From the NCBI GenBank assembly GCA_017513625.1, contig JAFXEW010000022.1:1-40470 (forward strand): 40,470 nt of DNA. Direction: 5' to 3'. Made by a program: the position numbers and the translations under genes. Under the pieces are notes generated by a model that saw only the letters and a program-made list of their open reading frames with translations, was not told the origin of the DNA and did not search any database. This document shows positions 1 to 40,470 of this stretch, piece by piece. The stretch is from Lachnospiraceae bacterium. GTDB lineage: Bacteria; Bacillota; Clostridia; Lachnospirales; Lachnospiraceae. The first letter of the stretch is position 1. Each line of letters opens with the position of its first letter.

Positions 1-230
1 AAATGTGGAATTTCTAAAACAATAGACGGTGTAAGTCCCCTGCGGACAAATCCGGTCAGGTGTACTTCCTGGAAAAGACGCAAATAATAAGGGATTGGAA
101 AGGTGCCTTCCGTCAGAAACACCACATTTGGCGATTCGTTTTCTGCCGGGTCCGGAGCTAAGGATAGTGTACAGGCCGGCCCAAGGTGCCTTAACTTTAT
201 GACAATAGCAGATGCAACGGTATCTTTTTC
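1..230 (+). ncRNA. Candidate structured RNA, class not identified (5' end may lie outside the window)
   Basis: Nested pairings close a multibranch domain: AAATGTGG (1-8) with CCACATTT (122-129), TTTCT (11-15) with AGAAA (115-119), and GACGG (25-29) with CCGTC (110-114). Inside are hairpins 35-38/44-47 and 56-60/68-72. A second hairpin pairs GCCGG (145-149) with CCGGC (176-180). A short stem GATGC (211-215)/GTATC (220-224) followed by a T run looks like an intrinsic terminator. A separate promoter for the next gene starts at 252, so this looks like an independent transcript ending near 230. It matches no riboswitch, RNase P, tmRNA or SRP signature I can recall. The raiA RNA class, of similar length, is one untested option. 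Competing reading: the minus strand is open from an ATG at 323 to position 1 (about 107 codons), but that start has no ribosome binding site and overlaps the plus-strand promoter. Confidence 0.45.
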
Positions 231-251
231 TGTCTTAATCCTATACTGTAA

Positions 252-280
252 TTGCTCTTTTTGCTGTTTTATGTTATAAT
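252..280 (+). promoter_or_regulatory. Sigma-A promoter of the CYTH gene
   Basis: TTGCTC (252-257), a 17-base spacer and TATAAT (275-280). The transcript would start near 287 and lead into the gene at 353. Confidence 0.6.
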
Positions 281-352
281 TTTCACGTAGGGTGATACAT
301 ATGCCCTGGTTACGCAAATACATAAGAAAAGCCGTGACCGGAAAGAGACACT

Positions 353-850
353 ATGGAAATTGAAAGAAAATTTTTGATTAAGCAGATTCCTGCAGATTTA
401 GCTTCTTATCCCTTTCATCATATTGAGCAGGCCTATCTGAATACAGACCCCGTTGTAAGGGTCCGCAAATCCGATGAGGACTATTACATGACTTACAAAG
501 GCAAAGGAATGCTCGCCCGTGATGAAAGCAATCTTCCTCTGAATAAGGAGGCCTATTATCATTTGCGTGCAAAGGCAGACGGAAATATTATTTCCAAACG
601 CAGATATCTTATCCCCCTTGTTAATCCCGGATTTAAGGAAGGATTTCCTGCTCCTCCCGACGATTATACCCTGACCATTGAGCTGGATGTATTCGATCCT
701 CCTTTCTCACCTTTGGTTCTTGCAGAGGTGGAATTCGGCAGCAAGGATGCCGCAGAAGCATTCGTTCCCCCGGAATGGTTTGGCGATGAGGTAACTTTCC
801 AACGTGAATATCACAATGCCACCCTGTCACAGATGAAATTTGATTCTTAG
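353..850 (+). CDS. CYTH domain protein (triphosphate tunnel metalloenzyme family)
   Basis: A soluble 165-residue protein that begins MEIERKF, the ExExK signature placed at the very N terminus of CYTH/triphosphate tunnel enzymes. Further charged residues expected in the tunnel are visible, such as the YKGKG segment near residue 48 and the TIELDVF segment near residue 108. Family members hydrolyse inorganic tripolyphosphate, thiamine triphosphate or other triphosphates using a divalent metal, and a few make cAMP; the substrate here cannot be told from sequence. A purine-rich GGAAAGAG lies about 5-12 bases before the ATG, and a good promoter is at 252-280. It is monocistronic and is closed by a strong palindromic terminator shared with the convergent malQ gene. 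Confidence 0.88.
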   Translation: MEIERKFLIKQIPADLASYPFHHIEQAYLNTDPVVRVRKSDEDYYMTYKGKGMLARDESNLPLNKEAYYHLRAKADGNIISKRRYLIPLVNPGFKEGFPAPPDDYTLTIELDVFDPPFSPLVLAEVEFGSKDAAEAFVPPEWFGDEVTFQREYHNATLSQMKFDS

Positions 851-858
851 TTAACAAA

Positions 859-890
859 ACGGAAGGCTTTAAAGCCTTCCGTATATTTTT
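859..890. terminator. Bidirectional terminator between CYTH gene and malQ
   Basis: Perfect 12-base arms ACGGAAGGCTTT (859-870) and AAAGCCTTCCGT (871-882), followed on the plus strand by ATATTTTT. The malQ stop codon (869-871) lies inside the palindrome. Confidence 0.85.
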
Positions 891-2362
891 GCCAGTCTAT
901 GTATTTTTTCAGCAAGCTCATCCGATAATGCATCCTTATCCATGCGCCACTTCCAATTGTCACCAAATGTTGAAGGAAAATTGATTCTGGCTTCATTTCC
1001 CAGTTCCAGATAATCCTGCATAGGTATAATTGCGGTATCTGCCACACTGGAAAGTGCTACCCTAAGCAGCCCTCTGCACAGCGTAATGTCGTCCTCTCCG
1101 CCTACATATGCCCTTACGTATTCCTTATCCTCAGCATTCAGTCCCGCCAGCCATCCCAGGGTGGTTTCATTATCATGAGTACCGGTGTACACCACGCAAT
1201 TAGGCTGATAATTATGAGGCAGATATGCGTTGGGTTCCCAATTATTAAATGCAAACTGCAGAATCTTCATACCTGGATATCCGCTGTCACGGACCATATC
1301 AATCACACTTTGTGTCAAAAATCCCAAGTCCTCTGCAATCACCCTGCGTTCTCCCAGTACCCGTTTAAAAGTTTCAAACAACTCCATACCGGGTCCCTTT
1401 TTCCAATGACCGTTACAAGCCGTAGCATCACCATAGGGGACATACCAGAATTCATCAAATCCTCTGAAGTGGTCTATACGTACCACATCATATAATTTGT
1501 AGCAATGTGCAATTCTCTCCATCCACCACGCGTATCCGGTCTGCTTATGGTATTCCCAGTTATATAACGGGTTCCCCCACAACTGACCCGTAGCAGAAAA
1601 GGCATCGGGCGGACAACCTGCCACGCCTTCCGGCCGACCTTCCTCATCAAAAAGGAACAACTCCGGATGGGACCAGGTATCAGCACTGTCCAGTGCCACA
1701 TAAATAGGGATATCTCCCACAATCTCTATCTTTTTACTGTTTGCATAGGCTTTTAAGGCGTTCCACTGTGTGTAGAACAAAAACTGCAGGAACGCATAAA
1801 AATCCACTTCTACGGCAAGCTTTTCCCTATATGAGGCCATTGCCTCCGGCTTACGGAGACGGATATCGTTGTCCCAGTCCATAAAACATTTTCCGCCAAA
1901 AACATTCTTTACCGCCATATACAGGCAATAGTCTTCCAGCCAGTATGTGTTCTCTTTCACAAATTTCGTGTAATCGGCAGTATTTATTTTACCTAATTCC
2001 ACAGCCCGCAAAAAGGCTTTGCGGAGCAGAAGAAATCTGCCCGCATAGATCCTCTCATAATCCACATAATGCTCATGTCCCACAAACTGACAATTTTCGC
2101 ATTCTTCCTTATCCAGAACCCCCTCTTCAATCAAAAACTCCAAATCTATGAAATAAGGATTTCCGGCAAAGGTAGAGAAAGACTGATACGGCGAATCTCC
2201 ATAGCCGGTAGGTCCTAAGGGAAGTATCTGCCACAGGCTCTGTCCGCTTTTCTCCAAAAAGTCCACAAACTCATAGCTGCTCTTTCCCAGTGTACCGATT
2301 CCGTACGGAGATGGCAGAGAAGATATAGGTAATAAAATACCTGCTTGTCTACATGTCATCAT
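869..2362 (-). CDS. malQ: 4-alpha-glucanotransferase (amylomaltase, GH77)
   Basis: A 497-residue cytoplasmic GH77 enzyme that transfers glucan segments between maltodextrins, used in maltose and glycogen metabolism. The start MTCRQAGILLPISSLPSPYGIGTLG is typical of the family. The catalytic blocks are clear: VRIDHFRGF holds the nucleophile Asp, EDLGF holds the acid/base Glu, and YTGTHDNETTLGW holds the third carboxylate. Length is normal. A Shine-Dalgarno-like GGAGG lies just upstream of the start on the minus strand. It reads toward the CYTH gene and ends in their common terminator. No glycogen or maltose genes are adjacent, so it seems to be a stand-alone unit. Confidence 0.95.
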   Translation of the reverse strand: MMTCRQAGILLPISSLPSPYGIGTLGKSSYEFVDFLEKSGQSLWQILPLGPTGYGDSPYQSFSTFAGNPYFIDLEFLIEEGVLDKEECENCQFVGHEHYVDYERIYAGRFLLLRKAFLRAVELGKINTADYTKFVKENTYWLEDYCLYMAVKNVFGGKCFMDWDNDIRLRKPEAMASYREKLAVEVDFYAFLQFLFYTQWNALKAYANSKKIEIVGDIPIYVALDSADTWSHPELFLFDEEGRPEGVAGCPPDAFSATGQLWGNPLYNWEYHKQTGYAWWMERIAHCYKLYDVVRIDHFRGFDEFWYVPYGDATACNGHWKKGPGMELFETFKRVLGERRVIAEDLGFLTQSVIDMVRDSGYPGMKILQFAFNNWEPNAYLPHNYQPNCVVYTGTHDNETTLGWLAGLNAEDKEYVRAYVGGEDDITLCRGLLRVALSSVADTAIIPMQDYLELGNEARINFPSTFGDNWKWRMDKDALSDELAEKIHRLAKIYGRL

Positions 2363-2400
2363 TTGTATCCTCCTATGAAACAGCCCCCGCTATCCTTGAA

Positions 2401-3339
2401 CTAGCGAATCAAATATACAAAATAAGCCGCATAACATGCCAGCATAATACCGCCACCAGCTCTGCCCAGTTTTTTATTTTTAAGCACAAATAACAATAAC
2501 AGAACCATAACAGCCACTGCCACAATACTGTCCACCAGGAAGTCGGGAGAATAATATACAGGTGTAATTAATGCACTGGTACCAACTACGAACAATATGT
2601 TAAATATATTACTACCTACTACATTACCCACAGCAATATCCGATTTTCCCTTAATTGCCGCTGTTGCACTGGTTACCAGTTCCGGTAGCGAAGTACCGAA
2701 TGCTACAATAGTCAGGCCAATAAATCTTTCGCTCATTCCAAACATGGCAGCAAGGGCCGATGCTGCATCCACTGCCAAATCACTGCCTAACACAATCATA
2801 CCTGCACCCACTACTACCATTAGTAGCAACTTCCAAATGGGCTCTGCCTTCTCTTCCTTTACTTCTTCAACCGTTTCAGCACCGTTCTTGGCCATTCTTA
2901 GAAGATAAATCAGATATACAATCAAAAATATCCACAGAACAACACCATCTATTCGACCTACGGTTGAATCTGTTAATCCTAAAACAGCAAGGAATACGGT
3001 CACAAAAATAGTAAAGGGAATTTCATATCTGATGGTGCTTTTCTGTACTGCAATGGGTAAAATCACACCTGTCAATCCCAGAATCACCAACACATTCATA
3101 ATATTAGATCCCACTACATTACCAATGGTAATTTCTGCAGAACCCTTTAATGCTGCTGAGATACTCACCGCCGCCTCCGGCAGTGAAGTCCCCATTGCCA
3201 CAATGGTCAGACCGATTACCAGCTGAGGGATACCAAACTTGTCCGCAATTTTAGACGCACCCTCCACAAACCAATCCGCACCCTTCATCAAAAGCACAAA
3301 ACCTGCCACCAGAATAAATAATTGAATAATGATGTCCAT
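2401..3339 (-). CDS. Calcium/sodium antiporter (CaCA family, YrbG-like)
   Basis: A 312-residue integral membrane exchanger of the Ca2+:cation antiporter family. It shows the two inverted alpha repeats of this family: AMGTSLPEAAVSISAALKG followed by GNVVGSNIMN in the first half, and AFGTSLPELVTSATAAIKG followed by GNVVGSNIFN in the second, each with the ion-binding Glu of the G-T-S-L-P-E motif. About ten hydrophobic segments are present, with a charged central loop (EEVKEEKAEP). I start it at 3339, where GGAGGAGAAAAG precedes ATG. A longer open frame to 3561 exists only because the reverse strand of tRNA-Leu happens to be open. A close paralogue sits at 36947-37873. The ion actually exchanged is inferred from the family. 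Confidence 0.92.
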   Translation of the reverse strand: MDIIIQLFILVAGFVLLMKGADWFVEGASKIADKFGIPQLVIGLTIVAMGTSLPEAAVSISAALKGSAEITIGNVVGSNIMNVLVILGLTGVILPIAVQKSTIRYEIPFTIFVTVFLAVLGLTDSTVGRIDGVVLWIFLIVYLIYLLRMAKNGAETVEEVKEEKAEPIWKLLLMVVVGAGMIVLGSDLAVDAASALAAMFGMSERFIGLTIVAFGTSLPELVTSATAAIKGKSDIAVGNVVGSNIFNILFVVGTSALITPVYYSPDFLVDSIVAVAVMVLLLLFVLKNKKLGRAGGGIMLACYAAYFVYLIR

Positions 3340-3416
3340 CTTTTCTCCTCCTATATGTAATGCAAATCTGCCTTCAACTGTATCTTCCCCCATACAGTCT
3401 TCCGGCAATCTGCTTT

Positions 3417-3447
3417 TAAAAAAAGTACTGACTCTGTCAGTACTTTC
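3417..3447 (-). terminator. Terminator of tRNA-Leu
   Basis: On the minus strand AGTACTGAC-AGA-GTCAGTACT is followed by seven T residues. It separates the tRNA from the exchanger gene downstream. Confidence 0.85.
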
Positions 3448-3450
3448 TAC

Positions 3451-3531
3451 TGCGGGTGACAGGACTTGAACCTGCACGTCGGGAACACCAGAACCTAAAT
3501 CTGGCGCGTCTGCCAATTCCGCCACACCCGC
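3451..3531 (-). tRNA. tRNA-Leu (anticodon TAG)
   Basis: It begins GCGGGTGTGGCGG and ends in ACCCGC plus discriminator A. The anticodon arm is CCAGA-TTTAGGT-TCTGG, giving TAG, and the T arm holds GGTTCAAGTCC. Length is 81 bases without an encoded CCA. It lies between its own promoter (3583-3611) and terminator (3417-3447). Confidence 0.95.
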
Positions 3532-3582
3532 TGAATGCCCTGTCCTATAACAGGCAGACACGGCCTTTACAGACCGTGTCTT

Positions 3583-3611
3583 ATTATACTATTGTACATC
3601 CTCTGTGTCAA
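3583..3611 (-). promoter_or_regulatory. Sigma-A promoter of tRNA-Leu
   Basis: On the minus strand TTGACA (3606-3611), 17 bases, TATAAT (3583-3588): a consensus promoter. A hairpin AGACACGG...CCGTGTCT (3556-3581) lies in the pre-tRNA leader. Confidence 0.85.
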
Positions 3612-3612
3612 G

Positions 3613-4908
3613 TTACGACTTTCCGGTATTATTTTTTATCAGATATACCGCGCATCCGTGAGCCGGCAGTTTCGCCTCCAGCGTTTGGCGCACTTCACAG
3701 GTCTCTCCGCTCCACAGTTCGGTTGCGTTACTTTCTTCGGGAACCCCCAGTTCGTCCAATTCCACTTCGACCTGCAATTCTTCCTCATCTCCCAGATGAA
3801 ACAGCGCCACGTAGCAGTCCTCTGTCCGGATATTCACTGCTTTCCATGCTGCTCTGTCTTCCTCCCGATATATCTGGCGGGGCACATTATCCGTATGTAA
3901 CATAGCCAGAATCTCCCGATTGGTCAATAGTGCCAGCGTATCTTCATCAAGCAGCGTCATCTCTGCTCCCAGCATTAAAGGTGAACCAAAGAGGCACCAC
4001 AATGTCATCATGGTCTTTTGCTCTTCATATGTAAAGCGGGTATTACGCTCATGACCAAAGCCCTTTCCTAATCTTCCCAGAGGCAACATATCACAGTCCG
4101 GATAATTCCCCGGAGACACATGTTCCTGCCAAACTTCGCATCTTTTAAACATATCTTTCAGTAAGCGCCAATCATCCCAGAAATCATCAGTAATGCGCCA
4201 CATATTGGCATGCTTTTCGTAATACCATGCTTCCTCGGGCTTTGCCGGTCCCGGTGAAAGAGACAACACCATATCCCGTCCGCACCTTCGGATTGCCTTG
4301 GAAATCATTGCTATCTCAGCCTTTGCGGAAGGCTGATCATACCTGCATATATCATCACACTTAATATAATCCACTCCCCACTCTGCATATAATCTGAACA
4401 GTGAGTCATAATACATCTGTCCTTCCGGCGTATTCTTTACACCATACATATCCGGATTCCAATAACAGATAGAATTTGCGATAGCCACTTCATCCGCCGT
4501 AACCAGGCACTCCAGGATGGCATCATGACGATGGGCCGCTATCCTGGGTATACCACGCATAATATGTATTCCGAATTTAAGCCCCAGTGAATGCAAGTAA
4601 TCGGCTAAAGGGCCAAATCCCTTACCACCTGCGGCAGAAGGAAACCTGTCCGCATCAGGCAGTAATCTGGAATACTCATCCATCTCTACTTCTGCAAAGG
4701 GGATGTATTGATGTTCTTCTCTTCGACTGCCCGGATTCTTCGCATACCACTGGATATCCACCACAATATATTCCCAGCCATATTCCTTCAGATTGGCAGC
4801 CATATATTCTGCATTAGCCCTGATGGCCTTTTCATCTACCGTAGTATCATAATAATCATAACTGTTCCATCCCATGGGAGGAATCTTTCCCGTCTGTTTT
4901 CCGTCCAT
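3613..4908 (-). CDS. Alpha-galactosidase-like glycoside hydrolase, GH27
   Basis: A clan GH-D TIM-barrel enzyme of about 431 residues with no signal peptide, hence intracellular. The family start PPMGWNSYDYYDTTVDE is present. DYIKCDD (nucleophile Asp about residue 185) and RITDDFWDDW (acid/base Asp about 241) match GH27. A C-terminal beta domain (about 350-431) follows. It probably releases terminal alpha-linked galactose; some GH27 enzymes act on other sugars. I prefer the ATG at 4908, preceded by AAAGGAG 11 bases upstream; the first in-frame ATG at 4929 lies before that ribosome binding site. The gene is single. An inverted repeat upstream (4957-5008) may be its operator. Confidence 0.87.
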   Translation of the reverse strand: MDGKQTGKIPPMGWNSYDYYDTTVDEKAIRANAEYMAANLKEYGWEYIVVDIQWYAKNPGSRREEHQYIPFAEVEMDEYSRLLPDADRFPSAAGGKGFGPLADYLHSLGLKFGIHIMRGIPRIAAHRHDAILECLVTADEVAIANSICYWNPDMYGVKNTPEGQMYYDSLFRLYAEWGVDYIKCDDICRYDQPSAKAEIAMISKAIRRCGRDMVLSLSPGPAKPEEAWYYEKHANMWRITDDFWDDWRLLKDMFKRCEVWQEHVSPGNYPDCDMLPLGRLGKGFGHERNTRFTYEEQKTMMTLWCLFGSPLMLGAEMTLLDEDTLALLTNREILAMLHTDNVPRQIYREEDRAAWKAVNIRTEDCYVALFHLGDEEELQVEVELDELGVPEESNATELWSGETCEVRQTLEAKLPAHGCAVYLIKNNTGKS

Positions 4909-4956
4909 CCGCAAGCATTCTCCTTTCATATAATATATTATATCTGAAATGCCTTA

Positions 4957-5008
4957 AAATGAACAGACATTAGCCCCTTTTTTGCGCATTTATGAATGCT
5001 GTTCATTT
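4957..5008. promoter_or_regulatory. Long inverted repeat upstream of the GH27 gene (possible operator)
   Basis: AAATGAACAG(A)CATT at 4957-4971 and AATGCTGTTCATTT at 4995-5008 are reverse complements apart from one extra base. It lies between the divergent GH27 and rpoD genes, and the inner arm abuts a weak minus-strand promoter whose TATAAT is near 4938. Confidence 0.45.
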
Positions 5009-5056
5009 GTACCGAAATAAATCTTAGTATTTTTAAATAAACATTCAAAATATCTG

Positions 5057-5086
5057 TTGACACAACCCGACATAAAAGTATATTAT
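5057..5086 (+). promoter_or_regulatory. Sigma-A promoter of rpoD
   Basis: TTGACA at 5057-5062 and TATTAT at 5081-5086 (18-base spacer), 56 bases ahead of the rpoD start. This places a promoter directly before rpoD rather than before an upstream dnaG. Confidence 0.65.
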
Positions 5087-5141
5087 ATCTTCTTGAGCGG
5101 TTTAATAATCAGAGTTTTTCAATTAACACAGGAGAAATTTC

Positions 5142-6251
5142 ATGAGCGACAATATGGCTGAATTCAGCGCCAAATTAGCAGAACTTGTTAAGTTCGCACA
5201 GAAAAATAATAACACACTGGAACAGGATGATATTCTTAAAATTCTTGCCACTCCCGGTCTTGACGTAGAACAGATTGAAAGCATTTATTCCTATCTGGAA
5301 AAACAGGGCATTGATATTGTATATCCTATCATCGAAGATGACCCGGATTTAGATGTATTTGCCGAGTTAGAAGAGTTTGATGAAAAGCTGGAAGATATTG
5401 ACCTGTCCATTCCCGAAAATGTTTCCGTGGAAGACCCTGTCCGCATGTATCTGAAAGAAATCGGCAAAGTTCCTCTTCTCTCTGCCGATGAAGAATGTGA
5501 ACTGGCCCAAAAGATTATCGATGGTGACGAAGAATCAAAAAGGAAACTGGCAGAGTCCAACTTACGTCTGGTTGTCAGCATTGCTAAGAAATACACCAAC
5601 AGAGGCATGTCTTTCCTGGATTTGATTCAGGAAGGTAATCTGGGATTATTAAAGGCTGTAGATAAGTTCGATTATACAAAGGGATTCAAATTCAGTACCT
5701 ATGCTACCTGGTGGATTCGTCAGTCCATTACCAGAGCACTGGCTGACCAATCACGAACCATTCGTATTCCTGTTCATATGGTAGAAACCATTAATAAACT
5801 GGTCCGCATCCAGAGAAGCCTGTTACAGGATTTAGGCCGTGAGCCCAGTCCCGAGGAGATTTCAGAAAAGATGAATCTTCCGGTGGACCGAATCCGTGAG
5901 ATTCTGAAAATATCCCAGGAACCCGTTTCCCTGGAGACTCCCATCGGTGAAGAAGCTGACAGTCATCTGGGAGATTTTATCCAAGACGAAACCACTCCCG
6001 TTCCCGCCGAAGCAGCTGCATTTACCATGCTGCGTTCCGAGCTTTCATCCGTACTAGAGACCCTTACAGAACGTGAGCGCGAAGTATTAAATCTCCGTTT
6101 CGGATTGATTGACGGCCGTGCCCGCACCCTGGAAGAGGTCGGCAAGGAATTCAAGGTAACCCGAGAGCGTATCCGTCAGATTGAAGCCAAAGCATTGCGC
6201 AAGCTTCGCCACCCTTCCCGTAGCAAACGTTTAAAGGATTTTATGGAATAA
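5142..6251 (+). CDS. rpoD: RNA polymerase primary sigma factor RpoD/SigA
   Basis: A 369-residue sigma-70 family housekeeping factor. Order of regions: a short acidic region 1.1 (about 1-90), region 1.2 ([21 protein letters not shown]), region 2 with the strongly conserved [20 protein letters not shown], region 3 ([13 protein letters not shown]), and region 4.2 ([20 protein letters not shown]) that reads the -35 element. It ends [15 protein letters not shown], the usual C terminus. The start follows AGGAG. It stands alone here: the dnaG gene that normally precedes rpoD in Firmicutes is absent and an alpha-galactosidase reads away from it. A terminator follows at once. Confidence 0.97.
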
Positions 6252-6253
6252 TA

Positions 6254-6297
6254 ACAGCAGATGTATTCCTTCCCGGTTACATCTGCTGTACTTTTAT
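6254..6297 (+). terminator. Terminator of rpoD
   Basis: ACAGCAGATGTA (6254-6265) pairs with TACATCTGCTGT (6278-6289) and is followed by ACTTTTATATT. Confidence 0.85.
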
Positions 6298-6302
6298 ATT
6301 CC

Positions 6303-6917
6303 CTAAAAAGTTCTGTATTTAAATGTGACTATATTATCTTTAGGAACTCCTAATTCCCGTAAACATTTTATGGACTCTTCTACATCCTCCCCGGTAGAGT
6401 ATTCGGGTATCAGCGGCACCTTCACCACATATCTCTCTTGAGGTATCTTCCGGACTATTTGTTGCAAATTGTGAAGCATCTGTCCAATCTCCGTTCCCGT
6501 ATACCTCATATATATATCAGCCTGCATAGCCTTACAATCAATTATGTAGGAAAATCGTTCTGTCAACACCGGCTGTAACTGCTCAGGTGGTACATTCAGG
6601 GAAGTTTCTATATTTATGCTCCACTCAGGCGGACACACTTCTGAAAATTTTGCAATCTGATTACTATGTAAAAGCGGTTCGCCGCCTCCGAAGGTCACAC
6701 CTCCTCCTGTATATAAAAAATAGCAATGATCAATTGCCAGTTCTTCCACCAACTCATTAACCGACCTTCTTTTTATCTTCTCTTCCGCCGCAAGCCATTC
6801 TTTATTAATACAAAAAGGACATTTTAACGGACAACCGGCCAATGCCACTAAAGTGGTAATCCCCTTTCCGTCTGTTTTCATCCTATGTCTGTCTACTGAA
6901 AGTACTGCAAAGTCCAT
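6303..6917 (-). CDS. Radical SAM activase-like protein paired with a Cys-rich protein
   Basis: A 204-residue radical SAM protein. The cluster motif is C29-X3-C33-X2-C36 in GCPLKCPFC, and the SAM-binding GGGEP follows GVTF near residue 78. The layout (short, N-terminal cluster, then partial barrel) resembles the activases of glycyl radical enzymes (PflA/NrdG group), but no glycyl radical enzyme is nearby. Its only close neighbour is the Cys-rich gene upstream, whose stop lies two bases before this ATG, so the two are probably translationally coupled. That suggests the neighbour is its substrate or carrier. The function is inferred; the family call is firm. Confidence 0.85.
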   Translation of the reverse strand: MDFAVLSVDRHRMKTDGKGITTLVALAGCPLKCPFCINKEWLAAEEKIKRRSVNELVEELAIDHCYFLYTGGGVTFGGGEPLLHSNQIAKFSEVCPPEWSINIETSLNVPPEQLQPVLTERFSYIIDCKAMQADIYMRYTGTEIGQMLHNLQQIVRKIPQERYVVKVPLIPEYSTGEDVEESIKCLRELGVPKDNIVTFKYRTF

Positions 6918-6919
6918 CC

Positions 6920-7369
6920 CTACTCTTCCCCGGTTATCTCATCTGTCATCAACGGCATCTCACCCATCAAAATAACTTCTGTTCCTTCAGTACTCTCCGA
7001 ACTGTCCATTATTTCAATGACAGCGCCCTCCAGAACCTCTTCCTGAGGCATCGAAGGAGTTCCTTCAGTTACATACACATCACCTATATCACATCCTGTC
7101 AGCCCCAATGCTACAACTGTAGTCAAACCGGCAGCCGTAACACGTCTTTTCAAATCAGCCTCCTGTAATTGCTTTTTGAGCATGGCAGCATTCAAACGTA
7201 ATTCTTCACTCCGGCACTTAGGGCAGGTGCCGCTGCAGTAACCCTCGTATGTACACTCCGTCTGATGCAGTTCTATCCCCAGGTCCTGTGCTATTTGGGC
7301 TCGTATTCCTTTTAATTCCCTGCATCTTTCTTTGTGTATACGTCCTAATTCCTCTTTGCTTCTTTTCAT
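6920..7369 (-). CDS. Cys-rich small protein of unknown function, partner of radical SAM protein
   Basis: 149 residues from the ATG at 7369, preceded by GGAGG at a 6-base distance; a GTG at 7372 is too close to that site. Three parts are visible: a basic, helical N terminus (1-38); a metal- or cluster-like motif C39-X5-C45-X3-C49-X2-C52 within TECTYEGYCSGTCPKC; then a hydrophobic stretch (78-92) ending LTGC, which resembles a lipobox but is internal. The tail (94-149) is very acidic with short MP repeats (PSMP, GEMPL). There is no signal peptide at the true N terminus. I do not recognise the family. Its coupling with the radical SAM gene suggests a modified peptide or an iron-sulfur accessory protein. 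Confidence 0.75.
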   Translation of the reverse strand: MKRSKEELGRIHKERCRELKGIRAQIAQDLGIELHQTECTYEGYCSGTCPKCRSEELRLNAAMLKKQLQEADLKRRVTAAGLTTVVALGLTGCDIGDVYVTEGTPSMPQEEVLEGAVIEIMDSSESTEGTEVILMGEMPLMTDEITGEE

Positions 7370-7462
7370 CACACACCTCCATCTATCTGTTCCTCGGTTT
7401 ATCAGACCTTCCTATCAGTATAGACGGTAAAATCTCTGAAAAGTTTTGATTTTGAGTAACAA

Positions 7463-8275
7463 TTATAAATCTTCTTCCAAAAAATCCGTAATACACTTCC
7501 AAAAATCCGGTGTTTCCTCATAAACACCGTGCCCGAAATCATCAAACATATGCAATTGACATCCCCTAATCCGGCCCGCCACTTCTTCCGACGCTTCCCC
7601 TGTTGCTATCCTATCCTGTTTACCACCGATTACCAATGTGGGACAGGTAATCCCGGATAACTCCTCATAAGCATCATGAGTCACACAGGCATCTGCCATT
7701 CTTAAAAACCGTTCAAAACTCTTCGGCTTTCCCAAATTTCCAAATATCTGAAACATTAGCTTTGAATTCTTTACATATTTGGCAGTATAAGATTTCTCTG
7801 CGGTATCCCGCATGATTCCCTTATAATCTCCGCTCTCCGCCATATCCTTCCATGCCGCTATAGCATTACAAATGGTCTCATTTGGCCTTGCCAGAGTTAC
7901 AGCCAGCACCAGTTTTTCTACATATTCCGGAAAATCAATGGCCAGGTACTGTGCAATCATACCACCCTGAGACACACCTACTATGAATGCTTTAGAAATA
8001 CCAATCTCATCCATGGCATCTTTGATATCTGCTGCCATGTCACGGGTTTGAAATCCCTCAGGCACCTTCTTTCTGCGACTGAGTACATACACCCTGTAAT
8101 CTTTAGCATATTGCCTATACATAAAAGCAAGGGGAATTTCCATTCCCCTTACTGTTCTCAGACCGTCACCCAGTCCCGGAATCAAAATCAATTGTCTTTT
8201 GCCTCTGCCAAATGCCACGTATTCCATTTCCGCATCAGCTGTTTTTATTTCTCCGCTCTTTGCATTATATAACAT
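7463..8275 (-). CDS. Alpha/beta-fold hydrolase
   Basis: A 270-residue cytosolic alpha/beta hydrolase. The oxyanion strand ILIPGLGDG (about 30-38), the nucleophile elbow GVSQGG with Ser102, an acid-bearing GGKQDRIA near residue 220, and the catalytic His in DDFGHGVYEE near residue 248 form a complete triad. It resembles esterases and lactonases of the 3-oxoadipate enol-lactonase/BioH group, but the substrate cannot be assigned. It ends next to the small Cys-rich gene and starts 9 bases after the stop of the GNAT gene, so the GNAT and this hydrolase probably share a transcript from the promoter at 8874-8902. Confidence 0.85.
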   Translation of the reverse strand: MLYNAKSGEIKTADAEMEYVAFGRGKRQLILIPGLGDGLRTVRGMEIPLAFMYRQYAKDYRVYVLSRRKKVPEGFQTRDMAADIKDAMDEIGISKAFIVGVSQGGMIAQYLAIDFPEYVEKLVLAVTLARPNETICNAIAAWKDMAESGDYKGIMRDTAEKSYTAKYVKNSKLMFQIFGNLGKPKSFERFLRMADACVTHDAYEELSGITCPTLVIGGKQDRIATGEASEEVAGRIRGCQLHMFDDFGHGVYEETPDFWKCITDFLEEDL

Positions 8276-8284
8276 CCGATATCC

Positions 8285-8824
8285 CTAACTTTCCAAAATA
8301 AGTCTGGCTGAACGTCTTCTCCATTTTTTACCATCAAGAACCATATGACATCTGGACCACATCTCCTTATGATAAGAAAAAGCATCCTTCATCACATTAT
8401 CTTCGATAAATCCCATACGGCTGTAACAGTTTCTGGCGCTGCTGTTTACATCAAATACATTTAACTGGACACGGTCCACTCCCGTAACATCAAAAGCATA
8501 ACGCAATATCAGCCGGAGCATCTGCATACCATAGCCCCTGCCCCGCAGTTCCTTGTCCAAAACCAAATACTTTAAAAAGCCGGAGTCTCCTGTCGCATTA
8601 AGTGCCAGTACAAAGAAACCAATCTGTCTGCCGTTATCTTCCGTAACCACATAAGCCGCATCACCCCAATCCTCTGCACCTTTCTGAAGTGCATTACCAA
8701 GCTTATCCTGTGTAATAGGATAGGCAATACGGTTAGCACACCATAAAGCATGGGTTCTTTCATCGGTCAGCCACTTTTCAATATATTTATAATCTTCCGT
8801 ATTTATATAAGGTCTTAAATGCAT
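8285..8824 (-). CDS. GNAT family N-acetyltransferase
   Basis: About 179 residues with the GNAT fold: acetyl-CoA binding segment LRGRGYGMQMLRLILRYAF (R/Q-x-x-G-x-G motif A) and the following VNSSARNCYSRMGF (motif B) as in RimJ/RimL-type enzymes. The start MHLRPYI at 8824 follows ACGAGGG by five bases; the longer frame to 8875 begins near the promoter's -10 box and is unlikely. Its acceptor is unknown; small-molecule or protein amines are both possible. It is probably the first gene of a two-gene unit with the alpha/beta hydrolase. Confidence 0.85.
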   Translation of the reverse strand: MHLRPYINTEDYKYIEKWLTDERTHALWCANRIAYPITQDKLGNALQKGAEDWGDAAYVVTEDNGRQIGFFVLALNATGDSGFLKYLVLDKELRGRGYGMQMLRLILRYAFDVTGVDRVQLNVFDVNSSARNCYSRMGFIEDNVMKDAFSYHKEMWSRCHMVLDGKKWRRRSARLILES

Positions 8825-8873
8825 AAAAACCCTCGTTTCTTTAGTAATAACAATATAGCGACAACTCACTATC

Positions 8874-8902
8874 ATTATATTATATATTCTTCATCTGTGC
8901 AA
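8874..8902 (-). promoter_or_regulatory. Sigma-A promoter of the GNAT/hydrolase unit
   Basis: On the minus strand TTGCAC (8897-8902), 17 bases, TATAAT (8874-8879), about 50 bases before the chosen GNAT start. Confidence 0.7.
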
Positions 8903-9034
8903 AAGGTCCTTTGGGACTAGATGCGTACCACTATTATAACAGTTATTTTTAATATGTACACTATAAATTGTTCAGATTCTTTATACAAATAAGATTTTTT
9001 TCATTCCGGATTTCTAATATTTTTGTGAAATTTA

Positions 9035-9063
9035 TTGTCAAAACCCGTTTGTAATGGTATTGT
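9035..9063 (+). promoter_or_regulatory. Sigma-A promoter of the CoA-transferase
   Basis: TTGTCA (9035-9040), 17 bases, TATTGT (9058-9063), 47 bases before the start codon. Confidence 0.6.
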
Positions 9064-9110
9064 TTATCTATTATCTATTGTGATAACCCCACAGAAAAGA
9101 GGCTAAAACA

Positions 9111-10643
9111 ATGTATAGAATTATGACACCCGATGATGCAATTAATCTTATTCAGAATGGCGATGTGCTTTGCCTGAATTCCTTTCTGGGAATTGAAAAC
9201 CCTGTGGAACTCCACGAGGCTCTTTATCGCAAATACAAAGCCACCGGCTCACCCGCACATCTGACCATAATCTCCAGCGCCGGCTTCGGTATCTGGAATG
9301 AAACAGGCAATGCGGAGCAGTATATCCGTGAAGGTGCCGTAGACAAAATCATTTGTGGGCATTTTGGCGCCATGTTTAGTACCAAAAAACTGGTTCTGGA
9401 AAATCGCTTTGAAGCATATAACCTTCCCCTGGGGTGTATTTCCCATGCCATCCGCGCGCAGGCGGGCGGCATACCGGGTGCGCTGTCCAAGGTGGGGCTT
9501 GATATCTTTGTAGATCCTCTGATAGACGGTCCCGGCATTAATGACATCTCCCATGATGATTCCCTGGTAAAACGCGTAGAGGTAGACGGCGAAGAATTCC
9601 TGTATTACAAACTGCCTAAGATAAACGTTGCTTTAATCAAAGGAACTGCTGCTGATTATAAGGGCAATATTACCTTCGATGACATGTACATGTCCGGAGA
9701 TGCCCTGTCTATTTGTCAGGCTACCAAGGCCAACGGCGGTAAAGTCATCGTACAAGTGGACCGCATTGTAAATATGCCGTCACGTCCCCGAAATACCATC
9801 ATACCCGGCTGCTTGGTAGATGCCATTGTCATGGTGGAACCAGAACCCAGACATGCAGCCTACGAGTCCCTGACCGGAAGCTTTGAAATACCTTACTCCC
9901 AATGGCAGGACTGGAGCGATATGTTAGAAGCAAGGACTTCCACCAAAAGTGTGATTAATATCCCCGGCAATATTATCGGTAAGCGCGCTGCTTTAGAGTT
10001 GAAAGAAGATGACATTGTCAATATTGGTGTGGGAATTCCTGAAACCGTTACTAAATACGCCCGTCAAAACGGTATCCTGGAAAAAGTTACCCTTACCGTG
10101 GAATCCGGAGGTGTAGGCGGTTTCCCAGCATCCGGCAAGGTATTCGGCGCGGTAATCGGCGCAGACTCCATGTACGATATGGCCAACCAGTTTGACTTAT
10201 ACAATAACGGCGGTCTGGATATCTGTTTCATGGGCGGTATGGAAGTAGATAAGCACGGCAATGTAAATGCCCACCGCGGTCCCGGGGCCTATGCGGGTAT
10301 CGGCGGCTTTGCCAATATCACTGCTAAAACAAAGACTGTAGTCTTCTGCTTTACCTTTAATACCAAAGGCCTGGATGTAGAGGAACAAAACGACAGGATA
10401 ATAATAAAGAGCAACGGAGAACTTCCTAAGTTTGTAGATCAAGTCGCCGGCATCAGTTTTTCAGCCAAACGTGCCCGTGCCAACGGTCAGCGTGTTCTTT
10501 ACGTAACAGAACGTTGTGTATTTGAACTGGGTCCAAAGGGGCTTCGTCTGATTGAAGTATATCCGGGCGTGGATATAGAAAAGGATATCTTAAGCCTTCT
10601 GCCCTTCCCTGTAGAAATTGATCCTTTGTTAATATTTGAATAA
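9111..10643 (+). CDS. Acyl-CoA:acetate/propionate CoA-transferase (fused alpha-beta, Pct/YdiF type)
   Basis: A 510-residue class I CoA-transferase with both halves in one chain, the size of propionate CoA-transferases such as Clostridium/Megasphaera Pct and E. coli YdiF. The first half (about 1-240) is the alpha part. The second carries the catalytic Glu331 in VESGGVGG, followed by FMGGMEVDKHGNVN. Such enzymes swap CoA between acetate, propionate, lactate, butyrate or acetoacetate and serve short-chain acid fermentation. Substrate preference cannot be read from sequence. It has its own promoter and terminator and no fermentation neighbours, so it is a single-gene unit. The start follows GAAAAGAGG. 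Confidence 0.92.
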   Translation: MYRIMTPDDAINLIQNGDVLCLNSFLGIENPVELHEALYRKYKATGSPAHLTIISSAGFGIWNETGNAEQYIREGAVDKIICGHFGAMFSTKKLVLENRFEAYNLPLGCISHAIRAQAGGIPGALSKVGLDIFVDPLIDGPGINDISHDDSLVKRVEVDGEEFLYYKLPKINVALIKGTAADYKGNITFDDMYMSGDALSICQATKANGGKVIVQVDRIVNMPSRPRNTIIPGCLVDAIVMVEPEPRHAAYESLTGSFEIPYSQWQDWSDMLEARTSTKSVINIPGNIIGKRAALELKEDDIVNIGVGIPETVTKYARQNGILEKVTLTVESGGVGGFPASGKVFGAVIGADSMYDMANQFDLYNNGGLDICFMGGMEVDKHGNVNAHRGPGAYAGIGGFANITAKTKTVVFCFTFNTKGLDVEEQNDRIIIKSNGELPKFVDQVAGISFSAKRARANGQRVLYVTERCVFELGPKGLRLIEVYPGVDIEKDILSLLPFPVEIDPLLIFE

Positions 10644-10647
10644 TCAT

Positions 10648-10681
10648 AAAAAAAGACCACCGATACGGTGGTCTTTTTTTT
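10648..10681. terminator. Bidirectional terminator after the CoA-transferase
   Basis: AAAGACCACC-GATAC-GGTGGTCTTT with runs of A before and T after. It can serve both the CoA-transferase and the convergent lipoprotein gene. Confidence 0.9.
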
Positions 10682-10705
10682 AAAATCTTCGGTTAGTAAG
10701 GTTAC

Positions 10706-11872
10706 TTATTTATCTACAGTCTGAGTATACTCATAGTTTGCAATCTTGGAAACAATATGCTGATTAATAAAGGTTTCCAAATCTGCAAATCCTGCTACAT
10801 AATATTTTCCGTCATAGCATGATAAATAATCTCCGCTATGGAAGCCCCAGGAACTTGAGGCCTTGGACACTGTATACTTGCTTAAATCAACACTGCATGT
10901 ACCATCTGCAAGCATCATTATATCCGTGAAATATCCATACCAATAATATGTAAAATCAACATCATCTATATTGATAGTAGCCCGGTAAACATAATACAGA
11001 TAATTATTGGGATTTCCATACATGCCTTCTTTTAATTTTACCAGATAATTTCCGATATTCTCAAATGCCTTTACCTCAGCAGTGCTCCATGATGCTGCGG
11101 TTGCATAATAGCTATCCTTCAGCTGCATATGCATTTTATCATATATATCTGAAGGGATTTCAGACATATCAGAAACATATTTTGCTAATCCTTCAACGGT
11201 ATATGTCTTTTCAGTTTGCGCCAGAACAGAGCCAAACTTCTCCATAAACGTAGTCGTATTACCACTTACCTGAGCAGTAAGTGTAATAGTATCACCTGTC
11301 TTTAATCCGTTTGCTCTGTCAGCAGTTACCAGAATATACTGCATTTCCGGTCTGTTATAATCCTGAGTAATCACAACTTTTCCATTAGGAGCAATACCGG
11401 AAAATGAAATGGTCACATAATCAAAAGGATTAAATTTGGACACTTCTTCCAGGCCGGACACTTTATACTCTATATCAGAATATTTTAACTTGACATTAAA
11501 GTATTCCTCTGCCATTTCTTCATCGCAGTCCCATTTAAGGGTGACTTTGTCGCCGTTACTTAATCCCGCGGTTTTATCCAGTTTTTTGGTTACACAAAAG
11601 TCTAACATAACCTCTGCCGGATCTAACTCAGATAAGAGACCTAATTCATCTGCCTCACTTTTCTTTTTTCCACTAATTTTAATTTTTTCGGAATAATCAT
11701 CCTCAAATGCATCATAATCAAACTCATAAGAAACTGTACCCATGGAATCATAACCCTGGGCGGTAATCGTCATATACTTATTCAAATCCACTGTTGTTTT
11801 CCCGCAAGCAGTCAATCCAAGCATTACAACCAGCAAAATACCCCCTAAAATAACACTACGTAATTTCTTCAT
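10706..11872 (-). CDS. Lipoprotein of unknown function
   Basis: 388 residues from ATG 11872 (after CGGAGGAAATATTGG). A lipoprotein signal peptide, MKKLRSVILGGILLVVMLGLTAC, places Cys23 after the lipobox, so it should be anchored on the outside of the membrane. Two related beta-rich segments follow, each starting with a D-(L/F)-x-x-(Y)-(M/V)-T-I phrase (DLNKYMTITAQGYDSMG and NPFDYVTISFSGIAPNG) and ending with a KTGDTITL/SNGDKVTLKW-like edge. The remaining C-terminal third (about 230-388) contains Tyr- and Trp-rich stretches. I know no function for this family. It is transcribed alone from its own promoter. Confidence 0.8.
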   Translation of the reverse strand: MKKLRSVILGGILLVVMLGLTACGKTTVDLNKYMTITAQGYDSMGTVSYEFDYDAFEDDYSEKIKISGKKKSEADELGLLSELDPAEVMLDFCVTKKLDKTAGLSNGDKVTLKWDCDEEMAEEYFNVKLKYSDIEYKVSGLEEVSKFNPFDYVTISFSGIAPNGKVVITQDYNRPEMQYILVTADRANGLKTGDTITLTAQVSGNTTTFMEKFGSVLAQTEKTYTVEGLAKYVSDMSEIPSDIYDKMHMQLKDSYYATAASWSTAEVKAFENIGNYLVKLKEGMYGNPNNYLYYVYRATINIDDVDFTYYWYGYFTDIMMLADGTCSVDLSKYTVSKASSSWGFHSGDYLSCYDGKYYVAGFADLETFINQHIVSKIANYEYTQTVDK

Positions 11873-11917
11873 CCAATATTTCCTCCGAATTATATATTTT
11901 GTAAAAAAATCTTTGTA

Positions 11918-11946
11918 ATTATGCCACATATGGTATAATTTGTCAA
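11918..11946 (-). promoter_or_regulatory. Sigma-A promoter of the lipoprotein gene
   Basis: On the minus strand TTGACA (11941-11946), 17 bases, CATAAT (11918-11923). Confidence 0.7.
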
Positions 11947-11969
11947 CCATATAAACAGCATTGTTAAAA

Positions 11970-12054
11970 GCGCCATATCACTCTGTGATATGATTTTTGC
12001 GCCATGCGATATCGGGGATATCGAACAGGGGGTTCGAATCCCCTGTTTTCTCCT
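11970..12054 (+). other. tRNA-like 3' fragment beside a decayed copy of the tRNA-operon terminator
   Basis: Positions 12026-12054 read like the T arm and acceptor end of a plus-strand tRNA (GGGGGTTCGAATCCCCT then GTTTTCTCCT), but no D arm, anticodon arm or 5' acceptor partner precedes it. Just upstream, AAAAGCGCCATATCACTCTGTGATATG (from 11967) is a degraded copy of the terminator hairpin at 12059-12096. This looks like the remnant of a duplication or of an integration/excision event at a tRNA 3' end. Confidence 0.4.
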
Positions 12055-12058
12055 AAGT

Positions 12059-12096
12059 AAAAAGCGCCATATCGCTCTGCGATATGGCGCTTTTTA
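12059..12096. terminator. Terminator of the tRNA operon
   Basis: AAAAAGCGCCATATCGC (12060-12076), short loop, GCGATATGGCGCTTTTT (12079-12095). It is symmetric, so it can work on both strands. Confidence 0.9.
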
Positions 12097-12100
12097 CTAA

Positions 12101-12173
12101 TGAGACATCGGGGATTCGAACCCCGGACAACTTGATTAAAAGTCAAGTGCTCTACCGACTGAGCTAATATCCC
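12101..12173 (-). tRNA. tRNA-Lys (anticodon TTT)
   Basis: It starts GGGATATTAGCTCAG. The acceptor 3' strand is ATGTCTC plus A, the anticodon arm is CTTGA-CTTTTAA-TCAAG, and the T arm is CGGGGTTCGAATCCCCG. Last gene of the four-tRNA operon. Confidence 0.95.
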
Positions 12174-12184
12174 ATCTTGATTTA

Positions 12185-12258
12185 GCAGGGCTAGCTGGAT
12201 TCGAACCAGCGACTGCAGCAGTCAAAGTGCTGTGCCTTACCGCTTGGCGATAGCCCTG
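12185..12258 (-). tRNA. tRNA-Gln (anticodon TTG)
   Basis: Acceptor CAGGGCT/AGCCCTG, D arm GCCAAGCGGTAAGGC, anticodon arm CAGCA-CTTTGAC-TGCTG, T arm GCTGGTTCGAATCCAGC. Third gene of the tRNA operon. Confidence 0.94.
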
Positions 12259-12302
12259 TATGACACCAAGCATGCCATTACGATATCAGTAATATCGTAA
12301 AA

Positions 12303-12377
12303 GGTGGATAAAGGGATTCGAACCCTTGGCCTCCAGAGCCACAATCTGGCGCGCTAACCAACTGCGCTATACCCACC
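12303..12377 (-). tRNA. tRNA-His (anticodon GTG)
   Basis: It begins GGTGGGTATAGC and ends ATCCACC, giving the extra G(-1) opposite C73 that marks tRNA-His. The anticodon arm is CCAGA-TTGTGGC-TCTGG. Confidence 0.95.
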
Positions 12378-12403
12378 ATATGAGACATTATCAATATCCC
12401 TAA

Positions 12404-12477
<74 letters not shown>

Positions 12478-12506
12478 ATGTCATGTTAATCAAACCGACG
12501 AATGCT

Positions 12507-12535
12507 ATTTTATCGTATATATAGTGGTTTGTCAA
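12507..12535 (-). promoter_or_regulatory. Sigma-A promoter of the Arg-His-Gln-Lys tRNA operon
   Basis: On the minus strand TTGACA (12530-12535), 17 bases, TAAAAT (12507-12512). It is the only clear promoter upstream of the four tRNAs. Confidence 0.85.
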
Positions 12536-12676
12536 CAGTTTTTTAGAATATCTTTGTTCTAATTGTATGTTTTTTTGAAAAAGTTTAAAAACGGTGCTCA
12601 GGCAAACGAACCCAAACATATACTGTGCGGAACCCCTCACCCAATTCTACACCACCGGAATTACCATGTATGATGT

Positions 12677-12705
12677 AAAAAGGGGAATGGCATACACCAC
12701 TCCCC
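12677..12705 (-). terminator. Terminator of the chemoreceptor-like gene
   Basis: On the minus strand GGGGAGTGG-TGTATG-CCATTCCCC is followed by TTTTT, just after the stop codon at 12721. Confidence 0.8.
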
Positions 12706-12720
12706 TGCACAGCATACCTG

Positions 12721-14037
12721 TTAACGAAGTACAAAGTGCGCAACCATCTCATCCAAACCGATGGACTGTGCTGACAATTCCTGGCTTACTGCAGATGTTT
12801 CTTCAGCTGTTGCAGAATTACTTTGTACTACGGCAGATATCTGCTCAATACCTGCTTCAATCTGCTTCAGCATATCTGCCTGCTCTCTGGAAGCCTGAGC
12901 CGCACCGGAAGCCATGCCTGCAAAAGTCTCCATATTGGACAGCACTGTTTCGATTGCTTCTAAAGTATTATCAACAATCTTGTTTCCTGCCTCAATCTCC
13001 AAAAGTGCTTTGTTAATCAGCTCCTTGGTAGTCACTGCAGACTGGGCACTGTCAGTTGCAAGCTTACCAATCTGATCTGCTACTACCGCAAAGCCTCTTC
13101 CGGCCTCACCCGCTCTTGCTGCCTCTATGGATGCATTCAGGGACAATAAATTAGTCTGTGATGCAATATCTTCTATTTCTACGATAATATTTTCAATTTC
13201 CTGTGAAGTAGCTGTTATACGATTCATAGCTTCTGTAAGCTGTGCTATTTCTTCCCTGTTTTTCCTTGCATTTTCTGCTGCTTCTTTTGCATATGTAGCC
13301 GCCTTCACCGCATTTTCAGCACTGTCTTCAGAAATACCTGCTACACTTTCAATAGTTGCAGTCAGTTCCTGTACTGCCCCTGCCTGATTACCGGCACCCT
13401 CTGCCAGTTCCTGGGCACTTCCTGCCATTTGCTCAGAACCGAGCATTACCTTTTCAGCTGAATCCTTAATCTGTCGCAAAGTACCATCCATTTGCTCACT
13501 TAATGTGTTCATGGAGTCAATCAACACTTTAAACTCACCTACATAGCTTGCCTCTGCGCGGGATGATGCATTGAATCTTCCTTCTGCCATCTCACCAAGC
13601 AGATAACCTGCATCCCCTACAATACGGTCCATCTGTGCGCAGGCATCTTTTAGATCACGGGCAAGAATACCTAACTCATCTCCGCTTTCATATTTAATCT
13701 TTACATCGAATTGACCACTCTTGACCTTGCGAACCGCTTCCTGTAATTCTGTAACCGGTGCAACCACTGTATCTGTCAAACGTTTGGAAACCGTCAGACA
13801 TAACCAAATATTAAATGCAACTGCCGCTATAAGCAGAATAATGGCAATAATACCGGATGCCGATGCGAAAAAATTAACTTCGGCATTAAACGCATAAACC
13901 GCTATATTTACAAAGGCAATACATGCAGTAATCACAACTCCTATGATAATCTTAGAAAATGCAATTTTAAATTTCATGCCAATACTTGCATCCTGCACAT
14001 TTTTATTGGATTTTGTTTTTTTGAATACCTCTCTCAT
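12721..14037 (-). CDS. Methyl-accepting chemotaxis protein without a sensor domain
   Basis: About 438 residues. Two adjacent hydrophobic segments (about 28-52 and 60-82) are split by only some eight residues, so there is practically no extracellular domain. A HAMP domain follows (about 83-140), then the long coiled-coil signalling domain with the conserved hairpin tip IEDIASQTNLLSLNASIEAARAGEAGRGFAVVA. Such proteins pass a signal to CheA/CheW or a similar kinase; the input could be membrane state or a cytosolic cue. The start ATG at 14037 follows GGAGG by seven bases; the in-frame ATG at 14043 is only one base from that site. There are no motility genes here. It ends in its own terminator. 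Confidence 0.92.
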   Translation of the reverse strand: MREVFKKTKSNKNVQDASIGMKFKIAFSKIIIGVVITACIAFVNIAVYAFNAEVNFFASASGIIAIILLIAAVAFNIWLCLTVSKRLTDTVVAPVTELQEAVRKVKSGQFDVKIKYESGDELGILARDLKDACAQMDRIVGDAGYLLGEMAEGRFNASSRAEASYVGEFKVLIDSMNTLSEQMDGTLRQIKDSAEKVMLGSEQMAGSAQELAEGAGNQAGAVQELTATIESVAGISEDSAENAVKAATYAKEAAENARKNREEIAQLTEAMNRITATSQEIENIIVEIEDIASQTNLLSLNASIEAARAGEAGRGFAVVADQIGKLATDSAQSAVTTKELINKALLEIEAGNKIVDNTLEAIETVLSNMETFAGMASGAAQASREQADMLKQIEAGIEQISAVVQSNSATAEETSAVSQELSAQSIGLDEMVAHFVLR

Positions 14038-14164
14038 ACTCATTCCTCCGCCGCAAATTTTTAGTCTTCATACCCCTTTTATGCGAATTGTCGCTCTTTT
14101 ATGATATTATACCACATTTTAGACAAAAGAAAAGATATAGACCACATATTTTTCAACCATAAAA

Positions 14165-14197
14165 TACAAAAAGCCGTGCCTCAAAAGGCCCGACTTT
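14165..14197 (-). terminator. Terminator of tRNA-Pro
   Basis: On the minus strand AAGTCGGGCC-TTTTGA-GGCACGGCTT has one mismatch and is followed by TTTTT. Confidence 0.7.
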
Positions 14198-14220
14198 ATA
14201 CCTTATAATATATCCTATAA

Positions 14221-14295
14221 TCGGGGTGACAGGATTCGAACCTGCGACCCCCTGGTCCCAAACCAGGTGCTCTAGCCAAACTGAGCCACACCCCG
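14221..14295 (-). tRNA. tRNA-Pro (anticodon TGG)
   Basis: CGGGGTGTGGCTCAG start, CACCCCG plus A end, anticodon arm CCTGG-TTTGGGA-CCAGG, T arm GCAGGTTCGAATCCTGT. Single-gene unit. Confidence 0.95.
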
Positions 14296-14320
14296 TTTTA
14301 CGTATTACAACGCAAATGCT

Positions 14321-14349
14321 ATTATAACTATGGCATATTTATTTGTCAA
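14321..14349 (-). promoter_or_regulatory. Sigma-A promoter of tRNA-Pro
   Basis: On the minus strand TTGACA (14344-14349), 17 bases, TATAAT (14321-14326); full consensus, and only 9 bases past the phosphoesterase stop codon. Confidence 0.88.
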
Positions 14350-14357
14350 GCAACACG

Positions 14358-14834
14358 CTATAAATAGCTGATGGTAAAATGCAATTCTCCCATCCGGTCC
14401 ATTTCCATTATAATATATGAAGGCCGGTGATTATCCTGTCTGGGGTAGGAAAGACTTCCCGGATTTAATGCTATCACCCTCTTATCCCTGTCAATAACAG
14501 GCTTGTGGGTATGTCCGTAAATAACAATATCTTTTCCTCTGGATATGGCTTCTCTCTTGATACCCTCGTTTCCCATCGACACATAATAAGAATGTCCGTG
14601 AGTCACCCAGACCTTATATTTATCTATGGAAAATTCCAATTCTCTGGGCAATTCGGCAAAATAGTCATTATTGCCTCCGACAATATGTACCGGACATTCT
14701 GCGGCTGCCGTCAGTGCATATTCGCTCCCCTCGGAATCCCCGCAATGTATTACCATATCGGGCCTATGCATTTCCAGGACCTGATAATAATTTTTATTGC
14801 TTCTATGGGTATCACTAACGATTAATACCTTCAT
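14358..14834 (-). CDS. Metallophosphoesterase, YfcE/MJ0936 family
   Basis: A compact 158-residue calcineurin-type phosphodiesterase. All metal-binding blocks are present in order: SDTH (residues 7-10), HCGD near 31, GGNND (about 53-57), THGHSYYV (about 79-86) and YGHTHKP (about 100-106), with NPGS following. YfcE-type enzymes hydrolyse phosphodiester model substrates; the natural substrate is not known. The start ATG lies inside the end of the rdgB gene (20-base overlap), and its ribosome binding site TTGAGGAAGT is within rdgB. The rdgB-phosphoesterase pairing is common in Clostridia. It is the last gene of a four-gene operon. Confidence 0.93.
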   Translation of the reverse strand: MKVLIVSDTHRSNKNYYQVLEMHRPDMVIHCGDSEGSEYALTAAAECPVHIVGGNNDYFAELPRELEFSIDKYKVWVTHGHSYYVSMGNEGIKREAISRGKDIVIYGHTHKPVIDRDKRVIALNPGSLSYPRQDNHRPSYIIMEMDRMGELHFTISYL

Positions 14835-15423
14835 ACTTCCTCAATTCCTCTTTCATCAATTCTAAAGCCTTACCTCTGTGGCTTACCTGATTCTTTTCTT
14901 CTTCAGACAGTTCTGCCGTGGTCTTTCCAAACTCAGGCACATAAAAAATCGGATCAAAACCAAAACCGTTTGCTCCTCTTTCTTCATATCCGATACGTCC
15001 TTCTATAGTAGCCCTGGTATGCAGTTCCGTACCATCCGGTAATACAGCCGCGATAGCACACACAAACCGTGCGGTACGCTTTTCATCCGGCACACCTTCC
15101 AGTCTATCTATGAGATTCGCATTCTTTATTCTGTAGGAAGTATCCTCTCCCATATATCTGGCCGAGTACACTCCCGGTTCTTTGTTTAAATAATCAATCT
15201 CCAGCCCTGAATCATCTGCCATTACTATATCATCCGTATACGCTGCAACCGCTCTGGCCTTCAGCATGGCATTTTCCTCGTAAGTGGTGCCGTTCTCTTC
15301 TATATCAATAACGATACCCGCATCCTTCATGGAAACAACCTGCATTCCCATATCCTGCATAATCATATTAATTTCTTTAATCTTGCCTGCATTACCCGTC
15401 GCAAAAATAATTCTTCCTGCCAT
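14815..15423 (-). CDS. rdgB: XTP/dITP diphosphatase (non-canonical purine NTP pyrophosphatase)
   Basis: About 202 residues from ATG 15423, preceded by AAAGGATAGT. The family start MAGRIIFATGNAGKIKEI, the active-site block MADDSGLEIDYL and the C-terminal block GANGFGFDPIFYVPEFGKTTAELSEEEKNQVSHRGKA are all present. It cleaves dITP, ITP and XTP to monophosphates, keeping deaminated purines out of DNA and RNA. An upstream in-frame start at 15459 would add 12 residues not seen in the family. It overlaps the phosphoesterase gene and lies 38 bases after the amidase-like gene. Confidence 0.95.
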   Translation of the reverse strand: MAGRIIFATGNAGKIKEINMIMQDMGMQVVSMKDAGIVIDIEENGTTYEENAMLKARAVAAYTDDIVMADDSGLEIDYLNKEPGVYSARYMGEDTSYRIKNANLIDRLEGVPDEKRTARFVCAIAAVLPDGTELHTRATIEGRIGYEERGANGFGFDPIFYVPEFGKTTAELSEEEKNQVSHRGKALELMKEELRKYEGINR

Positions 15424-15461
15424 ACTATCCTTTCTGCGGTTCCTTGCCGCTTCCAACATTC

Positions 15462-16517
15462 CTATTCTATATTCTGATGAATTGCCTCATGCATTTCCAT
15501 AATGGCATTCCCCAGACCTTCTGCCAGTTTTTCCTGATATTCCTCACGATAGAGCAAAATACCTTCTGTAGCATGATTAACCGTTCCCAAACTGACTCGC
15601 GCTGAGGGCACCTGTAACCGGCTCAATATATCATCCTGTCCGGAAGGAAAGAGTCCTCTTGCCTTGTTCCGGGAAGAGATTGTAATATTTCTCGCAAGTG
15701 CATCTGCCACCTCAATATTACCATAACCGCTGATATAATAAACATCATTATAATACCCGGATATACCATACTGTTCACCGGTAGCGCGCTCTGCATCCAG
15801 TGCAATAAAGAAATCAGCCTCCACATCCTTTACCAAACGTACGATCATGTCATCAGTAACTTCACTATCTGACAAATCTGTAAAATATAACTTAATCCCT
15901 TCGTGCGAAAACTGTTGACTGAGCTTACGTCCCACTCCCTGCACAATTTGTTCCTGCTCCATAGTATCCCCTGTAGTATCTACAACCACAATAGTCCGGT
16001 ACAATTCCGCAGGCCGTTGAAAAACCACTGTCAAAACACCATTGTTTAAAGTCGTCTTATATTCATATACGCCGTCCGTACGAATTTTAAGAGTCAGACC
16101 ATCACTACGTCTTTCCAGTTCTCCACCTTTAACAGGAGTAATATTTCCCCTCACTTCCGGGTTTTGGTAATATACCGCATCTGCTTTTTTAATAGTTATC
16201 CACAATTCTCTATGGGCATATCTGTTCTCCACTATTACAGTATCGGCCGCGATCTCTTCTCCCAAGGGTATCATGAATCGCCCCTCCTCAGCCTCATCAT
16301 TGCTAAGGATCAACGGACTTATTTCACATCCTGCCAAGGCCTCACTACCCTCATTTTCTATTCCAGGCTGAGTATCCGAGATTTCAATTGTCTTTTGTGA
16401 TGCATACACCAGCATAAAGCCCACGGAGCCAAGCAATATTAACAGCTGAAACGTAAGGATTCCCAACCGTGATGCCAGGGAATGCTTTCCTTTCTCTAAA
16501 GCCTTAATTCTATTCAT
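15462..16517 (-). CDS. Amidase_3-like protein with degenerate active site
   Basis: 351 residues: a short basic N terminus, one membrane anchor (about 17-37), a beta-rich linker (about 60-165), then a C-terminal domain (about 170-351) that follows the layout of N-acetylmuramoyl-L-alanine amidases. The expected zinc/catalytic residues are missing: the usual D-x-G-H-G-G block reads VVVDTTGDT, and the usual S-x-H-A-N reads IALDAERA. The late segment VPSARVSLGTVNHATEGILL still resembles the block before the catalytic Glu, which is not seen. I read it as an externally exposed, probably inactive relative that may bind or regulate. Its start overlaps the methyltransferase stop (ATGAATAG), so the genes are coupled. 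Confidence 0.7.
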   Translation of the reverse strand: MNRIKALEKGKHSLASRLGILTFQLLILLGSVGFMLVYASQKTIEISDTQPGIENEGSEALAGCEISPLILSNDEAEEGRFMIPLGEEIAADTVIVENRYAHRELWITIKKADAVYYQNPEVRGNITPVKGGELERRSDGLTLKIRTDGVYEYKTTLNNGVLTVVFQRPAELYRTIVVVDTTGDTMEQEQIVQGVGRKLSQQFSHEGIKLYFTDLSDSEVTDDMIVRLVKDVEADFFIALDAERATGEQYGISGYYNDVYYISGYGNIEVADALARNITISSRNKARGLFPSGQDDILSRLQVPSARVSLGTVNHATEGILLYREEYQEKLAEGLGNAIMEMHEAIHQNIE

Positions 16518-17673
16518 CCTTTACATCCTTGTTCCGCTTAGGAGGCTTTGGCCCCATAAACTGATAAAAATAAGTCTTCATCATACCGTTGTATATTTTT
16601 CTGTTCTTATCTGCCTTACGTCCGATATCGTTCTCAGCCTGCTCATATGCAGTAATCAGGTACATACTCCAGGCATCCAGCTGCTTATAACGTTCGCCAA
16701 TAATTTTATACAGCGCAGGCATCTCGGACTTGTCCTGTAAACGCTCACCATAGGGCGGATTGGAAATAATAAACCCATACTTCTTAGGATGGCTGAGCTG
16801 CTCCACTCCTCTTCGTTGAAAATGAATAAGCTTATCCACGCCGGCTAACCGTGCATTTTCCCTTGAAATATTAATCATTTCATTGTCTATATCGTAGCCC
16901 TGAATATCCACGTTGACCTTTAAATCAACCATTTCACGTGCCTCATCCATTGCATCATACCAATTCCGTTTACCTACAATATGCTCCCAGTTCTCCGCCG
17001 TAAAGCTGCGATTCATGCCCGGTGCAATATTCGCAGCCATCATGGCTGCCTCTATAGGAATCGTACCACTGCCGCAAAACGGATCCACTAAAATACGGTC
17101 CCCATGCCAAGGTGTAAGCATAATCAGCCCTGCCGCCAGATTCTCTGCTATAGGTGCCTTTGCGGTAAGCTTACGGTATCCCCGCTTATGTAATGAATCA
17201 CCTGTAGTATCCAGACCCACAGTGACCTCATCCTTCATCAGAAAAACCCTGATCGGAAAGCTTTCGCCATCCTCTGCAAACCAACTAATTCCATACACGC
17301 CTTTCAGACGCTCCACCATGGCTTTTTTCATAATGGACTGTATATCGGACGGACTGAACAACTTAGACTTCACACTGGCCGCTTTTGCGACCCAGAACTT
17401 ACCATCCGAAGGAATATAATCCTCCCAAGGCAGATTTTTAGTTCCCTGAAACAATTCTTCAAAGGTTTCTGCATGAAAGCATCCGATTTTAATTAAAATA
17501 CGTTCTGCAGTACGCAAGAAAATATTCGCCCTGCACAATGCTTCCTCATCCCCGTAAAAGGTAATTCTGCCGTCTTCCACACAGGTCACATCATAACCCA
17601 AATCTATAATCTCTCTTTTTAAAACAGATTCCATGCCAAAATGACAGGGAGCAATCAACTCAAATCTTCTCAT
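16510..17673 (-). CDS. THUMP-domain RNA (guanine-N2) methyltransferase, RlmL/YpsC-type
   Basis: 387 residues. The N-terminal THUMP/ferredoxin-like RNA-binding part (about 1-155) is followed by a Rossmann-fold methyltransferase. SAM-binding and catalytic motifs are clear: DPFCGSGTIPIEAAMMA near 200 and the N6/N2-type catalytic FIISNPPYGERL near 298. The family methylates 23S rRNA (the E. coli RlmL N-terminal module makes m2G2445; the Firmicutes form lacks the RlmK half). It is the first gene of a four-gene operon with a promoter at 17705-17733, and the start follows AAAAGGATGAGAA. Confidence 0.93.
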   Translation of the reverse strand: MRRFELIAPCHFGMESVLKREIIDLGYDVTCVEDGRITFYGDEEALCRANIFLRTAERILIKIGCFHAETFEELFQGTKNLPWEDYIPSDGKFWVAKAASVKSKLFSPSDIQSIMKKAMVERLKGVYGISWFAEDGESFPIRVFLMKDEVTVGLDTTGDSLHKRGYRKLTAKAPIAENLAAGLIMLTPWHGDRILVDPFCGSGTIPIEAAMMAANIAPGMNRSFTAENWEHIVGKRNWYDAMDEAREMVDLKVNVDIQGYDIDNEMINISRENARLAGVDKLIHFQRRGVEQLSHPKKYGFIISNPPYGERLQDKSEMPALYKIIGERYKQLDAWSMYLITAYEQAENDIGRKADKNRKIYNGMMKTYFYQFMGPKPPKRNKDVKDE

Positions 17674-17704
17674 TTCTCATCCTTTTCCTATTTACAATAT
17701 TCTA

Positions 17705-17733
17705 AGTATACCTTTTTTTACTACATCTGTAAA
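17705..17733 (-). promoter_or_regulatory. Sigma-A promoter of the methyltransferase-rdgB operon
   Basis: On the minus strand TTTACA (17728-17733), 17 bases, TATACT (17705-17710), 31 bases before the start codon. Confidence 0.6.
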
Positions 17734-17786
17734 TAATACACACAAAAAAGACACCTTTAACTTAATAGCATAGTGGCTTTTAAAAT

Positions 17787-17842
17787 TTGTTGTTTTTCGT
17801 GTAAGAACGAAAATATTTGTTGCATTTTCGTGCAATCGAAAA
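17787..17842 (+). repeat. Two tandem copies of a hyphenated palindrome upstream of the small RNA
   Basis: Copy A (17787-17813) reads TTGTTG, then TTTTTCGTGTAAGAACGAAAA. Copy B (17817-17842) reads TTGTTG, then CATTTTCGTGCAATCGAAAA. Each contains TTTTCG...CGAAAA as an inverted repeat. They lie 64-119 bases upstream of the -35 box of the small RNA promoter and could be sites for a second regulator. They do not belong to any ORF. Confidence 0.5.
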
Positions 17843-17905
17843 CTTTATCGTACCATTGCACAGATTCAGGCGCAAATAATTTCTCACTTTCAGTCGTATT
17901 ATCAA

Positions 17906-17934
17906 TTGTCAACTTAAACGTTTTAGTTTATAAT
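17906..17934 (+). promoter_or_regulatory. Sigma-A promoter with a LacI-type operator in its spacer
   Basis: TTGTCA (17906-17911), 17 bases, TATAAT (17929-17934). The spacer holds CTTAAACGTTTTAG (17913-17926), an almost perfect 14-base palindrome centred on CG. The same core lies in the spacer of the GH94 promoter at 23463-23491. No coding region follows on this strand. Confidence 0.75.
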
Positions 17935-17940
17935 AAAAAA

Positions 17941-18035
17941 TGTAAGTAGACACCCCCTTACCGTTCTATTTACACCCTTATATAATTATACTCCCCTCAA
18001 GAGCAATCGGTCCCCTCCGGTTGCTCTTGCTTTAT
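17941..18035 (+). ncRNA. Candidate C-rich regulatory small RNA under LacI-type control
   Basis: The transcript expected from the promoter at 17906-17934 is about 95 nt and has no ORF with a ribosome binding site. Its 5' part can form GTAAG-loop-CTTAC with CACCCC in the loop. Single-stranded stretches then carry ACACCC and CTCCCCTC. It ends in a terminator hairpin AAGAGCAATCGG/CCGGTTGCTCTT (17999-18029) with TCCCCT in the loop, followed by GCTTTATTT. Four C-rich motifs exposed in loops resemble Firmicutes small RNAs that pair with GGAGG ribosome binding sites. The T tract fits plus-strand termination better than minus. Inference; no homologue recognised. Confidence 0.55.
17999..18035 (+). terminator. 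Terminator hairpin of the small RNA, convergent with the DUF1700 gene
   Basis: AAGAGCAATCGG (17999-18010), loop TCCCCT, CCGGTTGCTCTT (18017-18028), then GCTTTATTT. On the minus strand the tail is GAGGGG with no T run. Confidence 0.6.
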
Positions 18036-18541
18036 TTCAGCCAATCTTTGAATAACTTAGTGATGAATACTACTATCATGATAGGAAACAGAATCGGCAT
18101 CAGAAAAGATAAAACAGAAAATACAAGACTAATAATTCCAAAGAATATCAACAGGCCGATTAATACCTTTAACCAGCCGGGCATAGTGACTTTAGGTTTG
18201 CTTTCGGACCGGTAACCCGTATAAGAAGTACTCCGGGCATAACGATATGTCTGCGGCCCCTCTCCGTCCGCACCGGAATAAGCTCCGCCGGATTCTGCCC
18301 CATAGCCGGAGCCAACATAGTTTCCACGTCTATTATCTCCATATCCGGAGGCATCTATAATAGTCTTGGCAATAAGTCTGGGGTCACCAAGCATCTGCAT
18401 GATTTCATATTCTGACCTGCCCCTGTTCATCTCAGAACGGATATAGTTCTCATAATATCTCACATGCTCTGCCACACCGGCACTATCCAGCTGACCATTC
18501 AGATACATTCTTAACTTGTCTATAAACTCCTGCTTACTCAT
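18032..18541 (-). CDS. DUF1700/HAAS-domain membrane protein
   Basis: 169 residues. The N-terminal MSKQEFIDKLRMYLNG segment with the DPRLIAKTIIDA motif (residues 1-63) matches the HAAS/DUF1700 signalling helix domain. A Gly/Ser/Tyr-rich low-complexity linker (about 64-115) follows, then one long or two short membrane segments (about 122-160) ending in a Lys-rich tail. Family members are often encoded next to a PadR-type regulator and act as its sensor or anti-regulator; no such gene is adjacent, so the role is open. AAGGA lies eight bases before the ATG. It is convergent with the small RNA candidate. Confidence 0.75.
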   Translation of the reverse strand: MSKQEFIDKLRMYLNGQLDSAGVAEHVRYYENYIRSEMNRGRSEYEIMQMLGDPRLIAKTIIDASGYGDNRRGNYVGSGYGAESGGAYSGADGEGPQTYRYARSTSYTGYRSESKPKVTMPGWLKVLIGLLIFFGIISLVFSVLSFLMPILFPIMIVVFITKLFKDWLK

Positions 18542-18633
18542 ACATCAAATCCTTCCGGCATCTGCCAAATAGCCCGATTAAACCATGTATCCCCTATTCT
18601 TTCCTTTTCCGTCAATACAGGTCTCCATATCCG

Positions 18634-18677
18634 AAAAAATAATAAGAGACATGCTACTAAGATTGTAGCATGCCTCT
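18634..18677 (-). terminator. Terminator of the cellobiose-type ABC permease genes
   Basis: On the minus strand AGAGGCATGCTAC and GTAGCATGTCTCT form a stem with one G-T pair and a 7-base loop, followed by TATTATTTTTT. Confidence 0.85.
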
Positions 18678-18731
18678 CTATTTCCGTAAATATTTCAATA
18701 CGAAAGCTTTTATAAAGATTTTGTAAACTGA

Positions 18732-19574
18732 TTAACCCTTTACGGATCCCAGTGCAACACCGGCGATAATGTATCTGGACAAAAGGAAGTATACCACAAA
18801 CAGCGGTAATACCGTCAACGATAGTCCCAGATATACAGCACCATACTCTGTCTTATAATGGTCACCCTTTAATACGGATACCATGATAGGCATGGTATAC
18901 CTCTCAGTCTTTGTAAGCAGAATCATAGGCATGAACAGGTTGTTCCAGCTCTGTACAAAGGTGAAAATCGCCTGAGTAGCAATTGCAGGCTTCATAATAG
19001 GAAGTGCAATACGGTTAAAGGTAAAGAACTCTCCTGCACCATCGATACGTGCTGCCTGTACGATTTCCAGCGACAATGCCGGTATCATGTACTGTCTCAT
19101 AAAGAACACCATGGAAGGCGCCGCTATGGACGGTAGAATCAGAGGCAGGAAGTTATTTGTTAAATGTACAGCATAAATCATCTTGTAGAAACCGATGGTA
19201 ACACACTGTGCAGGAATCATCATAACTGCCATAATAAAGGTAAAGAAAGGCTGTCTTAACTTCCAGTTATATACTACCAATGCATAAGCGGTCATTGTTG
19301 AGAAATACACTGCACACAGGGTTGCTCCACAGGATACAATCATGGAGTTAATAAAACCGGTAACAGGATCGAAAGTCTTACCTGCAATGGCAGCCCAGTT
19401 CTTTGCCAAATTAACAGAGGGCAGTAATGAGATTGCAGATGACTGAATCTCCGGGGTAGAACGGGTTGCATTCACAACCATGACATAAAAAGGGAAAATA
19501 CTCAGGATTGCAAGAAAAATACACACAATATAAACTACTACTTTAAATGCCTTCGCACCAGCTCCGTGTCTCAT
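18732..19574 (-). CDS. Carbohydrate ABC transporter permease (MalG type)
   Basis: 280 residues with six membrane segments, typical of the second inner-membrane subunit of CUT1 sugar importers. The EAA coupling loop is QAARIDGAGEFFTFNRIALPIMKP (about 186-209), which docks on the ATPase. The C terminus GVALGSVKG is also a family hallmark. The ATG follows the preceding permease stop directly (TAA then ATG), so translation is coupled. As in most Firmicutes CUT1 operons no ATPase gene is present; a shared MsmK/UgpC-type ATPase elsewhere is expected. Sugar specificity (cellobiose or longer beta-glucans) is inferred from GH94 and the regulator. Confidence 0.93.
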   Translation of the reverse strand: MRHGAGAKAFKVVVYIVCIFLAILSIFPFYVMVVNATRSTPEIQSSAISLLPSVNLAKNWAAIAGKTFDPVTGFINSMIVSCGATLCAVYFSTMTAYALVVYNWKLRQPFFTFIMAVMMIPAQCVTIGFYKMIYAVHLTNNFLPLILPSIAAPSMVFFMRQYMIPALSLEIVQAARIDGAGEFFTFNRIALPIMKPAIATQAIFTFVQSWNNLFMPMILLTKTERYTMPIMVSVLKGDHYKTEYGAVYLGLSLTVLPLFVVYFLLSRYIIAGVALGSVKG

Positions 19575-20555
19575 TTATTTGCCCTCCTTTCCCTGCATTT
19601 TCTGCATTTTTCTAAATTCTTTTTCTTTCTGGCGACGCTCTTTGTAATCTCTCGCCTCGTCTTTATCACGCATCAGGAAGAAGATAATTGCAGACAGTAT
19701 AGCAATAATGGTAAACATTATCATGCTGGCTGCCGCCGCCTTATTATACATATAACTTCCTGAGAATGCCTGCCTGTGGATAAATACGTTGGTTGTCAAT
19801 GTAGCATTGTTAGGACCACCGTCCAGGAATAACTTAGGTATATCAAACATGTTCAAACCACCGATTAAGGATGTAACCAGTGTGAACAACATAATTGTTT
19901 TCAAATTAGGTAAAGTAACATAGAAGAACTGCTGAGGGCCACTGGCACCATCAATCTCCGCTGCTTCAAATAAATCGGGGCTGATGCCCAGAATACCTGA
20001 AATCAATACAATCATTGTATATCCATACCATTGCCAGAACTGTATAAACGCAACAATACCCTTAGAAATATCACCATTAACGGTAAAGTTAATAGGGTCC
20101 GTAATAACCCCCATTGAAATCAAAATATCATTTATGGGTCCCTTAGGATATCCAAATAAATTCGCAAACAAAAGTGCGATAGTTGCTGCAGTAATTATGT
20201 TAGGCATATAAAATACTACCTTAAAGAAGCCCTGCCCCTTAATCTTACGACGGGTACTGGTAAACCATGCTGCCAGTAAAAGTGCCAGTAAAATCTGGGG
20301 AATAAAGTTTACAATCCAAATAACAAAAGTATTTTTCAATGCAATCGTGAAAGTAGGACTTGTGAAAGTAGCTTTGAAATTAGCCAGGGGATCATCCAGA
20401 ATACGGATTTCCGGAGGCATCAACCCCTGATTGTTTGTAAAACCGATGAAACATGTGTAGAACATCGGATACAGCATAAAAACAAGGAATGCAATTACAA
20501 AGGGAATTGAGAAAATATATCCCCACTTTGCATAACTAACCTGTTTACGCTTCAT
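19575..20555 (-). CDS. Sugar ABC transporter permease (MalF type)
   Basis: 326 residues from ATG 20555, which follows GGAGGTGGAGAGTCT; the longer frame to 20645 is not needed. Six membrane segments are visible. The EAA motif FEAAEIDGASGPQQFFYVTLPNLK (about 206-229) marks it as the first permease of a CUT1 importer. The C-terminal tail is highly charged (DEARDYKERRQKEKEFRK). It lies downstream of the binding-protein gene and its terminator (20666-20701), so fewer transcripts should reach the permeases than the binding protein, the usual stoichiometry control. Confidence 0.93.
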   Translation of the reverse strand: MKRKQVSYAKWGYIFSIPFVIAFLVFMLYPMFYTCFIGFTNNQGLMPPEIRILDDPLANFKATFTSPTFTIALKNTFVIWIVNFIPQILLALLLAAWFTSTRRKIKGQGFFKVVFYMPNIITAATIALLFANLFGYPKGPINDILISMGVITDPINFTVNGDISKGIVAFIQFWQWYGYTMIVLISGILGISPDLFEAAEIDGASGPQQFFYVTLPNLKTIMLFTLVTSLIGGLNMFDIPKLFLDGGPNNATLTTNVFIHRQAFSGSYMYNKAAAASMIMFTIIAILSAIIFFLMRDKDEARDYKERRQKEKEFRKMQKMQGKEGK

Positions 20556-20665
20556 AGACTCTCCACCTCCATGCATTAATTTAACGAATGTAAATCCCTC
20601 ATCTAATTTACATCCCGACTCTACATGAGTACGCAAAAATCCCACTGCATATGCGGAATTTATGC

Positions 20666-20701
20666 AAAAAAATGGGGCAGACGGAAAAACCCGTCCGCCC
20701 C
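20666..20701 (-). terminator. Partial terminator between binding protein and permeases
   Basis: On the minus strand GGGGCGGACGG/CCGTCTGCCCC with seven T residues after it. A strong hairpin inside the operon, probably leaky, that favours the binding protein. Confidence 0.85.
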
Positions 20702-20726
20702 GAATTGCTTATTTGATAATCAAAGA

Positions 20727-22106
20727 TTATTCAACAGTGATAGCAACCTTATCACCAACGGTAGCCTTGAATGCAGCGATTGCTTCATCACGACTTAACT
20801 CACCAGCAGTATACTGACGAACTGCATCTCTCCATGCGGAGTTGATGGTCTCATCATACTGAGTTAAGTTCTTACCGTTTGCAAATGCGTTAGCAGGAAC
20901 GAATACGTCGAACATATTCTGGCCGCCTAAGAATTCCATTTCACCATTGGACTTCTCCATAACAACGCCGGAAGCTACAGAGTCCTTGGTACCGCCTTCA
21001 CCATTTAAGGTTCCGTTAGCCCACATATACTGTAAACCGGTTTCGGAAGTATCCAGAGTAATCCATTCAATGATATCACCTACAGCTGCCTTAACCTTGG
21101 AATCCTTGTTTGCAAGAACCCAGGTACCACCCCAGAAGAAACCAACGGGAGATTCGCAGATAGCCCAATCACCGTAAGTACCTTCACGCTCGGGAGTTTT
21201 CTTATCATCACCACAGTTATCACCCATGGTGTAGTTGATTAACCATGCAGGACCGAAGAAACCAAGAACTTCCTTCTCGCCTTCACCCTTCATATCAGCA
21301 AACCAGCCTTCCTGCCAGTCCTGAGTATCATTGTGGTAACCATTGTCTTTTAACTTCTTGGACAGATCTAAGAAAGCTTCTCTCTTAGGATCGATGTTTA
21401 ACTTGCCGTCAACAACCCAACCTTCGTCAGAGCTGTTCTCAACTGCATGCCACAGATCACCGTCACCGGAGATGATGCCGTAGCCCTTAGCCTTTAATTC
21501 TTCTGCTGCTACGAAGAACTGATCCCAGTTACCGGAACCGCCACCGATTTTAGCCTTAACGGTTGCAGGATCATCAGTTCCCCAAACGTCCTTAGCTACG
21601 GAACGACGATAGATGAAAGCACCACCGGTTGCCTGATAACCCAGAGCAACTACGTCGCCATTAGGGTTGGTACCGATTTCAACAGAGTAATCAGCGATCT
21701 TTGCATCTTTGATTGCCTTGTCTACATCAATGCCTAAATCAGCGTAAGGAGCTGCATAACCGGAAGCATCACCCTGAGCATACTTCAGAACGAAAGCTGC
21801 CTCTGCACAGTAGATGTCGGGAGCTTCTGCGCCGCCAGCCTGTAAAGCTGCGTCCAGAGCGGGCTGATATAAACCATCGGTAGTAGGTACGATGGTGGTG
21901 TTGATTTCATAACCGAAATCAGGATGAGTATCAACGTACTTCTGGATCATGTTGGGAACCTCATCGGTAAATGCCCATACATTAATAGTTTTTACGCTGG
22001 GATCGTTGGTAGCTTCGCCACCAGTGCTGCTGCTGTTGTCTCCACATGCTGTTAAGCATCCGATTGCCATAACTGCACATAAAGAAGTTGCAATTAATCG
22101 TTTCAT
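20727..22106 (-). CDS. Extracellular sugar-binding lipoprotein of ABC importer
   Basis: 459 residues. The lipoprotein signal MKRLIATSLCAVMAIGCLTAC ends in a lipobox with Cys21, followed by a Ser/Gly linker. The rest is a family-1 solute-binding protein with many Trp residues (such as DNCGDDKKTP, GFFWGGTWVLANKD, WRDAVRQYTAGELS), fitting a sugar-stacking cleft. It would capture the sugar outside the cell and pass it to the two permeases. AAGGAGGG precedes the start. The regulator gene lies 155 bases upstream in the same direction and the GH94 gene is divergent beyond it. Cellobiose or cello-oligosaccharide is the likeliest ligand, by context only. Confidence 0.93.
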   Translation of the reverse strand: MKRLIATSLCAVMAIGCLTACGDNSSSTGGEATNDPSVKTINVWAFTDEVPNMIQKYVDTHPDFGYEINTTIVPTTDGLYQPALDAALQAGGAEAPDIYCAEAAFVLKYAQGDASGYAAPYADLGIDVDKAIKDAKIADYSVEIGTNPNGDVVALGYQATGGAFIYRRSVAKDVWGTDDPATVKAKIGGGSGNWDQFFVAAEELKAKGYGIISGDGDLWHAVENSSDEGWVVDGKLNIDPKREAFLDLSKKLKDNGYHNDTQDWQEGWFADMKGEGEKEVLGFFGPAWLINYTMGDNCGDDKKTPEREGTYGDWAICESPVGFFWGGTWVLANKDSKVKAAVGDIIEWITLDTSETGLQYMWANGTLNGEGGTKDSVASGVVMEKSNGEMEFLGGQNMFDVFVPANAFANGKNLTQYDETINSAWRDAVRQYTAGELSRDEAIAAFKATVGDKVAITVE

Positions 22107-22261
22107 AAATAACCCTCCTTAAAAGATTAAAAAGATAATTTGGTAATAATGTATATGTAAACATAACACTATTCGATATTTATGTACAAGATATCAGCGG
22201 ATTCAAAATATTTAATCAACTGATTTTGTACCACCTGCACAACATTGTACCGCAAAGTTTG

Positions 22262-23278
22262 TCAATTGTCAATCCTTCTTACCGTTTCTCCTTCATAAAC
22301 TGTTCCCCCGACCACAACAGGCTCTACAATGGTGGTTTTAGGACGTTCAATAATGGAGATTAACTTCTTTGCGGCTTCACAGCCCATGCATTCCGTGTCC
22401 TGCTTCAATGTAGTCAGTCTGGGGGCAATATGTCGGCCCACGCGAATGCCGTCGTACCCTGCCACGGACACATCCTCAGGTATCCTGAGGCCTCTGGCCC
22501 TTATGGCATTCATACCTCCGTAACATGCAAAGTCATCGGGATATAAAATGCATGTGGGCGGATCATTTAAGTCAAGCAACCGGTTAGTTGCATCGTAAGC
22601 CGCAACGGTATCCCTGTATGCAGCTTCCTTTATGTATTCATCAGGAATTATCAACCCCAGATTCTCCACTGTCCTGAAAAAAGATCCCAATCTCTTTTGG
22701 GTAACTGCCGAATCAACACCATGTATGTATGCAATTTTACGGTGCCCCATACTATATACATATCTGACAAGTTCTTCCATCCCCCTTATATTGTCGGAGA
22801 TAATAGAAATTCTTTTTTCAAAAGTATGGTCAATGGTAACTACGGGAATATCACTCTGAATCAGTTCCATTACCTGGGGATCATAAAAATCCACACAGGC
22901 AATCATCACGCCGTCAAAGCCTCTGTACTTGCAATGATCCAGAACGGACAGCTGGTTACGGCCTTTCTTACTGCTGTTTATAAATGTAATATCATAACCG
23001 CTTTCTTCCACCGTACGTTTAAAACTATCCAATACATATGAAAAATAATCGTGGGTCAAACCGCTTCTCGCCTCATCCACAAACAAAACCCCAATATTAT
23101 AAGTGCGGTTAGTCTTCAGTGCCCTGGCCTGTGCATTGGGATAATATCCCATTTCCTTGGCCTTTCTGCGGATCATTACTTTCGTGTCTTCCCCCACATC
23201 GGAATGATCGTTCAAAGCCTTACTTACGGTAGCAATACTTACTCCGCAAGCGGCTGCAATATCTTTCATGGAAACCAT
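22262..23278 (-). CDS. LacI-family transcriptional regulator of the cellobiose locus
   Basis: 338 residues. The LacI-type helix-turn-helix and hinge are at the N terminus: MKDIAAACGVSIATVSKALN with the hinge YYPNAQARALKT (about 47-58). A periplasmic-binding-protein-like sugar-sensing domain (about 62-330) follows. It should bind CG-centred palindromes and be released by a sugar. It lies between the importer genes (same strand) and the divergent GH94 gene. Candidate sites with a CTTAA(A/T)CGTTT core lie at its own transcription start (23308-23321), twice before GH94, and within the small RNA promoter. The ATG follows GGAGGAGTTTC. Confidence 0.93.
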   Translation of the reverse strand: MVSMKDIAAACGVSIATVSKALNDHSDVGEDTKVMIRRKAKEMGYYPNAQARALKTNRTYNIGVLFVDEARSGLTHDYFSYVLDSFKRTVEESGYDITFINSSKKGRNQLSVLDHCKYRGFDGVMIACVDFYDPQVMELIQSDIPVVTIDHTFEKRISIISDNIRGMEELVRYVYSMGHRKIAYIHGVDSAVTQKRLGSFFRTVENLGLIIPDEYIKEAAYRDTVAAYDATNRLLDLNDPPTCILYPDDFACYGGMNAIRARGLRIPEDVSVAGYDGIRVGRHIAPRLTTLKQDTECMGCEAAKKLISIIERPKTTIVEPVVVGGTVYEGETVRRIDN

Positions 23279-23307
23279 GAAACTCCTCCTTTATACTCAT
23301 ACAGCCC

Positions 23308-23321
23308 CTTAATCGTTTACG
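23308..23321. promoter_or_regulatory. Variant LacI-type operator at the lacI transcription start
   Basis: CTTAATCGTTTACG matches CTTAAACGTTTAAC at 11 of 14 positions. It overlaps the predicted start (about 23322) of the lacI transcript, which suggests autoregulation. Confidence 0.5.
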
Positions 23322-23328
23322 CATGATT

Positions 23329-23357
23329 AATATATTACAACTTTAGACAATGTGCAA
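23329..23357 (-). promoter_or_regulatory. Sigma-A promoter of the lacI-family gene
   Basis: On the minus strand TTGCAC (23352-23357), 17 bases, TATATT (23329-23334). Confidence 0.6.
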
Positions 23358-23462
23358 GCTTTTTTTAGTTCTTTTTGTGCTCTTTTTACAATTTTAGTAA
23401 TATGTGCCAGTTTTCACTGGTGTTTTTTTACCAATCTAACATAAGTTTTTTTACCGCCCACC

Positions 23463-23491
23463 TTGAAATAACTTAAACGTTTCGATATAAT
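23463..23491 (+). promoter_or_regulatory. GH94 promoter with operator in its spacer
   Basis: TTGAAA (23463-23468), 17 bases, TATAAT (23486-23491). The spacer contains CTTAAACGTTTCGA (23472-23485), so a bound repressor would block RNA polymerase directly. Confidence 0.75.
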
Positions 23492-23536
23492 ATATTCAGC
23501 TTTTCATTATTTTAGCTTTTTATTTTTTATACGTTT

Positions 23537-23550
23537 CTTAAACGTTTAAC
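23537..23550. promoter_or_regulatory. Second LacI-type operator ahead of GH94
   Basis: CTTAAACGTTTAAC is a 14-base palindrome with one mismatch. Its centre is 65 bases from the promoter operator, a spacing that could allow looping or a roadblock. The ribosome binding site AAAGGAG starts eight bases later. Confidence 0.65.
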
Positions 23551-23572
23551 CAAGTAAAGGAGATTTATATTT

Positions 23573-26008
23573 ATGAAATTCGGTTTTTTTGATGATGTGA
23601 ACAAAGAATATGTCATCAACACTCCCAAGACTCCCCTGCCCTGGATTAATTATCTGGGGTGCAACGAGTTCTTCAGTCTGATTTCCAACACCTGCGGCGG
23701 CTATACCTTCTATAAAGATGCAAAACTGCTGCGACTGACCCGTTACCGCTACAACAATGTTCCTACCGATATGGGAGGTAAATACTTCTATATCAAAGAC
23801 GGCGACACTGCCTGGAATCCCGGCTGGATGCCCATGCAGACAGAACTTGACTCTTATGAATGCCGTCACGGTATCGGATACAGTAAGTTCTCCGCATCCA
23901 AAAATGAGGTCAGTGCAGAGCTGCTTACCTTTGTACCCATGAATGACAATTGTGAGGTAACATCCGTCACCATCAAAAATAACAGCAATAATACCAAGAA
24001 TATAAAACTTTTCTCTTATGTGGAATGGTGTTTGTGGAATGCTGATGACGACATGAAAAATTTCCAGCGTAATCTCAGCATCGGCGAAGTTGAAATCGAC
24101 GGTTCCGCTATTTACCACAAAACCGAATACCGTGAACGCCGCAATCATTACGGCGTATATTCCGTAAATGTACCCGTGGACGGCTTTGATACCGAAAGAG
24201 ATGCTTTTCTGGGTCATTACAGAAGCGCTTCCAATCCTGAAGCAGTAGAAAACGGCAGTTGCACAAACTCCGTAGCCAGCGGCTGGTCGCCCATTGCCAC
24301 ACATCAGATTAATATCAGTCTGGCTCCCGGGGAAGAAAAGAATTTTATATTTGTTCTCGCATACATAGAAAATGAACAGGAAGAAAAGTGGGAAGCGCCG
24401 CATATTATAAACAAGACCAAAGCACGTGCATTACTGTCCCGCTATGAAACCGCAGAGGACGTGGCAAAAGCTTTTGCCGGTCTGCAGGAATATTGGAACA
24501 ACCTTTTATCCAAATATCAGGTAAAGTCCGGAGATGACAAGGTAAACCGTATGGTTAATATCTGGAATCAGTATCAGTGTATGGTTACCTTTAATATGTC
24601 CCGTTCCGCTTCCTATTACGAATCCGGTATCGGCCGCGGCATGGGCTTCCGTGACTCCTGTCAGGATTTACTGGGCTTTGTCCATTTGATTCCTGACCGC
24701 GCAAGAGAACGAATCATCGATATCGCCTCCACACAGTTTGAGGACGGCAGCGCTTATCATCAGTACCAGCCCCTGACCAAGAAGGGCAATTCCGATATCG
24801 GAAGCGGCTTTAACGATGACCCCCTGTGGCTCATCGCAGGCACAAGCGCATATATCCGCGAAACAGGCGATATGTCCATTCTTTCCCAAATGGTTCCCTT
24901 TGACAATGACGAGAGCAAAGCTACTCCCCTTATGAACCATTTGAAGCGTTCCTTTGATTATATAGTAAACCATAAAGGTCCTCACAAATTGCCTTTAATC
25001 GGACGTGCGGACTGGAATGACTGTCTGAACCTGAACTGCTTCTCCGAGCATCCCGGTGAATCCTTCCAGACCTTCGGTCCCAGTGAAGGCCCTGTGGCAG
25101 AGTCCGTGTTTATCGCAGGTATGTTTGTAAAATACGGTGAAGAATATGCGCAACTTTGCGACTTGCTGGGTGATACTACCGAAGCTGAATATGCCCGCAA
25201 GGAAGTGGCGGTAATGTACGACACCATTCTGGAAAGCGGCTGGGACGGCGACTGGTTCATCCGCGCTTACGACGCCTTCAGCCAAAAGATTGGTTCCAAA
25301 GAATGTGAAGAAGGCCAGATATATATCGAGCCGCAGGGCTTCTGTGTACTGGCCGGTGTAGGTGTGAAGGAAGGTCTGGCTGAAAAAGCCCTTGACTCTG
25401 TTAAAGAAAAGCTGGATACCAAGTACGGCGTAATGATTCTCCAGCCTGCTTATACACGCTACCATCTGGAGCTTGGTGAAGTTTCTTCCTATCCTCCCGG
25501 ATACAAGGAAAATGCAGGAATCTTCTGCCACAACAATCCCTGGGTATCCATTGCGGAAACTGTTATCGGCAGAGGTGACCGTGCTTTTGAAATATACAAA
25601 AAGACCTGTCCTGCTTATATCGAAGATATCAGTGAGATTCATCGCACGGAACCCTATGTATACTCACAGATGGTTGCCGGCGCCGATGCTCCCAGACACG
25701 GTGAAGCCAAAAACAGCTGGCTTACCGGTACTGCCGCATGGACCTTCGTAAATGTATCACAGTATATCCTTGGTATTTATCCCACCCATAACGGTCTGCA
25801 GGTAAATCCCTGCCTCCCTGACGGATTCGGTGATTTTACCGTTGAAAGGGAATACCGTGGATGCAAATACCATATCAGCGTAGTGAATCCCGCCAATGTA
25901 CAAAAGGGTGTGACAAAAATGTCTGTGGACGGACAGGAAATTCCCGGTAATATTATTCCTTATGACGCATCCAAAAAGGACTGCAATGTAGTCATAACAA
26001 TGGGTTAA
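23573..26008 (+). CDS. Cellobiose phosphorylase, GH94
   Basis: An 811-residue intracellular GH94 enzyme that converts cellobiose and phosphate to glucose 1-phosphate and glucose, saving ATP. The length equals that of clostridial cellobiose phosphorylases, shorter than cellodextrin phosphorylases. Family features in order: the N-terminal beta-sandwich start [15 protein letters not shown], the substrate-site [14 protein letters not shown] (about 346-359), the [12 protein letters not shown] block with the catalytic Asp (480-483 region), and a C-terminal beta domain ending [14 protein letters not shown]. Paired with the divergent importer and LacI-family regulator. A strong AAAGGAG site, two operators and a terminator frame it. 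Activity on cellobiose rather than another beta-glucobiose is by similarity. Confidence 0.93.
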
Positions 26009-26038
26009 AACAATTTTTCATAAACATTCTCCTTAAAG

Positions 26039-26068
26039 AAAAGGGAGCCCCATAAAGGGCTCCTTTTT
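26039..26068 (+). terminator. Terminator of the GH94 gene
   Basis: GGAGCCC-CATAAA-GGGCTCC flanked by A and T runs (TTTTT), 30 bases after the stop codon. Confidence 0.88.
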
Positions 26069-26080
26069 CTCTGTCTGCAA

Positions 26081-26359
26081 TTAGATTGTCACGGCCTTCC
26101 ACTTATCCAAAGGACAGGACTGATGCTTCAGCACTGCCCTAAGTTCCACATAACATCCACAGTGCCTGCACATTCCCTGCATCAGACTCTCGCATTCTTT
26201 GCAGAGACCCAGGCGCTCTTCATATATATCCTCCTCTGCTTTCTTATCCGCATCCAGATTCTCAATATAATCACCGAGATTTTTAAAATACACATCCTTA
26301 TCATTCATGTCCCTAAGCAGACACTTCTTGCATATACGTCCCATACCATTCTGTTCCAT
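26081..26359 (-). CDS. Small Cys-rich protein, DUF6171-like
   Basis: 92 residues with two Cys clusters that could form zinc knuckles: C10-x-x-C13 in ICKKCLLRD, then CKECESLMQGMCRHCGC (about 53-69), with a further Cys in HQSCPLDKW near the C terminus. This arrangement matches the short DUF6171 proteins of Lachnospiraceae as I recall them; function is unknown. It has no membrane segment and no signal. The start follows GAGGATAGGTT. It is convergent with GH94 and not obviously part of an operon. Confidence 0.75.
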   Translation of the reverse strand: MEQNGMGRICKKCLLRDMNDKDVYFKNLGDYIENLDADKKAEEDIYEERLGLCKECESLMQGMCRHCGCYVELRAVLKHQSCPLDKWKAVTI

Positions 26360-26503
26360 AACCTATCCTCTGTTACAAGTCCTGCACCAATAACCCAATT
26401 ACATTTTTACTATATCATATAGCAACAGGATTATCTTTTCAAATATATCGTGTTGCATTTTGAAATTTCTACGTATGCAAGGGTTCCTCCTTAACCCTTG
26501 CAA

Positions 26504-26537
26504 AGAAAAAAGCACCTCATCAAGAATGAGATGCTTG
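26504..26537 (-). terminator. Terminator of tRNA-Arg
   Basis: On the minus strand AAGCATCTCAT-loop-ATGAGGTGCTT followed by TTTT. Confidence 0.85.
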
Positions 26538-26541
26538 TACG

Positions 26542-26615
26542 TGTGCGTTAGAAGATTCGAACTCCCGACCTTTTGGTCCGTAGCCAAACGCTCTATCCAG
26601 CTGAGCTAAACGCAC
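26542..26615 (-). tRNA. tRNA-Arg (anticodon ACG)
   Basis: GTGCGTTTAGCTCAG start, AACGCAC plus A end, anticodon arm TTTGG-CTACGGA-CCAAA giving ACG (read as ICG). It is a single-gene unit with its own promoter. Confidence 0.95.
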
Positions 26616-26647
26616 ATTTGTTGCGTGGTCTCCCTACAACATTGATT

Positions 26648-26676
26648 ATTTTAACTTCATTCCTCTTAAAAGTCAA
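26648..26676 (-). promoter_or_regulatory. Sigma-A promoter of tRNA-Arg
   Basis: On the minus strand TTGACT (26671-26676), 17 bases, TAAAAT (26648-26653). Confidence 0.8.
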
Positions 26677-26861
26677 GCATATTTTTTTATTTTTTAAAAC
26701 AATTTTATCCCATTATTTTCACAGCCCGAAAAACCATCTTGTTCCTATAAAAAAACACAGTTTTTACTTGTTTTTTTCCTTTTTGTGATATACTGTTAAA
26801 TAGTGATTTTTATGTGAGTTTCATCTTACATTTCGCACTATTTTATTTTCAGGAGGATACT

Positions 26862-27581
26862 ATGCTTGAATTAGTTAACCTCTCTTTTCAGGTTCCTGAC
26901 AGCACAGGTAAACCTAAGGAGATTATAAAAAACATAAATCTGACGCTTAAAGATCATACTTTAACTGCTATCACAGGACCTAACGGAGGCGGCAAATCCA
27001 CTTTAGCCAAACTGATCATGGGTATTGAACGTCCCACTTCCGGACGGATTCTTTTTGATGGTCTGGACATTACCGACATGAGCATTACGGAGCGTGCAAA
27101 TGCAGGCATCAGTTTTGCCTTCCAACAGCCCGTACGTTTCAAGGGCGTCAAAGTAAAGGACCTGATTACCCTTGCAGCGGGCAGCAAGCTTTCCACAGCA
27201 GGCGCATGCGAATATCTGAGTAAAGTAGGTCTGTGTGCCCGGGATTATATCAACCGCGACGTGGACGGCAGTTTATCCGGCGGCGAGCTGAAACGTATCG
27301 AGATTGCTACGATTATCGCACGTAACACTCCCCTCTCCGTTTTCGATGAACCGGAGGCCGGAATCGATTTATGGAGTTTTAACAACCTGATTAAAGTATT
27401 TGAAGCCCTGCATGAAACCAGTGAGAACTCTCTTCTGATTATTTCTCACCAGGAACGCATCTTGAATATTGCGGACGAAATCGTCGTAATTGCGGACGGC
27501 CTTGTAAAGGCGCAGGGCCCCAAGGACAGCATTCTTCCCGAACTGTTAAACGGTACGGAAGGTTGTAAATTTTATCAGTAA
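26862..27581 (+). CDS. SufC-like iron-sulfur assembly ATPase (SmsC)
   Basis: A 239-residue ABC ATPase without a membrane partner. Walker A GPNGGGKST (39-47), signature LSGGELKRIEIA (about 143-154), Walker B with switch Glu in LSVFDEPEAGID, and His in IISHQER are present. It is followed 48 bases later by a SufB/D-type scaffold. This two-gene set is the minimal SUF (SMS) system for building Fe-S clusters, known in archaea and many anaerobic Firmicutes. The ATG at 26862 follows AGGAGGATACT; an upstream frame from 26814 adds residues with no ribosome binding site. Confidence 0.9.
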   Translation: MLELVNLSFQVPDSTGKPKEIIKNINLTLKDHTLTAITGPNGGGKSTLAKLIMGIERPTSGRILFDGLDITDMSITERANAGISFAFQQPVRFKGVKVKDLITLAAGSKLSTAGACEYLSKVGLCARDYINRDVDGSLSGGELKRIEIATIIARNTPLSVFDEPEAGIDLWSFNNLIKVFEALHETSENSLLIISHQERILNIADEIVVIADGLVKAQGPKDSILPELLNGTEGCKFYQ

Positions 27582-27629
27582 TCCGTTCCGGATGATACTG
27601 TGATTTTTAAATTTGAAAGGTATAGTAAT

Positions 27630-28547
27630 ATGGATCAGATTCAGATGACTTTATTAGAGCAGATAACAGGTCTCCACGAAGTACCTGCAGGCGCTTATAA
27701 TATCCGCGCTAACGGCGAAAGTGTACAGAGAAGCACCACTGCCCACATAGATATCGTAACCAAAGAAGACAAACCCGGCATTGACATCATTATCAGGCCC
27801 GGTACCAAAAATGAAAGCGTTCATATCCCCGTAGTACTCAGTCAAAGCGGATTGACTGAAATGGTTTATAATGATTTTCACATCGGCGAAGACTGCGATG
27901 TGACCATTGTTGCAGGATGCGGCATACACAACGGCGGAGACCGGGACAGTAAGCATGACGGCATCCACAGCTTTTACGTAGGAAAAGGTTCCCGCATACG
28001 CTATGTGGAAAAGCATTATGGCAGCGGCGAAGGCACCGGCGAACGTATCATGAACCCCATTACCAATGTAGAACTGGCCGAAAACAGTTATATGGAAATG
28101 GAAACAGTCCAAATCAAAGGAGTTGACTCTACAAAACGAATTACCAATGCCACCATCGGTGACGGCGCCAAACTCATTATTACCGAACGTCTGATGACAC
28201 ATGGCAGTCAATATGCAGAATCCGAATTTAATGTTGACTTAAACGGTATTGATTCCAGTACCAATGTAATATCCCGTGCCGTTGCCAAGGATGATTCCAG
28301 ACAGTTGTTCCTAGCTAAGATTAACGGCAACCAGAAGTGTGCCGGCCATTCCGAGTGTGATGCCATTATTATGGGTAATGCGAAAATTAGTGCCGTTCCC
28401 GAAATCACAGCCAATTGCGTGGATGCGGAACTGATTCATGAGGCTGCTATCGGCAAAATTGCAGGAGAACAGCTGATAAAACTGATGACCTTGGGACTTA
28501 CTGAAGCACAGGCAGAAGAACAAATCGTAAACGGATTCCTAAAATAA
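27630..28547 (+). CDS. SufB/SufD-like Fe-S scaffold protein (SmsB)
   Basis: A 305-residue member of the SufB/SufD beta-helix family, shorter than E. coli SufB (about 495) and SufD (about 420), as expected for the single scaffold of the two-gene system. The conserved C-terminal block is present: GNQKCAGHSECDAI, NCVDAELIHEAAIGKIAGEQ, then LTEAQAEEQIVNGF. Cys in C-A-G-H-S-E-C and N-C-V-D are candidates for cluster ligands. An earlier CGIHNGGD also stands out. The start ATG at 27630 follows GAAAGG; a first in-frame codon at 27600 is less likely. No SufS or SufU gene is adjacent, so sulfur would come from a cysteine desulfurase encoded elsewhere. Confidence 0.88.
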   Translation: MDQIQMTLLEQITGLHEVPAGAYNIRANGESVQRSTTAHIDIVTKEDKPGIDIIIRPGTKNESVHIPVVLSQSGLTEMVYNDFHIGEDCDVTIVAGCGIHNGGDRDSKHDGIHSFYVGKGSRIRYVEKHYGSGEGTGERIMNPITNVELAENSYMEMETVQIKGVDSTKRITNATIGDGAKLIITERLMTHGSQYAESEFNVDLNGIDSSTNVISRAVAKDDSRQLFLAKINGNQKCAGHSECDAIIMGNAKISAVPEITANCVDAELIHEAAIGKIAGEQLIKLMTLGLTEAQAEEQIVNGFLK

Positions 28548-28574
28548 AACAGCGCCGCATTTAGCGGCGCTGTT
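28541..28574. terminator. Bidirectional terminator between smsB and the GGDEF gene
   Basis: AACAGCGCCGC-loop-GCGGCGCTGTT. The better T tract (TTTTATTTT) is on the minus strand. Confidence 0.8.
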
Positions 28575-28626
28575 CTCATATACATATTCTAAAAAAATTA
28601 TTTCCCGGCTTCATGCATCTGTTTCA

Positions 28627-30492
28627 TCATATACATAGCAGATCTGCCCCACGGAAATATTCTTCAATGGATAAATCCATATTGGGATCCACCAGCGTAT
28701 AACCGATGCTGGCACTTAAATGATAGGGTAATTTCCCCTCTGATTTCATTTCTATCCGTCGGATAATGCTCTGTTTCATTTCCTCTGCCATCTGCCTGGA
28801 TTCACACTCTCCTACCAGCACGAACTCATCACCGCCATAACGAACTGCATACCAGCCTACCGGTAACGACTCTCTGATGGCTTCTGCCACAGTAATGATT
28901 GCAACATCACCCTGTAAATGACCATACTGGTCATTGATATGCTTCATACGATCAATATCCACTACCATAATAGCCCCGTATAATCCTTCTTTACGGCACT
29001 CTTCCAGACGCGGAATAGAATATTTCTCATATCCTTCTCTATTATACAAACCTGTAAGCTTATCCGTCATGGATAATATGTTCAGCTGTCTGTTCAGCAG
29101 CTCCATTCTTACATTCTGTCTGGCCCTTTCCAGACCGTTTGCCAGATGCTTATTCAGCGTATACAGGTAAAAATCTTCCAGCAAATTCACCGCATCGCGG
29201 AGAACCGTATAGCCTACACTTATTCCTCTGATATGTATGGGTGCAAACAGATAGATATGGCTCACTGAAGCATCTGCATCATAAAATGGTACTAATTCAC
29301 GCCGGTTAATATAAACAGAATCCTGTGTCACCCCATTCTTCATGGAATAAATCACACGCATGCTGTCCCCATAACCCTCTTTACGGGTCTCTGCACTTCC
29401 TTCTATAGAATCCACATAGAGGTCATCAACGCATAACGCAAAATTATCTCCTTCATACATATGTCCGCTTTCAAATACAGATTTCAGTGCCCGATGCACA
29501 TCACCCTTGGCTTTTGCCCATACCATACATTCATCCATGGCTGCAGTATGCCAACTGAACATGGTACTGCCGGAAGACTTGGTATATGACTTATGAAAAG
29601 CCAATAAACGTTTTCTATTGGCCGCATGGTCCAACACGCATCCGCAACTCTCTTTGGAAACCAGTTTTGTTTCAAACTGTATCTTGGCAGCCTCAGGCCC
29701 TTTATCAATACACTCAACTAATCGTAAAACACCACGATAGCAACACTCTTCTGTCTGTCGTTCCACGGTAGTAAGCGCAGGATAAAACTCCTGCCCGTAT
29801 TCCAGGAAGTCAAAACCGGTCACTTTTACCTGCTCCGGCACGGATATACCCATATTTTCAAGGGTAATACAAACACCGATTGCCATATTGTCATTGGCAC
29901 AAACAATCACATCCGGCAAATAATCATGACTTGTCAACCAATTGTGAACCTCAAAGCCAGCTGAATAAAAGCTCCAATCACCATAGAGCTTATTCTCTTC
30001 AGGCAATGTCAAATCATAGGAAGCCATTACCTGCTGTAAGACCGTCAAACGTTCCCGGCAATCCTGATGCTCCGGCGGCCCTCCAAGCCATAAGAATCTG
30101 GAAGCCCCATGAACCGTTATCATATGGGATACTAATTCTTTCATACCGGACGCATTATCAGTAAGGACACAGTCCATACCTTCAACATCATAATTCAGGC
30201 ATACTGCCGTAACACCTGCCTGTCGTATTTTCTCTGTGATGACATTTATTTCTCCCATGGAAGCCAGTGTATTCCCCAACATTAATACACCGTCAAAATC
30301 CCTTAAATCAGGAAGATTGAGTATATTTAATTCACCACGGATATTATCCTCCATATCAGTGAATGTTGCATAATCTACAAACAGGAATATGTCAGCACCG
30401 CATTCTTCTGCGCCTTTTTGTATCCCTTTTACACATAACGAAAGATATTCATTATTCCAGCCATTTGCAAATACCGCAATTTTACGTTTCAT
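28627..30492 (-). CDS. Soluble sugar-sensor-like/GGDEF diguanylate cyclase
   Basis: About 621 residues. The N-terminal half (about 1-285) is a LacI/Peripla_BP_3-type ligand-binding domain (KIAVFANGWNNEYLSLCVKGIQKGAEECGADIFLF start, later VTGFDFLEYGQEFYPALTTVERQ), without a DNA-binding domain, signal peptide or membrane segment. A middle region (about 290-455) contains CGCVLDH and may be a linking sensor. The C-terminal GGDEF domain (about 465-621) has an intact RYGGDEF (553-557). It should therefore make c-di-GMP in the cytosol in response to a small ligand, probably a sugar. I start at ATG 30492, after GGAGAGTGCAC; a GTG lies two codons earlier. Confidence 0.88.
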   Translation of the reverse strand: MKRKIAVFANGWNNEYLSLCVKGIQKGAEECGADIFLFVDYATFTDMEDNIRGELNILNLPDLRDFDGVLMLGNTLASMGEINVITEKIRQAGVTAVCLNYDVEGMDCVLTDNASGMKELVSHMITVHGASRFLWLGGPPEHQDCRERLTVLQQVMASYDLTLPEENKLYGDWSFYSAGFEVHNWLTSHDYLPDVIVCANDNMAIGVCITLENMGISVPEQVKVTGFDFLEYGQEFYPALTTVERQTEECCYRGVLRLVECIDKGPEAAKIQFETKLVSKESCGCVLDHAANRKRLLAFHKSYTKSSGSTMFSWHTAAMDECMVWAKAKGDVHRALKSVFESGHMYEGDNFALCVDDLYVDSIEGSAETRKEGYGDSMRVIYSMKNGVTQDSVYINRRELVPFYDADASVSHIYLFAPIHIRGISVGYTVLRDAVNLLEDFYLYTLNKHLANGLERARQNVRMELLNRQLNILSMTDKLTGLYNREGYEKYSIPRLEECRKEGLYGAIMVVDIDRMKHINDQYGHLQGDVAIITVAEAIRESLPVGWYAVRYGGDEFVLVGECESRQMAEEMKQSIIRRIEMKSEGKLPYHLSASIGYTLVDPNMDLSIEEYFRGADLLCI

Positions 30493-30616
30493 GTGCACTC
30501 TCCTATTGGCAAAATGTTAACAATATTAAAATACAGACATGTTCCCCTTATCACACATTTTAACATACATAAGGTTTTATTTCCACTAATATATACTATA
30601 AATACAAATATTCAGA

Positions 30617-31204
30617 TTATACCCTTTTTTTGTATTCCCTCAAAAATACATCCGCGGGCAAGTTAAGAAGTCCTGCCTGCATTTCCCCCTCTTCATAATG
30701 TACCAGGCTCACTCCGCAATTAATCAAAAACTCCGGGACATCCTTTTCATCCATTATATCTCTAAGCAGGCTACGTATAAGTCCTCCGTGGGTAACCACC
30801 AGAATGGATTCAGCGCCAAAACGCTGATACAGCTCCTCAACACCTCTTCTGCACCGTTCGGCCACCGATTCCTTACTTTCCACCAGCATATCTTCACCTG
30901 ATGCCCGTAACACATCTGCTTCCTCTTTGGTCAGTCCGGACAATCTGCCGAAATCTCTCTCAGTAAACTGCTCCATGGTATGTACATCATTGATTCCCAG
31001 ATAAGAGCCCACGATTTCGGCCGTCTGAACTGCCCTTCCCAAAGGACTGGACACGATATAATCAACGCTTAACCCCTGTAATTGTTCTCCGCACGCATGT
31101 GCCTGAAGAATCCCCCCTTCGTTTAACGGTACCTCTTCCAAGCCCTGTGCCCTTCTTTGCAGATTCCAGTCCGTAATTCCATGACGAACAAAATAAATAT
31201 TCAT
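30617..31204 (-). CDS. Histidine phosphatase family protein (phosphoglycerate mutase-like)
   Basis: 195 residues. The catalytic RHG is at residues 7-9 (MNIYFVRHGITDWN), with R58-like SSPLGRAVQTAEIV and the second catalytic His in VVTHGGLIRSLLRD. This is the branch-2/CobC-like clade of broad-specificity acid phosphatases and cofactor-dependent mutases. It is too short for classical GpmA (about 230-250), so a phosphatase with unknown substrate is more likely. It lies 43 bases downstream of the kinase gene on the same strand and may share its transcript. Confidence 0.9.
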   Translation of the reverse strand: MNIYFVRHGITDWNLQRRAQGLEEVPLNEGGILQAHACGEQLQGLSVDYIVSSPLGRAVQTAEIVGSYLGINDVHTMEQFTERDFGRLSGLTKEEADVLRASGEDMLVESKESVAERCRRGVEELYQRFGAESILVVTHGGLIRSLLRDIMDEKDVPEFLINCGVSLVHYEEGEMQAGLLNLPADVFLREYKKRV

Positions 31205-31247
31205 ATACTTTCTGTTTCCTTTACTTCTGTGTTTCTTTACGCTCAGG

Positions 31248-33977
31248 TCATTCTATCATTTTCTTGATTACCGCTTTTAACTGCTCCACATTTAATGGCT
31301 TAGCTACATGGGCATTCATACCACAACCCAATGCCTTCTTGCGGTCCTCGTCAAATGCATTTGCCGTAAACGCAACAATAGGCACACCTGACAATACAGG
31401 ATCCTCCAGCGAGCGTATAGCCGTCGTAGCTTCATAGCCGTCCATAACGGGCATCTGGATATCCATCAGTATGATGTCATAATAACATTCTTCCGGCGTC
31501 TCCTGCAGTGCAACGGATTTCTTTAGCATATCTACCGCCATGGCACCATTCTCCGCTTCTTCCACCAGGAACTTTGCTTCTGTCAGAATGGTTCTGACAA
31601 TTTCCCGGTTAAGTTCATTATCCTCTACTACAAGCACTCGTTTACCGGCAAAATCATATTCCTTCGTGTGGGTGCTTTCTCTTTGCAAAAACAGACTCTT
31701 ATTGCATATCCGAAGATCCAGATGTACCGTTACCTTCGTACCATTACCCTCCTCACTTTCAATATGCATATCACCTTTCATCAGGTCAACCAACCTCTTG
31801 GTAATAGGCATCCCAAGTCCGGTTCCCTGCACACCGCTTATGGTAGTAGATCGTTCTCTGGTAAAGGGTTCATAAATATGCTCCAGAAACTCTTTACTCA
31901 TACCAATACCATTATCTTCCACAATCAGGTCATAGGCCCCCATGCCCTGCTTTTCTGACTTATTCTGGCGCAGAGTCATCCTGATACTACCACCTTCACC
32001 TGTATATTTGACTGCATTACTGAGCAAATTCAGAACTATCTGCCCGCCACGCAACTCGTCCAGATATACATACTCATTAGTTAGATCTCTGTACTCTACC
32101 ATAAGTGACTGCTTCTTACGGTTTACATCCGTTTGAAGCATGGATTCCAGCTTATCCAGCAATGCACGCAGACTTACCGGCTTTTCTTTAATTACTACTT
32201 TATTATTTTCAATACGAGACATATCCAAAATATCATTTATCAGCTGTAACAAATGAATTCCGGACATCTCTATCTTGCCCAGCGCATCCTGCAGCTTCTC
32301 TTCATCACCGATGGACTGCTTTGCTATACCGATAAATCCGAGAATTGCATTCATAGGCGTGCGGATATCGTGGGACATATTAAATAAGAAAGTACTCTTA
32401 GCTTCATTTGCCTGCTCTGCTTTACTCAGTGCCAACTCCAATTCCTGCTGATTACGAAGCTCTTTTCGTACTTCTTCATCCTTATTTGCAAAACCGACTA
32501 CTGCACCGTAATGTTCTTCATCCTTACCGGCACGAACCGCTTTCATCTGGTAATATACGATGTCGCCCTCTTTCTCCCTCGCAACACGGTAGGTACAGGA
32601 ACATTGACCGCTTTTCTCCAACAGTCCCATCAGATATTCAGGATCCTTATATGCCTCTACCTTTTCGCGGTCTTCTTCATACACAATAGTATCAATATAC
32701 AAACTCAGAAGTTCGTTATACTTCATCCCCTTTGCCAGATAGGGCATAAATTTCTCTGATACGGCATCCGTCAAACGGTAAGGTATCATACATTCCATGG
32801 ACGGGTCATAATACAAGATAGAACCGTATTCCATGGATAACGCATTTACCACCTCCATATAACGGAGATTCTCTTCAAGCAGTTCCTTTTTCTGACGTTC
32901 GGTTTCTACGATTTCATTAACACTTCTTATTGCGAGCACAATGTGTTTATCACCGTCTTCTCTGTGCACCAATGAATATACCAGCTGGGCATAATCATCA
33001 TAATCTTTTACTACTCTGTGGAAATTAACATAATGGATTCCCTGCTTATCCAGTTCTTCCTTAATAACATCAAAGCTTGTAAGCTCTTTAATTTCCTTGC
33101 GTTCTTCCGCTACAATAGCACTCTTGATATATGTATCAATGGCTTCATCATAATACTTACACCAGCTGATCAAACTGGTCATTTCTTCAAACTGGGGAGA
33201 AAACTGATTATACAACCGGATTTCCGATGTGTCCCAGTCAATGATAAACACGGAAGAATACTCCGTACTGAGCGCACCGATAATCGTATTCTTTTCCTGC
33301 AAATGCCTGTTTGTCAGTTCAGCCTGGTCCAGGGCCTCCTTCTTGGAACTTTGGGACTGGAAATACATATAATAAAATACAATGGCATATACCATAGCCG
33401 TACCGCCAAAGCCCTTTTTCTGCCAAATAGCTTCGATTACGATAGCGAATACATTAAATGTAATAATTGCTACATTAATAATACCTTCCTGACGTTTACT
33501 CTGAAATGCCTTCATGGTCAGATAGAGTGCTATCAGAAAATAGAAAAACATTACAAGGAAATAACTGTATGCAAGCGGTCCCCTTATCAGCTTATTATCA
33601 GGTGTAAAGCTAAAAGATATGGGGGATACAAATGCCACACAATAACATACAAAAACAAGTACCGTGGGCAGTACAAACAGAATTTTCATCCTGAGATTTT
33701 TATGGTTACGTAAAATCAACAGGATAATACAATAAAGCATAAAGGGACGTATCGTATAACTTAACACCGATAAAATCACACGTAAAAGAGACGGTTCACT
33801 CCAGGTTGCTGTCCATATCTCTGCATTATATACAATCAATTGCAGCAAAGACAAATAAGTAATCCGTTTGAAAGTTTGTGTTATTTCTTTTTCCAGCACT
33901 GTATTTGCATACAACAGAATCAGTAAAGATATAATTCCGATTGTAGGTGCAAAGTTCATTATCAGGAAGTCATACAT
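31248..33977 (-). CDS. Membrane hybrid histidine kinase with tandem sensor modules
   Basis: 909 residues. Six or so membrane segments occupy about 1-215. Two cytoplasmic sensor-like modules follow, each opening with a similar phrase (IGALSTEYSSVFIIDWD near 235 and VNALSMEYGSILYYDPS near 378). Then HisKA with His536 in MSHDIRTPMN, HATPase with NLLSNAVKYT and GTGLGMPITKRLV, and a C-terminal receiver with Asp839 in LMDIQMP. Phosphate would move from His536 to Asp839, and then perhaps to a phosphotransfer protein encoded elsewhere. No separate response regulator is adjacent. It starts 15 bases after the GH3 gene, so the two are probably cotranscribed. Confidence 0.92.
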   Translation of the reverse strand: MYDFLIMNFAPTIGIISLLILLYANTVLEKEITQTFKRITYLSLLQLIVYNAEIWTATWSEPSLLRVILSVLSYTIRPFMLYCIILLILRNHKNLRMKILFVLPTVLVFVCYCVAFVSPISFSFTPDNKLIRGPLAYSYFLVMFFYFLIALYLTMKAFQSKRQEGIINVAIITFNVFAIVIEAIWQKKGFGGTAMVYAIVFYYMYFQSQSSKKEALDQAELTNRHLQEKNTIIGALSTEYSSVFIIDWDTSEIRLYNQFSPQFEEMTSLISWCKYYDEAIDTYIKSAIVAEERKEIKELTSFDVIKEELDKQGIHYVNFHRVVKDYDDYAQLVYSLVHREDGDKHIVLAIRSVNEIVETERQKKELLEENLRYMEVVNALSMEYGSILYYDPSMECMIPYRLTDAVSEKFMPYLAKGMKYNELLSLYIDTIVYEEDREKVEAYKDPEYLMGLLEKSGQCSCTYRVAREKEGDIVYYQMKAVRAGKDEEHYGAVVGFANKDEEVRKELRNQQELELALSKAEQANEAKSTFLFNMSHDIRTPMNAILGFIGIAKQSIGDEEKLQDALGKIEMSGIHLLQLINDILDMSRIENNKVVIKEKPVSLRALLDKLESMLQTDVNRKKQSLMVEYRDLTNEYVYLDELRGGQIVLNLLSNAVKYTGEGGSIRMTLRQNKSEKQGMGAYDLIVEDNGIGMSKEFLEHIYEPFTRERSTTISGVQGTGLGMPITKRLVDLMKGDMHIESEEGNGTKVTVHLDLRICNKSLFLQRESTHTKEYDFAGKRVLVVEDNELNREIVRTILTEAKFLVEEAENGAMAVDMLKKSVALQETPEECYYDIILMDIQMPVMDGYEATTAIRSLEDPVLSGVPIVAFTANAFDEDRKKALGCGMNAHVAKPLNVEQLKAVIKKMIE

Positions 33978-33992
33978 ACTTACAATCCTCTC

Positions 33993-36758
33993 CTAAATCT
34001 CCTTGTACATTGTAAACTGAATGTCTTTTATCTCCATACCGGCCTGGCCGAAGAAAAATTTAATATAGAAATGGGGATTAAATACAACCGCCAAATCAAA
34101 TTCAAATTCCTGCCATGCCTTGTCAAATCCGTTCAAACTTACAATACCTAAAAGGGTTGCATCCCTATACACACTTACAGGAAGCTGTGCCAGGGGATTA
34201 TCTGCTACTGCTCTAAGCTTAAATGACAACTTATAGCATCCTCTCTTATCAGTTGTAACACAAAGAGCATTACGCTTGCCCTTCTCCGTAGAAACCACTG
34301 CACTGTCTATATAACCATCTGCACCGATTTCAACGTTAACGATATCCGCTACGTCGTTTTCCTCTTCCTCACGGACCTTGGCAAGCACTTCATCCAAAGC
34401 TGTTTCCTCTCCCATAAAATGCCACATGGCCGGCATTTTGAGAAGTACATTGCAGATATTCACCGAGGCCCTCTGTAATTCTCCCAAGGTAACCTTACCT
34501 GCTGCCAGTCCTTCCGCCAGATTATCACCATTTGAATTAGTGTCTGCATCTGCATTTACCATATTAAGGTCATTCTGGCTTCTTACCTGTGCCGATACCT
34601 CACTGAGAGCACCGGGTTCACCTTCTTCATTACCCTTCGCCCACCAGTCTGTCATGACCACACCTTTATATCCCCATTCTTTACGCAGAACAGTGGTAAG
34701 CAGATCATAATTGCTGGCTGTCCAGAAACCGTTTACCGGTCCGTAGGTGGACATAATACAATATGCCTGTGCATTCTTTACACACATTTCAAAGGGCTTT
34801 AAATATATTTCACGGATGGCGCGTTCTGATACTACACTTTCCGCATCCGTACGTCTGAACTCCTGATTATTACATGCGAAATGCTTAATGGTGCCTGTTA
34901 CCCGGTATTTATGCATGGCCCGCAGCTGTGCCACTGCCATCTTGCCTGTAAGACAGGGATCTTCAGAGAAATATTCAAAATTTCTGCCGTTTAAGGGATG
35001 TCTGTGTATATTAATACCGGGGCCCAATAAGGTGTCCACGTGATTTTTCCTAAGTTCAAGGGCCTGCATTTCATACAGTTCCCCCACCAGCTCCGTGTCA
35101 AAAGTACATGCCTGGCACACACCGTTAGGCATGGCAAAAGCAATGGTACCACAGTCCATACGTATTCCGCTGGGACCGTCTGCACAACATCCAACAGGGA
35201 TACCAAAGGCTTTCAAATTCTCCGTTACACCGCCAAAGGCACCAGCAGTTCCGGGTGTAGCCTTTGGAGAGCACATACCCTCTCCCCTGACCATACACAT
35301 CAGATCCTGCTCACTAAGCTGTGCCACAAATTCCTCCACGGAAACTTTACCATCACGTACATCGGCCAGCTTATAACCTTTATCTCCGGTAATGTCCCTT
35401 CCTATAGGTCTGTCCTTATCAATACGTTCTTTCAAATCATATATGCGTAAGGGCACCTTTTCATAAACAGCCTTCAGTACTCCGGCTTCTTCTACCGCCT
35501 TCATTCTCTCGAATGCCACGGTAGGGGCCAATGCCTGTTCCAGTTGCTCAATCAATTTGTATTCTACTAATTCAAAGCTGCCTGCTTCCACCGTATTACG
35601 GATGGAATTACCCACAGCAAAAGCATACACACCCTCTTCCATGCCATATGCGTAAGCATGACCGGTTATGCCGCTGTCATCATAGGAAGCCAATACATAA
35701 TCGTCACACACAAGCTCTATCTGCTGCGTCTCACCGGGCTGTAATTCTTTTGTCTTGGCAAAGTCACAAAGCACCTTCTTTGCCTTACCCAGTCTCCCCT
35801 GTGGGGCACTGCAATAAAGCTGCACTACTTCTTTACCTTTTATATTTCCTGTGTTGGTAACACTAACCTTTATACTTACCCTGCCCTGTTCATAGGAGAA
35901 CTCATCCTTCACAATATCGAATGTGGTATAGGACAGACCGTAACCGAAAGGATACATCACTTTTTCCGGTGCAAAGGTCTCAAAGTAGCGATACCCCACA
36001 TAAATATCTTCTGCATAAAAATTCCTGTCCGGGTCCCCGAAATGTCCATGGGCCGGGTAATCACTTATATCGTATGCAATGGTATCGGACAACTTACCAC
36101 AGGGGGTTACCGCACCTGTCAGCACATCCAGCACCGCATTGCCGCCTTCCTGTCCGCCCTGCCATACATATAAAACAGCAGCGGGCTCATAGGTATCCAC
36201 CCATTTCATATCAATAATATTGCCGGAATTAATCAATACTACAGTCTTTTCAAAATGCTTACAAACCAGTTGCAGCATTACCTCTTCTTCCCTTGTCAGA
36301 AGGTAACTTCCTGCCATGGCCACATTATCCCGGTCTTCTCCTGCCAGTCGGCCGATTACAATGATTGCCGCCTGCGTACTGCGGGCCGCTTCTTCTACCA
36401 TACTCTCCCGTAAGGGCATCTCCAGCTGGCACCAGGGCTCTGATGCCCAACCGTTTCCTTTATCAAAAGGATGGTCCTTCACCCATTCCTGATAGGTCTT
36501 CAATACCTCTTGGTTAACCTCTATATCGTCACTTTTCAAAAGTGCATCCAAAATTCCTGTTACATAAGCAGTATTCACCAGTCCCCCGGAACCTGTACCG
36601 CTCTTATAATAGTTTAACTGACTACGGCCAAATACCGTTACTTTACTGCCTTTATCCAACGGAAGTGCCTGTCTGGCATTCCTCAGAAGCACACATCCTT
36701 CTGCATTTATCTGTCTGGACAGACGCTTATATTCATTCATGTCAAATCCGGTTTTCAT
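33993..36758 (-). CDS. Domain-permuted GH3 beta-glycosidase (beta-glucosidase type)
   Basis: 921 residues with no signal peptide, so cytosolic. Domain order is reversed from the usual GH3 plan. The (alpha/beta)6 part comes first (about 1-245, SRQINAEGCVLLRNA...), then a fibronectin-III-like domain (about 275-390), then the TIM barrel (about 480-790) with GPGINIHRHPLNGRNFEYFSED, TIKHFACNNQE and the nucleophile Asp704 in VVMTDWW. A C-terminal beta domain (about 800-921) follows. This permutation is known for rumen GH3 enzymes such as those of Ruminococcus albus and Butyrivibrio. It would release terminal beta-linked sugar, probably glucose. A sensor kinase gene follows directly. Confidence 0.9.
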   Translation of the reverse strand: MKTGFDMNEYKRLSRQINAEGCVLLRNARQALPLDKGSKVTVFGRSQLNYYKSGTGSGGLVNTAYVTGILDALLKSDDIEVNQEVLKTYQEWVKDHPFDKGNGWASEPWCQLEMPLRESMVEEAARSTQAAIIVIGRLAGEDRDNVAMAGSYLLTREEEVMLQLVCKHFEKTVVLINSGNIIDMKWVDTYEPAAVLYVWQGGQEGGNAVLDVLTGAVTPCGKLSDTIAYDISDYPAHGHFGDPDRNFYAEDIYVGYRYFETFAPEKVMYPFGYGLSYTTFDIVKDEFSYEQGRVSIKVSVTNTGNIKGKEVVQLYCSAPQGRLGKAKKVLCDFAKTKELQPGETQQIELVCDDYVLASYDDSGITGHAYAYGMEEGVYAFAVGNSIRNTVEAGSFELVEYKLIEQLEQALAPTVAFERMKAVEEAGVLKAVYEKVPLRIYDLKERIDKDRPIGRDITGDKGYKLADVRDGKVSVEEFVAQLSEQDLMCMVRGEGMCSPKATPGTAGAFGGVTENLKAFGIPVGCCADGPSGIRMDCGTIAFAMPNGVCQACTFDTELVGELYEMQALELRKNHVDTLLGPGINIHRHPLNGRNFEYFSEDPCLTGKMAVAQLRAMHKYRVTGTIKHFACNNQEFRRTDAESVVSERAIREIYLKPFEMCVKNAQAYCIMSTYGPVNGFWTASNYDLLTTVLRKEWGYKGVVMTDWWAKGNEEGEPGALSEVSAQVRSQNDLNMVNADADTNSNGDNLAEGLAAGKVTLGELQRASVNICNVLLKMPAMWHFMGEETALDEVLAKVREEEENDVADIVNVEIGADGYIDSAVVSTEKGKRNALCVTTDKRGCYKLSFKLRAVADNPLAQLPVSVYRDATLLGIVSLNGFDKAWQEFEFDLAVVFNPHFYIKFFFGQAGMEIKDIQFTMYKEI

Positions 36759-36899
36759 ATTTTAAGTACCTTTCACCTTATCTTTTGTCGACAGATACAC
36801 TATCATTACAATTATACCGCATATACCCATATTAATGCCACTGTTATTCTTGCTTTTTATGGCAAATAGTACTATTGCCCTAGTTCCTGATTTTATAAA

Positions 36900-36930
36900 A
36901 ATCAAAAACTGCCGCACATCAGTACGGCAG
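36900..36930 (-). terminator. Terminator of the second exchanger
   Basis: On the minus strand CTGCCGTAC-TGAT-GTGCGGCAG followed by TTTTTGATTTTT. Confidence 0.85.
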
Positions 36931-36946
36931 CCTTCTGTCTCTTCTA

Positions 36947-37873
36947 TTAAATTAGCAATAAATATATAAAATATGCTGCATACAGGCACAGCATGATGAT
37001 ACCCCATCCCCTCCTGAGTTCCAGCTTTCTGAATACGGCAAGCCATAACACAATACCTGTTGCTACAGCCACCGCACCATCAATCAGAAATGCCGATTCA
37101 TAAGGAATCGGTGTAATCAACGCTGTAGTTCCCAAAATAAACAGAATATTAAATATATTACTTCCTACAATATTACCGATGGCAATATCCGCATTTCCTT
37201 TTTTAGCAGCAGTCACGGATGTCACCAGTTCAGGCAGGGAGGTACCGAATGCCACAATGGTAAGGCCGATAAATCTTTCACTGATACCGATTGCTCTGGC
37301 GATTTCCGTAGCACCGTCTACTGTAAAGTTACTTCCCATTACAATCAGTACAATACCTATTACCATAAACAGAAGGAGTTTCCAACCGCTGCGTTTTTCC
37401 TCTACCTCTTCATCTTTTTTGTTCTTAGTCAGATAGAACATATAGCCAAGGTATGCTATGAATAACACCCACAAAATGCCGCCTTCCGGTCTGCTGACCT
37501 GACCACCGGTCATTCCCATGCCCATCAATACCAATGTAATGACGATCATGTAGGGTATCTCTACCATTAATGTAGATTTCTGGATTGCCACATTCACAAT
37601 CAGTGCCGTAATACCTAAAATCAAAAGAACGTTCAGAATATTACTTCCCACTACATTTCCGATGGCAATACCGGAATTTCCTTTTAATGACGCGGTAATA
37701 CTTACCGCCGCTTCCGGTGCACTGGTACCCATTGCCACTATAGTAAGACCGATTACCAGCTGGGGAATCTTCAGTTTGCTTGCAATACCTGCCGCACCAT
37801 CCACAAACCAGTCAGCTCCCTTTACTAACATTGCAAATCCGATTATCAATAAAAGTATATTTAATAAAATCAT
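36947..37873 (-). CDS. Calcium/sodium antiporter (CaCA family), second copy
   Basis: 308 residues and clearly paralogous to the exchanger at 2401-3339: same start pattern (KGADWFVDGAAGIASKLKIPQLVIGLTIVAMG), the two alpha repeats GTSAPEAAVSITASLKG and GTSLPELVTSVTAAKKG, and GNVVGSN/GNIVGSN motifs. The first repeat has GTSAPE where the first copy has GTSLPE. About ten membrane segments are present. Unlike the first copy it is preceded by a coupled 31-residue peptide and a structured leader, so the two copies are probably regulated differently. The ATG follows GGAGAGGAAAA. Confidence 0.92.
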   Translation of the reverse strand: MILLNILLLIIGFAMLVKGADWFVDGAAGIASKLKIPQLVIGLTIVAMGTSAPEAAVSITASLKGNSGIAIGNVVGSNILNVLLILGITALIVNVAIQKSTLMVEIPYMIVITLVLMGMGMTGGQVSRPEGGILWVLFIAYLGYMFYLTKNKKDEEVEEKRSGWKLLLFMVIGIVLIVMGSNFTVDGATEIARAIGISERFIGLTIVAFGTSLPELVTSVTAAKKGNADIAIGNIVGSNIFNILFILGTTALITPIPYESAFLIDGAVAVATGIVLWLAVFRKLELRRGWGIIMLCLYAAYFIYLLLI

Positions 37874-37965
37874 TTTTCCTCTCCATGGGTTTCAAACCAC
37901 CAACACCAAATACCTGCAACACCTGCAACAACGCATAGTAAAACCACAAAAATATCAGAATTCAT
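37870..37965 (-). CDS. 31-residue single-pass membrane peptide coupled to the exchanger
   Basis: ATG at 37965 follows GGAGGGTTTACAC. The peptide is short and very hydrophobic: MNSDIFVVLLCVVAGVAG, then IWCWWFETHGEEK and TGA. Its stop overlaps the start of the exchanger gene (ATGA), and the exchanger's own ribosome binding site GGAGAGG lies inside this frame. One membrane helix (about 4-23) with a charged C-terminal tail is expected. It could be a small exchanger subunit, a regulator, or a translated leader that sets exchanger translation. The first exchanger copy has no such peptide. Confidence 0.6.
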   Translation of the reverse strand: MNSDIFVVLLCVVAGVAGIWCWWFETHGEEK

Positions 37966-38002
37966 GTGTAAACCCTCCATATATTTATTTTGTCTGCTTA
38001 AA

Positions 38003-38073
38003 GACCGGCAACCCGGTTTTTAGGACACGACTTACAGACCTGTGCAATCCTGCACAGGCCACAAATGTGTCCC
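38003..38073 (-). promoter_or_regulatory. Structured leader upstream of the peptide-exchanger pair
   Basis: On the minus strand an outer stem GGACAC (38067-38072) with GTGTCC (38023-38028) encloses a strong hairpin CCTGTGCA/TGCACAGG (38039-38058), with unpaired purine-rich strands between. A second hairpin ACCGG-GTTG-CCGGT (38004-38017) follows and is trailed by CTTT. It lies between the stop at 38076 and the peptide start at 37965. It may be a metal- or ion-sensing leader or the terminator of the upstream gene; I do not recognise the class. Confidence 0.4.
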
Positions 38074-38075
38074 GA

Positions 38076-38492
38076 CTATATGAAACGTTTTTTACCATCC
38101 TGATTATGGAGATATTGTAAAAGAACATCTGTCAAACGGTTTCCTCTGAATGAACCGTTCTCAGTTGTATAGGAATGAACGGATATGCTCACAACTACAG
38201 ATACGATACTTGCCATCATCCCCTGTAACCTGCCAAGGGAGCGTCTGCTCTCCCGCCTGCTGTCGGAGATTGTCATACCCAGTTCACTAAGAACTGATTT
38301 GTATTCTATAGATGTCTCACAGGATACATCCTGCGGCTCAGAAGCAGAGAGAAAAGAAGTCATACGACCGTTTTGATCACAGGGAAAACAGAAATCTGCC
38401 TCGATTCTGCTCTGGCACATTCCTGCAATCAGCATAAAAGCTGCTACAATATAACAGATAAATCTGACATCATATTGTCCTGCTTTCTTCAT
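38076..38492 (-). CDS. Membrane-anchored or exported protein of unknown function
   Basis: 138 residues from ATG 38492 (MKKAGQYDVRFICYIVAAFM). One N-terminal membrane segment or signal (about 10-27) is followed by a Cys-containing stretch (ADFCFPCDQ) and later a second hydrophobic stretch (about 93-108, MMASIVSVVVSISVH). No family is recognised. A longer frame to 38564 contains a TATAAT promoter-like box near its beginning, so the shorter start is preferred, although its ribosome binding site is not ideal (AAAGGAG lies far upstream and AGGGG directly abuts the ATG). It sits between the ClC gene and the exchanger leader. Confidence 0.55.
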   Translation of the reverse strand: MKKAGQYDVRFICYIVAAFMLIAGMCQSRIEADFCFPCDQNGRMTSFLSASEPQDVSCETSIEYKSVLSELGMTISDSRRESRRSLGRLQGMMASIVSVVVSISVHSYTTENGSFRGNRLTDVLLQYLHNQDGKKRFI

Positions 38493-38579
38493 CCCCTGGT
38501 CTCTTCTCCTTTGTGACCCTGTGTCCACTATGTTTCTTATCGTGGAAATTATATCATATATCACCTAAAAAAGGAAAGC

Positions 38580-39866
38580 CTAATGCGCTGCCTTATTTAC
38601 AAAATTTGTCTCAGTCTTAGAATACATGATTTTCTGTGCCCGGTACAAACCATAGTATCCGGAAAGCATATAACTGACCGCAACCGTAACCAGATAATAG
38701 GGCATCCCATCAAATCCAAACAACTCAAAAGAAATAAGCAGTGAAGTAATGGGACAGTTTGTTACTCCGCAGAACAATCCTACCATGCCGCAAGCGGTCA
38801 CCAAAGACACCGGAAGCCCGAATACCGTAGCCGCCATACATCCGAATGCCGCCCCGATGCAAAAGGAAGGAATGATTTCCCCGCCCTTATATCCCGCTCC
38901 CAGTGTAAGCGCCGTAAAAATCATCTTTATTAAAAAAGTGAAATATCCTGTTTTCTGTGTATGAAATATCTCTTCTATAAGCATACGCCCTGACCCCAGA
39001 TACTCGTCCGTTCCAAGCAGACCTGTCAAAAGAAGAATCAGGCAACCGGATAAAAATATCCTCACATATTGATTTTTAATGTGCTTCTTATATAAATGCT
39101 CCGTGGAATGCAGTATGATACAAAACAGAATACTCACACCGCCCGCCAATGCTGCAAAGAATACTATTTTCAAAAAAACTGCCGGGTCCATTGCGGGCAC
39201 CTCTGCCACAGGAAAAAACTCCGGCTCCACACCAAATCTCTGTGCTACAAACCGTGCCATCATGGCTGCTGTCACACACGAAACCAGCGCCGAATAATGC
39301 ATAATACCGATGCTGATAACCTCCAGTGCAAAAATCGCCGCTGCCATGGGCGTACCAAACAGCGCAGCAAATCCCGCACTGATACCACTCATAATAATAA
39401 TCCGCTGGTCGTTATCGTTTAGCTTAAATACCTTCCCCACCGCATTGGAGATACTGCCTCCCAGCTGTATGGCAGCACCTTCACGTCCCGCCGAACCGCC
39501 GCACAGATGAGTCAGTATGGTTGACACAAAAATGAGGGGTGCCATTTTAAGCGGAATATCCGTGGATGAATGAATGGAGGATATTACCATATTGGTTCCC
39601 GTGTCATGGGTATTCCTAAAAAATTTATAAAGAAATACAATTACTAGTCCGGCCAACGGAAGTAACCATACTATCCACCGGTTCTCTACTCTGAAGGCAT
39701 TGGCTTCTATCAGCAGACGGCCAAATATACCGCAAACCAATCCTACAAGCACACCGATTCCCGAACCTGTTACAAGTCCTTTTACAAGCGTACATACAGA
39801 ATACAGTGCCCTGTTTACCTCTCTCTTCTCTGCTTCAGATTCTGAAGTTTTTTTCTCACGGTTCAT
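38580..39866 (-). CDS. ClC-family chloride channel or H+/Cl- antiporter
   Basis: About 428 residues with a dozen hydrophobic helices in ClC order. The anion-filter motif GSAGREGAAIQLGGS (about 124-138) includes the gating Glu129, where many ClC proteins have GREGP. Later a GAGYKGGEIIPSFCIGAAFG block and a FCGVTNCPITSLLISFELFG block match the family's C-terminal half. There are no C-terminal CBS domains. The presence of the gating Glu fits an antiporter, but the proton-relay Glu could not be confirmed by eye. ATG 39866 follows AGGGTGAATCCA; a GTG three codons earlier is the alternative. Confidence 0.88.
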   Translation of the reverse strand: MNREKKTSESEAEKREVNRALYSVCTLVKGLVTGSGIGVLVGLVCGIFGRLLIEANAFRVENRWIVWLLPLAGLVIVFLYKFFRNTHDTGTNMVISSIHSSTDIPLKMAPLIFVSTILTHLCGGSAGREGAAIQLGGSISNAVGKVFKLNDNDQRIIIMSGISAGFAALFGTPMAAAIFALEVISIGIMHYSALVSCVTAAMMARFVAQRFGVEPEFFPVAEVPAMDPAVFLKIVFFAALAGGVSILFCIILHSTEHLYKKHIKNQYVRIFLSGCLILLLTGLLGTDEYLGSGRMLIEEIFHTQKTGYFTFLIKMIFTALTLGAGYKGGEIIPSFCIGAAFGCMAATVFGLPVSLVTACGMVGLFCGVTNCPITSLLISFELFGFDGMPYYLVTVAVSYMLSGYYGLYRAQKIMYSKTETNFVNKAAH

Positions 39867-39910
39867 TGGATTCACCCTAATATATCGCCCTTTCCTCCAA
39901 TCTTTTTATC

Positions 39911-39940
39911 AATATATAATATAATATCTCCCTTTGTCAA
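39911..39940 (-). promoter_or_regulatory. Sigma-A promoter of the ClC gene
   Basis: On the minus strand TTGACA (39935-39940), 18 bases, TATATT (39911-39916). Confidence 0.6.
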
Positions 39941-39987
39941 ACACTGTACCGCGTTCGCACGGATGAATGGCAAAAATAATGTAAAAG

Positions 39988-40017
39988 TTGTGTTCTGTTC
40001 CGCTATAATGTTATAAT
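39988..40017 (+). promoter_or_regulatory. Sigma-A promoter of the last, partial gene
   Basis: TTGTGT (39988-39993), 18 bases, TATAAT (40012-40017), 38 bases before the start codon at 40056. Confidence 0.55.
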
Positions 40018-40055
40018 AAGATAGAAAAGTGTATGCAAATGCTAAGGAGTGGCCT

Positions 40056-40470
40056 ATGGGAAAGGATATGGAATTAATCAATATCTATTTAAAAATACAT
40101 CATAAGCGCACACTGACCATGGATGACCTGCGCTATCTGGCTGAGTACGACCCGGAATGCTTTGAAAAAACGTGCCGCAATGTCATTTACAATATGCCCG
40201 ATGCCAAGCCCATATTGCAACTACCTGCCGTTTTGCCTGCTTTGCCTGCTCCTACTCAGCCGGATTCCGATATGCAGGGTATCGATATCATACTGGACAA
40301 TCTGAAAAATATGGAACAGAATCCTTCCCTCTATGCTGCCATGGACAGTCAACAGGTAAAAGATTTACTGGGTAATCTATATATGGAACTCCTCTTCCCT
40401 CACAACGATAAAGAAGAGCTTTTCAGTGCACCCCCTGACCCTTCTGCCTCACGTTTTGACCGCAAGGCAT
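40056..40470 (+). CDS. Unknown protein, N-terminal part only (runs off the right edge)
   Basis: The first 138 residues are seen; the frame is open to the end of the window. ATG 40056 follows CTAAGGAGTGGCCT, a good ribosome binding site. The sequence is soluble-looking: helical MGKDMELINIYLKIHHKR, then acidic MDDLRYLAEYDPECFEKTC, a Pro/Leu/Ala-rich linker near 55-70 (LPAVLPALPAPTQPD), and another helical stretch. No domain is recognised. Codon use is like the neighbouring genes. Confidence 0.7.
   Translation, partial: MGKDMELINIYLKIHHKRTLTMDDLRYLAEYDPECFEKTCRNVIYNMPDAKPILQLPAVLPALPAPTQPDSDMQGIDIILDNLKNMEQNPSLYAAMDSQQVKDLLGNLYMELLFPHNDKEELFSAPPDPSASRFDRKA

Follow-up and report, generated by a model that had tools for sequence, protein, structure and literature searches.

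The window analysed here (the whole stretch of 40,470 nucleotides from a Lachnospiraceae bacterium) carries, at 17906–18037 of its plus strand, what looks like a complete, stand-alone small RNA gene with its own promoter and a terminator-like hairpin. The sequences document its gene anatomy, conservation, covariation and synteny, an operator shared with a cellobiose phosphorylase gene, and different promoter boxes in its relatives. From these data, we lean, by a little, towards a trans-acting RNA that blocks translation by pairing its C-rich segments with G-rich ribosome binding sites and that is controlled, in the window species, by a LacI-family protein; transcription, LacI binding, the inducer, mRNA pairing and translational repression are the steps that we infer.

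Anatomy of the small RNA gene

The features of the window that are relevant to this RNA are the following (coordinates, strand, description):

16510–17673, minus strand: gene for a RlmL-like rRNA methyltransferase (Pfam UPF0020, RlmL_1st, THUMP), divergent neighbour of the RNA
17885–17897, no strand: place of the GTAC box of relatives, none being recognisable in the window (alignment with six relatives; box score below zero)
17906–17934, plus strand: sigma-70-type promoter (TTGTCA at 17906–17911, spacer of 17 nt, TATAAT at 17929–17934)
17911–17928, no strand: LacI-type operator AACTTAAACGTTTTAGTT in the promoter spacer (core CTTAAACGTTTTAG at 17913–17926)
17941–18037, plus strand: small RNA of about 97 nt (putative start 7 nt past the −10 box)
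17941–17974, plus strand: 5′ hairpin with a 10-bp stem (17941–17950 / 17965–17974) and the loop CACCCCCTTACCGT (predicted fold and covariation)
17972–17999, plus strand: largely unpaired linear core ACACCCTTATATAATTATACTCCCCTCA, which contains two C-rich motifs (predicted fold and conservation)
17998–18037, plus strand: intrinsic-terminator-like hairpin of 13 bp with the loop TCCCCT and the tail CTTTATTT
18032–18541, minus strand: gene for a HAAS-domain membrane protein (Pfam HAAS), convergent neighbour of the RNA
22262–23278, minus strand: gene for a LacI-family regulator, likely a repressor (Pfam LacI, Peripla_BP_3)
23472–23482, no strand: LacI-type operator core, 3 nt upstream of the TATAAT that precedes the GH94 gene
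23537–23547, no strand: further LacI-type operator core, 25 nt upstream of the start codon of the GH94 gene
23573–26008, plus strand: gene for a GH94 cellobiose phosphorylase (Pfam GH94; closest PDB entry 3qde, a cellobiose phosphorylase, over the full length)

The initial annotation had described a consensus promoter with an operator in its spacer, followed by an ORF-free stretch, four C-rich motifs and a terminator hairpin with a T tract, and each of these elements was recovered. The promoter (TTGTCA-17-TATAAT) agrees with the consensus at 11 of 12 letters, and the operator core is part of a palindrome of 18 bp in which a single pair is mismatched (by eye). No plus-strand ORF of at least 20 amino acids is present inside 17950–18020 (one ends at 17949 and another begins at 18021). 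The C-rich motifs are located in the 5′ loop (17951–17957), at the stem foot (17973–17977), in an unpaired stretch (17991–17998) and in the terminator loop (18011–18016); in the predicted fold, the 5′ loop, CACCC, CTCCCCTC in the open stretch and the terminator loop would all be exposed. The terminator stem comprises 7 G-C pairs among its 13 bp and is followed by a modest T tract (6 T in 10 nt). The minimum free energy calculated for 17941–18037 is −29.6 kcal/mol, against −9.8 ± 2.4 kcal/mol for 200 shuffled sequences (z = −8.2).

The same promoter layout is found in the 53 loci identified in the genus of the window, with a 17-nt spacing in 51 of them (16–18 nt being permitted) and an exact TATAAT in 44. 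The −35 boxes of the relatives are poorer: 49 of these 53 promoters agree with TTGACA at three or four positions, the window and three others at five.

Distribution and conservation of the RNA

A plain DNA similarity search, independent of covariance models, detected the RNA in 4 of 40 relatives, flanked in all four by the same two neighbours, rlmL and HAAS. The covariance search in relatives that the initial annotation had proposed uncovered a conserved family. In the window's genus, for which 138 genomes were searched, the model R1, built from five sequences, matches 52 genomes (the window's own included) and the model R2, built from 79 sequences, 54; at the level of the family, R2 matches 193 of 397 sampled genomes across 165 of 334 genera. 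At the level of the order, R2 matches 85 of 392 genomes, 20 of them outside Lachnospiraceae, including one probably spurious match (L225 in genome G593); copy number rises to three per genome in one family. Matches in a class-wide sample are confined to 12 of 391 genomes, seven in Lachnospiraceae and five, weaker (31–39 bits), outside the order, indicating that the RNA is mainly a feature of Lachnospirales. The window itself, which belongs to both training sets, scores 74.8 bits with R1 and 61.3 bits with R2, the models matching at 17940–17999. Lachnospiraceae are major fermenters of fibre in the gut, and an RNA present in nearly half of the sampled genomes of this family provides a concrete handle on post-transcriptional control in these bacteria.

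The comparisons below draw on 133 loci, which are not independent, since several records figure both among the named loci and among the unnamed loci of the genus (e.g., L060 and L015), and which hold 114 distinct 50-mers around the end of the core. Among them, 79 were taken in where the window scored with R1, near-identical loci being omitted. The 80 named loci are 80 of 115 stretches, chosen with a search pattern of which the core is a part; core invariance among them is thus partly there by construction.

In an alignment of 76 distinct sequences, the 5′ stem has 739 cells, of which 96.1% are standard pairs. We counted 119 double-change cells, against 22.7 after shuffling (none of 500 shuffles reached 119) and at most 14 when the partner strand was slid, a count that leans upward, as the alignment was fitted to this structure and kinship among the sequences inflates the number. 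Judged from the alignment, the 5′ hairpin covaries as an RNA, with strong compensatory change. A lone chance structure, considered as a candidate, is ruled out by cross-species conservation together with these compensatory changes. The linear core that follows is composed of ACCC(C)TTAT, an AU-rich stretch and then TATACTCCCCTC, and is nearly invariant also outside Lachnospiraceae, in loci that were found by a model containing the core. All but one of 113 distinct sequences have a hairpin of at least 10 bp behind the core (112 of 113); the 10 nt that come after it contain at least five T in 84 of the 113 and fewer than five in 29. The window presents both the covarying 5′ stem and the core ACCC(C)TTAT...TATACTCCCCTC that characterise this new family.

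The view that the locus is a small RNA gene of the C-rich kind gained from this comparison, as relatives repeat the spacing of the promoter, the two hairpins and the C-rich open core. Loss of the promoter, the operator and the C-rich loops in close relatives had been set beforehand as the outcome that would speak against the initial annotation. The promoter and the C-rich core are kept but the operator is not, and the loops are intermediate, with a CCC run in the 5′ part of 32 and in the terminator part of 35 of the 53 genus loci (simple count). C-richness is thus kept in the open core and only partly in the two loops.

Among the 133 loci, many of which are short or stop at contig ends, rlmL is divergent at most two ORFs upstream of the RNA in 98, HAAS is convergent at most two ORFs downstream in 78 and both arrangements are combined in 67. 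The convergent orientation means that the RNA is no HAAS leader in those 78 loci. Four loci of Lachnospiraceae, mostly from ruminants (L059, L095, L129 and L134), have the RNA inverted within the HAAS–rlmL gap. Homologues of the window proteins were searched in the 80 named loci, which extend up to 8 kb, and RlmL-like proteins were found in 68, HAAS proteins in 55, GH94 proteins in 19 and LacI proteins in 21, where one match is weak and two cover only part of the protein.

Several loci depart from this arrangement. Four genomes contain a second RNA copy beside other genes: this second, different copy (L062, L108, L110 and L125) adjoins a gene for an exchanger-like membrane protein (by eye) and a gene for a large membrane protein, and the same genomes also carry a copy before rlmL. 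One genome from another family of the order contains three core copies with differing 5′ parts (L216, L217 and L218). In L002, L003, L004 and L005, a gene for a short Asn/Gln/Ser-rich protein, which the window does not have, is located between the RNA and rlmL. It is preceded by CTCCTG and, about 12–25 nt later, by CAGGAGG (by eye), so that a hairpin could sequester its ribosome binding site.

The RNA is not present throughout the genus. We checked 12 genus genomes in which R1 finds nothing (G052 among them is weakly matched by R2), of which 10 had rlmL; a start-motif script found nothing in four of the latter and the region was inspected in six. The RNA was not found in the gap between rlmL and the HAAS-like end in five of these six, the sixth having another neighbour. 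The RNA is thus lost from the rlmL–HAAS gap in some genus members and is dispensable there in at least five. One RNA-less genus member retains a GTAC box in its rlmL gap.

Promoter boxes in the window and in relatives

The 13-mer AACTTAAACGTTT occurs twice in the window (0.02 expected), in the RNA promoter and before the GH94 gene, and CTTAAACGTTT occurs twice upstream of this gene, whose start lies 5.5 kb from the RNA. The initial annotation had proposed that the same operator controls GH94, and relatives agree with it: sites with up to three mismatches to CTTAAACGTTTAAG are present within 200 nt upstream of all 19 GH94 genes located near the RNA, against a mean of 0.59 and a maximum of two in 100 shuffled sets, so that, as far as sequence can tell, this is very probably the GH94 operator. 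The distant relative L120 carries the 14-mer operator of the window letter for letter. The spacer site at 17913–17926 has one mismatch to CTTAAACGTTTAAG, within the three allowed for the regulon. Since all 19 GH94 genes have a matching site, the spacer operator is probably the GH94-linked LacI site; it is thus an operator of the GH94 locus, and its position makes the linked LacI protein its probable partner.

CTTAAACGTTT is present at seven sites in the incomplete genome of the window species, three of them within 5.7 kb in the window; of the other four, one falls within an ORF and another, which shares the 16-mer, is distant from GH94. In the same genome (contig C43, L182 near 1500), the 16-mer ACTTAAACGTTTTAGT is located in the gap before a PHP-type gene (by eye), which is a possible further member of the GH94-linked regulon.

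Control of the RNA by the operator is a prediction for the window promoter and is not supported as a general rule. The operator is present in one of 131 RNA promoters, that of the window (shuffled sets give more, with a mean of 3.95 in 20 sets), and we rejected it as a family-wide property. Its use in this one species is argued from a single promoter and from the similarity to the GH94 sites. By contrast, TGGTACTTTGGTACTA or a near variant (GTAC-N4-GTAC) is present just upstream of the −35 box in at least 99 of the 131 RNA loci; two of the 133 loci have no upstream sequence, and L066, L068 and L079 were scored negative yet show the box by eye. The −10 region reads GTACTATA or GTACTACA in 23 of the 53 genus loci, as if a second, weaker GTAC box overlapped it.

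When five genomes were searched for GTAC boxes with at most one mismatch, four of them yielded one site each, three at the RNA and one elsewhere. In genome G006 (L174 near 1502–1516), a GTAC-N4-GTAC palindrome is located in the short gap before a GGDEF-type gene, a hint that this gene may be another one under the GTAC-box regulator.

The window promoter aligns at the same place as those of the nearest relatives compared, whose RlmL proteins are up to 87% identical, and in this alignment the LacI site of the window stands where the relatives have the GTACTATAAT region. We considered 17885–17897 as a decayed GTAC box and dropped this candidate, since only 5 of 13 letters agree with L008 in the alignment.

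The operator in one and the GTAC box in at least 99 of 131 promoters indicate that the RNA is old and its sugar control new. The simplest history would be that the GTAC boxes were lost and that the LacI operator arose in the same promoter. More generally, we tentatively suggest, giving the idea somewhat less than even weight, that this Lachnospirales-wide C-rich RNA, whose near-invariant linear core is about 30 nt long, serves gene control in the order as a permanent output module with an exchangeable input: a GTAC-box regulator in most lineages and here, after loss of the boxes, the repressor of the cellobiose phosphorylase, whose newly arisen operator would have made the RNA a cellobiose-responsive translational regulator. 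One RNA under two unrelated switches in related species amounts to a natural experiment, which makes small RNA regulatory rewiring directly testable.

Proposed action and comparison with known C-rich RNAs

In the mechanism that we propose, the small RNA 17941–18037 would be made from its own promoter and end at its own hairpin. Its exposed C-rich segments would pair, without Hfq, with the G-rich ribosome binding sites of several mRNAs and thereby block their translation. The LacI-family protein encoded at the cellobiose phosphorylase locus would, in the window species, bind the spacer operator and shut the promoter; cellobiose or a related sugar would free the operator, and the RNA, off until the GH94 inducer comes, would be produced along with the phosphorylase. 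In most relatives, another regulator would act via the GTAC-N4-GTAC box.

Hfq was not found in any of the eight genus genomes searched, with a control search that was positive in 5 of 14 known genomes. The exposed C-rich segments and this absence of Hfq in eight of eight genomes point to the mode of action of Firmicutes in which a C-rich RNA pairs with mRNAs. The initial annotation had also suggested that the RNA rewires the translation of other genes, and no such target emerged. A duplex scan of 32 start regions of the window gave no z value below −2 (the lowest was −1.92), a weak scan, as it used plain energies without accessibility and mononucleotide-shuffled controls. A long-complement pattern at start sites, searched in 138 genomes, has matches in 103 of them, RNA carriers and non-carriers alike, giving no target signal. 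The AGGGGAGTAT-N-ATG sites of this search occur among carriers and non-carriers, and none is found in the window's own genome.

Other readings of the locus can be weighed against this one. The RNA could be real and regulatory while the spacer palindrome serves another LacI-family protein (e.g., a CcpA-like global regulator) or none, a rather improbable alternative that we nevertheless take seriously. LacI-family operators resemble one another, the spacer operator is restricted to one of the 131 RNA promoters, and the genome contains further CTTAAACGTTT sites, including the one whose 16-mer lies far from GH94; however, the spacer site matches the operator that precedes GH94 in all 19 related loci, which come from several genera, 5.5 kb separate the RNA from the GH94 locus, and a repressor bound to the site, which fills the spacer, would block the promoter. 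We also consider it unlikely that the RNA binds a protein or another RNA rather than mRNA starts, with the near-invariant AU-rich stretch between the C-rich motifs as the binding site. Such a site would explain why the linear core, including its AU-rich middle, is nearly the same over several families, seemingly beyond the needs of Shine-Dalgarno pairing, while the C-rich loops vary between genus loci, and neither target scan gave an mRNA signal; yet it is through unpaired C-rich segments that known RNAs of Firmicutes contact their mRNAs, and Hfq was not found in the eight genomes. Finally, it is scarcely credible that no separate RNA is transcribed here and that the element just forms the 3′ end of HAAS or acts at the DNA level. 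It abuts the HAAS stop codon (18032), and its hairpin could terminate HAAS transcription from the opposite side, but no T run follows the hairpin on the minus strand, a promoter-like pair of boxes stands ahead of the RNA in the genus loci, and the covariation of the 5′ hairpin is that of an RNA. The four loci in which the RNA is inverted in the gap, with HAAS and rlmL both on its strand, and the extra copies in some genomes also argue against this reading.

A further alternative is that the RNA is a Lachnospiraceae counterpart of FsrA, i.e., an iron-sparing C-rich RNA, which we regard as very unlikely. FsrA of Bacillus is repressed by Fur and induced by iron limitation. Among Rfam families it is the closest in anatomy: the FsrA model matches end to end, with 24.5–34.5 bits, in five of eight loci, mostly from ruminants, and the L095 alignment pairs the 5′ hairpin, a single-stranded CAACCCCU-type stretch and a terminator hairpin with a CCCC loop. 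Membership in FsrA (RF02273) was rejected, as the gathering threshold is 80 bits and the best score, 34.5 bits, comes from distant relatives only, the window giving no match even at E values up to 10; in a separate Rfam scan of six loci, L120 alone matched. Architecture and C-richness may yield such scores by convergence. The promoter elements differ too, the RNA promoters bearing a GTAC box or a LacI operator, whereas Fur control and the Fbp chaperones are features of FsrA itself.

At the RNA, every Rfam family stays below its threshold in the window, and in 14 loci of relatives, scanned whole or in part, only tRNAs pass theirs. The below-threshold matches of AgrB and Trp_leader on L218 were rejected, as they seem by eye to be due to a resemblance of terminators. 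Text searches of open-licence papers gave no characterised trans-acting small RNA in Lachnospiraceae among the matches listed, and the searches found the core and the GTAC box in no relevant paper; we thus call the family undescribed in the sense that the open-licence literature searched contained no description of it.

Its nearest functional parallels are RNAs of Bacillus and Staphylococcus. FsrA, IsrR, RoxS and RsaI are reported to act on mRNAs via C-rich regions, several of them at the Shine-Dalgarno sequence, which FsrA binds through a C-rich motif. CcpA, which controls one of these RNAs, is itself a LacI-family protein. RoxS/RsaE of Bacillus and Staphylococcus shares with the window RNA its C-rich regions, which meet mRNAs, and has a role in central metabolism (PMC8216469). 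It differs in sequence, structure and neighbours, and Rex control is its own feature; membership was rejected, with no Rfam match in the window at the gathering threshold, nor at E values up to 10 in 17680–18060. In the staphylococcal IsrR, several C-rich regions lie single-stranded within loops and linkers (PMC9410917), a likeness to the window RNA. Fur control and three stem-loops plus a terminator are features of this staphylococcal RNA, which was compared with the window RNA through Rfam scans alone. RsaI/RsaOG of Staphylococcus uses a C-rich region for its mRNA targets, with Shine-Dalgarno pairing, and is repressed by CcpA (PMC9266662, PMC8216469). Membership in this family was rejected as well (gathering threshold 50 bits), with no match in the window and 23 bits on the relative L218. 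With its own promoter and terminator and its C-rich segments predicted to be exposed, the window RNA shows, at the level of sequence and predicted fold, these two traits of the Firmicutes C-rich RNAs, a functional kind and not a homology family, and RsaI offers a precedent for the sugar control of such an RNA, with the difference that CcpA represses RsaI when glucose is plentiful, whereas the window RNA would be released by the sugar of its local repressor.
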